From: Verrucomicrobiota bacterium
GTDB taxonomy: Bacteria > Verrucomicrobiota > Verrucomicrobiia > Limisphaerales > UBA1319
Direction: 5' to 3'
Assembly (NCBI GenBank): GCA_022709905.1
Contig: JAKLHY010000013.1
Span: forward strand, 1 to 64,000
DNA: 64,000 nt
Position 1 is the first letter of the stretch, and the number at the start of each line of letters is the position of its first letter. The notes under the pieces were generated by a model, which saw only the letters and a list, made by a program, of their open reading frames with translations, did not search any database and had not been told where the DNA came from. This document shows, piece by piece, positions 1-64,000 of this stretch. A program made the translations under genes and the position numbers.

Positions 1-99
1 GGTTTGAGGATAGTCTGGCGCAGGCACGGAGCTAATGTGCAGGAATAAACCACAAGAGTCAACTGCATAGCCCTATTGTTTAATTGTGAGATGTGACCC

Positions 100-251
100 C
101 TGCGGCACCCGCCGCAGAAGGATGAGTCTGGAGACTCGTGGCCGGTAATCGAGCATTGCCGAGCCCGCCAGGGCGGAAGAGCATAGCCCAGCGATTCATC
201 GCTGGGGGAGGCGGAGTGACCGGAGCACGAGTCCCGGCAGGGACGCAAGAG
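100..251 (-). repeat. Hairpin-array element, copy 1 (inverted)
   Basis: Five short perfect inverted repeats with 2-4 base loops lie in a row: CTGCGGC/GCCGCAG (100-117), GAGTCT/AGACTC (124-137), CCGCC/GGCGG (165-176), CCCAGCGAT/ATCGCTGGG (187-206) and GTCCC/GGGAC (231-244). The part from 163 to 251, read on the minus strand, matches the element at 30967-31090, sharing the 20-base core palindrome and the flanking CTCTTGCGTCCC and GCTATGCTCTTCCGCCCT. It begins 14 bases after the stop codon of the minus-strand gene ending at 265, so it would lie in that gene's 3' untranslated region. No clear U-tract follows, so simple intrinsic termination is not obvious. Confidence 0.8.
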
Positions 252-264
252 ATCGTGGCCGCAG

Positions 265-1872
265 TTAGCCGCTGCGGATTGCTGCCGAGCCTGCGGCCAA
301 GGGACCGAGGCGCAGCACGTGGCGATCAGGGCCGTTGACCACGGTCAGTTTGCGTGATTCTTCGGTGAGATTCCAGACCAAGACCTTTCGGGCGGTGGGA
401 TACCACGCGCAAACGGCTGGCTGGTCCTCAGCCACGTAAGGGATATGCGCGAGCTGAGGACGAATACGATTTTTAAACGCGAACAGTGCCGGCAGGGATT
501 CCGCCACTGTGACCGCGCCCGGCGGGCAGGTTTTCGCCGAGGAACGGCAGACCCATTGTGTCCTGGCGGTCATAGGATGCGCGGACAGTTCGCGGGCGTC
601 GAAATCGCTCAGGAATGTCCAACCGTCGGACGCGGTTTTTTCGGTGACTTCGAACGGGATGCCGGCTGCCAGCCAGAGACTGAACGGTTGATCATCTCCG
701 ACCCTCCGTTGAGCGTCGCCCCAGAAATGCTTGAAGGGACCGCGGGGCCGGTGTCCCGCGATGAGTTCATGCAAGGCGGTCTGTTCCCGCATGGCCGGTC
801 CCAATACGGCCCAGTGATCGCGGGGAAAGGGGGTCAATCCGCTCATGAACATCGTGTGCCTGACATCGGCGAGGGTTGAGATCACGAGCTTGGCCGCCAT
901 GTTTTTGGCTGACAAACGATCGGCGGGATAGGCGGTTGTTTCGCTGAAGGCCAGTTCCGGTCGCGCGAACCGGCGGTGAAACAGGACGCTGAACAATTCA
1001 TCCGTCTTGCCCTTGGGGGATTGGAATGAGCTGTCGTCGAACATCAGTTCTCCAACGCGGAAGAGGGCTCGACGGTAGTCCTTGAGTCGGATGCCGGCTT
1101 TCTCCGCTCCGAGGTACATCGCCATGATGCCCAGATCCCCCTGGAAGGCTCGCTGCTGCGAGCGAAAAGAAGCGGTAAGATCATCGCACGTAAAATCGAG
1201 CCACGCTCGAAGCAGAGGCGTTAAGCGGCGGGCCTGGACGTCATCGAGCAGTTCATCCCAGCGCGTTGGCGTGTAACCGCCGGTCTTGAGGAAGCGCGCC
1301 TGATGATCCGCGCAAAAGCAGCCGCCGATTTCGCCGGGGCTTCGGGCGAGCCGGAAATCGTCGTCCAAAAAGCACTGGCGAAAACCGAACGTTCGCAGAT
1401 GCCGGAGCGCCGCGCAGTTCTCGGAGGTCGCGGGCGCATGCAACGATGTTCCGGCGTACTCGTTGCCGTCGGGCCGTTTTGCGGTTCGCCAGTGGGATGG
1501 GGGTGAATTGCCGTCCGGCAATCCGAGGGAATTGCCCGGATGCCCAAGAGGCACGGTGATGAGCTGGGCGTCAAGTCCGGCGCGGGTCAGGAGGGCGCGA
1601 GCGCGCCGAATTGAATCGTCCGAGTAAGGACGGTGGCCGTAAAGAAAGCCCGCCAGCCAGACAGTGTTTACACCGGCCCTGCGGACGATATCGACCAGGT
1701 CGGGATGGCTCTCTACGATTGCAGGGGAGAGGCAAACGTGATAGGAGCGGATGCTTCGGGCGCCGCGCCCGATTGTGGGCAGAACCGGCGCCAGAAAACC
1801 GGCCGAGATCGCAGCCGTCAGCCACTGACGACGGGAAAGATAACAACAGTTCACAGCGAAATCATGGCACAA
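265..1872 (-). CDS. Exported barrel-like protein of unknown function (putative glycosidase)
   Basis: I do not recognise a named family. The 535-residue product opens with a twin-arginine-like leader (SRRQWLTAA from residue 13, then a hydrophobic stretch to about residue 36), so export in folded form through Tat is likely. The body alternates strands and helices like a TIM barrel. A strand ending in FLDDDFR (residues 168-174) puts acidic residues where barrel glycosidases carry catalytic groups, but this is inference. The full length uses a TTG start at 1872; GTG at 1854 is an alternative that keeps the Tat motif, and no good ribosome binding site decides between them. It is the last gene of a minus-strand run that starts with a GH2 enzyme. 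The product at 48326-50101 has a comparable architecture, including a strand ending in VDDFF. Confidence 0.7.
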   Translation of the reverse strand: MCHDFAVNCCYLSRRQWLTAAISAGFLAPVLPTIGRGARSIRSYHVCLSPAIVESHPDLVDIVRRAGVNTVWLAGFLYGHRPYSDDSIRRARALLTRAGLDAQLITVPLGHPGNSLGLPDGNSPPSHWRTAKRPDGNEYAGTSLHAPATSENCAALRHLRTFGFRQCFLDDDFRLARSPGEIGGCFCADHQARFLKTGGYTPTRWDELLDDVQARRLTPLLRAWLDFTCDDLTASFRSQQRAFQGDLGIMAMYLGAEKAGIRLKDYRRALFRVGELMFDDSSFQSPKGKTDELFSVLFHRRFARPELAFSETTAYPADRLSAKNMAAKLVISTLADVRHTMFMSGLTPFPRDHWAVLGPAMREQTALHELIAGHRPRGPFKHFWGDAQRRVGDDQPFSLWLAAGIPFEVTEKTASDGWTFLSDFDARELSAHPMTARTQWVCRSSAKTCPPGAVTVAESLPALFAFKNRIRPQLAHIPYVAEDQPAVCAWYPTARKVLVWNLTEESRKLTVVNGPDRHVLRLGPLAAGSAAIRSG

Positions 1873-1957
1873 AAGAGGGGAGGGGTCAGTTCCAATAGTC
1901 AGCGATTTTCAATCGGCACTTCTGTTGGGTGAACCGTGTGGGCTGTGCGTATGGGAT

Positions 1958-3706
1958 TCAGTGGCTTTGAAAGACAGCGATCTCGGACAGCCCGATATTG
2001 GGTGAGCCGGACTTTACTTCATGGACGGCGAAGATGAGCCATCGGACGCGTTTAGGCGGGAACCTGATTTCGCGGCCTTGTTTAGCGTCGTCCGGCAAGG
2101 GGTCTGTTCGGATGCTGGTGCCGTCGCTGAAGAGGAGGAAACCGGAGCGGATTTGATCCAGGGAATTTGGGCGATCGAAGAGCCAGACGCGATCGATCGT
2201 CTGCTCGCCGCTCCAGGTCAGCCGAACCATGGCGGTCTCTTGCTCGCCCTGGGAACACCACTCTCTCCGGATGTTACCTGGAAAGCCGTCCACGACACCG
2301 TCGGTGAGGCCGTCAATCGAGTAATCGGAATGAGTCGAACTCGCGGTGACCGTGGCGAGGGGAGCGATGTTGTCGGGGGCATTCAGGGCGTTGGGTTGGG
2401 GCACGGGATCGGTTGGGGCCAGGAGGCGCACTTCCTGCAGGCACATGGCGTAGCGGCTTCCCGGAGGGCGAGACTTGAAGGTGATGCCGCCCCAGCCGGA
2501 GCTGAAGTTGGCGGCGTAACAGAGCCATAGCGTGCGGCCATCGCCTCCAATGAACTTGGTGGGGATGTTCACGAAATAAGCTTGCTCGCCAAAATTCTTG
2601 AGATAAGCCGCAAGTCTCCATGGGCCGGTGATGCGATCGGATTCCAGGAAGTAGGTGTGATATCGGGAGACGGTGTTGCCGCCGTCCGTCACACAGAGCA
2701 GATACTTCTTCAGGGGCGCATTGTACGTCATCGTGACGCAGCCCATGTGATCGCGCCATTCGGCGATGGGCTTGATTTTGGCGAAGTCACTTGTCCAGAG
2801 GTCCTCGGCATGGTCGGCGTGGCCGGCGAAGAACTCGTATTGGGTGGCGTCGTTCATGGTTTTGAGGCTTGGCGCAACGCGAATCAGATAGACCTGATCG
2901 GCGGTGATCCAACTATTGTAGGCAAATCGCCGGTCTTTCCCGTCGCTGGCTCCTTGGGCGACGAGATAGGCCTTGCGATCAGGCGAATATTGCATCGCCT
3001 TCCCGAAATCGACGAAATGAGGCGCGCCGATTTTAACCGGTTCGCCGTTGAGGGCGTGTTCGCCGAACAACGGTTTTTCCGGTGTGCAAGGGGTTTGGGT
3101 CCATGTTTGACCCAAGTTGGTGGACCAGCGAAAGCCGACGAAGGGCCCCATCCATGGCCAATTGTAAGTGGTGCCATCCCGCGGGACACCGCCGCTCGGG
3201 TGTAGACAGTAGGTGCCATAGTACCAAATTCCTTCGTGCACGAGGCTTCCGCAGGGATAACGGCCTTCGTAAGGACGGGGGCTGGATTTGAAGATGCCGT
3301 GGTTCGTGACGATTAACTTGAGCGGATCCTCACCGAGGATGGTGGCATGTCCGGTGGCCGCGCCTTCACCGCCAGAGGAGACGCTTAATCCGTGCACGTT
3401 TCCATCGGTCCAAGGCGAGTACAAATTTCCGTCGGCAGCCCAGGAAGGATACCAAGTGTCGGCGCCGGTGTATTCGGCATGACGCCCGGTGAAAGCAACT
3501 CCTGTGATGCTGGCGGACTTGGGAAAGGGACAATCCGCAGGAGGCGAGCCAGGCCAGGGTTTGAAGGCGTTTGCAGGTGGGGGAGGGGGGGCATCGACCA
3601 AGGTAGTTTGGATCTCGGCAGCCTCCGAGCTCAGCAAACAGAATGGGAGCAGAAAGTGCAAGAGCACCAGGCGATACAGTTTTTTGAATGTCCACGATTT
3701 GCGCAT
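1958..3706 (-). CDS. Secreted propeller-like protein with C-terminal discoidin-like domain
   Basis: The 582-residue product has a Sec signal peptide (charged MRKSWTFKK, hydrophobic core to about residue 22, cleavage near SSEAA). Its central part carries short beta-strand motifs of glycosidase-like beta-propellers, for example STNLGQTWTQTP near residue 205 and TYNAPLKKYLLCVTDG, similar in style to DUF4185 or GH43/sialidase-like folds. The last 130 or so residues (from NIAPLATVTAS to the end) read as an F5/8-type, galactose-binding-like jelly roll. It starts only 4 bases after the stop of the GH2 gene at 3711-6948, so the two are surely cotranscribed. A role in binding or cleaving an extracellular polysaccharide is inferred from this context; no catalytic residues could be assigned. 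Confidence 0.7.
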   Translation of the reverse strand: MRKSWTFKKLYRLVLLHFLLPFCLLSSEAAEIQTTLVDAPPPPPANAFKPWPGSPPADCPFPKSASITGVAFTGRHAEYTGADTWYPSWAADGNLYSPWTDGNVHGLSVSSGGEGAATGHATILGEDPLKLIVTNHGIFKSSPRPYEGRYPCGSLVHEGIWYYGTYCLHPSGGVPRDGTTYNWPWMGPFVGFRWSTNLGQTWTQTPCTPEKPLFGEHALNGEPVKIGAPHFVDFGKAMQYSPDRKAYLVAQGASDGKDRRFAYNSWITADQVYLIRVAPSLKTMNDATQYEFFAGHADHAEDLWTSDFAKIKPIAEWRDHMGCVTMTYNAPLKKYLLCVTDGGNTVSRYHTYFLESDRITGPWRLAAYLKNFGEQAYFVNIPTKFIGGDGRTLWLCYAANFSSGWGGITFKSRPPGSRYAMCLQEVRLLAPTDPVPQPNALNAPDNIAPLATVTASSTHSDYSIDGLTDGVVDGFPGNIRREWCSQGEQETAMVRLTWSGEQTIDRVWLFDRPNSLDQIRSGFLLFSDGTSIRTDPLPDDAKQGREIRFPPKRVRWLIFAVHEVKSGSPNIGLSEIAVFQSH

Positions 3707-3710
3707 AGGT

Positions 3711-6948
<3,238 letters not shown>

Positions 6949-7022
6949 GCTCGGAGGATGCTTTTTGAGAAAGGGCTCGATCCCTTTCCACGATGAGTTA
7001 ACATCAGGAAAATCCGAAAACC

Positions 7023-8327
7023 ATGAGGATCGGCATGCTCAAGTTACTGATGACCCTTGCGCTCTTCGACCTTGCCTTCGTGCCGATGTTGAACCCTGCG
7101 CAAGCGCGGGCGGCCGCGAACCCCAGTCAAGAACCGCCCGATACGAATTACGACGAATCCAAGGTGCCGCCTTACGTGTTGCCGGATCCGCTCGTTTGTT
7201 TGGACGGACGAAAGGTCACCGATGCCGACCTGTGGCGCAAGACACGGCGCCCCGAGATCCTTCGAGCCTTTGCGGAGCATGTCTACGGTCGGACGCCCGA
7301 GATCCAGACCCGGCTGCGCTTCGAAAAGATCGCGGTGGATTCGAAGGTGTTCGGTGGATTGGCCACACGACGGCAGATTCGCATCCGGTTGCTGGAATCG
7401 GACAAGGCGCCCTGGATCGATCTGCTTCTGTATGTGCCCAACAAATCTGGCGGACCGGCGCCGGTTTTCCTGGGATTGAATTACGGCAATCAGGGAGTTC
7501 AACCGGATCCGGAGATTGTGGAGTCCCGAAACTCGCTCTGCCAGCGGGGCGAGCACGCCCACCGCTGGCCGTTGGAATTGCTGCTGAAGCGGGGTTACGC
7601 GGTGGCCAGCTTCCACGGAGGCGACCTCGAACTGGATCGGCATGGGTCAGGCTGCCGGTTCACAACCGAGGCGTGGGAAAAGGGCATTCGACACTTCGTC
7701 ATGAGGCAAAGCGGACGGACGAAATTGGCCGACGACGAATGGGGATCGATCGGCGCCTGGGCTTGGGGATTAAGCCGCGCCCTCGATTATCTCGACGCCA
7801 ATCCGAATATCGACGGCCACCGCGTGGCGGTTTTTGGACATTCGCGAACCGGCAAGGCGGCCCTGTGGGCCGGAGCCCAGGACGAGCGGTTCGCCATCAC
7901 CATCTCGAACAATTCCGGCCAGGGCGGAGCCTCGCTGGCGCGACGGCGCTATGGGGAAACCGTGGCGGCATCCTATGCGTTGTCGGGCAGTTGGTACTGC
8001 AAGAACTATGCAAGATACGGCAACAACGAATCGGCGCTGCCCGTCGACGCCCATATGCTGATTGCATTGATCGCACCTCGGCCAGTCTACGTGGCCAGCG
8101 CCGAACAGGACCGGTGGGCCGATCCGCGCGGCGAGTTTCTCGCAGCCCGACAGGCCGAGCCGGTGTACGCGTTGCTGGGACGACCAGGATTGGGCGTCGC
8201 CAATATGCCGGGTGTGAATGAACCGGTGGGACAGACCCTCGGATATCACGTCCGCAGCGGTGACCATGAAATCACGGCCTACGATTGGGAACGCTATCTC
8301 GATTTTGCCGATCGGCATCTGCCTTGA
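7023..8327 (+). CDS. CE15-type glucuronoyl esterase (acetylxylan esterase-like alpha/beta hydrolase)
   Basis: The 434-residue product has a signal peptide (hydrophobic residues about 6-21, cleavage near AQARA) followed by an alpha/beta hydrolase. The nucleophile elbow VAVFGHSRTGKAALW places the serine at residue 274 in the GxSRxGK context typical of carbohydrate esterase family 15. SGDHEIT near residue 415 supplies the catalytic histidine, and the acidic partner is not certain. CE15 enzymes cleave ester bonds between glucuronic acid on xylan and lignin alcohols. The N-terminal module with VPPYVLPDPL and the paired segments FLGLNYGNQGV and SLCQRGEHAHRW also fit bacterial CE15 proteins. It stands divergent to the GH2 gene. 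An alternative start is ATG at 7035. Confidence 0.86.
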   Translation: MRIGMLKLLMTLALFDLAFVPMLNPAQARAAANPSQEPPDTNYDESKVPPYVLPDPLVCLDGRKVTDADLWRKTRRPEILRAFAEHVYGRTPEIQTRLRFEKIAVDSKVFGGLATRRQIRIRLLESDKAPWIDLLLYVPNKSGGPAPVFLGLNYGNQGVQPDPEIVESRNSLCQRGEHAHRWPLELLLKRGYAVASFHGGDLELDRHGSGCRFTTEAWEKGIRHFVMRQSGRTKLADDEWGSIGAWAWGLSRALDYLDANPNIDGHRVAVFGHSRTGKAALWAGAQDERFAITISNNSGQGGASLARRRYGETVAASYALSGSWYCKNYARYGNNESALPVDAHMLIALIAPRPVYVASAEQDRWADPRGEFLAARQAEPVYALLGRPGLGVANMPGVNEPVGQTLGYHVRSGDHEITAYDWERYLDFADRHLP

Positions 8328-8382
8328 AACGATCGTGGACTTCGGAGGGCCGAGTTCAACGAGGCCAGGGACTAATTCCGAT

Positions 8383-8426
8383 ATACCATTTGACATCGGC
8401 CGAACTTCGGTATTATGCTTTGCATA
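8383..8426 (+). promoter_or_regulatory. PadR-VIT operon promoter with two operator-like palindromes
   Basis: A consensus -35 (TTGACA, 8390-8395) is followed after 18 bases by TATGCT (8414-8419), or after 15 bases by TATTAT (8411-8416). Two perfect inverted repeats sit in the promoter: CCGAACTTCGG (8400-8410) between the -35 and -10, and TATGCTTTGCATA (8414-8426) over the -10. ATACC (8383-8387) and GGTAT (8409-8413) form a wider outer pair. The placement suits autorepression by the PadR protein encoded 20 bases downstream; the assignment of the palindromes to PadR is inference. Confidence 0.6.
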
Positions 8427-8445
8427 GTAGCTTGTCTCGTCAGGT

Positions 8446-8799
8446 ATGACGCCCGATTTTTTTGATAATTGGACTGTGCAGGTGCGCAAGGGGATGCTCG
8501 AGCTTTGCATCCTGAGCGCGCTGGCCGCCCGGGAACGCTATGGCTACGAGCTCGTCAAGACCCTGGTGGCCGTCCCCGGCCTTGGCGTGACCGAAGGAAC
8601 CCTCTATCCCATCCTCTCTCGTTTACGCGTCCAGGGATTGGTTTCGGCGCGGTTGGAGGAATCGACCGAGGGACCTGCCCGGAAGTATTACGCCCTGACG
8701 GCGGACGGCCGCAAAGCGATTGATTTAATGCGGAAGTATCTCGACGCCATGAATGCCGGCGCTGAGGCCTTGCGCCAGAAAGGAATTTCCCATGAGTGA
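8446..8799 (+). CDS. PadR family transcriptional regulator
   Basis: This 117-residue protein is a compact PadR winged-helix repressor. The family signature is plain: KGMLELCILSALAARERYGYEL, then LGVTEGTLYPILSRL as the recognition part, and KYYALTADGRKA as the wing. PadR proteins usually repress a neighbouring gene and often act on membrane or transport proteins. The stop overlaps the next start by 8 bases (ATGAGTGA at 8792-8799), so it is translationally coupled to the membrane VIT protein, whose N-terminus looks like the HAAS-type domain that commonly follows PadR genes. Palindromes in the promoter just upstream are candidate operators. There is no ligand domain beyond the short C-terminal helix. 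Confidence 0.93.
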   Translation: MTPDFFDNWTVQVRKGMLELCILSALAARERYGYELVKTLVAVPGLGVTEGTLYPILSRLRVQGLVSARLEESTEGPARKYYALTADGRKAIDLMRKYLDAMNAGAEALRQKGISHE

Positions 8800-11440
8800 A
8801 TGGACCCAGGCGGCCCGGGAAGAGTTGGAGCGTTATCTGAGCCGAGCACGAACCTCCCTGGGCGAGACGGAATCTGAGACGGCGGAAGTCATTGAAGATC
8901 TGCGTCGGCACGTGGAAGAGGAGGTGGGCGCCGCCGGGCTCAAGGTGGTAACGGAAGCGGATGTCAGCCGAATCACCACCCGTTTGGGGACACCGACTTC
9001 TGATGCCCGGTCTGAAGTCGGCGGATCCCCGCCCGTGTTGAAGAAGGAGGCGACACCGGGGCGATTGCGTTGTCAACGAGGTTGGCGCATGGGATGCCTG
9101 ATGTTCTTTGGGGTGATCTTACCCTTGGTGACATTGGTCCTGGAGTGGGCGACGGGGATGTGTGCCGCGACTTTTTTCGATCCGATTCCTTCGGTATTTC
9201 ATGGATTGCTGGTGGCGTTGGTTCCCTCGGTGAACTTATGGGTCTGGTGGACACTGCGGCAAGGGGATCTCCGGCATGGCCGGATTCAGGAATGGTTGAA
9301 TGGCATGGCGATGGGTGTCAGCGGATATTATGCGATCTTATTTCTGCCGATGACACCTTTTGGAGTCCTGGGCATCGTCTTTTATGGTTTTGGATTGCTG
9401 CCATGCGCGGCTTTGTTTGCCTGTATCAGCACCGTCTTTTTGCGTTCGAGGTTGCGTCGGCTGGGAGAGGAGGGGGCATGGAGGATGCCGGGTTTTTGGC
9501 GTGGAACGGCGGTGGGCCTTTTGGCGGTGCTGGCTTTGAATGGTCCGGTTTGGATGACCCGACTGGGCATGGAATGGGCGGCGGGGGACGATCAAGTCAT
9601 GCGGGAACGGGGTTTGCGGTGGCTGCGATTTGTGGGACACGAAGAAACCCTGCGACGGGCCTGTTATGGCCGAACCCGGCGGGCAGCCGAGATGGACCCG
9701 GTGGAATGGATCATTGGGGGGACGCCGCTTTCGCCCGAGCAGGCCCGGGAGCTTTATTATCGGGTCACGGGAAGGGCTTTTAACACTGTTCCGGCCCCCC
9801 AGGTCCGAACGGGACGGGGCGCTTTTGCGGCCATGGACGAGTGGACATGGGATGCGGACCAAGGCGGCGATCGGGTGGGGGGGCGGATCAAGGGATTGAC
9901 GCTGCACAGCACACGGCTGGATGCCATCTTGGAGCCTGACGCTGCGATCGGGTATTGCGAGTGGACATTGGAATTTAAGAATGATGCGGTCACCGATCAC
10001 GAGGCGCGCGCACAGATTCTCTTGCCGCCGGGGGGAGTGGTTTCTCGGCTGACCCTATGGGTGAATGGCGAGGAGCGCGAGGCGGCGTTTGCGGGCCGGG
10101 CCCACGTGCGCGAGGCTTATCAGAAGGTTGCGATTCGCCAGCGCCGGGATCCCGTGCTGGTCAGCACCTGTGGTCCGGATCGCGTCCTCATGCAGTGTTT
10201 TCCGGTTCCGCGGGACGGCGGGATCATGAAAGTGCGGCTGGGCATCACGGTTCCGTTGTTGATGGATGAGGCGGCGCAGGGGCTTTGGCGATGGCCATCG
10301 TTCGTGGAACGTAATTTCACGATTCGCGAGGCGGTGCGGCATTCGGTCTGGATGCAATCCTCGCAAGACTTGACCTCGGCATGCGATCGGTTACAGCCGG
10401 GGCCGACACCGCACACTCTGCAGGGCCAGTTGAGCGAAGACGAACTGGCTTCTGTGCGGAGCCTGATCCGGGTTGCGCGGAACCGGGAAGTATCCAGCGC
10501 CTGGGTTCGTGACACACGATCGGCCGAGCCGGTGATTGTGCGGCAAAACCTCGTCAGCAAGGCGGGGACAGTTCCCTCGCGGTTGGTGATTGTTGTCGAC
10601 CGCTCGGTTGCGATGGCGGAGGCCTTCTCTGAACTCGCTGACAGCTTCACGCATTTGCCGGCGGGCCTGGATTGGGGATTAGTCATCGCCGAGGATGAGC
10701 CCGTTTGGCTGCGCAAACCCGGCGAAAACAATAGCGCATCGGCGTTGGTGTCCGACCGGGTGCGTCGGCTTCGCGCTCGAGGGGGCTGCGACAACATTCC
10801 GGCGCTGTTGGCCGGCTGGGATGTGGCGGCAGCCAAGCCGGGTGCTTTGGTCCTCTGGATTCACGGTCCTCAACCGGTCGAACTCTCCACGATCGAACCG
10901 TTGCGGCAGCGGCTGGAACGGAGCGGGGGCAACCTGCAATTGCTTTCGGTTCAGGGGACGCAAGGGCTGAATCTGCTGTTGCAGAGACTGGACGGGCTGA
11001 GCGCGGCGCGGGCCTTCCCGCGGCTGGACAGGCTGGGGGAGGATCTTCGGCGGTTGTTTGTCAACTGGAACCTCGAGGGCAGTCGTTGGGAGCGCGTTTA
11101 TCAGGCGCATCCTTCGACAGACAGTCCTGGGTCGGGGGTGGAATCGACGCTGCATCTGGCGCGGCTATGGGCCAACGACGAAGTCATCCGTCTCAAGAAA
11201 GCGCGTCGGCTGGAGGAGGCTGTGCGAGTTGCGGCCTGCTATCAAATCGTGACGCCGGTCAGCGGCGCTGTGGTGCTGGAAACGGCGCAGCAATTTGCCG
11301 AGAACAACCTGACGCCGGCCGATCCCACCACGATTCCGTCCATTCCGGAACCGAGTGTTACAGTGTTCCTGGTGATCGGATTGATCTTTCTGACCTTGAG
11401 GGGGCAATCGCGGAAGCCGGCAAGGAAAACGGTGGAATAA
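8792..11440 (+). CDS. Membrane protein with HAAS-like, VIT and vWA-like domains and PEP-CTERM tail
   Basis: The 882-residue product starts with a helical, PadR-associated HAAS-like domain (residues 1-70, ending TRLGTPTSDA). Several transmembrane segments follow (about residues 100-250, for example GCLMFFGVILPLVTLVLEW). A vault/inter-alpha-trypsin (VIT) domain is recognisable between about residues 365 and 500, with ALLPPGGVV-like strands and QKVAIRQRRDPVLVSTCG. A vWA-like domain follows (RLVIVVDRSVAMAEAF, near residue 610). The C-terminus reads IPEPS, then a hydrophobic helix (VTVFLVIGLIFLTL), then basic residues: a PEP-CTERM sorting signal, which implies processing by an exosortase not present in this window. 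The ATG at 8792 is chosen because it overlaps the padR stop and has AAGGAA upstream; an in-frame ATG at 8753 lies inside padR. Confidence 0.8.
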   Translation: MSEWTQAAREELERYLSRARTSLGETESETAEVIEDLRRHVEEEVGAAGLKVVTEADVSRITTRLGTPTSDARSEVGGSPPVLKKEATPGRLRCQRGWRMGCLMFFGVILPLVTLVLEWATGMCAATFFDPIPSVFHGLLVALVPSVNLWVWWTLRQGDLRHGRIQEWLNGMAMGVSGYYAILFLPMTPFGVLGIVFYGFGLLPCAALFACISTVFLRSRLRRLGEEGAWRMPGFWRGTAVGLLAVLALNGPVWMTRLGMEWAAGDDQVMRERGLRWLRFVGHEETLRRACYGRTRRAAEMDPVEWIIGGTPLSPEQARELYYRVTGRAFNTVPAPQVRTGRGAFAAMDEWTWDADQGGDRVGGRIKGLTLHSTRLDAILEPDAAIGYCEWTLEFKNDAVTDHEARAQILLPPGGVVSRLTLWVNGEEREAAFAGRAHVREAYQKVAIRQRRDPVLVSTCGPDRVLMQCFPVPRDGGIMKVRLGITVPLLMDEAAQGLWRWPSFVERNFTIREAVRHSVWMQSSQDLTSACDRLQPGPTPHTLQGQLSEDELASVRSLIRVARNREVSSAWVRDTRSAEPVIVRQNLVSKAGTVPSRLVIVVDRSVAMAEAFSELADSFTHLPAGLDWGLVIAEDEPVWLRKPGENNSASALVSDRVRRLRARGGCDNIPALLAGWDVAAAKPGALVLWIHGPQPVELSTIEPLRQRLERSGGNLQLLSVQGTQGLNLLLQRLDGLSAARAFPRLDRLGEDLRRLFVNWNLEGSRWERVYQAHPSTDSPGSGVESTLHLARLWANDEVIRLKKARRLEEAVRVAACYQIVTPVSGAVVLETAQQFAENNLTPADPTTIPSIPEPSVTVFLVIGLIFLTLRGQSRKPARKTVE

Positions 11441-11478
11441 TCCCGGTTCTGTCGTTACAGTCGGCGGAAAAAGAGCTG

Positions 11479-13218
11479 ATGATGAAATCCATCCTCCTGC
11501 TGATCTGCGCGTCGGGGCTTGTCAGCGCCGCCGTCCCGGGTTTTGAATCCGCCGCGCCCTCGCCCTTATCCACCTTTTTTGTGCCTCCGGCGCGACTCCT
11601 GTGGCAAAGCGAATCGGGAGTGGCCAATGCGGGGTCGTTGCTTCGGTCTCATGCGGGGCAAGCGGTCCTGAAAGAACCGCAACCGCCTTGCGTATTGGCG
11701 GCTTCCTCCGGGGCTTCGGCGGGAGTGTTGCTGGATTTCGGCAAGGAGATTCAGGGTTATCTCGAATTATTTACTCCCATGACGGCCAGCAAGGATCCTG
11801 TCCGCGTTCGGGTGCGATTCGGGGAGAGCGCGACAGAGGCCATGGCCGAGCTTGGGGGGAAACAAAACGCGCAGAACGACCACGCCTTGCGCGACCAGAT
11901 CGTGACCTTGCCGTGGCTCGGCAAAATCACTGTTGGGCCGAGCGGATTTCGATTTGCGCGGATTGACGCGGTCGATCCGGCTCATCCCGCGCAGATCAGC
12001 CAGGTGCGGGCGGTGCTTCAGATCCGGGACATTCCCTATATTGGCTCGTTCCGGTGTGATGACAATCGCCTGAATCGGATCTGGGAGGTTGGCGCCTATA
12101 CCGTCCATCTGAACATGCAGGATTACCTTTGGGACGGCATCAAGCGCGACCGGCTGATCTGGTTGGGGGACATGCATCCCGAGGTCAGCACGATTCAGGC
12201 CGTGTTCGGGTTCAACGAGGTCGTGCCGCGTTCGCTCGATTTGACCCGTGACATCACGCCGGTGACCGAATGGATGAATGGCATTTCGAGTTACTCGATG
12301 TGGTGGGTCCTCATCCATGAAGACCTATGGATGCACCAGGGCAATCGCGAGTATCTGGCGGCGCAACAAGGTTACCTGACACCGTTGCTCAAGCGCCTGG
12401 CCAATCTCGTGGGGCCCGATGGCAGGGAGCGAATTGATGGCTTGCGGTTCCTCGACTGGCCGAGCTCGCCAAACCAACAGGGCGTGACCGCCGGCCTGCA
12501 AGGTTTGTTGGTGATGACCCTGGAAAGCGGCGCGCGGCTGATGACAGTTCTGGGCGACTCGGAAACCGCGAAGATTTGTTCCGAGGCTGCCGCGCGGGGA
12601 CGGCGGGTGGCGCCTGACGTGAACGGTTCCAAGTCCGGCGCGGCGCTGCTGTCGCTGGCAGGGATGCTGGATGCGAGGCAGACCGCCGAGAAAGTGCTGA
12701 AGGCCGGCGGACCGAAGGGGGTATCGACCTTCTACGGGTTTTACGTGCTTCAAGCTCTGGCAAAGTCGGGCGACGTCGAGACGGCGCTGGATTTCATCCG
12801 GACTTACTGGGGGGCGATGCTGGATCTGGGCGCGACGACGTTTTGGGAGGATTTCAACCTCGAGTGGACGCACAACGTGGCGCGCATCGACGAGTTGGCG
12901 CCGCCCGGCAAGAAGGACGTGCACGGCGACTTTGGCGCGTACTGCTACGAAGGTTTCCGCCATAGTCTTTGTCATGGCTGGGCAAGCGGTCCCACAGCCT
13001 GGCTCAGCCAGAATGTGCTTGGGATCAAACCGCTGGCTCCGGGATGCAAACGGGTCCGAGTGACCCCGCAGTTGGGCAATCTGAAATGGGCCGAGGGGGC
13101 TTATCCCACTCCGGAAGGACCGATCCGAGTTCGGCATGAACGCAAACCAGACGGTTCTGTGGCCTCGAAGATTGACGCGCCACCGGGAATCACGATCGAA
13201 TCCCCGTCTCAGCCATGA
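11479..13218 (+). CDS. GH78-like alpha-L-rhamnosidase, secreted
   Basis: The 579-residue product carries a signal peptide (MMKSILLLICASGLVSAA) and an (alpha/alpha)6-barrel enzyme of the GH78 type. Visible signatures are IGSFRCDDNRLNRIWEVGAYTVHLNMQDY, the motif DGIKRDRLIWLGDMHPE matching the DxxxRxxxxWxGD block of alpha-L-rhamnosidases, FWEDFNLEW, and the C-terminal LSQNVLGIKPLAPGCKRVRVTPQLGNL, which is typical of the closing beta-sandwich. It is somewhat shorter than classical GH78 enzymes, lacking extra N-terminal modules. The gene starts 38 bases after the VIT gene; the next gene's ATG overlaps its stop (ATGA, 13215-13218), so those two are coupled. Removal of terminal rhamnose from polysaccharides is inferred from the family. 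Confidence 0.85.
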   Translation: MMKSILLLICASGLVSAAVPGFESAAPSPLSTFFVPPARLLWQSESGVANAGSLLRSHAGQAVLKEPQPPCVLAASSGASAGVLLDFGKEIQGYLELFTPMTASKDPVRVRVRFGESATEAMAELGGKQNAQNDHALRDQIVTLPWLGKITVGPSGFRFARIDAVDPAHPAQISQVRAVLQIRDIPYIGSFRCDDNRLNRIWEVGAYTVHLNMQDYLWDGIKRDRLIWLGDMHPEVSTIQAVFGFNEVVPRSLDLTRDITPVTEWMNGISSYSMWWVLIHEDLWMHQGNREYLAAQQGYLTPLLKRLANLVGPDGRERIDGLRFLDWPSSPNQQGVTAGLQGLLVMTLESGARLMTVLGDSETAKICSEAAARGRRVAPDVNGSKSGAALLSLAGMLDARQTAEKVLKAGGPKGVSTFYGFYVLQALAKSGDVETALDFIRTYWGAMLDLGATTFWEDFNLEWTHNVARIDELAPPGKKDVHGDFGAYCYEGFRHSLCHGWASGPTAWLSQNVLGIKPLAPGCKRVRVTPQLGNLKWAEGAYPTPEGPIRVRHERKPDGSVASKIDAPPGITIESPSQP

Positions 13219-15365
13219 GCGCCCACAGACGGACAATTCCGGCGGGGATTATCCTGGCCCTAGTGGTTTGGTCCCAGGCGAACATTTCAGCGGGCGAAGC
13301 CCCAGCGTGGAAGACGAATATCCTGAGCGGTCCGATTCGGGCGTTCTGCTCGGACTTCAACTGGGGGTCGGGGGGGCCGAATGGATTCGCCCGGCCCGGG
13401 CTCTGGGCTGATGCGGATCCCGCCGAGCACATCTTTTGGTACGAGCAACTTGGCTGCAATGTGATCCAAACCTTTGCTGTGTCATGCAACGGCTATGCCT
13501 GGTACAAAGGCGGTTGTGTCCCGGAGCAGCCCGGGCTGAAACACGATTTTCTCACCGACATGGTTCGATTGGGCCACCAAAAGAAGCTGCTGGTGGCTGG
13601 CTACTTTTGCATCGGCGCCAATACCCGATGGGGACAGGAGCACCCCCACCTCAGCTACGGTATTCCGAGCGCCTATCACTTGCCTTTGACGGACGAATAC
13701 CTGGATGACCTCGGTGCGGCCATAGAAGACGCCCTGCTGAAAACTGGCATGGACGGGTTTATGATTGACTGGGTTTGGTGCCCGACCGATGCGGTTCGTC
13801 AGGAGGCCAATGGCGGTCGGTGGCTCGATGCCGAAAAGCGGTTGTTCGAAAAATTACTCGGTAAGCCTTTTCCCGGAGAGAACCAGCTCAGCGCAGCCGA
13901 CCGTCTGGACTACGAGCGCAAGGCCATTGACCGTTGCTGGGCGCGCATCCGCAACGCCGCCAAGCGTGTCCGACCGGACTGCGTGATTTGGCTTTCCTGT
14001 AACCTGATCCGCGATCCATCCATCGTGGGTTCGGCAATGTTAAGGGAGGTGGATTGGGTCATGGACGAATCCGGAACACCTGAGGCCATGAAAGAGACTG
14101 CCCCTATGTTTGGAGAGCGAACCCGGCAAGTCCTCTGCCTGGCGGGTTGGGGTGATCGTCACAAAACGCGCGAGCTGCTTGCGGATTCAACTTTGGCCGC
14201 TTATGGCATTTATGGCTTTAGCAAACCCGAGTCTGAATTCCGATCTCTCCCAATGCCGATCCCGGTATTTTTGAGCCGGCCGATTGAGACGTTTCAGGGC
14301 ATCGATCGCAATATCGCCGCCATGGCCAGGCACTTTAACCACCGGCCGCCGGATTTTGTTGCCACCTCCGCCCAGGGAATTGGCGGCGGAAACGGGGCAG
14401 GGGATGCCAGCGTGATGGTGCTCCAAGGCAAGACAGGGATGGGCGTCGGGAAACATGTGGTGTTCGTCAGCGGAGACGAGGAATATCGTTCCGAGGAATC
14501 GCTCCCGATGCTGGCTCGAATTCTTGCCGGCCGGCACGGATTCAAATGCACGGTGCTCTTTGCGATCCATAAGCAGACGGGCGTGATCGATCCGAATACC
14601 GTTGATAACATTCCCGGTCTTGAGGCTTTGGAGACCGCCGATCTGATGGTTATTTGCACTCGGTTTCGAGAGCTTCCAGACGAGCAGATGCGGCATGTCG
14701 ACGCTTTTCTCCAATCCGGCAGGCCCGTGGTTGGGATTCGCCCGGCTGTCGTGGCTTTTCGCAACAAGCAAGGGAGCGCGTTCTTCAAATACAGCTCCGA
14801 CAACAAGTCCCGGGATTACACCGATGGTTTTGGCCAACAGGTGCTCGGCTCGACCTGGATTTCGCATCACGGTGTTCATGGCAAGGAGAGCACGCGGGGG
14901 GTGCTGGTTGAGTCCATGAAATCGCATCCCATTCTGTGCGGGGTCGGCCGCATGTGGGGGCCGACGGATGTCTATACCCTTCGCACTCCGATTCCGGATA
15001 ATGGCCAGGTGCTCGTCATGGGTTACGTAATACGGGGCATGTCGCCTGACGATGATCCCAGTGACAAACCACCCATGCCGATGGCTTGGACAAAGTCCTA
15101 TTCCAGCCCGAAAGGCCATGGCCGTGTTTTTATGACCACGATGGGCGCGAGCCAGGATTTTGCCGATCCGAACTTCCGTCGTTTGGTGGTGAATGCCTGT
15201 TTTTGGGCCGTCGGGCTTGAGGACCGGATTACGCCGCAGATCAACGTGAACGTGGTCGGCGATTACCAGCCATCCCCCTATGGTTTCGATCGGTATCGCA
15301 AAGGCATGAGGCCTGGTGTTCTAGCCGAGGAAGCCACTCAGGCGCTGAGCAAGCTAGTACCGTGA
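13215..15365 (+). CDS. Secreted fusion: glycosidase-like TIM barrel plus ThuA-like domain
   Basis: The 716-residue product has a signal peptide (hydrophobic residues about 9-20, cleavage near ISAGE). The first 400 or so residues read as a TIM barrel related to GH29/alpha-glycosidase-like folds: CSDFNWGSGGPNGF, GCNVIQTFAVSCNGYAW, a strand ending GFMIDWVWCP (near residue 190) and DCVIWLSCN. The part from about residue 415 is a ThuA-like (trehalose-utilisation, class I glutamine amidotransferase-like) domain: HVVFVSGDEEYRSEESLPMLARIL, LETADLMVICTRFRELPDEQ, GRPVVGIRPA and GHGRVFMTTMGAS. ThuA domains occur widely in Planctomycetes and Verrucomicrobiota next to sugar enzymes, often alone; the fusion is less usual. 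It is translationally coupled to the rhamnosidase-like gene. Confidence 0.8.
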   Translation: MSAHRRTIPAGIILALVVWSQANISAGEAPAWKTNILSGPIRAFCSDFNWGSGGPNGFARPGLWADADPAEHIFWYEQLGCNVIQTFAVSCNGYAWYKGGCVPEQPGLKHDFLTDMVRLGHQKKLLVAGYFCIGANTRWGQEHPHLSYGIPSAYHLPLTDEYLDDLGAAIEDALLKTGMDGFMIDWVWCPTDAVRQEANGGRWLDAEKRLFEKLLGKPFPGENQLSAADRLDYERKAIDRCWARIRNAAKRVRPDCVIWLSCNLIRDPSIVGSAMLREVDWVMDESGTPEAMKETAPMFGERTRQVLCLAGWGDRHKTRELLADSTLAAYGIYGFSKPESEFRSLPMPIPVFLSRPIETFQGIDRNIAAMARHFNHRPPDFVATSAQGIGGGNGAGDASVMVLQGKTGMGVGKHVVFVSGDEEYRSEESLPMLARILAGRHGFKCTVLFAIHKQTGVIDPNTVDNIPGLEALETADLMVICTRFRELPDEQMRHVDAFLQSGRPVVGIRPAVVAFRNKQGSAFFKYSSDNKSRDYTDGFGQQVLGSTWISHHGVHGKESTRGVLVESMKSHPILCGVGRMWGPTDVYTLRTPIPDNGQVLVMGYVIRGMSPDDDPSDKPPMPMAWTKSYSSPKGHGRVFMTTMGASQDFADPNFRRLVVNACFWAVGLEDRITPQINVNVVGDYQPSPYGFDRYRKGMRPGVLAEEATQALSKLVP

Positions 15366-15391
15366 TGCCGTTGGTCGGGGCAAGCTGGAGC

Positions 15392-15675
15392 GCGGGATTT
15401 ATCCCGCAGCGCCGGTTGTCACAATAATAACCCCGCGCCGGGTGCGGCAGGATTCGTCCCATCAGGGACAACCGATCATAGCCCACCGTTTCAACGATGG
15501 ATTCCGATGACGCCCCGTGCCCCCATCCCAAAGCCCCTCCAGGGGCGAAAGAAGATTCTGGGTTTATCTTGTGGCCTGAATGCAATCCTTGTCCCATGCC
15601 TCTCACCCGAGCTCTTGCGTCCCAGTCGGGACTCCTGATCCGGTCGTTCGGTCCCCCCAGCGATGAATCGCTGGG
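15392..15675 (+). repeat. Hairpin-array element, copy 2 (longest)
   Basis: Within the 607 bases between genes, at least six minimal-loop hairpins follow each other: GCGGGAT/ATCCCGC (15392-15407), GTCCC/GGGAC (15456-15469), CCACCGTT/AACGATGG with one mismatch (15483-15500), GCCCCT/AGGGGC (15533-15546), GTCCC/GGGAC (15619-15632) and CCCAGCGAT/ATCGCTGGG (15656-15675). The last 100 bases (15576-15675) match 30967-31066 at all but three positions. The array starts 26 bases after the stop of the barrel-ThuA gene, in the same orientation relative to transcription as the other copies. The remaining intergenic part (15676-15972) shows no gene that I can support. Confidence 0.8.
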
Positions 15676-15972
15676 TGATTTTCTAAGGATTTCAAGCCCC
15701 CCAGCGCGGGCTAATGGTATCGGGTCCATCTGGAGAAAGTGCGATTGGAGGCGTTGCGACTGAAAACTCCCAAATTTTAGGGATAGACAGGTCTCGACGC
15801 GACCTTACACTGCCCGAAAACGCGTGGTATCTACCTGGCTAATTACCCTTTATCTGGCGAGACATTCTGCTCGACTTTGCCGGGCTGGAGCAAATCGGCG
15901 GGCGCCTCCGGCGAACCGGATTGAGTTCCAATGGGAGGCAGTCAGGCGACCGCGACACAAGACACACAAGCT

Positions 15973-16911
15973 ATGAGCTATTATCATCGATGTATCTTCA
16001 CCGCGGCGGTCTGTTTGGCGTTCGGTCTCGGCGAGGTCCGCGGCGGCCTCATTATCACGAGTCTCCAGGGCAACGGACAATTGACATGGGCTGACCCGGA
16101 ACAAGGGAGCAACGCCCTTTATCGAATCGAGTGGGCATCCCACGTCAGTGGGCCATGGCAACGCGGATGGAGCGGCCTGGAATGGCTGCGGATGGGTGCC
16201 ACGAGCGGATCGGTAGCTGTTCCCATGCTGTTCCGTGTCGTCCGCGAGACTAGCACAACCGGGATTGTTGGCAGTTGGGGTTCGGGACGAGACGGTTTGA
16301 AAGCGTTCAGCACACTGACGTTCTATCCGGATGGACATTACATTCATTGGGCCAGTGGTCTCACCGCTGCCGGGGGAAAACCCGGGATCGAACTGGGAAC
16401 CTATGTTTATGATGCGGTTGGAAAAGTCCTGAAGGTAAGTTCGCTGAGGGACGACAACGGCGAGTGGGGATTGACCAAGGGACCGGAGCAGGCGCGCGAG
16501 GAACCGGCGCATCTCTTGGGCGACATTCTCCTGCTGGAGGCTCCGGGTGGAGGCTGGATGTCGCTCAGCCGGGTTCAGGAGCCAGAGATTCCCCTTGTGG
16601 GAGGATGGGGCGACGGCCGCAACCGCGACCGCAGCGGCTTCATGACCATCACTTTTTATCCCAACGGCTATTACATCCACTGGCAATCCCCGGATCCGGG
16701 ACATCCCGACACGAAGGAAGGAGTGGAGTACGGGATGTACGACTATGATGCGGCAGGCAAATATCTAACCGCGGTAGCTCTGCGGGATGACAATGGGACG
16801 ATGGGGTTGTGCGGCGATTCTGATGCAGCGATCGGAGGGGGGCGCTACGGTTTCGTGTTGACGATCGAGGGCGATGTGCTGGCCGAGTTCGATGCTGCCC
16901 GAGTACGATAG
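15973..16911 (+). CDS. Secreted protein with duplicated ~90-residue domain, unknown function
   Basis: I do not recognise this family. From ATG 15973 the product is 312 residues, with a signal peptide (MSYYHRCIFTAAVCLAFGLG, cleavage near VRGG). A short N-terminal beta-rich module (LTWADPEQGSNALYRIEWAS) resembles the pseudo-fibronectin strands common in verrucomicrobial secreted proteins. Then one domain occurs twice: GSWGSGRDGLKAFSTLTFYPDGHYIHW...VLKVSSLRDDNGEWGL and GGWGDGRNRDRSGFMTITFYPNGYYIHW...LTAVALRDDNGTMGL. The repeat resembles a small lipocalin-like or beta-barrel fold (inference). An in-frame ATG at 15931 would precede the signal peptide by 14 polar residues and is less likely. It is followed after 67 bases by the sensor kinase. 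Confidence 0.75.
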   Translation: MSYYHRCIFTAAVCLAFGLGEVRGGLIITSLQGNGQLTWADPEQGSNALYRIEWASHVSGPWQRGWSGLEWLRMGATSGSVAVPMLFRVVRETSTTGIVGSWGSGRDGLKAFSTLTFYPDGHYIHWASGLTAAGGKPGIELGTYVYDAVGKVLKVSSLRDDNGEWGLTKGPEQAREEPAHLLGDILLLEAPGGGWMSLSRVQEPEIPLVGGWGDGRNRDRSGFMTITFYPNGYYIHWQSPDPGHPDTKEGVEYGMYDYDAAGKYLTAVALRDDNGTMGLCGDSDAAIGGGRYGFVLTIEGDVLAEFDAARVR

Positions 16912-16964
16912 GAGCCACAACCCGCAAGCGCTTCAGGCTGCACGGATGTCGGAGCAGCGTTGAA

Positions 16965-16971
16965 AAGGAGG
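16965..16971 (+). promoter_or_regulatory. Strong ribosome binding site selecting a TTG start
   Basis: AAGGAGG lies 7 bases before the TTG at 16979 that opens the long kinase reading frame. The ATG at 16974 is in a different frame and meets a stop after two codons, so it cannot be the start. This makes TTG the best-supported initiation codon for the sensor kinase. Confidence 0.7.
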
Positions 16972-16978
16972 GGATGGT

Positions 16979-19900
16979 TTGAGTTGTGGAGATCGACTTT
17001 TTGCATCGGCGGTTAAGCTGACGTTGCCGACAAAACACATCTGGTTTTGGTGGGTGACAGCAGCCGGGATCCTTTCGGGCGCAGGACAAGCCGAAGACCT
17101 TATCCATCTCCGAACAGCCCGGACAGCAGAACACCTCATTTCTTATTGGACTAGCGAACATGGGCTGCCCCAAAATACGGTCACCTGCCTCGCGCAATCG
17201 CGGGACGGCTACCTCTGGCTTGGCACCCGTTATGGGCTGGCACGATTCGATGGCCTCCAACTCAAGGCATACGTCCAGGAACTGGGGGCCCTGGATCTCG
17301 GCTGTCTGGACATCCAGGGAGTGGTGGAGGATTCGCTGGGTGTGCTCTGGCTTCGAACGGCGGCTGGGCTTGTGACATACCGTCAGGGTCGGTTTACGCG
17401 GCAACCGGTTGATCAACTCCCGTTTTCCGGACCCATAATGGATATCGGCGCGAGCCGTGCGGGGGGGGTGTGGGTGGCGCGGCGTGAGGGATTATTCCAC
17501 CTGATCGGCAGCCAGGTCACTCGAACCTATGGCATAAAAACCGATCTGGGTTTGGATGCCGGGAGTGAAGGATGGTGGCTGTGCGCGGTTCGAGAAGATC
17601 GCCGCGGTCTGCTATGGATCGCCCTAACCGATGAGCGCGATGTAGAGTGGCGGCGGTTGGACCTGGTGACGCGTCGCGTTGAGACCCTGACGGATGTGGT
17701 GCCGGAAGCCAGCCCACGGGCCTGGGATTTGCTGGAGGATCGCCACGGTCGTTTGTGGGTGGCCCAGTCGTACGCCCTGATTTGTGCGGATCAAGGGCAT
17801 GTGCGCCGTTTCGATGCCACCCAGGCGTGGGGATCCGCTCGAGTCCTCCAGATGGTGGAAGATCAACGGGGTGAGGTTTGGGTGATCTCTGAGGGGGCTA
17901 CGCAAGTCCATCGGTTTTCAGACGGCATCCCTCTTAGTTACGGTGCTGCCGACGGGCTGTCGGCCCAGGATGATTTTCGCTGCCTGTTTGCCGATCGGGA
18001 GGGAAACGTCTGGGTGGGCACCGGTTCCAGGGGGGTCAATCGAATTCAGCCCCGGCAGCTTCTGGCGAGACTGGAAGGCAGTAGAACGATGATGGATGAA
18101 GTATACTCAGTCTCGCCTGGCCCGGATGGCGCCGTCTGGATGGCAACAAGCTATGGGCTGGTCATGGCGCGGGACGGGGCATTTCGAGTGATTCCGAGCA
18201 CCATAGACCAACCGGATGAAGGATGGGTCCTGAAGACTCGGCCAGTGCTGGCCGGGCGCGGTGGGGAGATTTGGATGGGCTTGGATGGCTTGGGCCTGGG
18301 TATGCTGAAAGGGAGTCAGTTTGAGCGCGCGGCCACACCAAACCTCCGCACGGAAGGGGTGAAACGCCAGGTTAACTCGCTTTTGGAGACACGTTCCGGG
18401 GACCTCTGGGCGGGCACCTCTGTGGGTTTGCTCCAGAGGCGGGGGAGCGAGTTTCGGCTCTGGACCACCCAGGACGGGCTTGCCGACAACCGGGTATTTG
18501 GCCTGGCCGAGGGCGCCGATGGCAGCCTTTGGATCGGAACTGAAAATGCCGGGATAATCCAGTTTCAGGAGGGCCGCTTTTCCAGGATTACACCTGACAA
18601 CGGACTGCTCCATCATCGAGCATGGCCGTTGCTGGCCGAGCCCGATGGAACCCTCTGGGTAGGAACCCCAATCGGATTGAACCGCATTCGCGGCAGCGAG
18701 GTGCGCGGGGTGACCATGCAGGATGGCCTCTATGATAGTCTGGCTTATTGCCTGATCGAGGATCGGCGAGGGGACTATTGGACCTTCGGCAACCGGGGTA
18801 TTTGGCGGGTGCGCAAGGCCGACCTGCATGCGGCAGCAGACGGTAGAGGAGGAGGGTTGAGTTGTGTGAGTTACGGCGAAAACGATGGGATGATCAGTGT
18901 GGAGGGAAACGGGGACCAGCAACCCAATGCGGCGCTTCTGCCGAATGGTGAGTTATGGTTTCCAACAACCCGGGGAGTTGTGATCGTCGACCCTGGCAAA
19001 CTCCAGGACAATCAGGTGCCACCCGGCGTGGTGATCGAGGAAGTCCGCATCGATGAAGAGATCGTCGTTCGCGACAGCGGGCGGGTGGGCGCGGACAAAG
19101 CAGTGACCGGAACCGAATCGGACCGGTTGCACCCATTGAGACTGGGGCCGGGACGAGCGCGGGTAGTGGAAATCCGGTTCACGGCCACCACCTTCATCGA
19201 GCCGGAGAAAGCGCGCTTTCGGTATCGACTGGTTGGGCACGATGTCGATTGGCGGCACGGAGGGAGGGAAAGGCTGGTATTCTATACGAACCTGTCTCCC
19301 GGGCATTACGCCTTCGAGGTCATGGCCTGCAATCAGCACGGTTATTGGAGCGTCGCTCCGGCTGTTTTCGCCTTTTCACTGGCTCCTAGGTTTTACCAGA
19401 GCACGGCCTTCCGCTGGGGATGCAGCGCGGCAATCGCCGGCGCGCTTGCGACTTGGCATCTGTGGCGGCGTCGCCGACGCCGGGAGCGCCAGCGGCAGCG
19501 CCACCAGGAATTGCTGCTGGACGAACGCAGCCGGATCGCCAAGGATCTGCATGATGAACTTGGCGCTAGCATGACGGGCATCGCCCTGCAGATGGAAGTC
19601 TGCACGAACCAATCGAGTCCTGAGGCGCTTCCCAAGCAGATCCGGGAGTTGGCGGGCGCGTTGCGGGCGTCCGCGGGACGCATGCGCGAGCTGGTGTGGA
19701 CGATCAATCCTGGCTGCGATACCCTCGAGTGTCTGTGTGCGCGCCTGGGGCAGTATGCGGAACAATACCTGCGGACGGCCGGGCTCCGTTGTCGGTTGGA
19801 TCTGCCGATGGAGGCGCCGGACTTCGAGGTCCCTGCCGAGGCGAGGCATCAGTTGCTTATGATTGTTAAAGAGGCGTTGACCAATATCGTCAAGCATGCC

Positions 19901-20212
19901 CAGGCAACGGAGGGGCTTCTTCAACTACAGTGGGATGATTCCTGTCTGCGGCTCACGGTAGCCGACAACGGCTGTGGGCTTCCCAAGGAAGGCCACTTCT
20001 GGATGATCGAAAATGCCAGAACTTCGGAAGCATCCCACCCCCGCGAGAACAACTCAATACGGGGGGGCGGTTTGGACAACATGGAGCAACGCGCCAAGTC
20101 TTTAGGAGGAACACTGCGGTTGATGGCGCGTCCCGGAGGGGGGACGCAGGTCATCTTGGAGTTCCCCTTGACGAAATTGAACCCGTTCAACGTCCCAAAA
20201 CACCATGCCTGA
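16979..20212 (+). CDS. Sensor histidine kinase with periplasmic two-component-regulator propeller
   Basis: The 1,077-residue protein has an N-terminal hydrophobic signal (about residues 16-32) and then a large beta-propeller built from Reg_prop-type repeats (GYLWLGTRYGLARFDG, GNVWVGTGSRGVNRI, GSLWIGTENAGIIQF) to about residue 700. A Y_Y_Y-type sandwich follows (RFRYRLVGHDVDW, LSPGHYAFEVMACNQHGYW), then a transmembrane helix near 810-830. The cytoplasmic part is a HisKA_3 dimerisation domain with phospho-accepting His858 (AKDLHDELGASM) and an HATPase with the N box (KEALTNIVKHAQA) and G boxes (VADNGCGL, GGGLDNMEQRAKSLGG). This architecture senses polysaccharide-derived ligands in Bacteroidota and relatives; the ligand is not evident here. 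The reading frame starts at TTG behind a strong binding site. It overlaps the response regulator gene by 8 bases. Confidence 0.92.
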   Translation: MSCGDRLFASAVKLTLPTKHIWFWWVTAAGILSGAGQAEDLIHLRTARTAEHLISYWTSEHGLPQNTVTCLAQSRDGYLWLGTRYGLARFDGLQLKAYVQELGALDLGCLDIQGVVEDSLGVLWLRTAAGLVTYRQGRFTRQPVDQLPFSGPIMDIGASRAGGVWVARREGLFHLIGSQVTRTYGIKTDLGLDAGSEGWWLCAVREDRRGLLWIALTDERDVEWRRLDLVTRRVETLTDVVPEASPRAWDLLEDRHGRLWVAQSYALICADQGHVRRFDATQAWGSARVLQMVEDQRGEVWVISEGATQVHRFSDGIPLSYGAADGLSAQDDFRCLFADREGNVWVGTGSRGVNRIQPRQLLARLEGSRTMMDEVYSVSPGPDGAVWMATSYGLVMARDGAFRVIPSTIDQPDEGWVLKTRPVLAGRGGEIWMGLDGLGLGMLKGSQFERAATPNLRTEGVKRQVNSLLETRSGDLWAGTSVGLLQRRGSEFRLWTTQDGLADNRVFGLAEGADGSLWIGTENAGIIQFQEGRFSRITPDNGLLHHRAWPLLAEPDGTLWVGTPIGLNRIRGSEVRGVTMQDGLYDSLAYCLIEDRRGDYWTFGNRGIWRVRKADLHAAADGRGGGLSCVSYGENDGMISVEGNGDQQPNAALLPNGELWFPTTRGVVIVDPGKLQDNQVPPGVVIEEVRIDEEIVVRDSGRVGADKAVTGTESDRLHPLRLGPGRARVVEIRFTATTFIEPEKARFRYRLVGHDVDWRHGGRERLVFYTNLSPGHYAFEVMACNQHGYWSVAPAVFAFSLAPRFYQSTAFRWGCSAAIAGALATWHLWRRRRRRERQRQRHQELLLDERSRIAKDLHDELGASMTGIALQMEVCTNQSSPEALPKQIRELAGALRASAGRMRELVWTINPGCDTLECLCARLGQYAEQYLRTAGLRCRLDLPMEAPDFEVPAEARHQLLMIVKEALTNIVKHAQATEGLLQLQWDDSCLRLTVADNGCGLPKEGHFWMIENARTSEASHPRENNSIRGGGLDNMEQRAKSLGGTLRLMARPGGGTQVILEFPLTKLNPFNVPKHHA

Positions 20213-20840
20213 GATCTCAGTTGCTATCGTCGAGGACAACGCCACGGCGCGGACCGGGCTGAAAATGCTGCTGGACAGTTCCCCGGGTTTTCGGTGCCTC
20301 TGGGCGGTAGGCAGCGCGGAGGAAGTCCTGCGTTGGAGTTCTGCGGACACGCCCGATGTGGTGCTCATGGACATTAATCTGCCCGGCAAGTCCGGCATTG
20401 AATGTGTCTGGGGTCTGAAAGAGCGTTTCCCCGGGACACACGTCATCATGCTGACGATCGAGGAGGACAGTCAATGCGTCTTTCAGTCGCTCGAGGCCGG
20501 CGCCAGCGGATACTTGGTGAAGGACTTGCCGCCGGAGCAGATCCTTCAGGCTATCCTCGAAGTTCAGCGCGGCGGGGCGCCAATGTCGAGCCAGATTGCC
20601 CGATTGCTGGTGCGGTCGTTCCATCGCCGCAGTCCGGCCCCGCGTGAGCAGGACAACCTGACGCCCCGAGAACAGCAAGTGCTCGAACTGGTGGCGAAAG
20701 GATATCGCACCAAGGAAGTTGCCGCCGAACTTGGCATCGGCGTGCAGACTGTGGAGACCCATCTGCGGAACACCTACGACAAGCTCCATGTTCGCTCGCG
20801 AGCTGCCGCCGTCGCACGATACCTGCGTGCGGCCCCCTGA
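20205..20840 (+). CDS. LuxR/NarL-family response regulator
   Basis: The 211-residue protein has a receiver domain (VAIVEDNATARTGLKMLL; phospho-acceptor Asp56 in VVLMDINLPGKSG; conserved MLTIEE and YLVKD with the lysine) and a C-terminal LuxR-type helix-turn-helix (LTPREQQVLELVAKGYRTKEVAAELGIG, VETHLRNTYDKL). This is the NarL/DegU pattern that pairs with HisKA_3 kinases. The start codon lies inside the end of the kinase gene (overlap 20205-20212), so the two form a cognate, translationally coupled pair. Targets are probably polysaccharide-utilisation genes nearby, but nothing in the sequence names them. Confidence 0.95.
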   Translation: MPEISVAIVEDNATARTGLKMLLDSSPGFRCLWAVGSAEEVLRWSSADTPDVVLMDINLPGKSGIECVWGLKERFPGTHVIMLTIEEDSQCVFQSLEAGASGYLVKDLPPEQILQAILEVQRGGAPMSSQIARLLVRSFHRRSPAPREQDNLTPREQQVLELVAKGYRTKEVAAELGIGVQTVETHLRNTYDKLHVRSRAAAVARYLRAAP

Positions 20841-20861
20841 CGACCTGCCCGCTGGAGGTCG
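20841..20861. terminator. Hairpin between convergent genes, possible bidirectional terminator
   Basis: CGACCT (20841-20846) and AGGTCG (20856-20861) form a 6-base-pair stem with a 9-base loop in the 41 bases between the response regulator stop and the convergent GLUG gene. There is no U-tract on either side, so the assignment is weak. Confidence 0.25.
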
Positions 20862-20881
20862 GTTGAACAATCCAACCATGA

Positions 20882-23800
20882 TCAGGGAATTCCGGGCACA
20901 CTGCGAGCCCGGTAGAACCGGCAGGATGGATAAGTCTTGCTCTCGCTGAATACGGCCGGTCCTCCTGAGTTGGTCACCGAGCCAATCGCTTCCCAGTTCA
21001 CCAGATCCGAGGAGCCTTGGATTTCAAATGCTGTCCCCAGCGGCCCTCCACTGATTTCAATTCGCAACTTGCCTTCGTCAAACTGAATGTGGCGGGGGAT
21101 CCCCAGACTGGGAACGACCGGCGCGCAGGGAGGCTCTTCAATCGCCCGCAGGAAAGGAAGACCATCGTTCCAACACGACTCCATTCCCCATACCTGGACG
21201 AAATCCCAATCCAGGAAAGTGCTGACTTGACGCAGTTGCTCGTTAGAGCGGGGGGCTCCGCCTCCGCCAGCCGAGCGCGTTTGACCGGTAGTCTCCCAAC
21301 CCCAATACGACGAGTCGATAGGCACAACCACGCTTGCGCTTCCGATGAGCCCGCCCACCTCCTGCTGACCAGCGACAAGACCCACAGCATAACAATTCTG
21401 AATCTTCCCGCGTATCCTCGATTCCACGAATCCCACAAGACCACCGGTCGATTCGTTTCCTAAAACCGAACCCATCGCATAACAATTTTCGATGCGATCG
21501 AAGGTCCAATCCAGGTTGCCAACTAATCCCCCCACCGCAATATTTCCGGCCACGTTGGCATGGGACAAGCTCGAACGTATGATGCCATCGATCGAGGCCC
21601 GGCCTACCAATCCCCCGACGTCGATCTGCCCATTCACCGTTCCTCGCGTTTGGCAATGGTCCACCTGACCCTGACAGCACCCCACCAGGCCGCCGACACA
21701 ATCTTGGCCCGTGATCTGCCCCATCATCCGGCAATTTGAAATTCGGCCGCCGTAGCCAGCCAAGCCCCCCACATTGTTTGCTCCAACAATGACGCATCCC
21801 TCCAACCGGAGGTTGCTGATCCGAGCCATGTCACCCAGGCTGCCAAACAGGCCAACGTTATCCGCATCCGGCCGCGCAATCCAGAGTCCGCGGATTGTGT
21901 GATGATTCCCGTCAAACCAGCCTTGGAACGGCCCGCTGAGTTCCCCCCCGATCGGCTTGAAGCCAGCCCCCGCATGCCAGTTGGTCGTTGCGGACGCCTC
22001 GATATCATTGACCAGCCGATATTGTTTCCCGGTGCTGTCCTCGCAGGTCTTTTGCATCCAGACCAAGTCGTCCAGCGTGGCAATCTGAAATGGATCTGTC
22101 TCCCCGCCACTCCCGTATGCGGGCCCGAGTACCGTCACAGACGCGGGCGGGCTGACGCTGCGTCCGGCTTCATTGGTAACCGCCACCGAGTACCAACCGG
22201 AATGGACAGGGGCGGCATTTGTGATGGAAAACAGACTATTGGTGGCCCCGTGGATGGCGGTCGGTTCGGAACTCGTCGAAGACTGAAAGAACCACTGGTA
22301 GTTCAGTGGGGCCTTTCCGATGGCGGATACCTCCAACATGATGAGTCCAGCCTTCACTCCGGCCTCTGAAACGGGCGGACTCAGGATCAAGGGGACGATT
22401 TGTTGGGCAACAGAAAGCCGCAGGTGCGGATAACCATGGTTCACCGTCGGCGATATGCCCCAAATGTGAGAGAAATCCCAGCCTACATAGGTGGACTGGA
22501 GCTTCATCGCAAACGTTGATCGGCCAATTCCCCCCTTGGATTGCGGAGCGCCTGTAGTTTCGAAGTCCCAGTAGGAGGAGGTCACAGAAGCCTCGTCGTC
22601 GGCCTCGGCAACCAAACCGCCGGCCGACTCATGGAGAACTCCAGCCGCATAGCAGAAACCAATCCATGTCCCATGGGCCCCTCCCACCAGTCCGCCCGCG
22701 TAACCCCTCGTCAGCCGGGCCATCGAGAAACTGTTGCGGATCGATCCCAAATGACTTAGACCTACAAGGCCACCTGTGAGATTCCTGCCGTTGATCTCAG
22801 CATCGGTTTCACAAAAATGGATCTCGCTTGAAGTTTGACTCCCGACGATTCCTCCGGTTTCACTCGAGCCATCAACGTAACCATGCGTCGCGCATCTCAG
22901 GATCCGACTGCCGCAGGCATATCCGATGAGTCCACCGGTATAATATCCCCCTCCAGACACCCAACCGCTTGCCGAACACTCTATGATCTCGTCCATGTAA
23001 CTGTCGGCAATTAGCCCTCCCGTGTACCAGCCATCGGCCAACACCTGGCTGTTGACACGACACTCTTCGAATACGCCCTGTTCACTCTGGCTGGTGAGGC
23101 CGCCTACATACATCGGCCCGCCGCCTGCTCCCACTCCCACAACCATTCCAGACGCAGTGCAACGGACCATCCGCCCTCCCCGATTGATGCCAGCCAGCCC
23201 TCCGGCATATTTTCGGATGTTCATGGTCTCAGCCGTCGCGGTCACAAATGCGCTCGACGAAGAATCGACGATAGTTCCGTAGTCATTGTAGCCGGCGAGG
23301 CCGCCAAAAACAACCCCTCCCCCCTCCACCTGACCGCTCGTGTCACACCGCTCGATGCGTGTCCCAATCATCTTCCCTACGAGGATCCCAACCCGGCTAT
23401 TACCCCGTATGAACGCATTATCGACCTTCAAGTCACGAATGTCAGCGCCCGCCGCGCAACCGAACAGTCCGACATTCCCCTGGGTGCCTCTCCGAATCGT
23501 CAGGTTTTCAATCGCGCGTTTATTCCCATCAAAGGTCCCCCGAAAAGGCGCTTCCTCGCTTCCAATGGGTTCGAATCCAGAGTTCTCATGCCAGGTTGTT
23601 GTGGCCTGCGCATCGATGTCGTTGACGAGCTTATAGTGCTTGCCTGCACTCTGTGCCACCGTCCCTTGCATCCACACCAAATGCCCTAACTTCGAGATGC
23701 GGTAGGGATCTGCTGGAGTGCCCTTGCCTGGGGGCGCAACCGGTGTCTGGGCCGAGAGCGTGGCTGCTGTGAGCATGAGCAGAGTCACCAGCCACCGGCC

Positions 23801-23914
23801 ATTCGGCGGGAGGTCCGATTTCGCCACGCGAAACCGGTTCCGGCTCTCTGGCCGTCTCAATCGACACCCCCCATCCATTGGGGCACGAATGCAAACGTTG
23901 GCACTTGCTGACAT
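20882..23914 (-). CDS. Large secreted GLUG-repeat protein with Ig-like domain
   Basis: The 1,010-residue product has an unusually long leader; the hydrophobic core is RWLVTLLMLTAATLSAQ near residues 40-56, so a downstream start is possible. Two blocks of GLUG-type repeats (about residues 180-450 and 660-890) show the pattern GxVGGLVGxxxxGxIxxC, for example VGGLAGYGGRISNCRMMGQ and VGGLVGCCQGQVDHCQTRG, expected to form a right-handed beta solenoid. Each block is preceded by a repeated module (GTPADPYRISKLGHLVWMQ and GGETDPFQIATLDDLVWMQ). An immunoglobulin-like domain lies between (about 505-600, PLNYQWFF, SGWYSVAVTNEAG). The C-terminus (FEIQGSSDLVNWEAIGSV, FYRARSVP) is the beta-module typical of verrucomicrobial exoproteins. 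GLUG proteins are often surface adhesins or protease-like; here no enzyme domain is visible. Confidence 0.85.
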   Translation of the reverse strand: MSASANVCIRAPMDGGCRLRRPESRNRFRVAKSDLPPNGRWLVTLLMLTAATLSAQTPVAPPGKGTPADPYRISKLGHLVWMQGTVAQSAGKHYKLVNDIDAQATTTWHENSGFEPIGSEEAPFRGTFDGNKRAIENLTIRRGTQGNVGLFGCAAGADIRDLKVDNAFIRGNSRVGILVGKMIGTRIERCDTSGQVEGGGVVFGGLAGYNDYGTIVDSSSSAFVTATAETMNIRKYAGGLAGINRGGRMVRCTASGMVVGVGAGGGPMYVGGLTSQSEQGVFEECRVNSQVLADGWYTGGLIADSYMDEIIECSASGWVSGGGYYTGGLIGYACGSRILRCATHGYVDGSSETGGIVGSQTSSEIHFCETDAEINGRNLTGGLVGLSHLGSIRNSFSMARLTRGYAGGLVGGAHGTWIGFCYAAGVLHESAGGLVAEADDEASVTSSYWDFETTGAPQSKGGIGRSTFAMKLQSTYVGWDFSHIWGISPTVNHGYPHLRLSVAQQIVPLILSPPVSEAGVKAGLIMLEVSAIGKAPLNYQWFFQSSTSSEPTAIHGATNSLFSITNAAPVHSGWYSVAVTNEAGRSVSPPASVTVLGPAYGSGGETDPFQIATLDDLVWMQKTCEDSTGKQYRLVNDIEASATTNWHAGAGFKPIGGELSGPFQGWFDGNHHTIRGLWIARPDADNVGLFGSLGDMARISNLRLEGCVIVGANNVGGLAGYGGRISNCRMMGQITGQDCVGGLVGCCQGQVDHCQTRGTVNGQIDVGGLVGRASIDGIIRSSLSHANVAGNIAVGGLVGNLDWTFDRIENCYAMGSVLGNESTGGLVGFVESRIRGKIQNCYAVGLVAGQQEVGGLIGSASVVVPIDSSYWGWETTGQTRSAGGGGAPRSNEQLRQVSTFLDWDFVQVWGMESCWNDGLPFLRAIEEPPCAPVVPSLGIPRHIQFDEGKLRIEISGGPLGTAFEIQGSSDLVNWEAIGSVTNSGGPAVFSESKTYPSCRFYRARSVPGIP

Positions 23915-23952
23915 GGTCTAAACTCGTCAGGTTGGATTCGTTTTTCCGGCGA

Positions 23953-24573
23953 TCATTGAACCGGTTCCGGGGAGAGGAATGGCCCCGGATCTTTGGGGCG
24001 GCTCAGTCGAGGACGGGACGGATCCTCCACACCTTTGGCGGATAACCGCGCTTTCCTGGTCGCCAGATACTCCGTCAGGGAAGGCAGCTTAAGATAGGCG
24101 ACGGCTTCAAGAATGTCTTGGCGTTCCTGGGCGTCGGTGGTTTGGGCTGCCAGTTCCTGCAGTCTGGGAAGAACCGATCGATCTCCGAACTGGATGATCG
24201 CGTCCAGAGCGGCCTTGCGAACCAGCTGATGCGGGTTTTTCAGTTCGGCCATGATGCTTTCCCGCGAAGCCGCATCGTCCATCATCCCCAGAGATGCCAG
24301 TTCGGCCATGCGGTGACGCGCCTCTTTCTCTCTGACTGGATCGGACCAATTTGGCGTGTGGGCGGGGATTGCCGACTGGACAAGATTTGGCGAACTTTGA
24401 ACGGTCCGCTCGGTTTGGGGTTTGTCCAGTTCGGTGGGCCCCGGTGGCGTGGAGGCCCCGGGAGGCGGTGGGATCGCCCCATCGATTGGACGCTCCCAAT
24501 TCGAGATTCGCAGAAGAATTCCGATCCACACGCCGGCCGCCAGCAAGGTCGCCAGGATGACTTTAGGCCTCAT
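23953..24573 (-). CDS. Membrane-anchored HEAT-like repeat protein
   Basis: Starting from the ATG at 24573 the product is 206 residues: a single N-terminal membrane anchor or signal (MRPKVILATLLAAGVWIGILL), a proline-rich linker, and about 100 residues of helical HEAT-like repeats (DDAASRESIMAELKNPHQLVRKAALDAI, SVLPRLQELAAQ, ERQDILEAVAYL). The reading frame extends to 24702, but the extra 43 residues are basic and overlap the previous gene's end, so the internal ATG is preferred. It lies between the small exported protein gene and the GLUG gene on the same strand, 38 bases from the latter. The domain suggests a scaffold or interaction role at the membrane; no function can be assigned. Confidence 0.7.
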   Translation of the reverse strand: MRPKVILATLLAAGVWIGILLRISNWERPIDGAIPPPPGASTPPGPTELDKPQTERTVQSSPNLVQSAIPAHTPNWSDPVREKEARHRMAELASLGMMDDAASRESIMAELKNPHQLVRKAALDAIIQFGDRSVLPRLQELAAQTTDAQERQDILEAVAYLKLPSLTEYLATRKARLSAKGVEDPSRPRLSRPKDPGPFLSPEPVQ

Positions 24574-24631
24574 GCGATCAGGGAGCCTGCGGACAGAATT
24601 CAATCCGGCCGCGGGAAAAGAGCGATCGCGC

Positions 24632-25273
24632 TCACTCGGTAAACGACACGGACTCCTTGCCGGTAAGCGTTCCCGTGACCACAGCGAAGCCCAGATCGCC
24701 AAAGGCCCCTTCGCCCGAGGCGGTATAAGTCATCGACGATGCATATTTGCCACTGGTAGTATCGGTTCTTGGCGAGTAAGTCGCGCTTTCCGAGTACTTG
24801 TAAGACACCATTCCGCCCAATAAGAAAGTATAGGGGCCTTCGATCGACATTTTCGCGTAGGTGTACCCCGTCTCACTGGCGCTGTAGGACGTATCCGTTT
24901 CTTTGCTGGTGCCGGCGTAGACCGAGTCTCCCTCCTCAATACTAAAGTAGTTTGAGACATCCAGCAAAACCTCTCCTCCCTTGCTGCGCACCTCGTAGGT
25001 TCCGTCACCGGGATTCAAATACAGGACCGCCCCGGTCGGCAAAGTGACTTCGGCGTCGGTGGCGATCATTTTCAGGATATCCTTGGTCGTGATCCTGATG
25101 GTCCGCATTGTGGACTTGTAGGAGCCAGGCTTGATCTCCTCGTCCTGCAAATCCTGTTGATAAGCAGTCAGTTTGATGTCGATAATGTCCGCGCTGGAGT
25201 TGCAGGCCAGCCATCCCATCAAAATTGCGGCCTGGCACGAACCCCATAGGGTCATCATGGTTATTCTTTTCAT
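24632..25273 (-). CDS. Small exported protein of unknown function
   Basis: The 213-residue product has a signal peptide (MKRITMMTLWGSCQAAILMGWLACNSSAD; the cysteine at residue 24 could be a lipobox residue, but the flanking LAC-N context is imperfect). The mature part is rich in Ser, Thr, Tyr and Gly and predicted to be mostly beta: TTKDILKMIATDAEVTLPTG, LYLNPGDGTYEVRSKGGEVLLDVSNYF, ASSMTYTASGEGAFGDLGFAVVTGTLTGKES. I recognise no family. The order of segments (leader, helical piece, repetitive beta strands) suggests a small beta-barrel or sandwich. It is the first of three co-oriented genes with the HEAT-like and GLUG proteins. Confidence 0.65.
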   Translation of the reverse strand: MKRITMMTLWGSCQAAILMGWLACNSSADIIDIKLTAYQQDLQDEEIKPGSYKSTMRTIRITTKDILKMIATDAEVTLPTGAVLYLNPGDGTYEVRSKGGEVLLDVSNYFSIEEGDSVYAGTSKETDTSYSASETGYTYAKMSIEGPYTFLLGGMVSYKYSESATYSPRTDTTSGKYASSMTYTASGEGAFGDLGFAVVTGTLTGKESVSFTE

Positions 25274-25534
25274 AGTCTTTATGGATATTGCAGCGGGGCA
25301 TTCTCAGACACTCGAACGTATGGACGCGCCCGGTTTCCTGATGAGTTCCCCGATATTTGCACCGCTTATTATGGAGAAATTGCCAGCCACCCACCATCCC
25401 GAAAAATCGGGAGCCCGTCGTTTTCTTGACTCAAGGCCTTTCTTCTTAATCATTGCTTGACTTAGAAATTAAAATCCTATTCGTTATCCACCAATGCCTA
25501 TCCGTCACCACGGTCCTGATCTTGCCCGACGGTT
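25274..25534. other. Intergenic region without gene; contains a perfect palindrome
   Basis: No gene is supported here. A perfect inverted repeat TCCCGA-AAAA-TCGGGA (25397-25412) lies upstream of the minus-strand gene at 25273. The stretch around 25440-25500 is AT-rich and may carry the promoter of the minus-strand genes, but no hexamer pair is convincing. Confidence 0.4.
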
Positions 25535-25879
25535 ATGCTGCGGATCCGTGGGCAGGCTTCTTTTCCCTGCGCTCGCTTCAATAGCACCAGTCGTCTTCAC
25601 ATCGTGTTCACCGACTATGCCGCTCAGCACTGCTTCGGGAGCGGCGCCTGGAAATACGACAGGTGCGTCTGCCACGCCGTCCAGAGCGACGGTAAATGGA
25701 CCTTCCGCACTGTGTTCAAACATGCCGAGCCCATCCACAAACAATTCGTCGAATCCAGTTTCGCCCTCGTCGACGGCCGACTCTTCGTCCTCTGCGAACA
25801 ACGCCATGACACCTTCGGCCCCGCCCCGAAATACTGCATCCAACAAAGCGACTGCGTGCTGTGGTGGCTGGTCAGGTGA
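25535..25879 (+). pseudogene. Fragment of a sialidase/BNR-like protein
   Basis: A 114-codon stretch has strongly protein-like content: LHIVFTDYA, WKYDRCVCHAV, WTFRTVFKHAEPIHKQFVE, SFALVDGRLFVLCEQRHDTFG. These resemble blades of a sialidase- or glycosidase-like propeller in which Asp-box-type strands alternate. It has no signal peptide and no complete domain, and it stops abruptly after CVLWWLVR, so it looks like a truncated remnant of a longer gene, not a working gene. Third codon positions are G/C-rich, consistent with former coding. It lies 43 bases upstream of the giant LVIVD/vWA gene. Confidence 0.4.
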
Positions 25880-25922
25880 ATGCTGGCTGGAGAATCGGGG
25901 CAGATAACAACAGAGCTTACCA

Positions 25923-28900
25923 ATGATCCAGGCAACGGAACTACGACAGCAGCAGATGGGATTCTTATTGCTGACTTTTCTGGGCGTACTAGTTCCCAGT
26001 TTTACCTACGGAGCCGCAAACGGTGTGGAGGTGATCCGAGTGGGGGGATATCCGACTGGTGGCATCTCAAAGGGTGTCGCTGTGCGGGAGGCTTATGCTT
26101 ACGTAGGAGCAGGGACTGCAGGCCTGCAAATTCTTGACGTAGCGAATCCGGGATCGCCGGTCTGGCTTGGCCAATCTCTCACGGACAGAAGTGCTGACCG
26201 AGTTGTTGTGGCTGGGCACAATGCCTACGTAGTAGAGACTGGTCTCAATCTCGGCAACCTAGCCGGCTTGGGCGTGATCAACGTGCACAACCCTAGGGCA
26301 CCACTGCGGTTAAACGAGCATATCACCCCGGGGGTTGCCATGGACGTTGCGATCACTGGCAACTACGCTCTTGTCGCGGACTTGGGAGGCGGGCTCAGCG
26401 TGATCGACATAAGTAGTCCTGCATCGTTGCTCCACGTTGGTAGTGTTCGGACAATCGGATGGGCGACTGCCGTGGAGTGTTTAGGAAAATATGCCTACGT
26501 GGCATGCCAAGGCGACGGTCTCCAGATCATTGACATTGGCAATCCTGCGTTACCAGTAATTGTGGGAGCGTATGACACGTTAGGGACTGCATTAGGCGTT
26601 GCCGTAAGCGGCAATACCGCATTCTTGGCGGACGGCGAAGCAGGTCTTGACGTGATCGACATTAGCAACCCTGCATCGCCTGCTCGGCGGGGAGGCTGCG
26701 ATACCAGCGGGAAAGCATATGACGTTGCCATCGCAGGACAGTACGTGGTCATAGCTGACTGGGATGCGGGAGTACAAATAATCAATGTGTGCAACCTCGC
26801 GGCACCTGTCCGTGTAGGGGGGTGTGACACTGGCGGCAAGGCACGTGGGATTGCCATCGCGGGTAACTACGTCTACGTGGCGGACTGGGACGCGGGACTT
26901 CAGATCATCAGAGTGACCCTCTCCAAGCCTGAATTCGTCGCAACGAACCTCGTTCTCTGCCTGAGCGAATCGGATCCGCGTCATCGCACTTTTTCAGTTA
27001 CCACACAATACCCGGCTGGCACCTCGCTGGATTGGCATCTCGGTGATAGTCTTGTGCATAGTGGCGCGGAGTTCACACCACCGTTGGTTAGTGGAACCTT
27101 TATCTACACGGTTGTGGCCACGAGTTCAGGCCTGGGCTCAAGCGAGGCAGCTACAGTGACTTTGACCGTGGTGGAGACTCCGAAGCCGTTTGTGGTAGAT
27201 CCGGTACGTATTATCGGGCGCTGCCTAGTGGGATCCGACCTTAGTCGTTTTGTGGTTACAAACCCGCCCACCAGAGGTCAACTGAGGTGGTACGACGGTG
27301 AGGTAGAGGTAGGGGTCGGGGCGACTTTTATTGTGCCGGTTGAAGGGGCCGGAACATACGCCTATGAGGTCAGGGCCATTAGTGAAGAGGGTTGTTTTGC
27401 TGAGGCGACTGCTGTGGTTCTCCGTGTTGTGGACAACGGTGTGATTTTTGGCGACCTGAAAGCGACCGGAGCGCAAGGACGACCATTTGAGTATCAGATA
27501 GAGGTTTGCGGTGGCGGTGGGCCGTTTGGAAACATCGACTTCTATGCTTCAGGCCTGCCCGAGGGGTTATCCCTTGACCAAAAGACAGGCGCGATATCGG
27601 GCATCCCTCTGGTGGCTGGAGAATTTGATGTTGAGCTTCGAAGCTACTACCACACCTTCGATATACGAGAACACCGTTGGGACACCAATATCCTGGGACT
27701 GACTCTCGTTAGTGGTGCCCCCAAGATTACGGGCAGCCTGGCAGCTTCTGGTAAGCAGGGGATGCCTTTCTTCTATGCCATCACCGCAACCAACAACCCC
27801 ACAGGATTCCTAGAATCGGGGTTAACGCATGGCCTGTGGCTAAATCCTACGAACGGGGTAGTAACCGGGACGCCTCAGGTGAGTGGCGGTTTTAACGTCC
27901 AAATAACAGCGACCAATCGCTGGGGCTCAGATACCAGAACTCTGTCGCTGATCCTGACCAGCGGCGTGCCTTCGATCACTAGCGCGCTTGCCGCGAGCGG
28001 CAAACAGGGGGTGGCCTTTACCTATGCAATCGCTGCCAGCAACGAACCGACAGGGTTTGCGCAATCTGGATTGCCGCTCGGGCTTTCGTTGGATACGACC
28101 AGCGGGGTGATTTCCGGAATCCCGAAGGTTAGCGGCAGCTTCGCAGTCTCCATCACCGCCAGCAACCCGTGGGGGTCCGACACGAAGATGCTTGCGCTGG
28201 CCCTGGCAAGCGGCGTGCCTTCGATCACCAGCGCCCTCACTGCAAGCGGCAAGCAGGGTGCGACCTTCACCTATGCAATCGCCGCCAGTAACGAACCGAC
28301 GGGGTTTGCGCAATCTGGATTGCCGCTCGGGCTTTCGTTGAATACGACCAGCGGGGTGATCTCCGGAATCCCGCAGATCAGCGGCAGCTTTGCCGTTTCT
28401 CTTACCGCCAGCAACCCGTGGGGGTCCGACACGAAGATACTTGCACTGGCCTTGGCAAGCGGCGTGCCTTCGATCACCAGCGCGCTTGCCGCCAGCGGCC
28501 AACAGGGGGTAGCCTTTACCTATGCAATCGCTGCCAGCAACGAACCGACGGGGTTTGCGCAGACTAGCCTGCCGGCCGGGCTTTCGTTGAACGGGACCAG
28601 TGGGGTGATCTCCGGAATCCCGCAGATCAGCGGCAACTTTGCCGTCTCTCTTACGGTTAGCAACCCGTGGGGGTCTGATACGAAGATTCTTACCCTCGTT
28701 CTGACCAGTGGTGTGCCGGTCATCACCGGCAGTTTGACAGCCAATGGAAAACAAGGCATCGCATTCAGCTATGCCGTCAGGGCGGACCACAATCCCACCG
28801 GCTTTGCCGCCGCCGATCTGCCCTCAGGATTGGAAATCGATGGCACGACCGGGGTGATATCAGGACGCCCCCTTGCGGGCGGGACGTTCAGCTCAACGAT

Positions 28901-30956
28901 CACAGCCACGAACAACTACGGTGCCGACACACGCGCTCTTGTCATCACGGTGGCATCCTCGGTGCCTGTGATCACGAGCGTCACGACTGTTTCGGGTCAG
29001 GAAGGCCAAAGCTTCAGTTACACCATCCAAGCCACTGAATCGCCCACCGAGTTCGGAGCGGACGGGTTGCCGGCGGGGCTGAGTGTGACAGCGGGGACAG
29101 GCGCGATCTCGGGAAAGCCGATGTATGGCGGCAAGCAGGAGGTCGTCATTTGGGCGCGGAACGCGTGGGGGACGGGCAGCAATACGCTCGTTCTCAATTT
29201 GGCGTATGCTGCGATCGGCGGGCTTTCGATCGGGGATGTGACGAATTACTATTCCTCTCCGTATCTGGTTGATTTCGAGTTTTCGCTGCGGGACAACGAT
29301 GATCCGATGGTTGGGCATGCGGTGGTGAGATCGTCCTCGGAGCTGAAGGTGGTTTGCCGGGAGGATGGGCGGAGTATCAGTCCGACCGAAACGGCGTTTG
29401 TGGTGGAGCCGAGAAACCGGAAGCAGCTCAAGAGCTACCTGGTGTTGGACTACACGGCGAGCATGCAGTTTGGGGCGCCAGACACCGATGGGGACGGGGT
29501 CTCCGATGCGATCGAGAACATGGAGGCTGCGGCCAAGACATTCATTAGCCAGCAGCCCGCGGAGTCCCAATATGGCGTCTACGAATTTCACCGGGAGGAC
29601 CGCGCGCCCGTTCGCATTAGCCGGTTTACATCCGACAAGACCGCCTTGCGCGCTGCCATCGATGGCATTCTCGCCAAGGAGATCAAGTCATGGTTTGCCG
29701 GCAGCCGTTGCTGGGACGCGTTGGCGGCGGCTGTGAAAGAGTTCGGCCCGCCCAATCGGGACGAGCAGCGGTATGTGGTGTTTTTGTCCGACGGGCGGGA
29801 CGAGTCAAGCACGAACGCCACTCCGGCACAGATCGTGACGGCGGCGCGGGAGCGGGGCGTGAAGCTTTATTGCGTGGCCTTTGGTTCCGAGATCGACACG
29901 GCAACGCTGCAGCTCCTGACCGGTGAGACGCGGGGACGGTATTATGTGGCGAGCGGGGCTGGAGATCTTTCCGCGCAGTTTGCGCAGGTGGGAAAGGATC
30001 TCGACGGCCAGTATTTGCTTCGCTGGGCGACGCTAAAACAGGGGAGCGCGCCTTTTCGTCCCTCGTTCGAGGTGACGGTGGATGGCAAGACCGCGGCGTT
30101 CAACACGAACCTGGCTTTGCCCTCGCGGGTGCCGGACTATGTGCCGACCGAGAATGCCGGTGACCGCCTGGCCGGAGCGCTGCGTCTGGTGGCGGACGCA
30201 GACGAAAAGCCCAGGTCGGTCACTCTGCGGGCGGCGTATGTGCCGCGGTACATCCGGAATCTGCGGGTGCATTACCGGGCTAATTACCCGTGCACAACCC
30301 GTCTGCGGTCCGCCGCAACTGGGGAGATTCTGAATGGCTGGAACCTGAAGGAGAGTGAAGACGGTCAGGGAGGAAAATGGCTGGAGTTAACCAGTCCATC
30401 CCCAGCCGATCTGAAGACCAGCATCCGGTACGGAGCGATGGGCAACTTGGTGCGGTTTGACTTCACGGAGCTCCGGTCTGCACAGGACGCCTTCAGCGTA
30501 TTCGAGGTGGACAATGCCATTTATTTGGAAACGGGCGGGCAGAGTTTTGCCCTGGAGAATGCGGGCCAGTTCATCACCGTGATGCAGCCCACGCCGCACG
30601 GCACGCCGCCGAACTGGCTGGCGGCGCATGCCTTTACCGGCGACCTAGCGGCAGCGGAGATGAGCGATCCAGACCGCGATGGCTTGCTGACGTGGCAGGA
30701 GTACCGGGCGGGGACGGACCCGCGCGACCAGGCATCCAGCCTCGTGATCCGGCCCGCCGGCCAGGGTGGGGCACCTTTCCATGTGGCCTTCTCCTCGGTG
30801 GCAGGCAAACACTACCGGGTGGAGGCGACCGTTGATTTTGGCGGTTGGCAGGTTGTCCAGGGCGGCTTAGTTGGCACGGGCGAGTCGATGGTCGTCACTG
30901 ACACCCGCCCGTTGGCGGGGGCGCGTCAGGTGTATTACCGACTGGTGGTGGAGTGA
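25923..30956 (+). CDS. Giant secreted LVIVD / He_PIG / vWA protein
   Basis: The 1,677-residue protein starts with a signal peptide (hydrophobic MGFLLLTFLGVLVPSFTYG, residues 12-30). Residues about 40-335 are LVIVD-type repeats of roughly 42 residues (AYAYVGAGTAGLQILDVANP, NTAFLADGEAGLDVIDISNP) forming a propeller. Residues about 340-500 are PKD/Ig-like. From about 500 to 1097 come He_PIG-type putative Ig repeats (GLSLDTTSGVISGIP), four of them on an exact 83-residue period. A vWA domain follows (about 1168-1366, LVLDYTASMQF with a D-x-T-x-S variant of the metal site, a TSP3-like DTDGDGVSD insertion, YVVFLSDGRDESS). Near residue 1583 is an EF-hand/dockerin-like DPDRDGLLTWQEY, then a C-terminal beta module. 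It is probably a surface adhesin. The 5' third appears less GC-rich than the 3' part. Confidence 0.88.
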   Translation: MIQATELRQQQMGFLLLTFLGVLVPSFTYGAANGVEVIRVGGYPTGGISKGVAVREAYAYVGAGTAGLQILDVANPGSPVWLGQSLTDRSADRVVVAGHNAYVVETGLNLGNLAGLGVINVHNPRAPLRLNEHITPGVAMDVAITGNYALVADLGGGLSVIDISSPASLLHVGSVRTIGWATAVECLGKYAYVACQGDGLQIIDIGNPALPVIVGAYDTLGTALGVAVSGNTAFLADGEAGLDVIDISNPASPARRGGCDTSGKAYDVAIAGQYVVIADWDAGVQIINVCNLAAPVRVGGCDTGGKARGIAIAGNYVYVADWDAGLQIIRVTLSKPEFVATNLVLCLSESDPRHRTFSVTTQYPAGTSLDWHLGDSLVHSGAEFTPPLVSGTFIYTVVATSSGLGSSEAATVTLTVVETPKPFVVDPVRIIGRCLVGSDLSRFVVTNPPTRGQLRWYDGEVEVGVGATFIVPVEGAGTYAYEVRAISEEGCFAEATAVVLRVVDNGVIFGDLKATGAQGRPFEYQIEVCGGGGPFGNIDFYASGLPEGLSLDQKTGAISGIPLVAGEFDVELRSYYHTFDIREHRWDTNILGLTLVSGAPKITGSLAASGKQGMPFFYAITATNNPTGFLESGLTHGLWLNPTNGVVTGTPQVSGGFNVQITATNRWGSDTRTLSLILTSGVPSITSALAASGKQGVAFTYAIAASNEPTGFAQSGLPLGLSLDTTSGVISGIPKVSGSFAVSITASNPWGSDTKMLALALASGVPSITSALTASGKQGATFTYAIAASNEPTGFAQSGLPLGLSLNTTSGVISGIPQISGSFAVSLTASNPWGSDTKILALALASGVPSITSALAASGQQGVAFTYAIAASNEPTGFAQTSLPAGLSLNGTSGVISGIPQISGNFAVSLTVSNPWGSDTKILTLVLTSGVPVITGSLTANGKQGIAFSYAVRADHNPTGFAAADLPSGLEIDGTTGVISGRPLAGGTFSSTITATNNYGADTRALVITVASSVPVITSVTTVSGQEGQSFSYTIQATESPTEFGADGLPAGLSVTAGTGAISGKPMYGGKQEVVIWARNAWGTGSNTLVLNLAYAAIGGLSIGDVTNYYSSPYLVDFEFSLRDNDDPMVGHAVVRSSSELKVVCREDGRSISPTETAFVVEPRNRKQLKSYLVLDYTASMQFGAPDTDGDGVSDAIENMEAAAKTFISQQPAESQYGVYEFHREDRAPVRISRFTSDKTALRAAIDGILAKEIKSWFAGSRCWDALAAAVKEFGPPNRDEQRYVVFLSDGRDESSTNATPAQIVTAARERGVKLYCVAFGSEIDTATLQLLTGETRGRYYVASGAGDLSAQFAQVGKDLDGQYLLRWATLKQGSAPFRPSFEVTVDGKTAAFNTNLALPSRVPDYVPTENAGDRLAGALRLVADADEKPRSVTLRAAYVPRYIRNLRVHYRANYPCTTRLRSAATGEILNGWNLKESEDGQGGKWLELTSPSPADLKTSIRYGAMGNLVRFDFTELRSAQDAFSVFEVDNAIYLETGGQSFALENAGQFITVMQPTPHGTPPNWLAAHAFTGDLAAAEMSDPDRDGLLTWQEYRAGTDPRDQASSLVIRPAGQGGAPFHVAFSSVAGKHYRVEATVDFGGWQVVQGGLVGTGESMVVTDTRPLAGARQVYYRLVVE
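27962..28957 (+). repeat. Four direct repeats of exactly 249 bases inside the vWA gene
   Basis: The phrase GGCGTGCC at the start of each unit recurs at 27962, 28211, 28460 and, diverged, at 28709: a fixed 249-base (83-codon) period. Units one to three are nearly identical at the DNA level, for example the block GCAATCGC(T/C)GCCAG. Each encodes one He_PIG-like immunoglobulin domain. The similarity points to recent tandem duplication or ongoing gene conversion. Confidence 0.9.
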
Positions 30957-30966
30957 GCAAAGTGCC

Positions 30967-31090
30967 CTGAATGCAATCCTTGTCCCATGCCTCTCCCCCG
31001 AGCTCTTGCGTCCCGGTCGGGACTCGTGATCCGGTCGTTCGGTCCCCCCAGCGATGAATCGCTGGGCTATGCTCTTCCGCCCTGCCGGGC
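30967..31090 (+). repeat. Hairpin-array element, copy 3
   Basis: The 100 bases at 30967-31066 match 15576-15675 with three differences. It contains GTCCC/GGGAC (31010-31023), the core palindrome CCCAGCGAT/ATCGCTGGG (31047-31066) and a short GCCC/GGGC (31079-31090). The flank GCTATGCTCTTCCGCCCT is shared with copy 1. It starts 10 bases after the stop codon of the giant vWA gene. The rest of this 618-base gap holds the PEP-CTERM remnant and an AT-rich stretch (about 31460-31545). Confidence 0.85.
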
Positions 31091-31251
31091 TGGAGCGACG
31101 CTTCCAGGGATTCGGTCGTCGTGAATCGAGTTCAGGGATCGGTTGACGATGAATGTCCACCGCATGCCTGCGTGCGGGGACAGATCTTGAGATCAACGCA
31201 TCGGCACAGACCGCGTTGCGGACTGCGACTTGTCCGTCTGGCAAAAACAAT

Positions 31252-31441
31252 TCATCGGCAGGTGATGCCGCACGGCTCTTTTCGGTTTCGTTTATGGGAA
31301 AACGTGAAGAGACAGGCGCCGCCAATCAAACCGAGAATGTAAGTCGACGGTTCCGGAACGAAGTGCAAGGGCGGATTTTCCAAATCGACAAGGAAGGGTA
31401 GATAGGGTGGACCAAACCACCCGCTCGTTTTTTGAGTCCAT
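31252..31441 (-). pseudogene. Orphan PEP-CTERM tail (3' remnant of a lost gene)
   Basis: Read on the minus strand from about 31441 to the TGA at 31252-31254 the frame gives WTQKTSGWFGPPYLPFLVD, then LENPPLHF, then a complete PEP-CTERM signal: VPEPSTYILGLIGGACLFTF followed by SHKRNRK. The order (VPEPS motif, hydrophobic helix, basic cluster) is the family signature. The frame is closed upstream by a TAA near 31440 and has no start codon or signal peptide, so only the last 60 or so codons of a secreted-protein gene survive. It lies next to the downstream end of the three-gene island, which suggests that a rearrangement here removed the rest. Confidence 0.65.
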
Positions 31442-31574
31442 TAAACACTTTCCATCGGCTGAAGATAGTTTTCAACCCATTGATACGCCATAAGAACAAA
31501 TTGAATGTGAATAATAAACTGCTTTTAAACTTCAGTGGAGAAAGCCGGCTCACCTTGAGTCAATGGTCATTCCA

Positions 31575-33404
31575 TTATGGCAAAGGTTCTCCCGCTCCTT
31601 CGACAAATATAGAATGCCGCCACAGTTCAGCCGGCAGCGGTGAGCGATGCTTGAGACAAGCCAACACGATAACAGAGATGGGAAGTCCCTCGGGAAAGGG
31701 ATTTTTTCGAGCACTGCGACTCATTCGAATGAAGTGTTCCAGATGGTTTGCGATAGTCGCACCATCCCGAACGGCATTGGGGCCAAGCGTTTCAATGCTC
31801 TGGCATTCACCGTCATCGGCCAAACCTTGCCCTAGCACTTTCAGTCCCCAATCCTCCCGCGGAACCCAGCTCAGCAAGTCGATCGGTATGGCATCTCCCA
31901 GGGGTTTCCCTTCGTTGTCGATGCCGAGAACGATTTGTCTGTAATACAGCTCGATGAGTTGATTTCGTTGTTCAGTCGGGAGGCTGAAGCACCACTCCAT
32001 AATGCAAAGCAACAACATTGAACTGTTATCGCAAAACTCAGGTGGCTTTTCTTCGGTAGCAATGGTCTCCAAAACTGTGCTGAGAGAGTTACCACCTTCC
32101 AGGAATGGCAAAGGTGTTGATCCGGCACGCCGCACCAGCAGACAATTTCGCAAGTGGTGAAGCCAGGTGAAAATGTCGTTCAAACGCCTCGACTGCCAAA
32201 AAGTTCTCCAAATGAGAAACAGTTCGATATGGTGGAGATCAAGCAGGGGTCGAAACGTTGCGGGATTCGCGTTGAGCAGGCGCGCAAGTCGGTTCGCCGC
32301 TTTTTGTATGGCTGCTTTCCGGCCGGTTCCTTCCGCGTTACCCTTCTGCGGCATCAGTTCCGCGTATGCTTGGGCGAGGATTCCAAGACGCGCGATATGC
32401 CAAAAGGCGACGACTGCCGCAACCACGCTGTCCACGTAACTGCCGGTATGATCGACTGCCAGACCGTCCTTGGTTGCCAATTCATCGCTGTGGACTTCGT
32501 AAAAGCGCTCCAACTCAGCGAGGTAGAAACCAACCCACATCTGAGACACTGCGACTCGGACACGTTCATTGGCAGAAGTCTGATGGACATGCCACGCGCA
32601 AAGCATTGCCCATTCCGCCAAGTCGATCCAACCGGTCTCTGAAGTGCGATTCTTGCCTCCTTGTTCGCGGAGAATGAGCAGTGCCACAGGTAGTAAACGA
32701 ACCGTTCTTTCGTCCGCGTTTTCGGACAATACGTCCGCCAAGAAGCGCCGCCAATTGGGGACTAGCTGGCTTGTCCACTCGTCTGAGCCGTGGCGAAAAT
32801 CGGCAAATTGCGAGCAGATGTAACTGAACAGGCTAAAAAGATGCTGTGGCACCAGCGACGGCGTCAGCAGTTTCTCTTTCACTTGTTCGACTAACCGGGT
32901 GAGATTCCATCGCTCGAATCTGAGCGGGACGTTGTCGCCGACCTTGGTCCCGAGCGCTTTTGTCTGACGCTCGAATAAATCGATGCCGGTCTGGTCCTCG
33001 TCTTTATTATAAGCGAGGATGACTCTTACTTCAGAAATATGCCTTAATCCGCTTGCCGCCAGGTCCGGAGCGGCCGCGCGTCGCAAGTCCCCATCGAAAT
33101 CATTTTGCGTCCACGTGGAGTTACTGAGCGGCTCGTCCTTCAACACAAAAATCGTGAGGGCCTTGCCGTCACGCGATACGAATGCGGCATCAATGCCGAA
33201 TTCAGCCTCGGTCTTGGTTTTTGAAATCTCCTCGGCCCCACCACGAAAGAACGGAAGACGATGCGGAATCAGATCCTCAGCCAAAGCCAAGTTATAAATG
33301 ATCCAATCGAAACCAAACTTCGTGCCTTTCTTCTCCGCGCGGGTCCTTTCCGCCAGACTTCGGATGTAGTAAGTCAGGAAGGATGTTTTGACATCGGCAT
33401 TCAT
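31575..33404 (-). CDS. Island protein C: PD-(D/E)XK-like N-terminal domain plus helical region
   Basis: I recognise no named family. In this 609-residue protein the first 180 residues look like a restriction-endonuclease-like fold: helix, then TEAEFGIDAAFVSRDGK and TIFVLKDE (Glu68, Asp72, Lys89 as candidate catalytic residues, though Leu replaces the usual acidic residue before the lysine), and the closing ERWNLTRLVEQVKEKL, a pattern common at the end of Mrr-like nuclease domains in defence proteins. The remaining 420 residues are all-helical without an ATPase motif. The start ATG overlaps the stop of the upstream gene (ATGA, 33401-33404). It is the last gene of the three-gene island. No signal peptide: cytoplasmic. 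Confidence 0.65.
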   Translation of the reverse strand: MNADVKTSFLTYYIRSLAERTRAEKKGTKFGFDWIIYNLALAEDLIPHRLPFFRGGAEEISKTKTEAEFGIDAAFVSRDGKALTIFVLKDEPLSNSTWTQNDFDGDLRRAAAPDLAASGLRHISEVRVILAYNKDEDQTGIDLFERQTKALGTKVGDNVPLRFERWNLTRLVEQVKEKLLTPSLVPQHLFSLFSYICSQFADFRHGSDEWTSQLVPNWRRFLADVLSENADERTVRLLPVALLILREQGGKNRTSETGWIDLAEWAMLCAWHVHQTSANERVRVAVSQMWVGFYLAELERFYEVHSDELATKDGLAVDHTGSYVDSVVAAVVAFWHIARLGILAQAYAELMPQKGNAEGTGRKAAIQKAANRLARLLNANPATFRPLLDLHHIELFLIWRTFWQSRRLNDIFTWLHHLRNCLLVRRAGSTPLPFLEGGNSLSTVLETIATEEKPPEFCDNSSMLLLCIMEWCFSLPTEQRNQLIELYYRQIVLGIDNEGKPLGDAIPIDLLSWVPREDWGLKVLGQGLADDGECQSIETLGPNAVRDGATIANHLEHFIRMSRSARKNPFPEGLPISVIVLACLKHRSPLPAELWRHSIFVEGAGEPLP

Positions 33405-35485
33405 CCGTCGGTTTCTGCTTCGGTCGTGTTGCTGAGTTCTCGGATCTTGACGGAGGCCTGATAGCGTCGGAGGCTCATTCCTTCTGGATCGATGAATTCC
33501 ATGCGCGGCACCTCCATGGAACTGGAGAACTGCTGAAGACTCGATCTGTCACCCAATGTGCCCTCATGAAACACGCTCCATTGATTACCGTAAAGAAGCC
33601 TTACTTTACTGAAAAGCTTCATGAATACCGACATTTGTTCCGCGCCCTTTTCGACTGCGCGCGCAAAACGTCGGGCATTCAGATTCAGCGCTTGTCGAGC
33701 TCCTGCTACCGCCATTCCAGCAATTCCCGATTCCTTAACTCGCGTCAGTCGCTCAAAGTACGCTTCTCCCTCGTCAATTGCCTTCCGAAGAACAGGAAAC
33801 TCGGTCGAGCGACGCTGAAATTCGTCGCGGCATCCGCCAGGATAATTCTGCAACTGGAGTGCAAGTTCGTTATGAAACTCGCGTTGCAGGGCGCTGCTCA
33901 TGCGCTCGATTGGAGAGATCAGAAGAATGAGAAAGCGTGCGTTTGCCGCCGCGTGAAGGGGTGTGCGTTGTGATTCGTAAAAGGCCAAGGCCAGTCGGCG
34001 TTCCTCCAATCTAACAAGCAACTCATCCGGTAAAGTATTCAAATCGAGTTCGTCAAAAAGGAACAGGCCAAGTTTCCGGCAGGGAGCCGTTTCATCGAAT
34101 ACAAGTTGACCAACTGCGCCTGCGACCTCGCGTCCGCGCATTTCCGAAAGCAGCCACTCAAACTCGCGGCCTGTGTTCAGGACCTTAAGCCAGTTGGCGG
34201 CGTTGGCGCGCGCAAAGGCCAACAGAAAATTCGTGAAGGCAGCGAGGTCTCGCCTTAGCAACTCTACAAAGAAATGCTCAATCCGTTGCCAAATGCCTTT
34301 GTGTTTTGGCAGGACCGGCTGTACGGACAAAATCAGTTCAGAAGCGTCACTCGTGCTTTCCGATCGAAACTGCGCTGCGAAGTCAATGACATGGTACATC
34401 GCCGTAGGCGAAAGCGACGACGAGGCGTTGGCACGCAACCAAGCCATCCCAAAGTCGAAACAGTCTGGAGGAATGGACGGGCTGAGCAGAGATCGACAGA
34501 CAATCCCGAAAGCCTGCTCGCCCTCCTCAATTGCTCCGGCGGAGATGCGTGAGATGAGCGCCTGAAGATCGGCTTTTTTCATCGTCCCGCGCCAAGCAGT
34601 TTGAATCCATGAGCGATTGTAGACCGCCCGCGGAGTCGGGGTCGCCGCACGCGAAAACTCGAGCTCAATTGCATCCAGGACATTCTGAAGATCCGAATTG
34701 GCGTTTAACGAACGAAGCGTGCCAAGGACATATGCGGCAACCAATATTTGCTTTTCATCGCGCGCTGCTTCCAAACACCGAAGAACCTCCACTGCAGTTC
34801 GGGGATGATGCTCGCAGTAGGCTTCCAGTGCTTTCCAAAAACCCCCTGATGCCAAATCGTTGCCTATTCTTTTGACCAAAGAAGGAAACCAATCAGCTGC
34901 GAACTGGGGCCGCAATTCTCGGCAGCGTAGCAGAGAACCTAAACAGTCGAGTGTTTGAAAAAATCCAGGATTGCCAACGCGTGGTAACGCTGCCAGCAAT
35001 GTTTCACCTTTTTCAGAGTCGAGCTGTTCGATCGCACTGCTCAAAAACGCGCCCGCGAGGCTTGCTGAGGCTTCATTCCATCCGAGACGCATCTGCAAAT
35101 CGTTGAGGCGTTCGAAAAACTCGACAGTTAGGGGAAGGCCGATCGGAAACAGAGCTCTGACAAGAGCTGCAACTCGTTCACGATCTGCGAGCGTTGCCTT
35201 GATTTCCATCTCGAGCGCGCTTTGGGATTCAGCGAGCCATTGCGATCTGCGCTGTTGCGGTTGACCACCGATCGTTTCCTTGATGGCATTTATCAGGAGC
35301 GGAGCCGATTTGTCCTGTCGCGCGCGGGAAGATCCGTCACCTTTGTTTCGTTCGCCGGCTAATCCGATGATCAAATCCTCGCGAAGCCGTTCCAAAATAA
35401 GCAACTTTTCCTCAAAGGGCAGCGCCTGGAGCTGCCGTCGCGTTCGGCGTTTGCTTTCGAAGGCTTTGCTGGTTTTGCGAGTCAT
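33401..35485 (-). CDS. Island protein B: large alpha-helical solenoid protein, unknown function
   Basis: I recognise no family. The 694-residue product is almost entirely helical, with repeated paired helices of HEAT/armadillo style (GFFQTLDCLGSLLRCRELRP, GGFWKALEAYCEHHPRTAVE, ELLRRDLAAFTNFLLAFARA). The N-terminus has a basic segment and RRQLQALPFEEKLLILERLRED. No nucleotide-binding, nuclease or membrane motif is visible. ATG 35485 is preferred over 35521 because it makes a 4-base ATGA overlap with the upstream gene's stop, matching the overlap at the other end. Sandwiched between a nucleotidyltransferase-like and a nuclease-like protein, it may be a scaffold or sensor; that is inference. Confidence 0.65.
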   Translation of the reverse strand: MTRKTSKAFESKRRTRRQLQALPFEEKLLILERLREDLIIGLAGERNKGDGSSRARQDKSAPLLINAIKETIGGQPQQRRSQWLAESQSALEMEIKATLADRERVAALVRALFPIGLPLTVEFFERLNDLQMRLGWNEASASLAGAFLSSAIEQLDSEKGETLLAALPRVGNPGFFQTLDCLGSLLRCRELRPQFAADWFPSLVKRIGNDLASGGFWKALEAYCEHHPRTAVEVLRCLEAARDEKQILVAAYVLGTLRSLNANSDLQNVLDAIELEFSRAATPTPRAVYNRSWIQTAWRGTMKKADLQALISRISAGAIEEGEQAFGIVCRSLLSPSIPPDCFDFGMAWLRANASSSLSPTAMYHVIDFAAQFRSESTSDASELILSVQPVLPKHKGIWQRIEHFFVELLRRDLAAFTNFLLAFARANAANWLKVLNTGREFEWLLSEMRGREVAGAVGQLVFDETAPCRKLGLFLFDELDLNTLPDELLVRLEERRLALAFYESQRTPLHAAANARFLILLISPIERMSSALQREFHNELALQLQNYPGGCRDEFQRRSTEFPVLRKAIDEGEAYFERLTRVKESGIAGMAVAGARQALNLNARRFARAVEKGAEQMSVFMKLFSKVRLLYGNQWSVFHEGTLGDRSSLQQFSSSMEVPRMEFIDPEGMSLRRYQASVKIRELSNTTEAETDG

Positions 35486-36132
35486 GGGTCGCTGAGAAAC
35501 TGCTGCCTGAATTGTTTCCACTTGTCGAGCAGTTGATGTTGGTTGAGAATTACCTCCAGCGCTTTCTGGTCAATCACATCTGCATCGAAGAACTGTAGAA
35601 TTCTCGCTTTGTCTTTCGGGCGGCCCGTTTCGAGCGCGATCGCCAAAAGGTGTTCGGCGGTGAACACGAATGTGAGGACGCCTTCTATGTTTACCGGCCT
35701 TGACTGTGCGATAGCTTCTTCGACCAGCGGACCTGTTGGCGGCAGAAACTGAACAAGCCAATCTTCAACTTGGAGCGCCTCACCGACTGCGGTGTAACCC
35801 CGCTTCGTCAGATAGTCGTAAATCGGCCGTGGCGTAATGATCAAACTTCCGGCTTCAGGTTGAATCGCGACAAACACATCGACATCCATCGTCGGCATAG
35901 GCTCCAAATAGAACGTTGCGCCTACGGCCCCGCCGATTGCGTAGCGGCCAATCACCCCGGCTGCTTGCATGTCATTGATGACTTTAAGCGTCCGCGTGAG
36001 CTTCAGCGTGGCGCGTGGCAGTGCGGGACGTTTTTCAAAATATGATTCACGCAAGGCATTTACGTCCTCAGCACGGATTGAAAGTATTTGGTCTGCACCG
36101 GCGGTTTTTCGATGATTCTGTTCTTGTGCCAT
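35482..36132 (-). CDS. Island protein A: nucleotidyltransferase-like protein (AbiEii/DUF6036-like)
   Basis: The 216-residue product resembles small MNT/AbiEii-type nucleotidyltransferases. IGRYAIGGAVGATFYLEPMPTMDVDVFV contains the Gly-Gly pair (residues 67-68) and the acidic pair Asp83/Asp85 of the family. VEDWLVQFLPP stands where a third carboxylate strand is expected, but Gln is at the centre, so catalysis is uncertain. The C-terminal ETGRPKDKARILQFFDADVIDQ matches the helical tail of these proteins. Family members modify targets with nucleotides in toxin-antitoxin and abortive-infection systems, but no AbiEi-like partner is present upstream. It is the first gene of the island and overlaps the next by ATGA. 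Confidence 0.75.
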   Translation of the reverse strand: MAQEQNHRKTAGADQILSIRAEDVNALRESYFEKRPALPRATLKLTRTLKVINDMQAAGVIGRYAIGGAVGATFYLEPMPTMDVDVFVAIQPEAGSLIITPRPIYDYLTKRGYTAVGEALQVEDWLVQFLPPTGPLVEEAIAQSRPVNIEGVLTFVFTAEHLLAIALETGRPKDKARILQFFDADVIDQKALEVILNQHQLLDKWKQFRQQFLSDP

Positions 36133-36344
36133 ATCGCTTCATCAAAGAGTAATGGGTACAACTGCAATTTTAAAGGCAAATACGTGTTTGCTTCAGGTTT
36201 CCAAATAATTGATTTGGTTCTGAGGACTCCTGCTGACAGATGATGTAACGAGCCGAAAAACAAAGACTATTCACTTTTTGTTTCTTGTGCTCTTTCGTGG
36301 CAAAAATCAGCGCCGGATGTCGATCCGCCGCCCTTTTCCATTCC

Positions 36345-36372
36345 AATCTGTGTGATCTGTGTCATCTGCGGT
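36345..36372 (+). repeat. Short intergenic direct repeat at island edge
   Basis: The sequence AATCTGTGTGATCTGTGTCATCTGCGGT repeats ATCTG three times on a 10-11 base spacing; the segment lies between the start of the island operon (36132) and the GH71/99-like gene (36419). Similar ATCTGTGT strings are known to me as scattered intergenic sequence in related bacteria, but I cannot verify that here. The remainder of 36133-36418 has no gene. Confidence 0.35.
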
Positions 36373-36418
36373 AAAAAAAGTGAGAGACGTTTTGCAGGAT
36401 TGAAGCGGGTACGACATC

Positions 36419-38620
36419 ATGCCCAATATGGCCGGTCGAATTGATCTGAACCTCTGGTTAAAATCAACAGCTATCGCTGCGATCCTATGGCCCCTGACAC
36501 AGGGGCAGGCCCAGCCGCAGCCGGCGGGTGTCCCGTGGGATAATTACAGTGACACCTGGGTGGCGACCGATGCCCTGGGCCGTTCTTTGCCGAGCCTGCA
36601 AGAGGCAGGGCCGCCGCGCGCGGATCGGACGGTGGGGATTTTTTATTTTCTTTGGCATGGCGCGCATATCCAGGGCGGTCCTTACGATGTGACGCGCATT
36701 TTGGCGAAAGACCCGGAGGCGATGCGGAAGCCGGAGAGTCCGTTATGGGGGCCGTTGCATGCGCCGCATCATTGGGGCGAGTCGATCTTTGGCTATTATC
36801 TGACGCGCGACGCGTCTGTGCTGCGAAAGCACGCGCAGATGCTATCGGATGCCGGCGTGGATGTGGTGATCTTCGATGTGACCAATCAGGTTACGTATCG
36901 GGAGGACTACATGGAATTGCTGCGGGTCTGGAGCGAGTGCAGGGCGCAGGGCAACCAGACGCCGGACGTGGCCTTTTTGACGCCGTTTTGGGATCCCGCG
37001 AAGGTGGCGAGAGAGCTTTGGCGCGATCTTTACGGGCCTGGATTGTACCGCGACCTGTGGTTCATGTGGGAAGGCCGTCCCTTATTGCTGGCGGATGCCG
37101 AACTGCTCGGGGCGCACGCCGATTTTGCCCGGCAAGATGTCCCGGCCGAGCTCAAACCGGGCAAGACGTTGGGGCAGGTCTTCACGACGGACAAGGGCTT
37201 CATCAAAGTGGGCGGGCGTTTTCCCACATGGAACACCTCGGGATCGGGCGTGACTTTGGCCCTGTATCGCGGGGGGCCTGGCGGGGAACAAATCGCCTCG
37301 GAACGATTTGAGAATGTGGCGGACAACGCCTGGCTGATGCTGCGGTTGAACAGAGTGGCGGCGGCGGGCACTTATTATCTGGAAGCCTCGGCGCCGAAGG
37401 GCAAGGTGGGGTGGTGGAGTCATAGCCAGGATCAGCAGCCCAACGGGCAGGCGATGGCGATGAGCGAAAAGGCGAATGGCGATCGCACGTTGCGCCTCGC
37501 GTTTGGCGATGCCGAGTCGGAGCGGATCCGCGAGTTCTTTACATTTCGCAAACCGCAGCCCGACTATTTCCAGGGGCCGATCCGATCGAACATGTGGAGT
37601 TGGCTCGAAGTATTTCCGCAGCATGTCTTCCGGAATGAACGCGGCCAAAAAGAGCAGATGTCGGTGGGCGTGGCGCAAAACGCGGTGGGAAACCGGCTGG
37701 GCTCGATGAGCGAGAGTGAGGCGAAGGGGCGCAGCTGGCGCCAGGGTTCCCGTGACCAACGTCCGGGGGCGGTCCTGCGCGGCCTGAATTTTCAGGAACA
37801 ATGGGAGCATGCGCTTCAGCAGGATCCGCAGTTCATTTTTGTGACCGGCTGGAACGAATGGATTGCCGGGCGGTTCAATGAATTTAATGGCGTGAAGCTC
37901 CCGGTGATGTTTGTGGATCAATTCGATCAGGAACACAGCCGGGATATTGAACCGATGACGGGCGGTCACGGCGACAATTACTATTATCAACTGGTGGCCA
38001 ATATCCGGCGTTACAAAGGAGCGCGCCCAATGCGCGCCGTGGAACCGGCCCGTATCCGAATCGACGGGCGATTTGAGGATTGGCGGGGAGTGGAACCGGA
38101 GTTTCGGGATACCATGGGTGATCCGGTGAAGCGAGAGCACCGGGGATGGGATCCGAAGGTGATGTATCGGAACGAAAGCGGCCGGAACGACATTGTGAGC
38201 GCGAAAATGAGCTGGGACAAACGCCGCCTGTTTTGCCAGGTTCGAACGCGCGAGGAGATGTCGTCCCCCGGCAGCGGCCGATGGATGATGCTGTTCCTGG
38301 ATGTCGATGGCTGCGCGACCAACGGCTGGCTGGGGTATGATTATGTGGCGAACCTGGATAAGGTCGGAATGCTGCAGCGCCACACCGGGCCGGGGTTCCG
38401 TTGGACGCCGGTTCGCACCGTGCCGGAGATGCATAAGGGGAATGATTTGGAAATGTCGATTCCCTGGAAGACTCTGGGTTTGGATGGGCCGCCGGTCGCT
38501 GTGGATTTCAAGTGGGCCGATCATCCGCGGTTAACCGGGGACTGGAGTGATTTCACGCTGAACGGTGATGCGGCACCGAATGATCGGTTTAACTATCGGG
38601 CCTGGCTATCGGGAGGCTGA
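36419..38620 (+). CDS. Secreted GH71/GH99-like protein with C-terminal CBM9-like domain
   Basis: The 733-residue product has a signal peptide (WLKSTAIAAILWPLTQGQAQ). The main part resembles the GH71/99-like barrel: TVGIFYFLWHGAH, FGYYLTRDASVLRKHAQMLSDAGVDVVIFDVTN, DLWFMWEGRPLLLADAEL and, after an inserted beta domain (about residues 245-350), QDPQFIFVTGWNEWIAGRF. The last 190 residues (RIRIDGRFEDWRGVEPEFRDTMGDP, SWDKRRLFCQVRTREEM, WMMLFLDVDG) match the CBM9-like fold. The second Met (36428) is an alternative start. Its 3' end overlaps the convergent beta-helix gene by 15 bases. Activity on mannan- or glucan-type chains is family-based inference. Confidence 0.78.
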   Translation: MPNMAGRIDLNLWLKSTAIAAILWPLTQGQAQPQPAGVPWDNYSDTWVATDALGRSLPSLQEAGPPRADRTVGIFYFLWHGAHIQGGPYDVTRILAKDPEAMRKPESPLWGPLHAPHHWGESIFGYYLTRDASVLRKHAQMLSDAGVDVVIFDVTNQVTYREDYMELLRVWSECRAQGNQTPDVAFLTPFWDPAKVARELWRDLYGPGLYRDLWFMWEGRPLLLADAELLGAHADFARQDVPAELKPGKTLGQVFTTDKGFIKVGGRFPTWNTSGSGVTLALYRGGPGGEQIASERFENVADNAWLMLRLNRVAAAGTYYLEASAPKGKVGWWSHSQDQQPNGQAMAMSEKANGDRTLRLAFGDAESERIREFFTFRKPQPDYFQGPIRSNMWSWLEVFPQHVFRNERGQKEQMSVGVAQNAVGNRLGSMSESEAKGRSWRQGSRDQRPGAVLRGLNFQEQWEHALQQDPQFIFVTGWNEWIAGRFNEFNGVKLPVMFVDQFDQEHSRDIEPMTGGHGDNYYYQLVANIRRYKGARPMRAVEPARIRIDGRFEDWRGVEPEFRDTMGDPVKREHRGWDPKVMYRNESGRNDIVSAKMSWDKRRLFCQVRTREEMSSPGSGRWMMLFLDVDGCATNGWLGYDYVANLDKVGMLQRHTGPGFRWTPVRTVPEMHKGNDLEMSIPWKTLGLDGPPVAVDFKWADHPRLTGDWSDFTLNGDAAPNDRFNYRAWLSGG

Positions 38621-40561
38621 GGATTGGAGTCGGCCGGGCTTGAACCCGCTCAGGGGGCGGATGCCGAGCTTAAGGGCAGGGGAGTTGGGGGCGAGATCGA
38701 ATCGGCCTTGTTCCCAGTTGGGGATTTCCGGATCGACGATGGTGACGCCGCTCGGAGGCTTGGTTTGACTGCGTCTCTGGGTGTAATCCCGGAGGGTGAT
38801 CCATTCGATTTTGTCGTTCGCGCTAAAGAAGAGGTTTCCGGACCAATTGGTGACGGCCGCGGGATTTTCGATGCGGATTGTGCCGGTGGCCAGGAGGATG
38901 TTTTTCTCGACGGTGAATCCGGCGGAGCGCGGAAAAGTCCATTTGGCATCTCCCGGGACCAGGAAGAAATTGTTGCGGATGACATTATTGGTGGCCATAT
39001 GATTATGCGAGGGCCAGCCCACGCGCCAGGCGATGTTTTCCTCGACGCGGCATCCCTGGCAGCGTTCATCAAGGTAATAGGCTGAAGCGCCGTATCCGCC
39101 GGCATCGACGATATCGCGGGCGAGGTTGCGTCGGACGAGGCAGTTCCTGCCGGCGAACAGGTAGATGGCCGCGCCGTCATGGAGGACGTTCATGCAGTCA
39201 TAAATCAGGTTGTTTTCGATGACATTGCCTTCGCCGCCGTAGTTGATGGCGGAATAGGAGCAGTCGTGAATTTCGTTGTGGGCGACGCGGTCCCGGCGTC
39301 CGCCGCGGTAGATGCCGATGGCGCTTGGGTAGATGCGTCCGATGCCATGGACGTGGTTATTATAGATGACGCAGTTGGTGCCGCCCACATAGATGCCGCC
39401 GGCGCCGCAGTCATTGATCTCGCAGTCCTGGACGCGGGTGCCGAAGTCGGGGGTACGAGCGAGGATGCCGTGTCCGGCCACCCGGTTAATTTTCAGGCCG
39501 AGGAGGCTGCATTGTTCGGTGTAAGCGAGGGTGATTGCGCCGTCAAAACGATCGGCCGCAAAGCCGCCGGTTTGGAGCGGGGCCGTGGTGACTGCCAGGG
39601 AGAGACCCTTCAACGTGATGGTTTTGACTTTGGCGTCCGGCCGGCCCTGAAGTCGGATGATGGTCTGACGCGTGGGCGCGATCACGGGGACTTTTGCCAT
39701 GTCCTGTCCTGGTTTCGGCCAGTAGACCAGGCGGTTGCTGGCGCGATCATGGTACCATTGGCCGGGTTCGGTCATGCCTTCGCGCAGGTTCCAGAGGACA
39801 TATTTCTTAACCCCAAACGCTCCGGGCGGATGACCGGGCTCGGGATTGAGACGCAGGAGACGAGCCGCCGGATCATGGGCCGCCAGCCCGACACGGGATT
39901 CGTCCCACATGTGGTAGACGGTGATTTCCGCGTTGGAAAGGCTGAGCCAATCTCCGAGCTGACCGGGGGGATAACGCAGTTGGGTCAGCTCATCAGGGGT
40001 GGGTTGACGTTTCCAGCCTCCCCCGGTGGTGCTCATCCAGGGCACCGCGAAATCCGAAGCGTGCGCCAGAAAGTCCTTTGCCGGGAACCGGGCGGGTGGC
40101 ATCCACTGGCCATCGACCTCGAGCATTCGAATCTGCCATTGGCCCGGTTCGGTTTCTTCCGGCGGGATTCCTGGGATTCCGGGAAAGCTGGGCAAGTCCG
40201 ATGCCTGCCAGTGTTCACCCTCGGGGCGCCATTGGGTGAGGCTTTGTCCACCAAACAGGAGGGGGCGTTCACCGGGCGCTGCGGTGATGTAAAGGCCGGA
40301 ATCGGGGGGTTCCAGGAGGAGATGGACGTTATAAAAATGTCCTCCTCGCACAATGATACGTTTTGGCTGGCCTGGTTGAGCCTGCCGGGTGGCATCCCGA
40401 GCGCGGATCAGGGTGGCAAACGGTTTCTCTTTGGAGCCTGGATTCTGATCGTTTCCATCAGGAGCGACATAGGCCTCGAGGACTGTCGCGGAGCGGGCGG
40501 GGGGCAAGCCCAAGGCGAGGCATGACAACGCCATGGATACGAACAGAGGCAATGGGCTCAT
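38606..40561 (-). CDS. Secreted right-handed parallel beta-helix protein (pectate-lyase-like)
   Basis: The 651-residue product has a signal peptide (MSPLPLFVSMALSCLALGLPPARSA) and an opening typical of DUF1565-type beta-helix proteins (LEAYVAPDGNDQNPGSKEKPFATLIRARDATR). The middle contains an embedded beta-sandwich (about residues 110-290, LSLSNAEITVYHMWD), and the second half is a clear parallel beta-helix with right-handed coils (NDCGAGGIYVGGTNCVIYNNHVHG, HDCSYSAINYGGEGNVIENNLIYD). Such proteins include polysaccharide lyases and epimerases. The ATG overlaps the stop of the upstream hybrid kinase gene (ATGA, 40558-40561), so it is translated with the kinase. Catalytic residues were not assigned. 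Confidence 0.82.
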   Translation of the reverse strand: MSPLPLFVSMALSCLALGLPPARSATVLEAYVAPDGNDQNPGSKEKPFATLIRARDATRQAQPGQPKRIIVRGGHFYNVHLLLEPPDSGLYITAAPGERPLLFGGQSLTQWRPEGEHWQASDLPSFPGIPGIPPEETEPGQWQIRMLEVDGQWMPPARFPAKDFLAHASDFAVPWMSTTGGGWKRQPTPDELTQLRYPPGQLGDWLSLSNAEITVYHMWDESRVGLAAHDPAARLLRLNPEPGHPPGAFGVKKYVLWNLREGMTEPGQWYHDRASNRLVYWPKPGQDMAKVPVIAPTRQTIIRLQGRPDAKVKTITLKGLSLAVTTAPLQTGGFAADRFDGAITLAYTEQCSLLGLKINRVAGHGILARTPDFGTRVQDCEINDCGAGGIYVGGTNCVIYNNHVHGIGRIYPSAIGIYRGGRRDRVAHNEIHDCSYSAINYGGEGNVIENNLIYDCMNVLHDGAAIYLFAGRNCLVRRNLARDIVDAGGYGASAYYLDERCQGCRVEENIAWRVGWPSHNHMATNNVIRNNFFLVPGDAKWTFPRSAGFTVEKNILLATGTIRIENPAAVTNWSGNLFFSANDKIEWITLRDYTQRRSQTKPPSGVTIVDPEIPNWEQGRFDLAPNSPALKLGIRPLSGFKPGRLQSSASR

Positions 40562-42981
40562 AGACCGCGATTGGCGCGGGTCATTGTATCCGCCAGTTTC
40601 TGATAAAGGACTTCGTGGTTAAAGGGTTTTTGGACAAAGCCGGCCAAATTTTGGTCTTTAAACTCGGCCATGGCATCTGGTTCGTTATAACCGCTCATCA
40701 AGAGAACGGGGATATCCTGGCGGATGGCCTGAAGTTCTTTGTGGGTGCGAACACCGTCCATTCTGGGCATGGTATAATCGAGGAGAATGGCATCGATTTC
40801 CCGGTGTTTTTCGCGGAACTGGGCGATGCCGGCCTCTCCTGAACTGGCCAGGAGGGTTTTTAGGCCGATCGTTTCGAGGATGCTGGCGGCCACGGTGAGA
40901 ACGGTTTCTTCGTCGTCGATGACCAGGACGGTGCCATGGAGGAGCGGGCCGGTGCAGGGGACGGGGGGCGGAGCATAAGCGGGCAAGAGGATTTGAATCG
41001 TCGTGCCGTGTCCCAACTGGCTTTGAACGCGGAGGGCACCCTGGTAACCGCGGGTGATGCCTTGGACCGCGGCCAAACCCAGGCCGCGCCCGGCAAATTT
41101 CGTGCTGAAGAACGGATCGAAGATGCGACTGATGTTTTCCGGATTCATCCCGCAGCCATTATCGCTGACCTCGACTACCACGTAATTGCCCTCGTTCAAG
41201 CTGGAGACCAGGATATAGTCCGTGAACGACTCCCGGCGCAGGAACAGGCAGGCGGTGCTGACCGTGATGGTGCCGCCCTGATCTCCGAGGGCTTCCGAGG
41301 CATTGACGACAAGATTAATCAGGACTTGGCGGATTTGGGAGGGATCGGCTGAGATCACCGGAATATTCGGGGTCAAGTGGAGGGTGAGGATGGCCTTCTT
41401 GCTGATCTGGCTTTGAAGCATCGATTCGGAATCCAGGATGACCTGGTTCAAGTCGAGTTGCTGCTCGAAAAAACGGCCTTTGCCGGCGAAGGCGAGCATC
41501 TGTTTGCACAAGTCGGCGGCGCGCAGGGAAGAGTCTTCGATTCGTTTGAGATACTGGGAGAGATTGCCTGTCGGGGGAACCTCGGCTCGTGACAAGCTCG
41601 CATTACCCAGGATGCTGGTCAGAATATTGTTGAAATCATGGGCAATTCCGCCGGCGAGAACACCGATGCTCTCCAGCCTGCGGGCTTCCTGGAGCCGACG
41701 TTCCATGAGTTCTCTTTCGGTTTCTGCTTTCTTCCGATCCGTGATATCCAAGGTAATCCCAATCAGGCGGAGAGGACGGCCGTCTTCATCGTAGATGGCC
41801 TGTCCTTTGCCTTGAATCCAATGGATGGATCCATCAGGCCAGATGGCGCGAAAATCCAGTTCATAATCGCGCTTCAATTCCACGGCCTCGGTGACGGCCC
41901 GGCTCAATTGGCTGCGATCCTCCGGGTGGATATGAGTGAGAAAGGCATTGAAGGTCTTGTGGGTCGCCTCGATTGGCAGTCCCAGATTCGAATCGCGGCT
42001 TTCGGAGATGGTAACGGTATCGGTGGACAGATCCCATTCCCAGACCCCCATGCCGCCGGCGCGCATGGCCAGACGGAGGCGGGCCTCGCTTTCTTTGAGG
42101 GCGAGTTCGGAATTTTTGCGATCGGTGATGTCCAGGGCGACCCACCAGCTTTTCCAGCCGGGGATGGGAACATTTTTGGAGACATTCTTGATGGCGACCG
42201 TCCGCAAGGCGCCGTCTTTGCATCGAATCTCGCATTCATGTTCCAGCCACGCCTGAAGTTCGGCCCCGTTTTGGGACAATAACCAGTCGCGATCCTCGGG
42301 ATGATGAAACAGGCGCGCGAACAGCGTTTCGTTGCCAATGGCTTCATCGACCCGATAACCGGTCAGGTATTCACATTCCCGGTTCCAGGAGACGATGCGT
42401 CTGCGTTCGTCCAGGGCGACGACCATCACGGGTATGTTTTCGAAGACCCATCGCAGCCGTTCTTCGCTGGCCAGGAGGACTTCGAGTGCTTTTTGGGTCG
42501 AGAGTCCCCCAGGGAACCTGGCATGGGAAGGTTCGGGTGCGGTTGGGATCACCGTCGGCTGAGGGGCGGGCGGCGAGGGGAGGGCCTCATGGGCGGCCGC
42601 TTCGGGGCGGGGCGGGTTGGGTCCTAATTCGATGGCGTGAGCCAAGAAGCCAACCGTGTTATCTTCTAAGTCCATCCAGGGCGAAACCAGGGTGTGGCAC
42701 GATCGGTATCCCCCATCCGATCCCCGTAACCGCAGAAAATGACTGAACTCACGGTGGGAACCCATGATGTGAATTTCGCGGAGGAAATCGGGCAGGTCAG
42801 AGGGATGGATAGCATGATGCCAGCCGTGTCGGAGAGGTTGGTCGGGGTTTTGACCGGTGACCTGGCACCAGCGCGGATTGGCATAGACGCACTCGCCTTG
42901 TTTATCGAGAACCCAAAAGGGAAAAGGCAGTTGAACTCCCTGTTCCGCAGGGAATTGAGATGATTCTTTTGGCATGCTCAT
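40558..42981 (-). CDS. PAS-rich hybrid histidine kinase with C-terminal receiver
   Basis: From ATG 42981 the product has 807 residues. Three PAS domains with PAC-like tails come first (FWVLDKQGECVYANPRWCQVTGQ; LRWVFENIPVMVVALDERRRIVSWNRECEYLTGY; SIHWIQGKGQAIYDEDGRPLRLIGITLDITD). Then comes a HisKA domain with His448 (GGIAHDFNNILTSILGNASL), an HATPase (VNASEALGD, SDNGCGMNPE, GRGLGLAAVQG) and a receiver with Asp735 (DAILLDYTMPRMDG). No transmembrane helix is visible, so it is probably a soluble sensor. This is the NtrB-like 'HDFNN' class. The frame runs on to 43080, but ATG 42981 begins MSMPKES directly before PAS1. A translationally coupled beta-helix gene follows, an unusual partner. Confidence 0.9.
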   Translation of the reverse strand: MSMPKESSQFPAEQGVQLPFPFWVLDKQGECVYANPRWCQVTGQNPDQPLRHGWHHAIHPSDLPDFLREIHIMGSHREFSHFLRLRGSDGGYRSCHTLVSPWMDLEDNTVGFLAHAIELGPNPPRPEAAAHEALPSPPAPQPTVIPTAPEPSHARFPGGLSTQKALEVLLASEERLRWVFENIPVMVVALDERRRIVSWNRECEYLTGYRVDEAIGNETLFARLFHHPEDRDWLLSQNGAELQAWLEHECEIRCKDGALRTVAIKNVSKNVPIPGWKSWWVALDITDRKNSELALKESEARLRLAMRAGGMGVWEWDLSTDTVTISESRDSNLGLPIEATHKTFNAFLTHIHPEDRSQLSRAVTEAVELKRDYELDFRAIWPDGSIHWIQGKGQAIYDEDGRPLRLIGITLDITDRKKAETERELMERRLQEARRLESIGVLAGGIAHDFNNILTSILGNASLSRAEVPPTGNLSQYLKRIEDSSLRAADLCKQMLAFAGKGRFFEQQLDLNQVILDSESMLQSQISKKAILTLHLTPNIPVISADPSQIRQVLINLVVNASEALGDQGGTITVSTACLFLRRESFTDYILVSSLNEGNYVVVEVSDNGCGMNPENISRIFDPFFSTKFAGRGLGLAAVQGITRGYQGALRVQSQLGHGTTIQILLPAYAPPPVPCTGPLLHGTVLVIDDEETVLTVAASILETIGLKTLLASSGEAGIAQFREKHREIDAILLDYTMPRMDGVRTHKELQAIRQDIPVLLMSGYNEPDAMAEFKDQNLAGFVQKPFNHEVLYQKLADTMTRANRGL

Positions 42982-43183
42982 ACCCAACCTGCTTGTCGGC
43001 GCCTCTGCTGAAACGGACTTTCTTGAGCTCCTCGATGTGCAATCCGTCAGGCAAATCCGATGGATAGTATAAACCACCACCGCAGAGGGGTCAAAGGTTC
43101 CCTGAGAGATTTACGTTCCAGAAACCGGCTTGCGATGGGGAGGCGTGATTGCCATAGTGGTTGGGGCTTATGGAGTGCCGCTT

Positions 43184-43741
43184 GTGAGAATCTTGATTGC
43201 CATAACTGGCGCCAGCGGAGTCTTGTATGCGCAACGCTTGATCGATTGCATCGATCCGCAGCGCTATGAGCTGCACCTGGTGCTGAGCGCCTACGCCCCA
43301 TCGGTGGTGGAGGCCGAACTGCCTGGGGGACTTGTCCTCCCCGCAGGTATGCGGGTGCACGATCGAGGGTCCATGAATGTTTCGTTTGCCAGTGGCTCCA
43401 ATCCGCCTGATGCCATGGTGGTGATCCCTTGCAGCATGGGCACATTGGGGCGAATTGCCCACGGATTAAGCGATGATCTCATTTCAAGGGCGGCAGATGT
43501 GGTATTGAAAGAACGCCGCAAATTGATCCTGGTGCCGCGGGAGACTCCATATAACCTACTGCATATCAGGAATATGGAGATTATGCTCCTGTCGGGGGCG
43601 ATTCTTTTGCCCGCCAACCCCTCGTTTTATGCCCGGCCTGTTTCTGTCCATGACGTGGTCGACAGCGTCGTGGCCCGGGTGCTGGATCACCTGGGGGTTC
43701 CTCACACCTTGGGAACGCGCTGGCAGGCCGAGCTTGATTAG
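43184..43741 (+). CDS. ubiX: UbiX-like flavin prenyltransferase
   Basis: The 185-residue product is a UbiX/Pad1-family protein that makes prenylated FMN for UbiD-type decarboxylases. Signatures are MRILIAITGASGVLYAQRL (flavin-binding N-terminus), VVIPCSMGTLGRIAHGLSDDLISRAADVVLKE and LILVPRETPYNLLHIRNM, in the usual order and length. I choose GTG at 43184 because the protein then begins exactly at the conserved first strand and GGAG lies 8 bases upstream; the frame stays open up to 43130. It is followed after 18 bases by a UbiA-type prenyltransferase and menaquinone (futalosine) genes, where the UbiX/UbiD pair handles the naphthoate decarboxylation. No ubiD is in the window. Confidence 0.9.
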   Translation: MRILIAITGASGVLYAQRLIDCIDPQRYELHLVLSAYAPSVVEAELPGGLVLPAGMRVHDRGSMNVSFASGSNPPDAMVVIPCSMGTLGRIAHGLSDDLISRAADVVLKERRKLILVPRETPYNLLHIRNMEIMLLSGAILLPANPSFYARPVSVHDVVDSVVARVLDHLGVPHTLGTRWQAELD

Positions 43742-43759
43742 CTGAAGGAAAGATTCTCC

Positions 43760-44683
43760 ATGGCAACCCATGCTGCGATTCCGATGCGACCAGTGATTTG
43801 GATGATCCAGTTGTTGCGGCGATGGGGTGGTTTCGTTCGATTTTCCCACACGGTGTTTGCGCTGCCGTTTGCGATGGCCTCGATGGCGGTTGCGGCGCGC
43901 GAACATCGGGGGTGGCCGGGTTGGCGTGTTTTTTTGCTCGTCTTGGCGGCCATGGTGATGGCGCGGACCTGTGCCATGGCCTTTAACCGGATTATGGACC
44001 GCGAGTTTGATCGGGCGAATCCGCGCACGGCCATGCGTGATTTGCCTGCAGGACGCATCTCCTTGTTCAGCGCTTGGACCTTGTGCGTGGCGAGTGGCAG
44101 CGCATTTATCGGGGTCAGTTATGCCATCAACTCGGTCTGTTTTTGGTTGTCGCCTTTGGCGTTACTGATCGTCTGTTTTTATTCTTTGACCAAGAGATTT
44201 ACGGATTTTACGCATTTCTATCTGGGGGCGGCGCTGGCGCTGGCGCCGTTGGGGGCCTGGCTGGCAGTGCGTGGACGATTGGATTTTGAGCCGGTCCTGT
44301 TGGGTATCATCGTCGTTTGCTGGCTGGTGGGATTCGATATCATCTACGCCATTCAGGACTACGAATTTGACCGGAGACACGGGCTCCACTCGCTAGTTGT
44401 TCGTTGGGGGGTGCAAAATGCCCTGGTTTTTTCATTCTTGGTCCACATGATCATGTGGGGTTTGTTGTTCGCCTTGGGTTTGCTTTTGCGTTTTCGGGTG
44501 GCATACTTGAGTGGCCTGATGCTGATACTGGCTTGTCTGGTGTTGGAACACTGGCTGGCAAGAAAGCGCAGCTTGAAGTGGATCAACGTCGCCTTTTTCC
44601 GTCTTAACGCTGTGATCAGCGTGGTATTCTTGATTGTGGTGCTGGCTGAAGTGGTTTTTCCCGGCTTCCGCGTTGTTCGATGA
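43760..44683 (+). CDS. mqnP: UbiA-family prenyltransferase (MqnP-like)
   Basis: The 307-residue integral membrane protein has eight or so hydrophobic helices and the two Asp-rich motifs of the UbiA family: NRIMDREFDRANPRT (Asn76, Asp80, Asp84) and DYEFDRRHG after YAIQ. Family members prenylate an aromatic acid in quinone synthesis; within a futalosine cluster this is expected to be MqnP, acting on dihydroxy-naphthoate. The next gene's ATG overlaps the stop (ATGA, 44680-44683). Distinguishing MqnP from 4-hydroxybenzoate prenyltransferase rests on the neighbours, so the symbol is a context inference. Confidence 0.88.
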   Translation: MATHAAIPMRPVIWMIQLLRRWGGFVRFSHTVFALPFAMASMAVAAREHRGWPGWRVFLLVLAAMVMARTCAMAFNRIMDREFDRANPRTAMRDLPAGRISLFSAWTLCVASGSAFIGVSYAINSVCFWLSPLALLIVCFYSLTKRFTDFTHFYLGAALALAPLGAWLAVRGRLDFEPVLLGIIVVCWLVGFDIIYAIQDYEFDRRHGLHSLVVRWGVQNALVFSFLVHMIMWGLLFALGLLLRFRVAYLSGLMLILACLVLEHWLARKRSLKWINVAFFRLNAVISVVFLIVVLAEVVFPGFRVVR

Positions 44684-45849
44684 ATCCAATTTGGCAGAGC
44701 ATGGGCATGCAAGACCTCGCCGAGCGAGTCGAGGCCGGAGAGCGTCTTTCCAAGGTGGATGGTTGCAGGCTGTTTGAGATCAGGGATTTAAACGTATTGG
44801 GATCACTCGCCAGCCGGATCAACCGGCAAAAAAACCGGGGCCGGGTCAGTTATATTTTGAACCGGTATATCAACTACTCCAATTATTGCATCCTCAGCTG
44901 CCAATTTTGCGCGTTTGCCCGCAAAAAACGCAATGGGGACGGTTTCGAACTCAGCATCGAGGAGATGATCCAGAAGGCGCGGGAAGCCCTCCGCTGCGGG
45001 ATGACCGAACTGCATATTGTGGGCGGTCTGCATCCTTCCTTGCCCTTCAGTTATTACACCGATTTTCTACGCGCGCTCAAGCGCTTGGATTCCCGTCTGC
45101 AGCTGAAGTGTTTTACCGCCATTGAAATCCTGCATCTGGCCTGGTTGGCGCGTCGGAACGTTCCAGAGACCCTGGGAGCGTTGAGGGAGGCCGGACTCGA
45201 TTGCCTGACGGGCGGTGGGGCGGAAGTTTTTAATCCCGAGGTCCGCAAGCAGATAGCTGTGGGCAAGGAAACGGCCGAGGAATACCTCGATGTTCATCGT
45301 TGCTGGCATCAGCTGGGAGGTAAGAGCACCTGCACCCTGTTGTACGGGCACGTGGAATCGCTGGCGGATCGCGTGGATCACCTGCGCCGGCTCCGGGAAT
45401 TGCAGGATGAGACCGGAGGTTTTGTGGGATTTATCCCCTTGCCCTATCATCCGAACAACAACCGTTTGCCGGTTCAATGGGGGCCCACGGCCTATGACAC
45501 CTTGCGGACGATTGCCGTCAGCCGCCTGTTTCTGGACAACATCACTCACCTGACCGCCTACTGGGTGGGATTAGGGTTGCGGTTGGCGCAAGTGGCCTTG
45601 AGTTATGGCGCTGACGATCTCCATGGCACAATCCACGAAGAGCATATCTTTCATATGGCAGGCGCCCAATCGCCGATGCTGCAGGATGAGGCCGCCATGA
45701 TTCGGGCGATTCAAGACGCTGGATTCATTGCCGTGCAACGAGACACGTTTTACCAACCCATCAAAGAGGCCGGTGTGTTGCCCGAATCCGAGGCCCGCCA
45801 TGACGGGGCCTTGCCCCAAGAGACTGGACAGAACAAGACTTCCTTGTGA
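44680..45849 (+). CDS. mqnE: Aminofutalosine synthase (radical SAM)
   Basis: The 389-residue enzyme has the radical SAM cluster motif with cysteines 70, 74 and 77 (NYSNYCILSCQFCAFAR) and the ELHIVGGLHPSLPFSYY and GLDCLTGGGAEVFNPEVR segments typical of MqnE, together with LLYGHVESLADRVDHLRRLRELQDETGGF. MqnE joins chorismate-derived enolpyruvyl benzoate and SAM to give aminofutalosine. MqnC is close in sequence, but the VGGLHP and LYGHVE blocks fit MqnE better. It is coupled to the prenyltransferase gene by ATGA and followed after 16 bases by mqnA, the preceding step of the pathway. Confidence 0.92.
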   Translation: MNPIWQSMGMQDLAERVEAGERLSKVDGCRLFEIRDLNVLGSLASRINRQKNRGRVSYILNRYINYSNYCILSCQFCAFARKKRNGDGFELSIEEMIQKAREALRCGMTELHIVGGLHPSLPFSYYTDFLRALKRLDSRLQLKCFTAIEILHLAWLARRNVPETLGALREAGLDCLTGGGAEVFNPEVRKQIAVGKETAEEYLDVHRCWHQLGGKSTCTLLYGHVESLADRVDHLRRLRELQDETGGFVGFIPLPYHPNNNRLPVQWGPTAYDTLRTIAVSRLFLDNITHLTAYWVGLGLRLAQVALSYGADDLHGTIHEEHIFHMAGAQSPMLQDEAAMIRAIQDAGFIAVQRDTFYQPIKEAGVLPESEARHDGALPQETGQNKTSL

Positions 45850-45865
45850 GACGGGATTTAACATC

Positions 45866-46759
45866 ATGACTACAGGCATCCCTTCAACGAATCGGTCGCT
45901 TCGATTGGCGCCCGCCGAATCCGCCGAGGATTTGGCCCAGAGGTACGCGCGTGAAAAACGAATCGTCAGCGGAGAGCAGGAGAGGCGGCTGGAGGTTGAG
46001 CCTTCGCGATTTCGCATCGGGTCGCCTCCCTATCTGAACGTGGCGCCGTTGATCCGGGGACTGGAAGACAAAGTCCTCTACGCGGTGCCTTCCGAACTGG
46101 CGCGGATGCTGCATCAAGGAGAACTGGACGCGGCCTTGTTGAGTGTTTCCGAGGCTTTGCTCCGGGATGAATACGACATTCTGGATGGCATCGCCATCGC
46201 ATCCTTGGGCGAGGTCAAAAGCGTTCTGCTGGCGCACCGCCGGCCCTTGGATCAGATTCGAGAGGTTTACTGCGACCCGGCCTCGCTCTGCAGCGTCAAC
46301 CTCCTCCGAGTGCTGTTCGCCGAGCGCAGGATCGGCGCCGAGTTCAAGGCGCTGCGTTCCTACGATCCGGCGACGTTGCCGGATGAGGTGCTGCTGATTG
46401 GCGACCGCGCGCTGGATCTTGCCCTTGGGCCCACCGAACACCAGATCTGGGATCTCGGGGCCGCTTGGTATGAGATGACCCAGCTGCCGTTTGTCCACGC
46501 CGTTTGGGTGTTGCGACGCGGTCAAGATACGCGTGACCTAATCCGGATCCTGCGTGAAGCCCGCGATTTCGGAATGGACACCCTGGATTATCTGGTGGAA
46601 TCCCGGACCGAATACACCCGCGATTTTCGTCGAGACTACCTGGGCTGGCACATTCATTATCATCTGGGCATGGATGAAAAGCGCGGGTTGGCCCGTTTCA
46701 CGGATCTATTGCGTCGTCACACGCCCGGGCCGGTGCATGATCCGCGGTTTGTGGCCTGA
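45866..46759 (+). CDS. mqnA: Chorismate dehydratase, menaquinone (futalosine) pathway
   Basis: The 297-residue product begins a reading frame at 45728, but ATG 45866, after the mqnE stop, is preferred since the earlier Met lies inside mqnE. After a short N-terminal tail it shows the periplasmic-binding-like fold of MqnA: RFRIGSPPYLNVAPLI, LYAVPSELARMLHQGELDAALLSVSEAL, YCDPASLCSVNLLRVLF, VLLIGDRALDLAL, YEMTQLPFVHAVWVLRRG. MqnA dehydrates chorismate to 3-enolpyruvyl benzoate. The N-terminal 45 residues are longer than usual. mqnB, mqnC, mqnD and the ubiD-like gene must lie elsewhere. Confidence 0.93.
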   Translation: MTTGIPSTNRSLRLAPAESAEDLAQRYAREKRIVSGEQERRLEVEPSRFRIGSPPYLNVAPLIRGLEDKVLYAVPSELARMLHQGELDAALLSVSEALLRDEYDILDGIAIASLGEVKSVLLAHRRPLDQIREVYCDPASLCSVNLLRVLFAERRIGAEFKALRSYDPATLPDEVLLIGDRALDLALGPTEHQIWDLGAAWYEMTQLPFVHAVWVLRRGQDTRDLIRILREARDFGMDTLDYLVESRTEYTRDFRRDYLGWHIHYHLGMDEKRGLARFTDLLRRHTPGPVHDPRFVA

Positions 46760-46860
46760 AGAATCGAGTCTGTTTTGACTCACCGGAGAAGATGACTATA
46801 GTTAAGCCCGTAAAAATGCGAACATCCAAGTCACTGGAAAATCGTTCAACCGCTGAATTT

Positions 46861-48246
46861 ATGAAAAAACAACTAAGGCTATTGACATTTGGCGCATTGT
46901 GCGGTGGCAGTCTCCTCGCTGCCGCCGTGAATGCTCAGACTGAGATCGAGGGTTTCGAGTATGCCTCCGATGATGAACTCCTGGCGATGTGGCTGCCCAG
47001 TGGAAATGCGATGATCAGCGTGTCGGATGCCGTGTCGCCGCAGTCTTCCGGCATGACCTGCATGAAGGTCGAGTTCAATTTCCCGTCGATCCAATGGGCC
47101 ACCGAGACCGTGCGCGGCTCGGATCTCGGTGCGGTTTTGTCCATTGCTTCCGAGCAATATCTTTCGTTCCGGCTCAAGGGCGATCCCGCCTTTGCGGCCG
47201 CCGATTTCCGCAACCTCTATCTCTATGCGTATGACGAGGACGGCAACTTTGGACGTTGGGGCAAAGCCGCCCCCACAACTGATGACTGGCAGATCGTTAA
47301 CTTCAAAGCCAGCGGCATCGAGAAACCCTGGGATTCCACCGCGCTTCCGGACTTAAGCCGGATCATTCGGTTTGCCTTCTTCCAATATGGCAGCGAGGCG
47401 GCCATTGAACCCTATACGGCAACCATCTATGTGGACGACCTGATGGTGCGTGATACGCCGTTGATCGATGTCATTCCTCCGGCGCCGCCTCGGGAATTGA
47501 TCGATGACTTCGAGGGATACGCGGACACGACGGCCCTGCAGGCCTTTTATGCCTATCAAACAAGCCCGGCGGCCACTGTGGCCACCGCATCTTTGGAAAC
47601 CCCGGCGCCTCAAGGCAGCAAAGCATTAAAGCTGGCCATCGACTTCGCCCCAGGCCAGTATCCGTGGGGTAGCGTCCGTTCCCCCGTCGTGGCCCCGTTT
47701 TCGTTCCCCACCAATGCGGTTGTCTCGGTGCGTTTCAAAGGGGATCCCGCCTTGGCCGGTGTCGCCGACAATGACACAACCTTCTGGCTCTCCTTCTATG
47801 ACAAGACCGGCGCCGGCATCAATTTCATCACAGGCGGCGCCCCCGTGGTGACCGGCGAGTGGACCACGCTGCAGGCCCGGCTCGAGGATTTCGGCGATAC
47901 CTCGACCGTTGACGTCGGCAATCTCGTTCAGTGGCGGATTTTGGTCCAGGGCTGGATGGGAATTCCGGAGCAAGCCGGAACCTCGGCCGCCTTCTACATC
48001 GATGACATTCGGATCGCGGTCCCAACGGCGGAACCGCCGATTTTATCCATGAACCGGGAGGCAGCCGGTCTCAAGTTAATCATGGATCGGCTGGTTCCTG
48101 GCAAGGCCTATGAACTACGGTCTTCGGCGGATCTGGCGCAATGGGGCGCGGTGACTGTGATCCATGCGACATCGGCATCGGCGACATGGGATGTGCCAGC
48201 GGGCCAGAACCAGGCATTCTATCTTCTCGTTGAAAAAGCTCCTTGA
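46861..48246 (+). CDS. Secreted protein with two tandem CBM-like beta-sandwich domains
   Basis: From ATG 46861 the product has 461 residues and a clear signal peptide (MKKQLRLLTFGALCGGSLLAAAVNAQ). Two domains of about 190 residues share the same plan: EIEGFEYASDDELLAMW...YLSFRLKGDPAF...IYVDDLMVRD and LIDDFEGYADTTALQAFY...VSVRFKGDPAL...FYIDDIRIAV, in the style of carbohydrate-binding CBM11-like sandwiches. The C-terminus (AYELRSSADLAQWGAVTVI, FYLLVEKAP) is the beta-module seen in other exoproteins here. An in-frame ATG at 46792 with GGAG close upstream would add 23 residues before the signal peptide and cannot be excluded. Confidence 0.75.
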   Translation: MKKQLRLLTFGALCGGSLLAAAVNAQTEIEGFEYASDDELLAMWLPSGNAMISVSDAVSPQSSGMTCMKVEFNFPSIQWATETVRGSDLGAVLSIASEQYLSFRLKGDPAFAAADFRNLYLYAYDEDGNFGRWGKAAPTTDDWQIVNFKASGIEKPWDSTALPDLSRIIRFAFFQYGSEAAIEPYTATIYVDDLMVRDTPLIDVIPPAPPRELIDDFEGYADTTALQAFYAYQTSPAATVATASLETPAPQGSKALKLAIDFAPGQYPWGSVRSPVVAPFSFPTNAVVSVRFKGDPALAGVADNDTTFWLSFYDKTGAGINFITGGAPVVTGEWTTLQARLEDFGDTSTVDVGNLVQWRILVQGWMGIPEQAGTSAAFYIDDIRIAVPTAEPPILSMNREAAGLKLIMDRLVPGKAYELRSSADLAQWGAVTVIHATSASATWDVPAGQNQAFYLLVEKAP

Positions 48247-48274
48247 ATTGCCATTTGTTCTTGGGATCAATCCT

Positions 48275-48298
48275 GGGCTCCGCCCCAAAGCGGGGCCC
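48275..48298 (+). terminator. Strong GC hairpin downstream of gene
   Basis: GGGCTCCGC (48275-48283) and GCGGGGCCC (48290-48298) form a nine-pair stem (one G-T pair) with a six-base loop, 28 bases after the preceding stop. No U-tract follows. It may terminate or stabilise the transcript of the upstream gene. Confidence 0.4.
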
Positions 48299-48325
48299 TG
48301 CTATCCAAAGCGTCATCAGACCCCC

Positions 48326-50101
48326 ATGCCGATCCGGTGTTGGATCGATGCGGTGATCGGGTGGGCCAGCAAATATCACAGAATTCTCCTACGGACCGCA
48401 TGGCTTGGACTGGTCCTGACGTCAGGCAACGTTCTTGCCGCAGACGACGGGCTAAGGATTAGCGTGTATGCGACCGCCGGAGATGTTTTGCGTTATCTCA
48501 ACACTGCGGAGAATCGGCTGAAGGTCGAACAAGTGCTTGCGCCCCTCGGTGTTTCCCGCTTGTTTCTGGAAGGGCGCCGAGGGGGTGAATATGTCCCCCC
48601 CAATCGGCTGAGGGAGGCGCGCGTTTTTTGGGAGGAGCGCGGCATTGAATGCGCCGGGGGTATTGCCACCGTGCCGGGGCAGCAGTTCGGGGTTCGTCAA
48701 ACGGGGGGGCTGGATTGGCTGAACTGGGAGAGCGGCAAAACTCGATCGGATATTACCCGGTTCTTTTTGGAGAACGCGGTGACCTTCGACACCTTAATGG
48801 TCGATGATTTTTTCTGCACCGGGGACGTGTCCCCCGAATCTGTCCGGCTTCGAGGGGCGCGTTCCTGGGGAGAATATCGAAGAGACCTCTTGGTTTCTTT
48901 GATCGATCCGATAATGCAGGAGCCGGCTCGCAAGATTCGCTCGAATGTTCGCCTGATAATCAAATTCCCGCAGTGGTATGATCGATTCGAGCTGTTTGGA
49001 TACGATCCGGTGCGGATGTCATCCCGTTTCGACCAAGTATGGGTTGGCACCGAGGTTCGCAATCCAAGGACCCGGAGGATGGGATATGTCCAACCCACGG
49101 AAGGTTATATGAACTTCCGATGGCTTCAGTCGATCGCGGGCGACAAGGTCGTGGGCGCTTGGTTTGATCACATCGAGTGCGGCGCACAGCATTATCTCGA
49201 TCAGGCCTGTCAGAGCGTGCTGGCCGGCGCTCGGGAACTGACCTTGTTTCACTTGGGCGATCTGATGGAGGGGCATCCGGGCGATGCGCTGCTGGCGGCG
49301 CAGCTGCCGAGGCTCCGGCAATTGGCGGGTCGCGTCCGGAACTCATCCCGGCAAGGGATTGCGTTCTACAAGCCTCCGAACGGTCCTGCCGGGGAGAACA
49401 TGTATTTGGCGGATTACCTGGGAATGATCGGCCTGCCGGTTCTGCCGGTTGCGCAGTATCCGTCCGAGTCCAGGGTCGCTTTTCTGCCGGCCCAAGCGGC
49501 AGCGGATCCGGAAATTGTCGATCGAATGAGCCGGCACTTGATCCAAGGCGCCACCTTGATTGTTACGCCGGCTTTCATCCGAATGGCAGGTCTGGGGGCC
49601 AGTGAACTGGCGGGGGTTCAGGTCGGAGTATCCTCCCTTCCGGTCGAGGCTACGGCATTCAAGGCCGGTTCCAGATCGGTGCCGTTCGCTGTGCCTCTGG
49701 AACTGGATGCCACCCTGACACCGGTCGAAGCCTCCGTCCGCTTGTGGGCCAACATGGATCAAACCAGACTTCCCCTCCTGACCGTTCGCCGGACAGGCCG
49801 AGGCCAGGTGTTTGTTATGAATACGCGCACTTTTTCGGAGCAGGATTTTCTTGATTCCGATGAATGGCTGCTGGCTCCGAAGCCGCGGGGGCTTCCGGCC
49901 ATTCCTTCGGAACTTGGGGACATTCTGCGTGCCGCCTGGCTCAAGCCGTTGAACGTCAGTCTTAAGAGCCCGTCGGGTGTGGCGCTTTGCCTTTTTGGCT
50001 CCAACCGTTTTCTCCACAATTTTACCGATCAAATTGTTCGGCTGCGTTTGGATGGCGATTGGTTGCAGATCAATCCCAATCAATGGCTGTGGCGGGATTG
50101 A
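48326..50101 (+). CDS. Exported barrel-like protein of unknown function
   Basis: The start ATG 48326 gives 591 residues with a signal peptide ending near VLAADDG. I recognise no family. The body looks like a TIM barrel: LRISVYATAGDVLRYL, GVSRLFLEGRRGG, a strand TLMVDDFFCTGDVSP (adjacent acids), NVRLIIKFPQWYDRF and VGAWFDHIECGA. A C-terminal part after about residue 340 resembles ThuA- or Rossmann-like segments (QGIAFYKPP, IVTPAFIRMAG) plus a closing beta domain (LLTVRRTGRGQVFVMNTRTF). It shares the general plan of the protein at 265-1872 and of the barrel-ThuA fusion at 13215-15365. Probable role in extracellular glycan handling (inference). Confidence 0.65.
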   Translation: MPIRCWIDAVIGWASKYHRILLRTAWLGLVLTSGNVLAADDGLRISVYATAGDVLRYLNTAENRLKVEQVLAPLGVSRLFLEGRRGGEYVPPNRLREARVFWEERGIECAGGIATVPGQQFGVRQTGGLDWLNWESGKTRSDITRFFLENAVTFDTLMVDDFFCTGDVSPESVRLRGARSWGEYRRDLLVSLIDPIMQEPARKIRSNVRLIIKFPQWYDRFELFGYDPVRMSSRFDQVWVGTEVRNPRTRRMGYVQPTEGYMNFRWLQSIAGDKVVGAWFDHIECGAQHYLDQACQSVLAGARELTLFHLGDLMEGHPGDALLAAQLPRLRQLAGRVRNSSRQGIAFYKPPNGPAGENMYLADYLGMIGLPVLPVAQYPSESRVAFLPAQAAADPEIVDRMSRHLIQGATLIVTPAFIRMAGLGASELAGVQVGVSSLPVEATAFKAGSRSVPFAVPLELDATLTPVEASVRLWANMDQTRLPLLTVRRTGRGQVFVMNTRTFSEQDFLDSDEWLLAPKPRGLPAIPSELGDILRAAWLKPLNVSLKSPSGVALCLFGSNRFLHNFTDQIVRLRLDGDWLQINPNQWLWRD

Positions 50102-50377
50102 TGGGATGCGCAACAATCCTGTCGCGTTAGGGCGAAGAAGTCTGACCATGTTGGACGCAATGACGGGCGACCTCGGTCAAAACCGCTCGGTGTTGTCTGT
50201 GTGCTGTGGTTAAAACAGTTTCTTCTCAACCCTGATATCATGGATGATACGGAGAGGCCCCACCGTCCCTGACTTCCACGATGTCAACGATAGAGTGCAG
50301 CCACGCCGGGCCCGTGGTGCTCGATGGTCAACCGGGGTGGCAGTTTTCCCACCAGACAGGTCTGAGGCTGAACGTCG
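50102..50377. other. Intergenic region between convergent genes, nothing recognised
   Basis: The 276 bases between the barrel-like gene and the convergent DD-carboxypeptidase gene hold no supported gene. No strong terminator hairpin with a U-tract was seen on either strand. Confidence 0.4.
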
Positions 50378-51343
50378 CTAGCGTTTGGCGCCTGAGGATG
50401 AGGCGGGGCGGGAGGGAGCCGGGCGGGATGCAATGGCATTAAAGCCTTTGGTGAGTAGTTCAGAGGCCTTGGCATCACGCAATTTTCGGTCCACGCTGCC
50501 CAGGACAATGGCGATGACGCGTTGTCCATTACGCTGGGCGGTGACCGCAATCGAGAAACCCGCGGCGGAATAGTAGCCGGTCTTGAGTCCATCGCATCCC
50601 TCGACCTGGGCCATGAGATGGTTGTGGGTGCGCATGAGAACCATTTTCGAGCCGGCATTTGGACGGAAAGGCCGCTCGCGGGTGGAGGTATACCGGAGTG
50701 TTTCGGGGTGTTTCAACAGTTCGCGGCAGAGCAGGGCAAAATCCCGGGCGGTGGTTACATCGGGTTTTTGGCCGGGGCCCGGAGGCAAGCCGTGCACCGA
50801 CGAGAAGGTCGTTTGATTCATTCCGAGTTCCCGGGCGCGTTGGTTCATGAGCTGGACAAAGGCATCACAGGAGCCGGCCACCTTTTCGGCGAGGGCCACA
50901 GCGGCATCGTTGGCGGATTGAATCATCAGGGCGTAGAGGAGTTCTTCTACCGGGAAGACCTCCTTTTCGGCCAGCCAAACCTGAGATCCGCCGGTCTGAG
51001 AGGCTCGGGTGCTGGTGACGACCTGGTCTTGAAGCGAGAGCTGGCCCTGCTTGATTTTTTCAAGGATAATGAGCAGATCCATCAGCTTGAGAACGCTGGC
51101 AGGATGGCCTTTGGCATCGGCCTTGTCCTCAAAGAGGACTTGGCCGGTTTGGGCGTCGATGACGATGGCGCCCAGATAGGGATTTTGAGCGATGGAAGGT
51201 TTAGGGGCCGGCTTGGGCGCGGTCGAGCGGGCGGGGGTTTTGGCATTTCGAGAGTTTGGCGTGGCGGCCAGCGCGGATGGAACCACCAACAGGATGAGAG
51301 CCAGGAAAGCAGCCAGGCAGCAGGTGATGACAGATCTTTTCAT
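50378..51343 (-). CDS. dacA: D-alanyl-D-alanine carboxypeptidase (PBP5-like)
   Basis: The 321-residue product carries a signal peptide (MKRSVITCCLAAFLALILLVVPSALA) and a proline/alanine-rich linker, then the S11 peptidase domain with all three active-site motifs: SVLK (Ser83, Lys86), SAN (143-145) and KTG (254-256). It trims the terminal D-Ala from peptidoglycan stem peptides in the periplasm. The C-terminus, about 30 residues rich in Ala, Pro and Ser, lacks the amphipathic anchor and second domain of E. coli PBP5, so it resembles short DacF/DacB-type enzymes and may be soluble. It diverges from the OYE-type gene at 51508. Confidence 0.92.
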   Translation of the reverse strand: MKRSVITCCLAAFLALILLVVPSALAATPNSRNAKTPARSTAPKPAPKPSIAQNPYLGAIVIDAQTGQVLFEDKADAKGHPASVLKLMDLLIILEKIKQGQLSLQDQVVTSTRASQTGGSQVWLAEKEVFPVEELLYALMIQSANDAAVALAEKVAGSCDAFVQLMNQRARELGMNQTTFSSVHGLPPGPGQKPDVTTARDFALLCRELLKHPETLRYTSTRERPFRPNAGSKMVLMRTHNHLMAQVEGCDGLKTGYYSAAGFSIAVTAQRNGQRVIAIVLGSVDRKLRDAKASELLTKGFNAIASRPAPSRPASSSGAKR

Positions 51344-51507
51344 TTTGGAGCGGCAGTTTCTTTAAGTGTCGCGTTGATGTCCAGTCCGAAGCGGCGGATT
51401 CTGCACTTGAACAGGACGTGAGTGGCCGATTAGCCTCGATAGGTTCCAGATGCGCCGGATCGGAATGGATTTCCGGCAAGCACCGGGGCTTAACCAGATG
51501 CAAATCT

Positions 51508-54147
51508 ATGTCGACGCACGAAGCTTTTCGTTTTCGATCCCTGGTCGAACTCCAACAGCGTTTGGATCAGACCGGATTGGATCTCGGGGTGAGTCAGGAT
51601 TTAAGCGCGCTCTTTGAGTCGGTGCGTTTGGGCGCGGTGGTTTTACCCAATCGCCTGACGGTGCTGCCCATGGAGGGCTGCGATGGCACAGCGGACGGGG
51701 CTCCGGGTGAACTGACCTTTCGGCGGTACCGTCGATTTGCCGCCGGAGGGGCGGGATTACTCTGGTTCGAGGCCACCGCTGTGGTTGAGGAAGGCAGGGC
51801 TAATCCAAGGCAGCTTTGGCTGCGCAAGGGGAATGTGGCCGCTTTCACCCGTTTGGTCGAGCAAGCCCGGGAGGCTGCCCGGGAAGCGTTGGGACCTGAA
51901 CATCGGCCGTTTCTTGTGGTTCAATTGACCCATTCCGGCCGCTACAGCCGGCCGGGACGCGCGCCAAGGCCCATCATCGCGCATCATTCGCCCTTTTTAG
52001 ATCCCATCCATCAGTTGCGGCCGGATTATCCGCTGATTACGGACGATGACCTGGAGCGTTTGGAGGATGCTTATGTGGCCGCTGCCCGGTGCGCCTATCA
52101 GGCCGGTTTCGATGCCGTCGATATCAAGGCCTGTCACCGCTATCTGATCTCTGAACTTCACGCTTCCTTTACCCGGCCGGGAAGATACGGAGGGACGTTT
52201 GAGAACCGGACTCGGTTCTTCCGAAACGTCATCCTGAAGATCAAGGAATCGGTTCCGGAAATTCAGGTGACTTCGCGCCTGAACGCCTTCGACGCGATGC
52301 CATTTCCCTACGGATTCGGAGTCAGCCAGGAGGATCCGGCAAAGCCGGATTTGAAAGAACCGTTGGAGTTGGTGCGGTTTCTGCGATCCATCGGCGCGCC
52401 GGTGGTCAATATCACGATTGGAAATCCGTATTACAACCCCCACGTGAACCGGCCGTATGATATCCCGGTTGCCGGGGCGGAGGTGCCATCGGAATCGCCC
52501 CTGGAAGGGGTGAATCGGTTTGTGCAAGTGGTAAGGTCGATCCAGGAAGCTTCGATGGGATTTCCGGTGGTTGGCGGTGGGTATTCCTGGTTGCGGCATT
52601 TTTTTCCTCATGTGGCGGCGGCCAACATTCGGAAGGGCTGGGTATCGCTGGTTGGTGTTGGACGCATGGCTTTTGCATACCCCGACTTCGCCCGTGATCT
52701 TAAAGAGAAGGGGAGGTTGGATGAACACCGGGTTTGTGTGGCTTGTTCGGCCTGTACTCAGATCATGCGTGACGGCGGGCGTTCCGGATGCGTTCCACGA
52801 GATGCGGAGGTGTACGAACCGATCTATCGGGAGGGGCGATCTCAAGCCCTGGATTCCATCATCCAGATGGCCAAGACCTGCCGTCAGTGCAGTGATCCGA
52901 CTTGTGTGGGGCACTGTCCAGCGCAGGTCAATATTCCGAGGTTTGTGGAGCAGATCGCAGCAGGACGGTTTCGGGAGGCCTATAACACGATCAAGCAAGC
53001 CAATGTGTTGGCGGCAACCTGCGGTTATGTCTGCCCGGCCGAAACCCTCTGTGAAGCGGGTTGCATTAATCGGCATTATACGGCTCCTGTCCCCATTCGG
53101 CATCTGCAACGTTGGGTCAGCCAGAAAGCCTTGGAAGAAGGATGGTCTGGAGAATCGCTGAACCGTCAGCCTGGAAATGGGGTGAAAATGGCTGTTCTGG
53201 GGGGCGGACCCGCCGGAGTTGCCGCCGCTTTGCATCTCGCCGCCATGGGTTATGAGGTGACTATGTTCGATCGAGCTGAATCCCTGCCGGGAGGCATAGC
53301 TCGCGCCACAATTCCTGAAGAACGATTACCAGTTCAGGTCATTCAACGGGAGCTCGAACAATTGCTCCGGTCCGACGATCGAGTTCGATTACGATTTGGG
53401 TTCGAGTTATCGGCGGAGAGAAGCCTGGATGCCATCCGTAAAGAAGGCTACACAGCCATACTTATCGCGCTGGGTCTGGGGTGTTCCTTAACGTTAAAGG
53501 CCGCGCATCAGCCAAAATCGGGTCGTTGGGGGGCCTTGGATTTGATACGCGAGGTGCGCCGGGGAACGAGATTGAGTGGCAGAATTCTTGTGTTGGGTGG
53601 GGGCAATACGGCCATTGACGCGGCTTTATGGGCGCAGAAAGCCGGCGCATCCGATGTCTCTATTATATATAGGCGTAGTTTTGCCGAAATGCCGGCTTGG
53701 CCTCATGAGAGAGACGAGGCGATTCGGGCGGGCATACATTTCCTGGCTTTAACGGCCCCGATGGATTATGAACTTGGGGAAAGGGGAGAGGTGACGGGAT
53801 TGCGGGTAGTACGGACAGCACTTGGAGCCGTGGACGAGGATGGCCGTCGTCGGCCGGAGGTCTTGGCGGGATCCGAGCATGTGATTCCTGCCGATTGGAT
53901 TATTGAGGCGCTTGGCCAGAGGATTGAGAGTGGTTTGTTTTCAGCCCTAAATGGCGTGGCGATCACGGATAAGGGATTAATCCAGGTCAATCCTGAGACG
54001 TTGGAGACGACCCGATCGGGAGTATTTGCGGCGGGCGATATCATCAATGGCGGCGCGACGGTGGTTCAAGCGGTTGCTGAAGGGACTCGGGCCGCGCGTC
54101 ATATGGATCAATGGTCGAGAGCAAGCCGTCCGCAGGAGGGAGGTTAG
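51508..54147 (+). CDS. OYE-type flavoprotein fused to GltD-like FeS/FAD/NAD(P) module
   Basis: From ATG 51508 the product has 879 residues. The first 390 or so form an Old Yellow Enzyme FMN barrel (SVRLGAVVLPNRLTVLPMEGCDG, FLVVQLTHSGRYSRPG, AYQAGFDAVDIKACHRYLISE, GWVSLVGVGRMAFAYPDFARDL). A [4Fe-4S] cluster follows with CxxCxxC-x11-C (CVACSACTQ...GC). The rest looks like the GltD/dihydropyrimidine dehydrogenase module: a ferredoxin-like double-cluster domain (CRQCSDPTCVGHCPAQVNIP, CGYVCPAETLCEAGCI), an FAD motif (AVLGGGPAGVAAALHLA) and an NAD(P) motif (ILVLGGGNTAIDAALWA). In 2,4-dienoyl-CoA reductases the order is OYE-FeS-FAD; here an extra GltD-like FeS domain is inserted. Substrate unknown. 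It lies just upstream of nusA. Confidence 0.85.
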   Translation: MSTHEAFRFRSLVELQQRLDQTGLDLGVSQDLSALFESVRLGAVVLPNRLTVLPMEGCDGTADGAPGELTFRRYRRFAAGGAGLLWFEATAVVEEGRANPRQLWLRKGNVAAFTRLVEQAREAAREALGPEHRPFLVVQLTHSGRYSRPGRAPRPIIAHHSPFLDPIHQLRPDYPLITDDDLERLEDAYVAAARCAYQAGFDAVDIKACHRYLISELHASFTRPGRYGGTFENRTRFFRNVILKIKESVPEIQVTSRLNAFDAMPFPYGFGVSQEDPAKPDLKEPLELVRFLRSIGAPVVNITIGNPYYNPHVNRPYDIPVAGAEVPSESPLEGVNRFVQVVRSIQEASMGFPVVGGGYSWLRHFFPHVAAANIRKGWVSLVGVGRMAFAYPDFARDLKEKGRLDEHRVCVACSACTQIMRDGGRSGCVPRDAEVYEPIYREGRSQALDSIIQMAKTCRQCSDPTCVGHCPAQVNIPRFVEQIAAGRFREAYNTIKQANVLAATCGYVCPAETLCEAGCINRHYTAPVPIRHLQRWVSQKALEEGWSGESLNRQPGNGVKMAVLGGGPAGVAAALHLAAMGYEVTMFDRAESLPGGIARATIPEERLPVQVIQRELEQLLRSDDRVRLRFGFELSAERSLDAIRKEGYTAILIALGLGCSLTLKAAHQPKSGRWGALDLIREVRRGTRLSGRILVLGGGNTAIDAALWAQKAGASDVSIIYRRSFAEMPAWPHERDEAIRAGIHFLALTAPMDYELGERGEVTGLRVVRTALGAVDEDGRRRPEVLAGSEHVIPADWIIEALGQRIESGLFSALNGVAITDKGLIQVNPETLETTRSGVFAAGDIINGGATVVQAVAEGTRAARHMDQWSRASRPQEGG

Positions 54148-54231
54148 GATGCGGTTGTTGATCACGCCGAAAACGGCGGGATTGGATGGAGAATAGCCCG
54201 GGTGCAGATCGAAAAGTCCCGAGATTGAGAC

Positions 54232-54260
54232 TTGACTGCAATATCCGGGAATTCTATCTT
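54232..54260 (+). promoter_or_regulatory. Sigma70-type promoter of the nusA operon
   Basis: TTGACT (54232-54237), a 17-base spacer and TATCTT (54255-54260) form a near-consensus promoter 98 bases before the nusA start. Transcription would begin near 54267 and run through the attenuator-like hairpin at 54304-54332. Confidence 0.65.
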
Positions 54261-54303
54261 GATCATAACGGAATCAAATTGCTGGTTTGCGATCAGCGCG
54301 GTG

Positions 54304-54332
54304 AAGTCGGAGAGTGATCTGCCGACTTTTTT
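54304..54332 (+). terminator. Attenuator-like intrinsic terminator in nusA leader
   Basis: AAGTCGG (54304-54310) pairs with CCGACTT (54322-54328) around an 11-base loop, directly followed by T residues (TTTT, then ATT). This is an intrinsic terminator shape located inside the leader, 25 bases before the ATG of nusA. A second small stem, CCCC/GGGG (54337-54347), covers the only Shine-Dalgarno-like G-run. NusA changes termination at hairpins, so this may give autoregulation (inference). Confidence 0.6.
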
Positions 54333-54357
54333 ATTCCCCTATTGGGGGGGCATTAAT

Positions 54358-55620
54358 ATGAACGCTGAATTTTTAGCTGTCGTCGAGTTTTGGGAGCGGG
54401 AGAAAGGCATCAGTAAGGATGTCCTGTTGGCGGCCGTCCAGGAAGCCTTGGTGTCGGCGGCAAAGAAGGCCGTGGGTCCCGCTCGCAATTTGCGTTGTGC
54501 CATCGATCCCCGAAATGGCGATATCAAGGCGTTCGCCCAGTTGATGGTCGTTGACAAGGTATCGTCAAAGCACGATGAGATTTCGTTAACGGAAGCCAAG
54601 GCGATCAAGCCGGATGCCCAACTGGGAGAGGAATTGGAGAAGGAAGTTACCCCGGCCAACTTTGGACGGATTGCCTCTCAATACGCCAAACAAGCCCTGA
54701 TGCAGCATATACGAAGGGCTGAAAAGGACTTGATCTTTGCCGAGTTCAAGGATCGGACTGGGGACATAGTCAGCGGGGTGGTTCGGCGATTCGAGCGATC
54801 GGATGTTACGATTGACCTGGGCAGGTATGAGGCGCTGTTGCCGAATCGGGAACGCGTTCCGATTGAGGAGTATCAAGTTGGCGAACGTCTGCGGTGTTAT
54901 GTGAAAGCGGTGGAAAACACGGCCCATGGCCCGGAGATCATCTTATCGCGGGCAGATCCCCAGTTTGTGGCCAAGTTGTTTCAACTGGAAGTCTCCGAGA
55001 TTAACGACGGCACCATCGAGATCAAAGCAATTGCGCGCGAACCGGGTTACCGAACCAAGATTGCCGTCTATTCGCGTGACGAGAAAGTGGATCCGGTGGG
55101 GGCCTGCGTTGGCCTGAGGGGTCAGCGCGTAAAAAACATCGTGCGCGAGCTGAACAACGAAAAGGTTGACATCATCAAGTGGGATCCGAACATCAGGATC
55201 TTTATCGCCAACGCATTGAATCCGGCGCAATTGAAGTCTTTTGAAATTGACGAGGTCAATCGACGTGCCACGATCCTGGTGAGTGAAGACCAGTTGTCCT
55301 TGGCCATTGGCAAACGGGGGCAAAACGCCCGGCTGACATCCAAATTGACGGGTTGGCAGGTGGACATCGAAGTTGAGGCGGTGGCCAAGATTGGATTTGC
55401 GGAGCAGGTGGCGCAGGCGGTGCAATCCCTGGCGTCCATTCCCGGGATCACTGAGGCCCAGGCCGATGTTTTGGTGCATGCGGGATTTGTTTCTTTGGAA
55501 GACTTGTTACAGACGGAAGTGGATGACCTGGCTTCGATCCCGCAGATTGGAGATCAGGCAGCCGCAGTACTGGAGGCGGTGAGAAGTGAGGCGGCCAATC
55601 GCAAGATTGCGATTGGCTAG
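54358..55620 (+). CDS. nusA: Transcription termination/antitermination factor NusA
   Basis: The 420-residue product has the NusA layout: N-terminal RNA-polymerase-binding domain (MNAEFLAVVEFWEREKGISKDVLLAAVQEALVSAAKK, residues 1-125), S1 domain (GDIVSGVVRRFERSDVTIDLG, about 135-200), two KH domains (RTKIAVYSRDEKVDPVGACVGLRGQRVKNIVRELNNEKVDI, VSEDQLSLAIGKRGQNARL), and a C-terminal helix-hairpin-helix-like region (ITEAQADVLVHAGFVSLEDLL). ATG 54358 is chosen because the extension to 54232 lies over the promoter and leader. NusA acts with RNA polymerase in the cytoplasm. No rimP precedes it, unlike the E. coli order. infB follows after 75 bases. Confidence 0.96.
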   Translation: MNAEFLAVVEFWEREKGISKDVLLAAVQEALVSAAKKAVGPARNLRCAIDPRNGDIKAFAQLMVVDKVSSKHDEISLTEAKAIKPDAQLGEELEKEVTPANFGRIASQYAKQALMQHIRRAEKDLIFAEFKDRTGDIVSGVVRRFERSDVTIDLGRYEALLPNRERVPIEEYQVGERLRCYVKAVENTAHGPEIILSRADPQFVAKLFQLEVSEINDGTIEIKAIAREPGYRTKIAVYSRDEKVDPVGACVGLRGQRVKNIVRELNNEKVDIIKWDPNIRIFIANALNPAQLKSFEIDEVNRRATILVSEDQLSLAIGKRGQNARLTSKLTGWQVDIEVEAVAKIGFAEQVAQAVQSLASIPGITEAQADVLVHAGFVSLEDLLQTEVDDLASIPQIGDQAAAVLEAVRSEAANRKIAIG

Positions 55621-55695
55621 AACGCGCTCATTTTGGGAGCGAGCGACTTCGGGGGTGAATGAGAGGTCGCGGTGGTTTCTTAAGTATAAATTAAT

Positions 55696-58455
55696 ATGCC
55701 CGTTCGGATTTACGACATTGCCAAGAAATATGGAATCCCCAGCAAGGAGATCATTGCCAAGGCTAAGGATCTGCACATAGCCGGCGCGCGGGTTCCCTCA
55801 AGTTCGCTGGACAAGATCACCGCCGAGTATTTCGAACAGCAACTGGAACAGCAATATGGGTATAAACCCGTGGATCTATTGGCCCCCAAGGCCAAGGGAG
55901 AAGCTGTTGAAGCTCCCGCCGTGCCCGCGGATGTTACGGCCGCCGAGATCCCACAGGAACCGCCCGTAAGTCCTCCTGAGCTGTCGGTTGAAACGCCGGT
56001 TGTTATGCCAGCCGTGGAGGTGGTTGCGCCGCCCCCGCCTGTCACCGAACCTCCGCCGGTCGCGGAACCGCCTCCGGCGCCAGCAGTTGAACCGGCTCCT
56101 CCACCGGCGCCTGAGCCTCCTCCAATCCAAGTGATTTCTCCTCCACCAGAGGAAGCGGTGCCAGCCCCGGTCATTATTGAAGAGTCTTCTGCGGTGATTC
56201 CGGAGGCGCCGCTCGAGCCTGTCGTCGCAGCCCCGGTTGAAATTATTAAGGCCGAGCCGGCTGTCGTGGAGCAGGCCAAGGCGCCTACAGAGGAGATACC
56301 GGCTCCGGTGACTGCCATTGTTCCTCCTCCGCCCCCGCAGCCTCCGCTGCCGCCTCCCCCCCCCAAGGTGGGTGACAAGGTCGGTTTTATTCAACTTCCT
56401 CCCAGGCCTGGTCCGCGTGTCTCGGACAAATCGGGAGGAGCCAAAACGCCGGCTCGTCCTTTGGCGCGGCCCGAGCCTGTGCGAGGGCGTCAGGATCGCC
56501 GCGAGACGAAACCCGGCCAGGGTGCGAGTCGATTTGGCGGCTCACCGGGCGGAGGCGCGCGGCCTGGGTTGGCGCCTTTCGTATCACGGCCTGGGGCGCC
56601 GCGGCCAGCGGTTGGCAAACCCGAAGGGGCGGCGGCCTCCGATTTTGTTCCGCCCGCCGCAGGCACCTTGATTACGATGAAACCCCCGATCATCGTCCGG
56701 CAACTGGCGGAGCTGTTGAAGCGGAAACCGTTCCAGCTGATTGCCGATTTGATGGAACTGGGAGTATTCTCCAACGTCAACCAGACGATCGATGAGGCGG
56801 TCGCCCAACGGTTGTGCGCCAAGCACGGTTTCCGGTTTGAATTGGAACGAAGGGAACGCGGAGCGGGTCTCGTCCATGCTCCTGTTCGTCGGGTGGAAGT
56901 GGATATCGATGACAAACCCGAGGATCTGAAACCCCGTCCGCCTGTGGTCACCATTATGGGACACGTTGACCACGGCAAGACCACGTTGCTGGATACCATC
57001 CGGAAGTCCGATGTTGCCGCTGGCGAGGCGGGAGGCATCACTCAGCATATCGGGGCCTACACGATTTCCATACCGCATCCCGAGCGTCCGCAGGAACTGC
57101 AGCAGATCACTTTTCTGGATACGCCGGGTCATGCGGCTTTCAGCGCCATGCGCGCGCGGGGGGCCAATGTCACCGATATTGTGATCCTGGTGGTGGCGGC
57201 GAATGACGGAGTGATGCCGCAGACCGTCGAAGCCATCAACCACGCCAAGGCCGCCAAGGTCACCATCATGGTGGCCGTGAACAAGACGGATCATCCCAAC
57301 GCCAACCCCATGCGGGTGCGGCAGCAGATGCAGGAGCAGGGCTTGGTTTGCGAGGAATGGGGGGGCAGCGTGATCTTCCAGGATGTGTCCGCATTAACCA
57401 AGCAAGGGGTCGACAAGCTTTTGGAATTGCTCGTGCTCCAGGCGGAGGTCATGGAGCTGAAGGCGAATTTTAATCGGCGAGCCAAAGGGAATGTGATTGA
57501 ATCCGGATTGGAGCCCGGGGGGCCGACGGCGACGGTGCTTGTGCGCAAGGGCACCTTGCGAGTGGGAGATATGATCATTTGCGGGCCTTTTTGGGGCAAG
57601 GCCCGGGCCTTGATCAACGAGGAGGGCAAACGCCTGAAGGAGGCCGGACCCTCGGTGGCGGTCAAGCTGCTTGGACTGAACGGGGTTCCCGAAGCCGGTC
57701 TTGAATTCAGCGTGGTGGAGAATGAAAAGGCCGCGCGCGAACTCGCCGAGCAACGCGCCCTGGAAGCCAAGGAATCCATGACCATGGAACGTCGCCCTAA
57801 GGTCACCTTGGAAAACCTTTTTGCCACCCTGTCGGCCGACTCCGCCAAAATCCTGAAAGTCGTTGTGAAAGGCGACACTCAGGGCTCGGTCGAGGCCATT
57901 GCGGATGCTCTCAAGAAGATCGAGTCGACCAAGGTATCCCTGGAGATTGTCCACAGCGCGGTGGGGACCATCACCGAGTCGGATGTCATTTTGGCTTCCG
58001 CATCCAAGGCCATTATTCTGGGATTCCATACGCGGGTCGACAGCAGCGCCGCCGAAACGGCGAAGCGTGAGGGGGTCCAGATCAAGCTGTATTCGATCAT
58101 TTACGAGTTGATTGACGAGGTCAAACTCGCCATGGCGGGTTTGTTGGAGCCTATCGTCAAAGAGGTCGTTTTGGGATCAGCCGAGGTGCGTCAGTTGTTC
58201 CAGCTCTCCAAAGGGGGAGTGGTGGCCGGGTGCATGGTCAACAACGGGCGTGTGCTGCGTGGCCGGTGCCGCGTGATGCGCCGGAAGTCGGCGGTCTACG
58301 AAGGGACCATGCAATCCCTGCGGCGTTTTCAGGACGAGGTCAATGAAGTCCGATCCGGCCTGGAATGCGGCATTCGAATTGATGGATTCAGCGACTTCCA
58401 GCCTGGCGATCTGATCGAGTGTTATTCGCTCGAAAAGGTTGCCCAGAAGCTGTAG
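55696..58455 (+). CDS. infB: Translation initiation factor IF-2
   Basis: The 919-residue GTPase has the small IF2_N helix at the start ([26 protein letters not shown]), a very Pro/Ala/Glu-rich linker (about residues 60-330), a second IF2_N-type domain ([30 protein letters not shown]), the G domain with the P loop GHVDHGKTT (422-430), DTPGHAAF and NKTDHPNA, and the C-terminal beta barrel and IF2 domains to [12 protein letters not shown]. It delivers initiator tRNA to the 30S subunit. The linker, with EPPP-type repeats and long proline runs, is longer than usual and low-complexity. The gene is in the operon nusA-infB-rbfA. Confidence 0.97.
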
Positions 58456-58474
58456 GCCAAGCCCGAAGGTTGCT

Positions 58475-58831
58475 ATGAGATCGCGCAGAATGGAGCGGAT
58501 CAACGAACTGCTCAAGCGGGTGATCGGCGAGTCGCTCCGCCGCGAGTTTCCCCTCCAGGAGGCCGGGCTGCTGTCGGTGCACAGCGTCGAAGTATCGGGC
58601 GATCTGCATCTTGCCACGGTCTTTGTCACCCTGTTTGGCAACGCCGAACAACAGAAAAAAGCGATGGCCTGGCTGGCCAAAGAGCGCAAACGCATCCAGG
58701 CGGCGGTGGCCGACGCGGTGGTTTTGAAGAACACACCCCAGCTGCATTTCAAGCTGGATGAATCCATTACCCGAGGCAATCGGGTTCTGGAGATCATGGC
58801 CGAGTTGGAGCAATCCGACTCGGATTCATGA
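58475..58831 (+). CDS. rbfA: Ribosome-binding factor A
   Basis: The 118-residue product has the KH-like RbfA fold: RMERINELLKRVIGESLRREF, VHSVEVSGDLHLATVFVTLFG, the helix AMAWLAKERKRIQAAVADAVVLKNTPQLHFKLDESI and the C-terminus. RbfA assists maturation of the 30S subunit and 16S rRNA processing. ATG 58475 is used; the frame continues to 58439 but overlaps infB there without a suitable start. Its stop overlaps the ATG of the DHH gene (58828-58831). Confidence 0.93.
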   Translation: MRSRRMERINELLKRVIGESLRREFPLQEAGLLSVHSVEVSGDLHLATVFVTLFGNAEQQKKAMAWLAKERKRIQAAVADAVVLKNTPQLHFKLDESITRGNRVLEIMAELEQSDSDS

Positions 58832-59829
58832 AATCCCGTTCTCAAATTGTGCCGCGCATTCTGGACGTGTTGCGCCGGAGCAAGACAGTTGCCCTGGTCA
58901 GTCACGTGCGGCCGGATGGGGACAGTATCGGATCCCAGCTCGCGTTGGCCGAGGCATTGGATCGGGCCGGCAAGTCTGTGGTCTGTTGGAACGAAGATCC
59001 GATTCCAGCCAAATTGGCGTTTTTGGACCGGAGAGGAGTGATTCAATCCCCATGTTCCGACAAACGGTTTGATTGTGTCGTGGCCTTGGATGCCGCCAGC
59101 CTGGAGCGGTTGGGTTCCGTGGCTGACCGGATTCGGGACCGATCCATCCTGATCAATATCGATCACCATATCAGCAACACCCGCTTTGGCGACATCAATT
59201 GGATTTCTCACCGGAATCCTTCCACAGGCGAGTTGGTCTTTCGGCTGTTGAAGGCGTCCAAGTGGCCGATCACCGCGACGATGGCGGATTGTTTGTTCAC
59301 CGCGGTGTCCACCGATACAGGATCGTTTCAGTATCCGTCCACCCGGCCCGCCACCTATGCCGTGGCGGGAGAGTTGGTGAAACGCGGGGCAAACCTGGCT
59401 ACCATCTGCCAGGAGGTTTACCAGTCCTTTCCCCTTTCCCGTGTGCGCCTGATCCAGCACACCCTGAATAATTTCAAATTGACCGACCACAACCGGATTG
59501 CGTATTTCTGGCTGCGTCCAGCGGACTACGCCCGGGCTCGCGCGGGGAGCGATGACAGCGAAGGATTGATCGATCACATCCGCGCCATCGAGCCGGTGGT
59601 TGTGGCCTGTCTTTTTGAACAGATGAAACCGAACCTGGTGCGAATCAGCATGCGCTCGAAGAACCCCCGGGTCGATGTCAATGAAATTGCCCGCCAGTTC
59701 AACGGAGGCGGTCATCCTGCCGCCGCCGGGGCGCGAATCGCCGGATCGCCCGAGGCGGTGCAACGGGCGGTGATCCGGGCTATCCGACAAGCGCTAAAGT
59801 CAGTTCCCATGAACCATGCAGACTCCTGA
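58828..59829 (+). CDS. nrnA: DHH/DHHA1 phosphoesterase, NrnA-like (nano-RNase / pAp phosphatase)
   Basis: The 333-residue product has the DHH phosphoesterase motifs: VSHVRPDGDSIGSQLALAEAL (first metal motif), CVVALDAAS, INIDHHISN (the DHH motif) and TAVSTDTGSFQYPST, then the DHHA1 domain ending VNEIARQFNGGGHPAAAG. NrnA enzymes degrade very short RNA and dephosphorylate pAp. Its place between rbfA and truB is a common order in bacteria lacking Orn. ATGA overlap with rbfA and a 14-base overlap with truB show operon coupling. Confidence 0.93.
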   Translation: MKSRSQIVPRILDVLRRSKTVALVSHVRPDGDSIGSQLALAEALDRAGKSVVCWNEDPIPAKLAFLDRRGVIQSPCSDKRFDCVVALDAASLERLGSVADRIRDRSILINIDHHISNTRFGDINWISHRNPSTGELVFRLLKASKWPITATMADCLFTAVSTDTGSFQYPSTRPATYAVAGELVKRGANLATICQEVYQSFPLSRVRLIQHTLNNFKLTDHNRIAYFWLRPADYARARAGSDDSEGLIDHIRAIEPVVVACLFEQMKPNLVRISMRSKNPRVDVNEIARQFNGGGHPAAAGARIAGSPEAVQRAVIRAIRQALKSVPMNHADS

Positions 59830-60535
59830 TCCGCTCGATGGAGCGTTGTTAATTGACAAACCTGTAGGGCTGACCTCCCACGACGTGGTGGATGCCGTCC
59901 GCCGGCATTTCCAGCTGAAGAAGGTCGGGCATTGCGGGACATTGGATCCCAATGCCACCGGTCTGCTCGTCCTCGTTCTGGGGCGGGCCACCAAGCTCTC
60001 CGAGTCCCTGATGTCTGCCGACAAGGGATACGCCGGAACGATCAAGTTTGGAGAGACCACCGACAGCTATGACGCCGACGGACAGCTGGTGCATTCGCTG
60101 CCTGTGCCTCCCCTGACCCTCGAGGAACTCAATCAGGCCGCTGCCGGTTTTGTGGGAGATCTCATGCAGACGCCGCCCATGGTGTCGGCGGTCAAAAAAG
60201 ATGGTGTTCCCCTTTACAAACTGGCCCGGAAAGGTCTCGAGGTTCCGCGCGAACCGCGTCTGATTCATATCTACCACTTCGTGTTTACTGGGTATCAGGA
60301 GCCGTTTGGGCATTTTGACATTCTCTGCACCAAAGGCACCTACGTGCGGAGCTTGGCCCACGAACTGGGCCAGAAGCTGGGATGCGGAGCCCATTTGGCC
60401 GCGCTGCGGCGCACCGAATCAGGCCCGCTGAAGGCGCGGGATGCCTCTCCCTTGGACCAAGTCCTGAGTTGGGATATCCGGGAACTCGAGCGGCGGATGA
60501 TTCCATTCCGCCAACTGCTCGCCGCCCCTCCATGA
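59816..60535 (+). CDS. truB: tRNA pseudouridine(55) synthase
   Basis: The 239-residue product is TruB, which makes pseudouridine 55 in the T loop of tRNA. Conserved segments are GALLIDKPVGLTSHDVVDAVR, GHCGTLDPNATGLLVLVLGRATK (catalytic Asp44), YAGTIKFGETTDSYDADG and KGTYVRSLAHELGQKLGCGAHLAALRRTESG. It ends after the catalytic core without the extra PUA domain. Its stop overlaps the ribF start (ATGA). Confidence 0.96.
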   Translation: MQTPDPLDGALLIDKPVGLTSHDVVDAVRRHFQLKKVGHCGTLDPNATGLLVLVLGRATKLSESLMSADKGYAGTIKFGETTDSYDADGQLVHSLPVPPLTLEELNQAAAGFVGDLMQTPPMVSAVKKDGVPLYKLARKGLEVPREPRLIHIYHFVFTGYQEPFGHFDILCTKGTYVRSLAHELGQKLGCGAHLAALRRTESGPLKARDASPLDQVLSWDIRELERRMIPFRQLLAAPP

Positions 60536-61455
60536 AGATCATCTCGCGGGCTGAGGATTTCAATCCCCTGGGACGCCGTGTCTGTTTGGCCCTCGGTGTC
60601 TTTGATGGAGTGCACCTCGGGCATCAGCAGGTGATCCATCAAACGATTTCCGACGCCCGCCAGCACGATGGATACGCCGTCGTGGTGACTTTCGATCGTC
60701 ATCCCAATACGGTGGTTCGTCCGGACAAGGCGCCTCGGATGATCTACCCGCTGGCGAAGCGGCTTCGGGTGATGGCCGAACTGGGATTGGATGCCGCGCT
60801 GGTTCTTCCATTCGACCACGCCCTGAGCCAGGTTTCGGCTGAGGAGTTTATGGGCCGTTTGTGCCGGGCCTGGGGGCAGGTCTACAGTGTGTCGGTCGGC
60901 GCCGGGTTTTGCTTTGGTTACCGGCGCCTGGGAAATCTGAACCTTTTGAAGAATCTTGGGCAGACTTACCACTTCATTGTCCACGGTCTGGCGCCCGTAA
61001 GCCTGGACTCCAAAACCATCAGCAGCACCCTGATTCGGGAGTCCATTCTTGCCGGCCACCTCGATCGCGCCGACCAGCTCCTGGGGCGGCCGTATACGCT
61101 GGGGGGAAGGGTCGTCCAGGGGGATCAGCTCGGCCGGCGGCTCGGTATTCCCACAGCCAACCTTGATGTTCGCGATCTGGTGCATCCTCCCAAGGGCGTG
61201 TATGCCGTGCAGACTGCCTTCCGCGATCGGCTCTACCTGGCGGTCCTGAATATCGGAGATCGGCCCACCATCCAGCATTCAGATTCCGTCCTTCGGGTTG
61301 AAGCTCACCTGCTCGATTTTTCGGGGGATTTGTATGGTCAGGAACTTGAAGTCGAATTCCTGGCCCGGATCCGAGACGAAAAACGTTTCGCGTCGTTGGA
61401 CGCCTTGCAGGCACAGATCCAGCAGGACATTGCGATGGCGAAAAACTCGGTCTAG
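60532..61455 (+). CDS. ribF: Bifunctional riboflavin kinase / FAD synthetase
   Basis: From ATG 60532 the product has 307 residues. The N-terminal FAD synthetase domain has VCLALGVFDGVHLGHQQVI and VVTFDRHPN; the C-terminal flavokinase has LGIPTANLDV and GVYAVQTAFRDRLYLAVLNIGDRPT. It converts riboflavin to FMN and FAD. The ATG overlaps the truB stop, and the extension to 60382 is out of frame with truB coding. Linkage of ribF to truB is common. Confidence 0.95.
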   Translation: MKIISRAEDFNPLGRRVCLALGVFDGVHLGHQQVIHQTISDARQHDGYAVVVTFDRHPNTVVRPDKAPRMIYPLAKRLRVMAELGLDAALVLPFDHALSQVSAEEFMGRLCRAWGQVYSVSVGAGFCFGYRRLGNLNLLKNLGQTYHFIVHGLAPVSLDSKTISSTLIRESILAGHLDRADQLLGRPYTLGGRVVQGDQLGRRLGIPTANLDVRDLVHPPKGVYAVQTAFRDRLYLAVLNIGDRPTIQHSDSVLRVEAHLLDFSGDLYGQELEVEFLARIRDEKRFASLDALQAQIQQDIAMAKNSV

Positions 61456-61460
61456 AGTCC

Positions 61461-62426
61461 ATGCACGTTGGCTTGGTCAGTCATATCCAACGCTACTCGG
61501 TCCATGACGGGCCCGGGATCCGAACCACCGTTTTCCTGAAGGGCTGTCCCCTCCATTGCGCCTGGTGCCATAATCCGGAAAACATCTCATGCAGGATTGA
61601 ACTCGTGGTCCATCGGGGACGTTGTGTCCGGTGCGGGGAGTGCGAGCGGGTGTGTCCTCGCGCCGCATTTCCAGAAAACAGGCGCCCGCATGGCACCGGA
61701 TGGGGTGAGCCTGGAATGAATCTCCTATCCTCAACCTCGCCCAGCCCTGAGGAAGAAAACCCATGGGTTTGTGTCAGTTGCGGAGCCTGTGTGGATGCGT
61801 GCCCGACGGGAGCCCGGGAACTGCGTGGCCGTGAAATGACCGTTGCCGAATTGATGAAGCAGGTGCTGGCCGACCGGGTGTTTTTCGAGGAATCGAAGGG
61901 CGGGGTGACCTTTTCGGGGGGCGAGCCCTTGCGACAAAGTGATTTTTTACAGGCGGCCCTCGAGTCGTGTCGAGCGGAGGGACTGCCTGCGGCGGTGGAC
62001 ACGTGTGGCTATGCGCCGGAACAGGAGCTGCTCGCTGTGGCCCGGCTCACCGATTTGTTTTTGTACGATCTGAAGTTTATGAATGACGCCCGGCATAAGG
62101 AATACACGGGTGTTTCCAATGGCCTGATCTTGGAGAATTTACGGGCGCTGGCATGCTCCCACCCCAAAATCTGGTTGAGAGTCCCCGTCATTCCCGGCCT
62201 CAACGACTCCCCCGAAGAGATCGAGGCCATGGCCGAGTTCGTTCGCGGTTTTTCCGCGATAAAGCGAGTCTGTTTGCTGCCCTATCACCGCGCGGGCATT
62301 GGCAAGTTCCAGCAACTCGATCAGGACTATCGGTTGCCCGATCTGGCGCCTCCCGAGCCTGCCCATCTCGAGAGATTGCGGGAACGATTGGGTCAATTCG
62401 GACTTCGCGTCAGCATCGGGGGATGA
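61461..62426 (+). CDS. Glycyl-radical enzyme activating enzyme (PflA-like, radical SAM)
   Basis: The 321-residue product has the radical SAM motif CPLHCAWC (cysteines 29, 33, 36) and, between it and the rest of the barrel, two ferredoxin-type clusters (CVRCGECERVCPRAAF and CVSCGACVDACPTGAREL), the arrangement of activases for dehydratase-type glycyl radical enzymes (compare those for choline or glycerol lyases), unlike PflA of E. coli, which lacks them. GGVTFSGGEPLRQSDFL and VDTCGYA are conserved. It starts 5 bases after ribF and precedes the radical enzyme gene by 74 bases. Confidence 0.93.
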   Translation: MHVGLVSHIQRYSVHDGPGIRTTVFLKGCPLHCAWCHNPENISCRIELVVHRGRCVRCGECERVCPRAAFPENRRPHGTGWGEPGMNLLSSTSPSPEEENPWVCVSCGACVDACPTGARELRGREMTVAELMKQVLADRVFFEESKGGVTFSGGEPLRQSDFLQAALESCRAEGLPAAVDTCGYAPEQELLAVARLTDLFLYDLKFMNDARHKEYTGVSNGLILENLRALACSHPKIWLRVPVIPGLNDSPEEIEAMAEFVRGFSAIKRVCLLPYHRAGIGKFQQLDQDYRLPDLAPPEPAHLERLRERLGQFGLRVSIGG

Positions 62427-62500
62427 ACTGCCGGACCGATTTTGCACGCACTTCCAGCGCATTCAGGTGACATTTTGCCGCGGATCGCTATATTGGGACC

Positions 62501-64000
62501 ATGACAGAACGTACTGCCAGATTGCGACGCCAAAGCCTGGAGGCCCGTCCCAGCATTTCTCCGGAACGAGCCGTCCTCTTGACTGAGTTCTATCAGGCCC
62601 ACGAGGGTATGTTTTCCATTTCGGTGATGCGCGCCCGATCGTTTTTCCATCTCTGCCAGCGCAAGACTCTCCATCTGGGTGAAGACGAACTCATTGTCGG
62701 CGAACGCGGCCCGCGTCCGAAAGCCACCCCGACTTTTCCCGAACTGACCTGTCACAGTCTGGAAGACCTGGAGATCTTGAACAGTCGTCCCAAGACCCAC
62801 TATGACGTCGACGCCGAATGCCTGCGGCTTTATCGTGAGAAAGTGATTCCATATTGGCGGGGCAGGTCTTTGCGGGATAAAATTTTCGCTGAACTCCCCG
62901 AGCCCTGGAAGGAAGCATATGCCGCCGGGCTGTTCACCGAGTTCATGGAACAGCGCGCCCCCGGTCACACGGTTCTGGACGACAAGATTTATGCCCGCGG
63001 CCTGCTTGATTTCAAGCAGGACATCACCACGGCGATCCAGCAATTGGACTTCCTGCACGATCCGCTGGCCTACGACAAACTGGAGACCCTCAAATCATTT
63101 GCCATTTCCTGCGATGCCGTGATCCTGTTTGCCGAGCGGCACGCGGCGTTGGCCCGCGAAATGGCGGCGAAGGAGAGTTCTCCAACACGCCGCGCCGAAC
63201 TCGAGCGGATTGCCGAGGTTTGCTCCCGGGTGCCGGCTCACGCCCCGCGGAATTTCCATGAAGCCCTGCAATCCTATTGGTTTTGTCACCTGGCTGTTAT
63301 CACCGAGCTTAACGGCTGGGACTCGTTCAATCCCGGGCATTTGGACCAGCATCTTCTGCCGTTCTACGAGCGCGGGCTGGCCGAGGGTTCTTTGAACCGA
63401 GAGCAGGCGCGCGAACTTCTCGAGTGTTTCTTTGTCAAGTTCAATAATCATCCCGCTCCTCCCAAGGTTGGGGTCACCGCCGCCGAAAGCGGAACCTACA
63501 CCGATTTTGCCAACATCAATATCGGCGGCCTGCTGCGAGACGGATCCGACGGTTCGAACGAACTGTCCCACTTGCTGCTGGACATCGTGGAGGAAATGCA
63601 CCTGCTTCAACCCAGCACCAACATCCAGCTCTCGCGCAAAAGCCCGGATCGCTTCCTCAAACACGCCCTTCGAGTCATCGGCAAAGGCTATGGTTTCCCC
63701 TCCATTTTCAACGCCGACGCCGTGGTCCAGGAACAGTTGCGACAAGGCAAAAGCCTCGAAGACGCCCGAGCCGGCGGATGCAGTGGCTGTGTCGAAGTCG
63801 GCGCATTCGGCAAGGAAGCCTATATCCTGACCGGTTATTTCAACATGGTCAAATGCCTGGAACTCGCCCTTCACGACGGGGGGGATCCCATGACGGGCAA
63901 GCAGCTGGGACCCCACACCGGCCGACTGGAATCGCTCAGCAGTTTTGAAGAGCTCTTTAAGGCCTGGCGAACGCAGTTTCGGCATGTGCTCGATATCAAG
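62501..64000 (+). CDS. Glycyl radical enzyme, dehydratase/HypD-like (cut by window end)
   Basis: The first 500 codons are present; the frame is open at the right edge, so the C-terminal glycyl loop is missing. The sequence is a pyruvate-formate-lyase-like barrel: SVMRARSFFHLCQRK, LIVGERGPRPKATPTFPEL, TNIQLSRKSPDRFLKHALRV, and an active-site loop GGCSGCVEVGAFGKEAYIL with catalytic-type Cys430 and Glu432. The GCxE motif marks dehydratases and lyases and is absent from true PFL, which has two adjacent cysteines. GCVEVGAFGKEAYILTGYFN resembles trans-4-hydroxyproline dehydratase (HypD), but no proC-like gene is visible, so substrate is open. It pairs with the activase at 61461-62426. Confidence 0.9.
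   Translation, partial: MTERTARLRRQSLEARPSISPERAVLLTEFYQAHEGMFSISVMRARSFFHLCQRKTLHLGEDELIVGERGPRPKATPTFPELTCHSLEDLEILNSRPKTHYDVDAECLRLYREKVIPYWRGRSLRDKIFAELPEPWKEAYAAGLFTEFMEQRAPGHTVLDDKIYARGLLDFKQDITTAIQQLDFLHDPLAYDKLETLKSFAISCDAVILFAERHAALAREMAAKESSPTRRAELERIAEVCSRVPAHAPRNFHEALQSYWFCHLAVITELNGWDSFNPGHLDQHLLPFYERGLAEGSLNREQARELLECFFVKFNNHPAPPKVGVTAAESGTYTDFANINIGGLLRDGSDGSNELSHLLLDIVEEMHLLQPSTNIQLSRKSPDRFLKHALRVIGKGYGFPSIFNADAVVQEQLRQGKSLEDARAGGCSGCVEVGAFGKEAYILTGYFNMVKCLELALHDGGDPMTGKQLGPHTGRLESLSSFEELFKAWRTQFRHVLDIK

Follow-up and report, generated by a model that had tools for sequence, protein, structure and literature searches.

Acido-Lenti-1 as the probable outer half of three-hairpin DNA ends of small IS200-like mobile elements

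Several described systems come close to the repeat analyzed here. REP/REPIN-RAYT systems combine tagged palindromes, inverted pairs and mosaics with a low-copy Y1 transposase, a single cognate one for each repeat family (PMC3733652, PMC3116915, PMC8266576). Our repeat shares these properties but differs in having a transposase that by its motifs belongs to class 1, a tag with a TAGCC core and a variable first base, and a tripartite end with two extra polar small hairpins; instead of the GT[AG]G found at the palindrome foot of GTAG REPs, the genome studied here has ATAG. Insertion sequences of the IS200/IS605 family, such as IS608 and ISDra2, likewise have an HUH/Y1 TnpA and hairpins at their ends, but their left and right ends differ, with one hairpin each, whereas the ends described below are mirror images. 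Here the copies are also few and divergent, the gene is outnumbered by nonautonomous units and the space between the ends leaves no room for tnpB; subclass 1.1 elements are near-identical and multicopy with differing ends, whereas we found one tnpA with mirrored ends. TIRYT/TIRtrons resemble our repeat in that long inverted repeats enclose a Y1 transposase and the ends are multicopy, but the TIRYT proteins are mostly HTH-tailed members of subclass 2.1, with GGGGWSAS as the motif common to the repeats (PMC3733652), whereas the protein here shows a subclass 1.2 signature.

TnpA_Y1 subclass 1.2 has been described as lacking REPs, generally lacking IS-type terminal structures, and occurring mostly in Cyanobacteria and Bacteroidetes (PMC6006769, Quentin et al. 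2018). Our proteins resemble this subclass in that they have WQ and Y---Q--HH, measure ∼148 aa including a conserved tail at the C terminus, and occur in few, divergent copies; they differ in that hairpin ends flank on both sides most of the members found here, which come from Verrucomicrobiota, Planctomycetota, Acidobacteriota and others. Acido-Lenti-1 (Rfam RF01687), in turn, is filed as an sRNA gene from Acidobacteria and Lentisphaerae with no assigned function, and was considered a probable RNA that is probably not cis-regulatory (PMC2864571, Weinberg et al. 2010). A June 2026 paper states that little is known of its function and reads its occurrences downstream of Tannerella protease genes as possible regulators (PMC13298647). 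Among open-licence papers, we found no report tying either Acido-Lenti-1 or subclass 1.2 to REP-like ends.

Copies of the repeat and their three-hairpin layout

The window, the whole stretch of 64,000 nucleotides that we analyzed (contig C35, 1-64000), belongs to a Verrucomicrobiota genome of 8.17 Mb in 347 contigs. An earlier, sequence-only reading had noticed three copies of one element in it and stated that copies 2 and 3 (15576-15675 and 30967-31066) differ at 3 of 100 bases. This is exact, with three mismatches per 100 positions, and the flanks of the two copies are unrelated (identity of 23% upstream and 44% downstream). Copy 1, at 162-258 on the minus strand, shows 89% identity over 97 bp. 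All three copies are real, but copy 2 turned out to be an inverted pair whose left half had been missed. A covariance model of the unit, R1, found four units in the window (31003-31094, +; 159-251, -; 15612-15701, +; 15453-15553, -) with E values of 5e-20 to 3e-13, so the likeness of the repeats is not due to chance. The following features were delimited.

30962..31002, plus strand: leader ahead of H1, common to copy 2 (96% identity over 105 bp with 15571-15675), starting 6 bp past the stop codon of ORF 25923-30956
31003..31094, plus strand: solo end unit (copy 3), H1-H2-H3, 92 bp; R1 74.8 bits, E 5e-20, a score partly due to construction since this copy was included in R1 training
31010..31023, plus strand: small hairpin H1, GTCCC-ggtc-GGGAC, from the sequence with pairs counted
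31047..31066, plus strand: palindrome H2, CCCAGCGATGAATCGCTGGG, the same in nearly all A-type copies of the genome and covarying between genomes
31067..31070, plus strand: foot tag CTAT (read inwards, ATAG), positioned like the GTAG tag of REPs; C-T-A invariant or almost invariant
31079..31090, plus strand: small hairpin H3, GCCC-tgcc-GGGC, from the sequence and DNA fold
31047..31091, plus strand: H2-H3 half, matching Rfam RF01687 Acido-Lenti-1 (40.5 bits, gathering 37)
15612..15701, plus strand: copy 2 end unit, which forms the right arm of its inverted pair; R1 51.5 bits; H3 degenerate or lost beyond 15675
15453..15553, minus strand: divergent unit of type B that mirrors the copy 2 unit and forms the left arm of the inverted pair, missed earlier; R1 58.9 bits
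159..251, minus strand: solo end unit (copy 1); R1 73.5 bits
162..206, minus strand: H2-H3 half of copy 1, matching Rfam RF01687 Acido-Lenti-1 (40.0 bits, gathering 37)

The unit is ∼92 bp long and contains three hairpins in a layout that is fixed throughout the order: H1, a small hairpin with GTCCC or GCCCC, is followed after ∼20-30 nt by H2, a palindrome of 8-9 bp beginning with CCC, then by the tag CTA(T) and, after ∼8 nt, by H3, the second small hairpin. As DNA, the unit at 31003..31094 folds with a z score of -2.4 on the plus strand and -2.9 on the opposite strand. The hairpins hold CGTCCC, a likeness to the CGTC-REPs (PMC3733652), a candidate that we rejected because CGTC-REPs are not associated with a transposase and their stems are arranged differently.

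Both sides of the stems had changed in 102 cells among 60 units, compared to 32 in shuffles, a figure that taken alone leans upwards because these units had passed a palindrome filter. Among 127 distinct units found with the model, the H1 and H2 pairs comprised 1,759 Watson-Crick, 7 G-U and 7 A-C combinations. An A-C on one strand is a G-U on the other, so neither strand tolerates G-U as an RNA under selection would be expected to. This pairing points to a stem structure kept at the DNA level, where it would fit selection or hairpin-templated repair. Inspection of the sequence found no T-run behind any hairpin of the unit, which rules out an intrinsic terminator. The hairpins thus do not look like the RNA-processing signal that had been suggested for the element, as they lack a T-run and G-U is no commoner in their stems than A-C (7 versus 7).

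Neighboring genes and copies without a transposase gene

The three copies of the window lie 3' of their upstream genes (265-1872, -; 13215-15365, +; and 25923-30956, +) and in the same direction, as the earlier reading had pointed out. With Pfam, one of these genes matched ThuA/GHL6 and another LVIVD/VWA/Ig-like, while the third had no match. The LVIVD, VWA and Ig-like domains belong to the 1677-aa product of ORF 25923-30956 (+), a gene that also holds tandem internal repeats at 27750-28774, offset by ∼249 bp and 78% identical over 777 bp.

This placement did not extend beyond the window. In G026, a relative rich in units (at least 142, with no more than 150 candidates scored), the 20 unidirectional single-orientation loci comprised 8 on the same strand as the gene and 12 on the opposite strand (p = 0.50), and convergent and divergent loci were equally frequent (8 each). 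Outside the window, the solo unidirectional units of the window's own genome comprised none on the same strand and four on the opposite strand, and five inverted pairs sit in divergent intergenic regions. Orientation was scored on individual loci, in which genes were called from codon usage by a simple procedure that places starts roughly and blurs distances more than strands. The common direction of the three window copies is a small-sample effect, and copy 2 has no single orientation because it is only half of an inverted pair. The proposal of a 3'-UTR element was accompanied by a genome-wide orientation check, and with orientation coming out random we abandoned it.

The window's genome contains about ten inverted pairs. 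The pair at 15453-15553 (-) and 15612-15701 (+) has the structure of a REPIN, two tagged palindromes in inverted orientation with the tags outside, the tag of its plus half being degenerate. Pairs without tnpA share the ends of the autonomous element, the relation expected of MITEs, and an internally deleted tnpA in G205 (see below) adds to it. Many of the solo units of G026 (L267-L299) have an additional module upstream of H1 with the palindrome CCCCCAACTGAAGTTGGGGG-TTAATGAGAAG, and they also share a downstream segment, forming mosaics like BIMEs.

A transposase gene between mirrored ends

The earlier reading had called for a search for a RAYT-like transposase. The densest cluster of units in the window's genome indeed surrounds a single IS200-like gene of 148 aa (C301:30811-31254, +), with 13 units within 6.5 kb of this contig and the next unit beginning within 10 bp of the tnpA stop codon, but the protein is not a classical RAYT: against the NCBIfam model REP_Tyr_transpos (NF047646) it reached only 22.1 bits, below the cut-off of 80, and instead of the Y---NP motif of class 2 RAYTs, which is absent from it, it has Y---Q--HH. 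It matched the NCBIfam IS200/IS605 transposase with 70 bits (cut-off 55), and profile matches to the IS608/ISDra2 transposases in the PDB had E values of ∼1e-17. The motifs DHAH, WQ and YIQGQMEHH are followed by a C-terminal tail, with DHVH and Y---Q--HH in homologues; WQ, Y---Q--HH and ∼148 aa with a tail make up the signature of TnpA_Y1 subclass 1.2, for which 70 homologues were listed, and by these motifs the C301 transposase fits that subclass. The earlier suggestion of a mobile element is borne out to the extent that the repeat very probably consists of mobile DNA. R1 counted 38 units in the genome (E < 1e-3) versus this one subclass 1.2 tnpA, and no units were found near its 12 other Y1_Tnp matches within the fetched flanks of up to 1.5 kb. 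Several of these other matches (L029-L040) are intact frames of roughly 250-400 aa.

The upstream side of the C301 tnpA is atypical in that it has an oppositely oriented unit truncated in H3. Between this unit and the tnpA start (∼30722-30810 of C301; L018, C301:24000-43000) lie ∼100 bp of very AT-rich sequence unlike the flanks of the homologues, which may be a separate insertion or rearrangement. A spacing of ∼358 bp in C301 had brought up an integron attC-like array, which we discarded on finding tandem A+B inverted units around tnpA.

TnpA homologues were present in 83 of 146 genomes of the order, most of them metagenome-assembled and of varying quality (the window's genome has an estimated contamination of 5%). 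An inverted repeat between the 250-bp flanks scored above the 99.9th percentile of shuffles at 60 of 67 tnpA loci. A scan of species-representative genomes gave 80 tnpA loci in Verrucomicrobiota, Planctomycetota, Acidobacteriota, Bacteroidota, Hydrogenedentota, Chlamydiota, KSB1 and other phyla, and inverted flank repeats exceeded 99.9% of shuffles at 66 of the 76 loci tested, leaving ∼10-13% of tnpA loci without clear inverted ends. The published lack of REPs or terminal structures in subclass 1.2 does not apply to these 60 of 67 and 66 of 76 loci, the absence of REPs being an observation of the earlier survey (PMC6006769) and not a trait that defines the subclass. Direct similarity between the flanks was also frequent (56% of tnpA loci), because arrays and complete inverted pairs often adjoin tnpA.

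The two ends of a given tnpA tend to resemble one another most. In 68 of 118 nonredundant loci, the locus's own partner end was the best among 118 candidates, where ∼1 would be expected, and the mean partner score of 63.8 compares to 20.1 for other partners and to 24.4 for the highest of 10,000 permutation means. H2 varies among lineages yet agrees at both ends of one tnpA, as with CCCGGCGTTGAAACGCCGGG at L066, CCCAGCCATAAATGGCTGGG at L070 and CCCAACGTTGAAACGTTGGG at L071. R1 was trained on palindrome-filtered units near tnpA and on the window copies, so its unit counts are not an independent test, whereas the flank-alignment, partner-matching and Rfam-based tests are independent of it.

The small hairpins have a polarity: across the 118 loci, on the strand that runs inwards to tnpA, the three-base loops are GNA in 241 cases and TNC in 51. 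GNA loops form very stable DNA mini-hairpins. TAG directly followed by a hairpin occurred at both ends on the inward strand at 50 of 118 loci and on the outward strand at 6. The tagged hairpins of the 118 loci share the core TAGCC, and their tag is ATAG in 53 cases, GTAG in 50, TTAG in 27 and CTAG in 8; ATAG is the tag in the window's genome, and some relatives (L079 and L083) have GTAG. At the Bacteroidota tnpA loci L211, L214 and L220, small hairpins with GGTAGA occur without the long palindrome H2, so the tripartite end is not universal.

Acido-Lenti-1 and the proposed element

Rfam gave two matches above the gathering score of 37 in the window, both to RF01687 and covering exactly H2-H3 of copies 3 and 1, and 57 matches at 60 tnpA loci, every one of them Acido-Lenti-1. 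The H2-H3 half thus scores above the gathering threshold both in the window and at tnpA ends of many phyla. In oriented loci matched on both sides, the RF01687 matches are mirrored around tnpA: at L170 they lie on the minus strand at 9 and 79, ahead of tnpA at 188-634, and on the plus strand at 689, 759 and 829, and L202, L204, L205 and L208 also have mirrored matches. Among 115 genomes of the phylum, 16 had RF01687, 14 had TnpA and 13 had both (Fisher p = 1.6e-13), a co-occurrence obtained without R1; RF01687 was found in 13 of the 14 TnpA carriers versus 3 of the remaining 101 genomes. All three genomes with RF01687 only contain tnpA fragments, and in one of them, G205 (contig C15, L339), tnpA has suffered an internal deletion and retains an intact end on either side, the intermediate expected in the decay of an autonomous element to a gene-less pair. 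In G237, the one genome with TnpA only, the ends are laid out in the same way, with a GTAGCC tag, but score below the Rfam cut-off.

The sRNA class in Rfam, the strong hairpins and the regulatory role suggested near protease genes (PMC13298647) would all suit a transcribed noncoding RNA or a 3'-UTR processing or stability element. We consider this very unlikely, as orientation is random with divergent sites as numerous as convergent ones, units form inverted pairs and stand mirrored around one transposase gene, and the stems have no G-U excess and the hairpins no T-run. It is less likely again that the repeats are classical REPs or REPINs of a RAYT (class 2 TnpA_REP). Tagged palindromes in inverted pairs, a low-copy transposase, mosaic clusters, many solo copies and the GTAG tag of L079 and L083 all recall that system, but the protein is of the subclass 1.2 type without Y---NP and falls far under the REP_Tyr_transpos cut-off, the window's genome has its own tag, ATAG, each end has three hairpins, and no units lie close to the genome's 12 other Y1_Tnp matches.

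The tnpA of C301 is surrounded by an array of repeats and its upstream side is irregular, as might be seen if the units were passive host repeats, such as nucleoid or gyrase sites, hit by tnpA insertion in the way that ISPpu9 inserts into REPs. We regard this as the least probable reading, since both ends of each tnpA match yet differ among lineages, presence and absence of RF01687 and TnpA are linked across the phylum, and the G205 deletion derivative retains intact ends.

We show that gene-less units share their ends with tnpA-bearing elements, that ends and protein co-occur, and that the palindromes are conserved as DNA. Judging from sequence comparison, units of the repeat, whether single or in inverted pairs, are most probably the ends of a small IS200-like mobile element, a reading to which we assign a probability of close to 0.9. 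The full element would span ∼0.7-0.9 kb and consist of a three-hairpin end, a single gene for an HUH/Y1 TnpA of subclass 1.2 of ∼150 aa, and a mirrored end. The copies without the gene (inverted pairs, solo ends and mosaics) would be nonautonomous derivatives comparable to REPs/REPINs and MITEs.

The biochemistry of IS608 and TnpA_REP (PMC8266576) is the source from which cleavage is deduced. TnpA would contact H2 and, at the foot of this palindrome, the NTAGCC tag, thereby binding the end in its single-stranded form and cleaving near the tag. The element would move as single-stranded DNA, probably at replication forks. By analogy, the tag may well act as a guide for the nearby cut, in the place of the GTAG guide of REPs. 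The correct strand could be marked in part by the small GN(N)A-loop hairpins, whose polarity is towards tnpA. Due to the mirror-symmetric layout, both strands present the same tagged hairpins on their 5' sides.

RF01687 is filed as an sRNA, whereas our analysis places it at transposase genes of many phyla, probably as the outer half of the end of a DNA element. It is likely that Acido-Lenti-1 is not an RNA and instead represents the outer half of the DNA ends of an unrecognized REPIN-like class, spread over many phyla and driven by class 1 (IS200-type) TnpA of subclass 1.2, with a tripartite end made of a polar GN(N)A hairpin, an NTAGCC-tagged palindrome and a second polar hairpin. This suggests that the Acido-Lenti-1 occurrences near Tannerella protease genes are mobile-element remnants instead of regulators.

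The finding joins two orphans, a candidate RNA from 2010 and a transposase subclass published without REP or IS properties, and if it is true, the two would explain each other. Acido-Lenti-1 annotations would then mark the ends of mobile elements and not RNA genes, regulatory readings would need revision, and the system would offer a testable class 1 counterpart of REP/RAYT domestication.

What the first reader, a model, noticed from the sequence alone, without database searches (positions are those of the whole stretch)
31575..36132. Three-gene ATGA-coupled island: nucleotidyltransferase, helical solenoid, PD-(D/E)XK-like protein
Three minus-strand genes with 4-base ATGA overlaps form one transcription unit without recognisable housekeeping role. 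The first resembles AbiEii/MNT nucleotidyltransferases but has no antitoxin partner, the second is an all-helical repeat protein, and the third combines a restriction-endonuclease-like N-terminus with a helical C-terminus. The region reads as less GC-rich than its flanks and lies beside a gene remnant. This composition fits an uncharacterised defence or toxin system (inference).
Basis: partly seen in the sequence, partly recalled or inferred. Interest (0 to 1): 0.78.

Follow-up and report, generated by a model that had tools for sequence, protein, structure and literature searches.

The report
Olokun defence with built-in toxin tether
The three genes are a known bacterial anti-phage system (Olokun) in which one subunit has swallowed the small partner protein of a toxin-like enzyme encoded just before it; the same enzyme-partner module sits inside other anti-phage systems elsewhere, which suggests a self-destruct guard wired into the defence machine.

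Summary
In detail: three minus-strand genes joined by two ATGA overlaps, in the lowest-GC stretch of the window. Genes B and C are OloA and OloB of the known two-gene anti-phage system Olokun (PADLOC E=2e-30 and 5e-20). Gene A is a nucleotidyltransferase (NTase) whose profile and predicted fold are closest to the MenT1 toxin. The same fused triplet occurs in a Spartobacteria genome. In three other genomes the partner is fused to HsdS of type I restriction-modification (RM). Unfused copies lie inside type I RM and BREX operons. All defence-linked copies fall in one NTase clade (13 of 41 adjacent, against 0 of 39 outside it). Most likely mechanism (inferred): the fused domain holds a tRNA-directed NTase toxin silent until the defence complex is disturbed, as EcoprrI holds PrrC. 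The PD-(D/E)XK claim for gene C stays inconclusive. No activity is shown.

The parts
35482..36132 (-). Gene A: MenT1-like nucleotidyltransferase, 216 aa; core residues 41-216; T81-x-D83-x-D85 motif, R171, K173, D174
36013..36132 (-). Poorly ordered N-terminal extension of gene A (residues 1-40), absent from most homologues, present in L068
33401..35485 (-). Gene B: fusion protein, partner domain + OloA, 694 aa
35345..35485 (-). N-terminal partner (antitoxin-like) domain of gene B, residues 1-47, homologous to the standalone 45-85 aa protein that follows gene-A homologues
33458..35032 (-). OloA homology region of gene B (residues 152-676; OloA model positions 63-588)
31575..33404 (-). Gene C: OloB, 609 aa
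32865..33404 (-). N-terminal region of OloB (residues 1-180) with possible PD-(D/E)XK core: invariant G70, D72, K89 in six OloB; fold not confirmed
35482..35485 (-). ATGA overlap of A and B
33401..33404 (-). ATGA overlap of B and C

Best explanation
An Olokun anti-phage operon (oloA-oloB) that has captured a toxin-antitoxin-like module. Gene A is a MenT1-like NTase. Its small helical partner, normally a separate gene directly downstream, is fused to the N-terminus of OloA. Shown by sequence: the OloA/OloB identities, the NTase family and fold, the fusion, its recurrence in a second genome, and the repeated insertion of the same module into type I RM and BREX operons, with a separate fusion to HsdS. 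Inferred: the fused domain binds the NTase active site and keeps it silent while OloA is intact within the Olokun complex. When a phage disables, occupies or degrades that complex, or when the complex is triggered, the NTase is freed or switched on, modifies tRNA 3' ends and stops translation. This would be a fail-safe layer like PrrC held by EcoprrI.
For: PADLOC OloA E=2.1e-30 and OloB E=4.6e-20. NTase profile hits MenT1 E=6e-4. AlphaFold2 model pLDDT 88; the best five PDB matches are all MenT1/MenAT1, E=1e-8 to 4e-6. A profile of 75 standalone partners finds only gene B among all window frames (E=5e-13); the real N-terminus scores 44 bits against at most 14 for 5000 shuffles; four other OloA give no hit. 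L068 carries the same triplet with the same overlap. HsdS fusions in L101, L142, L143. Module next to or between hsdR, hsdM, hsdS, or pglX and brxC in ten loci. All defence-linked copies in one clade, 13/41 adjacent against 0/39 outside; OloA and HsdS fusions in separate clades. MenA1, a 68-aa protein, inhibits MenT1, and its helix 1-32 is enough to induce auto-phosphorylation and inhibit toxicity (PMC10435456, PMC11375011). PrrC is silenced by a linked, physically associated type I RM enzyme (PMC2610378).
Against: No toxicity, tRNA modification, binding or phage assay exists for this family. The partner profile does not find MenA1 in the PDB, so shared antitoxin ancestry is not shown. MenT1 K137 and D152 have no identical residue at the aligned positions (alignment is weak). 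Much of the NTase family stands alone without a recognised defence neighbour, so guarding is not its only use. Only two OloA fusions are known.
Confidence: 0.55

Rival explanations
1. The NTase is the main effector of this Olokun variant, not a back-up: OloAB senses the phage and, through the fused domain, positions or activates the NTase.
For: The fused domain ties NTase control directly to OloA. Gene A is first in the operon with tight coupling.
Against: Other OloAB pairs lack the NTase and the domain (L027, L028, L029, L152), so Olokun has its own effector. The same module serves RM and BREX, which have their own effectors.
Confidence: 0.2
2. Addiction only: the NTase and its fused antitoxin stabilise the defence operon. 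Loss of the operon leaves long-lived NTase without antitoxin and the cell is poisoned; there is no role in phage sensing.
For: Gene order and overlap are typical of toxin-antitoxin pairs; the module is widespread and mostly standalone. Addiction is a known role of such pairs (general knowledge).
Against: Simple addiction does not need fusion to HsdS or OloA. Repeated insertion inside RM/BREX operons and two separate fusions suggest a tie to the state of the complex.
Confidence: 0.17
3. The NTase is not a toxin; it modifies OloA, OloB or an RM subunit (for example by adding nucleotides) to regulate them, as MNT proteins AMPylate HEPN toxins.
For: NTases of this superfamily can act as antitoxins (general knowledge); the partner is a defence subunit.
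Against: Nearest structures are MenT1, not MNT; an MNT-HEPN entry ranks only 49th at E=0.11. The partner is a ~50-aa helical domain, not HEPN, and exists mostly alone.
Confidence: 0.08

Closest known systems
Olokun (OloA-OloB; defence system cited in PMC10121019)
   Same: Two adjacent genes oloA-oloB matched over most of their length
   Different: A third gene (NTase) upstream and a ~47-residue partner domain plus linker at the OloA N-terminus; other OloA begin without it
MenAT1 toxin-antitoxin (MenT1/MenA1; PDB 8an4, 8an5)
   Same: NTase fold, T-x-D-x-D motif, small protein partner
   Different: NTase comes first, partner second (MenA1 precedes MenT1); partner has no detectable similarity to MenA1; MenT1 K137 and D152 not matched; in the window the partner is part of a defence subunit
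PrrC held by EcoprrI (type Ic RM)
   Same: Putative tRNA-directed toxin encoded with and tied to a DNA-directed defence complex; here even to HsdS in three genomes
   Different: PrrC is an ABC-ATPase anticodon nuclease; here an NTase with a dedicated small partner domain, and in the window the complex is Olokun
BREX back-up effectors (PMC12839542, including HEPN and HEPN-MNT)
   Same: Extra suicidal effectors added to a DNA-directed system
   Different: The module here is MenT-like with a small helical partner; the searched passages of that paper mention only HEPN-fused MNT nucleotidyltransferases

Membership tests
Olokun | OloA homologue | tested here: met
   PADLOC PDLC03925 E=2.1e-30, residues 152-676, model 63-588/596
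Olokun | OloB homologue directly downstream | tested here: met
   PADLOC PDLC03926 E=4.6e-20, ATGA overlap
Olokun | Protection against phages | not testable with these tools
   No assay
MenAT (MenT1 type) | MenT-like NTase fold with T-x-D-x-D | tested here: met
MenAT (MenT1 type) | DUF1814/AbiEii Pfam match | tested here: not met
   No significant match for P0001 or 20 homologues, best DUF2204 E=0.0012 in 3 members
MenAT (MenT1 type) | Further catalytic residues K137 and D152 | tested here: not met
   No identical residue at aligned positions in a weak alignment; K173 and D174 are nearly invariant nearby
MenAT (MenT1 type) | Small antitoxin homologous to MenA1 | tested here: not met
   A small coupled partner exists, but its profile finds no MenA1 in the PDB at E<=10
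MenAT (MenT1 type) | Toxic tRNA 3'-end modification relieved by the partner | not testable with these tools
   No assay
HEPN/MNT | HEPN toxin partner | tested here: not met
   Partner is a ~50-aa domain with no Pfam family
PD-(D/E)XK nuclease (gene C) | alpha-beta-beta-beta-alpha-beta core | tested here: inconclusive
   Model shows this order but pLDDT 47 with 2 sequences; no significant PDB match
PD-(D/E)XK nuclease (gene C) | D...(D/E)xK motif | tested here: inconclusive
   G70, D72, K89 invariant in six OloB, but the residue two before K89 is V, T or S; no Pfam or PDB profile match
PrrC-type guard | PrrC homologue linked to type I RM | tested here: not met
   Toxin candidate is an NTase; only the arrangement is alike

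The most novel reading that the evidence does not exclude
A transferable guard module: one clade of MenT-like NTases with a ~50-aa inhibitor domain is plugged into unrelated DNA-directed defence systems (Olokun, type I RM, BREX), either as an embedded gene pair or by fusing the inhibitor to a subunit (OloA, HsdS), so that disabling the defence complex releases a translation-stopping enzyme.
Probability: 0.45. Interest if true: 0.8.

Novelty: new variant of a known kind. Interest (0 to 1): 0.6.

Why it matters
Olokun has no published mechanism that I could find here (PMC12592470 calls it not thoroughly characterised). This variant ties it to a testable effector. If the guard reading is right, it offers a general way to find back-up toxins: small inhibitor domains fused to defence subunits. 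It would also extend the PrrC principle to a tRNA-tailing NTase and to Olokun and BREX.

Tried and rejected
Pfam, NCBIfam and PDB searches with the single proteins gave nothing useful. Plasmids: no OloA match, one NTase match in Methylovirgula; no NTase match among phages. Viral contigs: no NTase or OloB relatives. A first genome-contig scan with OloA alone found nothing. The OloB model was too poor for fold comparison. HEPN/MNT was rejected (no HEPN partner). Weak OloA hits in other genomes of the phylum fit only part of the model near the threshold and were taken as generic helical-repeat proteins. No long direct repeats mark the ends of the island. An early notebook entry paired MenT1 D152 with D174; the alignment pairs D149 with D174, and the report uses that.

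Full report
What is there. Three minus-strand genes lie at 36132-31575: A (216 aa), B (694 aa from the ATG at 35485) and C (609 aa). Both junctions are ATGA overlaps. The stretch has 53.3% GC against 58.8% in the rest of the window, and the lowest of all 4.56-kb stretches starts at 31801. The window's genome holds one copy of A and one of B.

Genes B and C are Olokun. PADLOC models call B OloA (E=2.1e-30, residues 152-676) and C OloB (E=4.6e-20). Pfam and NCBIfam have no model for any of the three. In the 388 genomes sampled from the phylum, clear OloA homologues appear in only four, this one included. Their neighbourhoods differ: L027 (a helicase-like ORF and others nearby), L028, and L029 (a type I methyltransferase-like ORF and an HsdS-like ORF nearby) (read from the sequences, not profile-tested). 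Two of 274 genomes from the class of a Pseudomonadota genome have OloA matches as well.

Gene A is a MenT1-like NTase. An alignment of 20 homologues hits MenT1 in the PDB (E=6e-4). T39, D41 and D43 of MenT1 correspond to T81, D83 and D85; R146 and D149 to R171 and D174. K137 and D152 have no identical counterpart in this weak alignment. With 69 sequences AlphaFold2 gives pLDDT 88, and the five best PDB folds are all MenT1 or MenAT1 (E=1.2e-8 to 3.7e-6).

Gene A has a partner, and it is fused to OloA. In the phylum survey, nearly every gene-A homologue is followed, usually with a short overlap, by a 48-85 aa protein with the pattern KR..RR.LA.LP..EKL..LE.LR. Three (L053, L056, L057) have it upstream instead. 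In 80 further loci from many phyla the partner follows in essentially every case. A profile trained on 75 standalone partners, with no fused protein included, was run on all frames of the window and nine loci. It finds the N-terminus of gene B (E=5e-13), the L068 OloA (4e-12) and three HsdS proteins, and nothing in L027, L028, L029, L152 or L153. The first 60 residues of gene B score 44.4 bits; the best of 5000 shuffles scores 14.1. So the domain is real and specific to this OloA branch.

It recurs. Spartobacteria contig PLCN01000022 (L068) has the same three genes in the same order with the same overlap between B and C. OloA is 51% and OloB 63% identical, and the NTase 64-68%, with different flanks.

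The module is built into other defence systems. In L101, L142 and L143 the partner is fused to HsdS. Unfused pairs sit between hsdR and hsdM-type genes (L084, L085), between hsdR and hsdS (L072, L077, L095, L103), between hsdM and hsdS (L098), before hsdM (L079), between pglX and brxC (L081) and before brxC (L092). A tblastn count with these proteins over all 80 loci finds adjacent defence genes only within one NTase clade, always on the same strand: 13 of 41 inside (OloA of L068 included) against 0 of 39 outside (Fisher p=8e-5; relatedness is not corrected for). Farther ORFs of the same loci gave no HsdS match among the families listed for 101 ORFs, against 5 of 101 nearby. The clade has 99/92 support. 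The OloA fusions (100/99) and HsdS fusions (96/87) are separate branches, so at least two fusions most likely happened.

How it probably works (inference). MenT1 is a toxin that tails tRNA 3' ends. Its 68-aa antitoxin MenA1 blocks it, and helix 1-32 of MenA1 is enough to induce auto-phosphorylation and inhibit toxicity (PMC10435456, PMC11375011). A ~47-residue helical domain on OloA could do the same. PrrC shows that a tRNA-attacking toxin can be kept silent by a linked type I RM enzyme and freed when a phage inhibits that enzyme (PMC2610378). Fusion of the partner to HsdS and to OloA is what a PrrC-like guard would look like. Not shown: toxicity, substrate, binding, trigger. The partner profile does not detect MenA1, so this is 'works like', not membership.

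Gene C. Six OloB share G70, D72 and K89, and the model's N-terminus has the element order of a PD-(D/E)XK core. But its pLDDT is 47 from two sequences, fold comparison finds nothing significant, the acidic residue two before the lysine is missing, and no profile search agrees. The claim is open.

Verdict. The island is a known defence system in a new configuration. The identities and the fusion are firm. The guard mechanism is the best reading at about one in two.

Noticed in passing
window 31047-31091 (+) and 162-206 (-): Two Acido-Lenti-1 RNAs (RF01687) above the gathering score; one lies just beyond the downstream end of the Olokun operon.
   Followed up: no
window 25923-30956 (+), repeat at 27946-28691: A 1677-aa protein with LVIVD repeats, He_PIG Ig-like domains and a VWA domain; three 249-nt tandem copies encode near-identical Ig-like units.
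   Followed up: no
L153 6611-9166 (G663, a genome from the class of the Pseudomonadota genome G483): A hit to the OloA model (E=1.4e-44) in an 851-aa ORF with a different long N-terminal part and no OloB-sized gene directly after it, near an integrase-like ORF; the OloA N-terminus may be a frequent fusion site.
   Followed up: partly
L029 8231-9118: Another OloAB (G048) is directly preceded by a restriction-endonuclease-like (Mrr-like by eye) gene instead of an NTase.
   Followed up: no
L142 7593-8072: A second, different small NTase-like ORF (159 aa) directly after the partner-HsdS fusion.
   Followed up: no
L053, L056, L057: Gene-A homologues in which the small partner-like ORF lies upstream and overlaps the NTase start, the reverse of the usual order.
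   Followed up: no
L147 6709-8655: A standalone NTase-partner pair is followed by a 648-aa ORF that looks like a nucleotide-binding TIR-type protein by eye, possibly another defence link.
   Followed up: no
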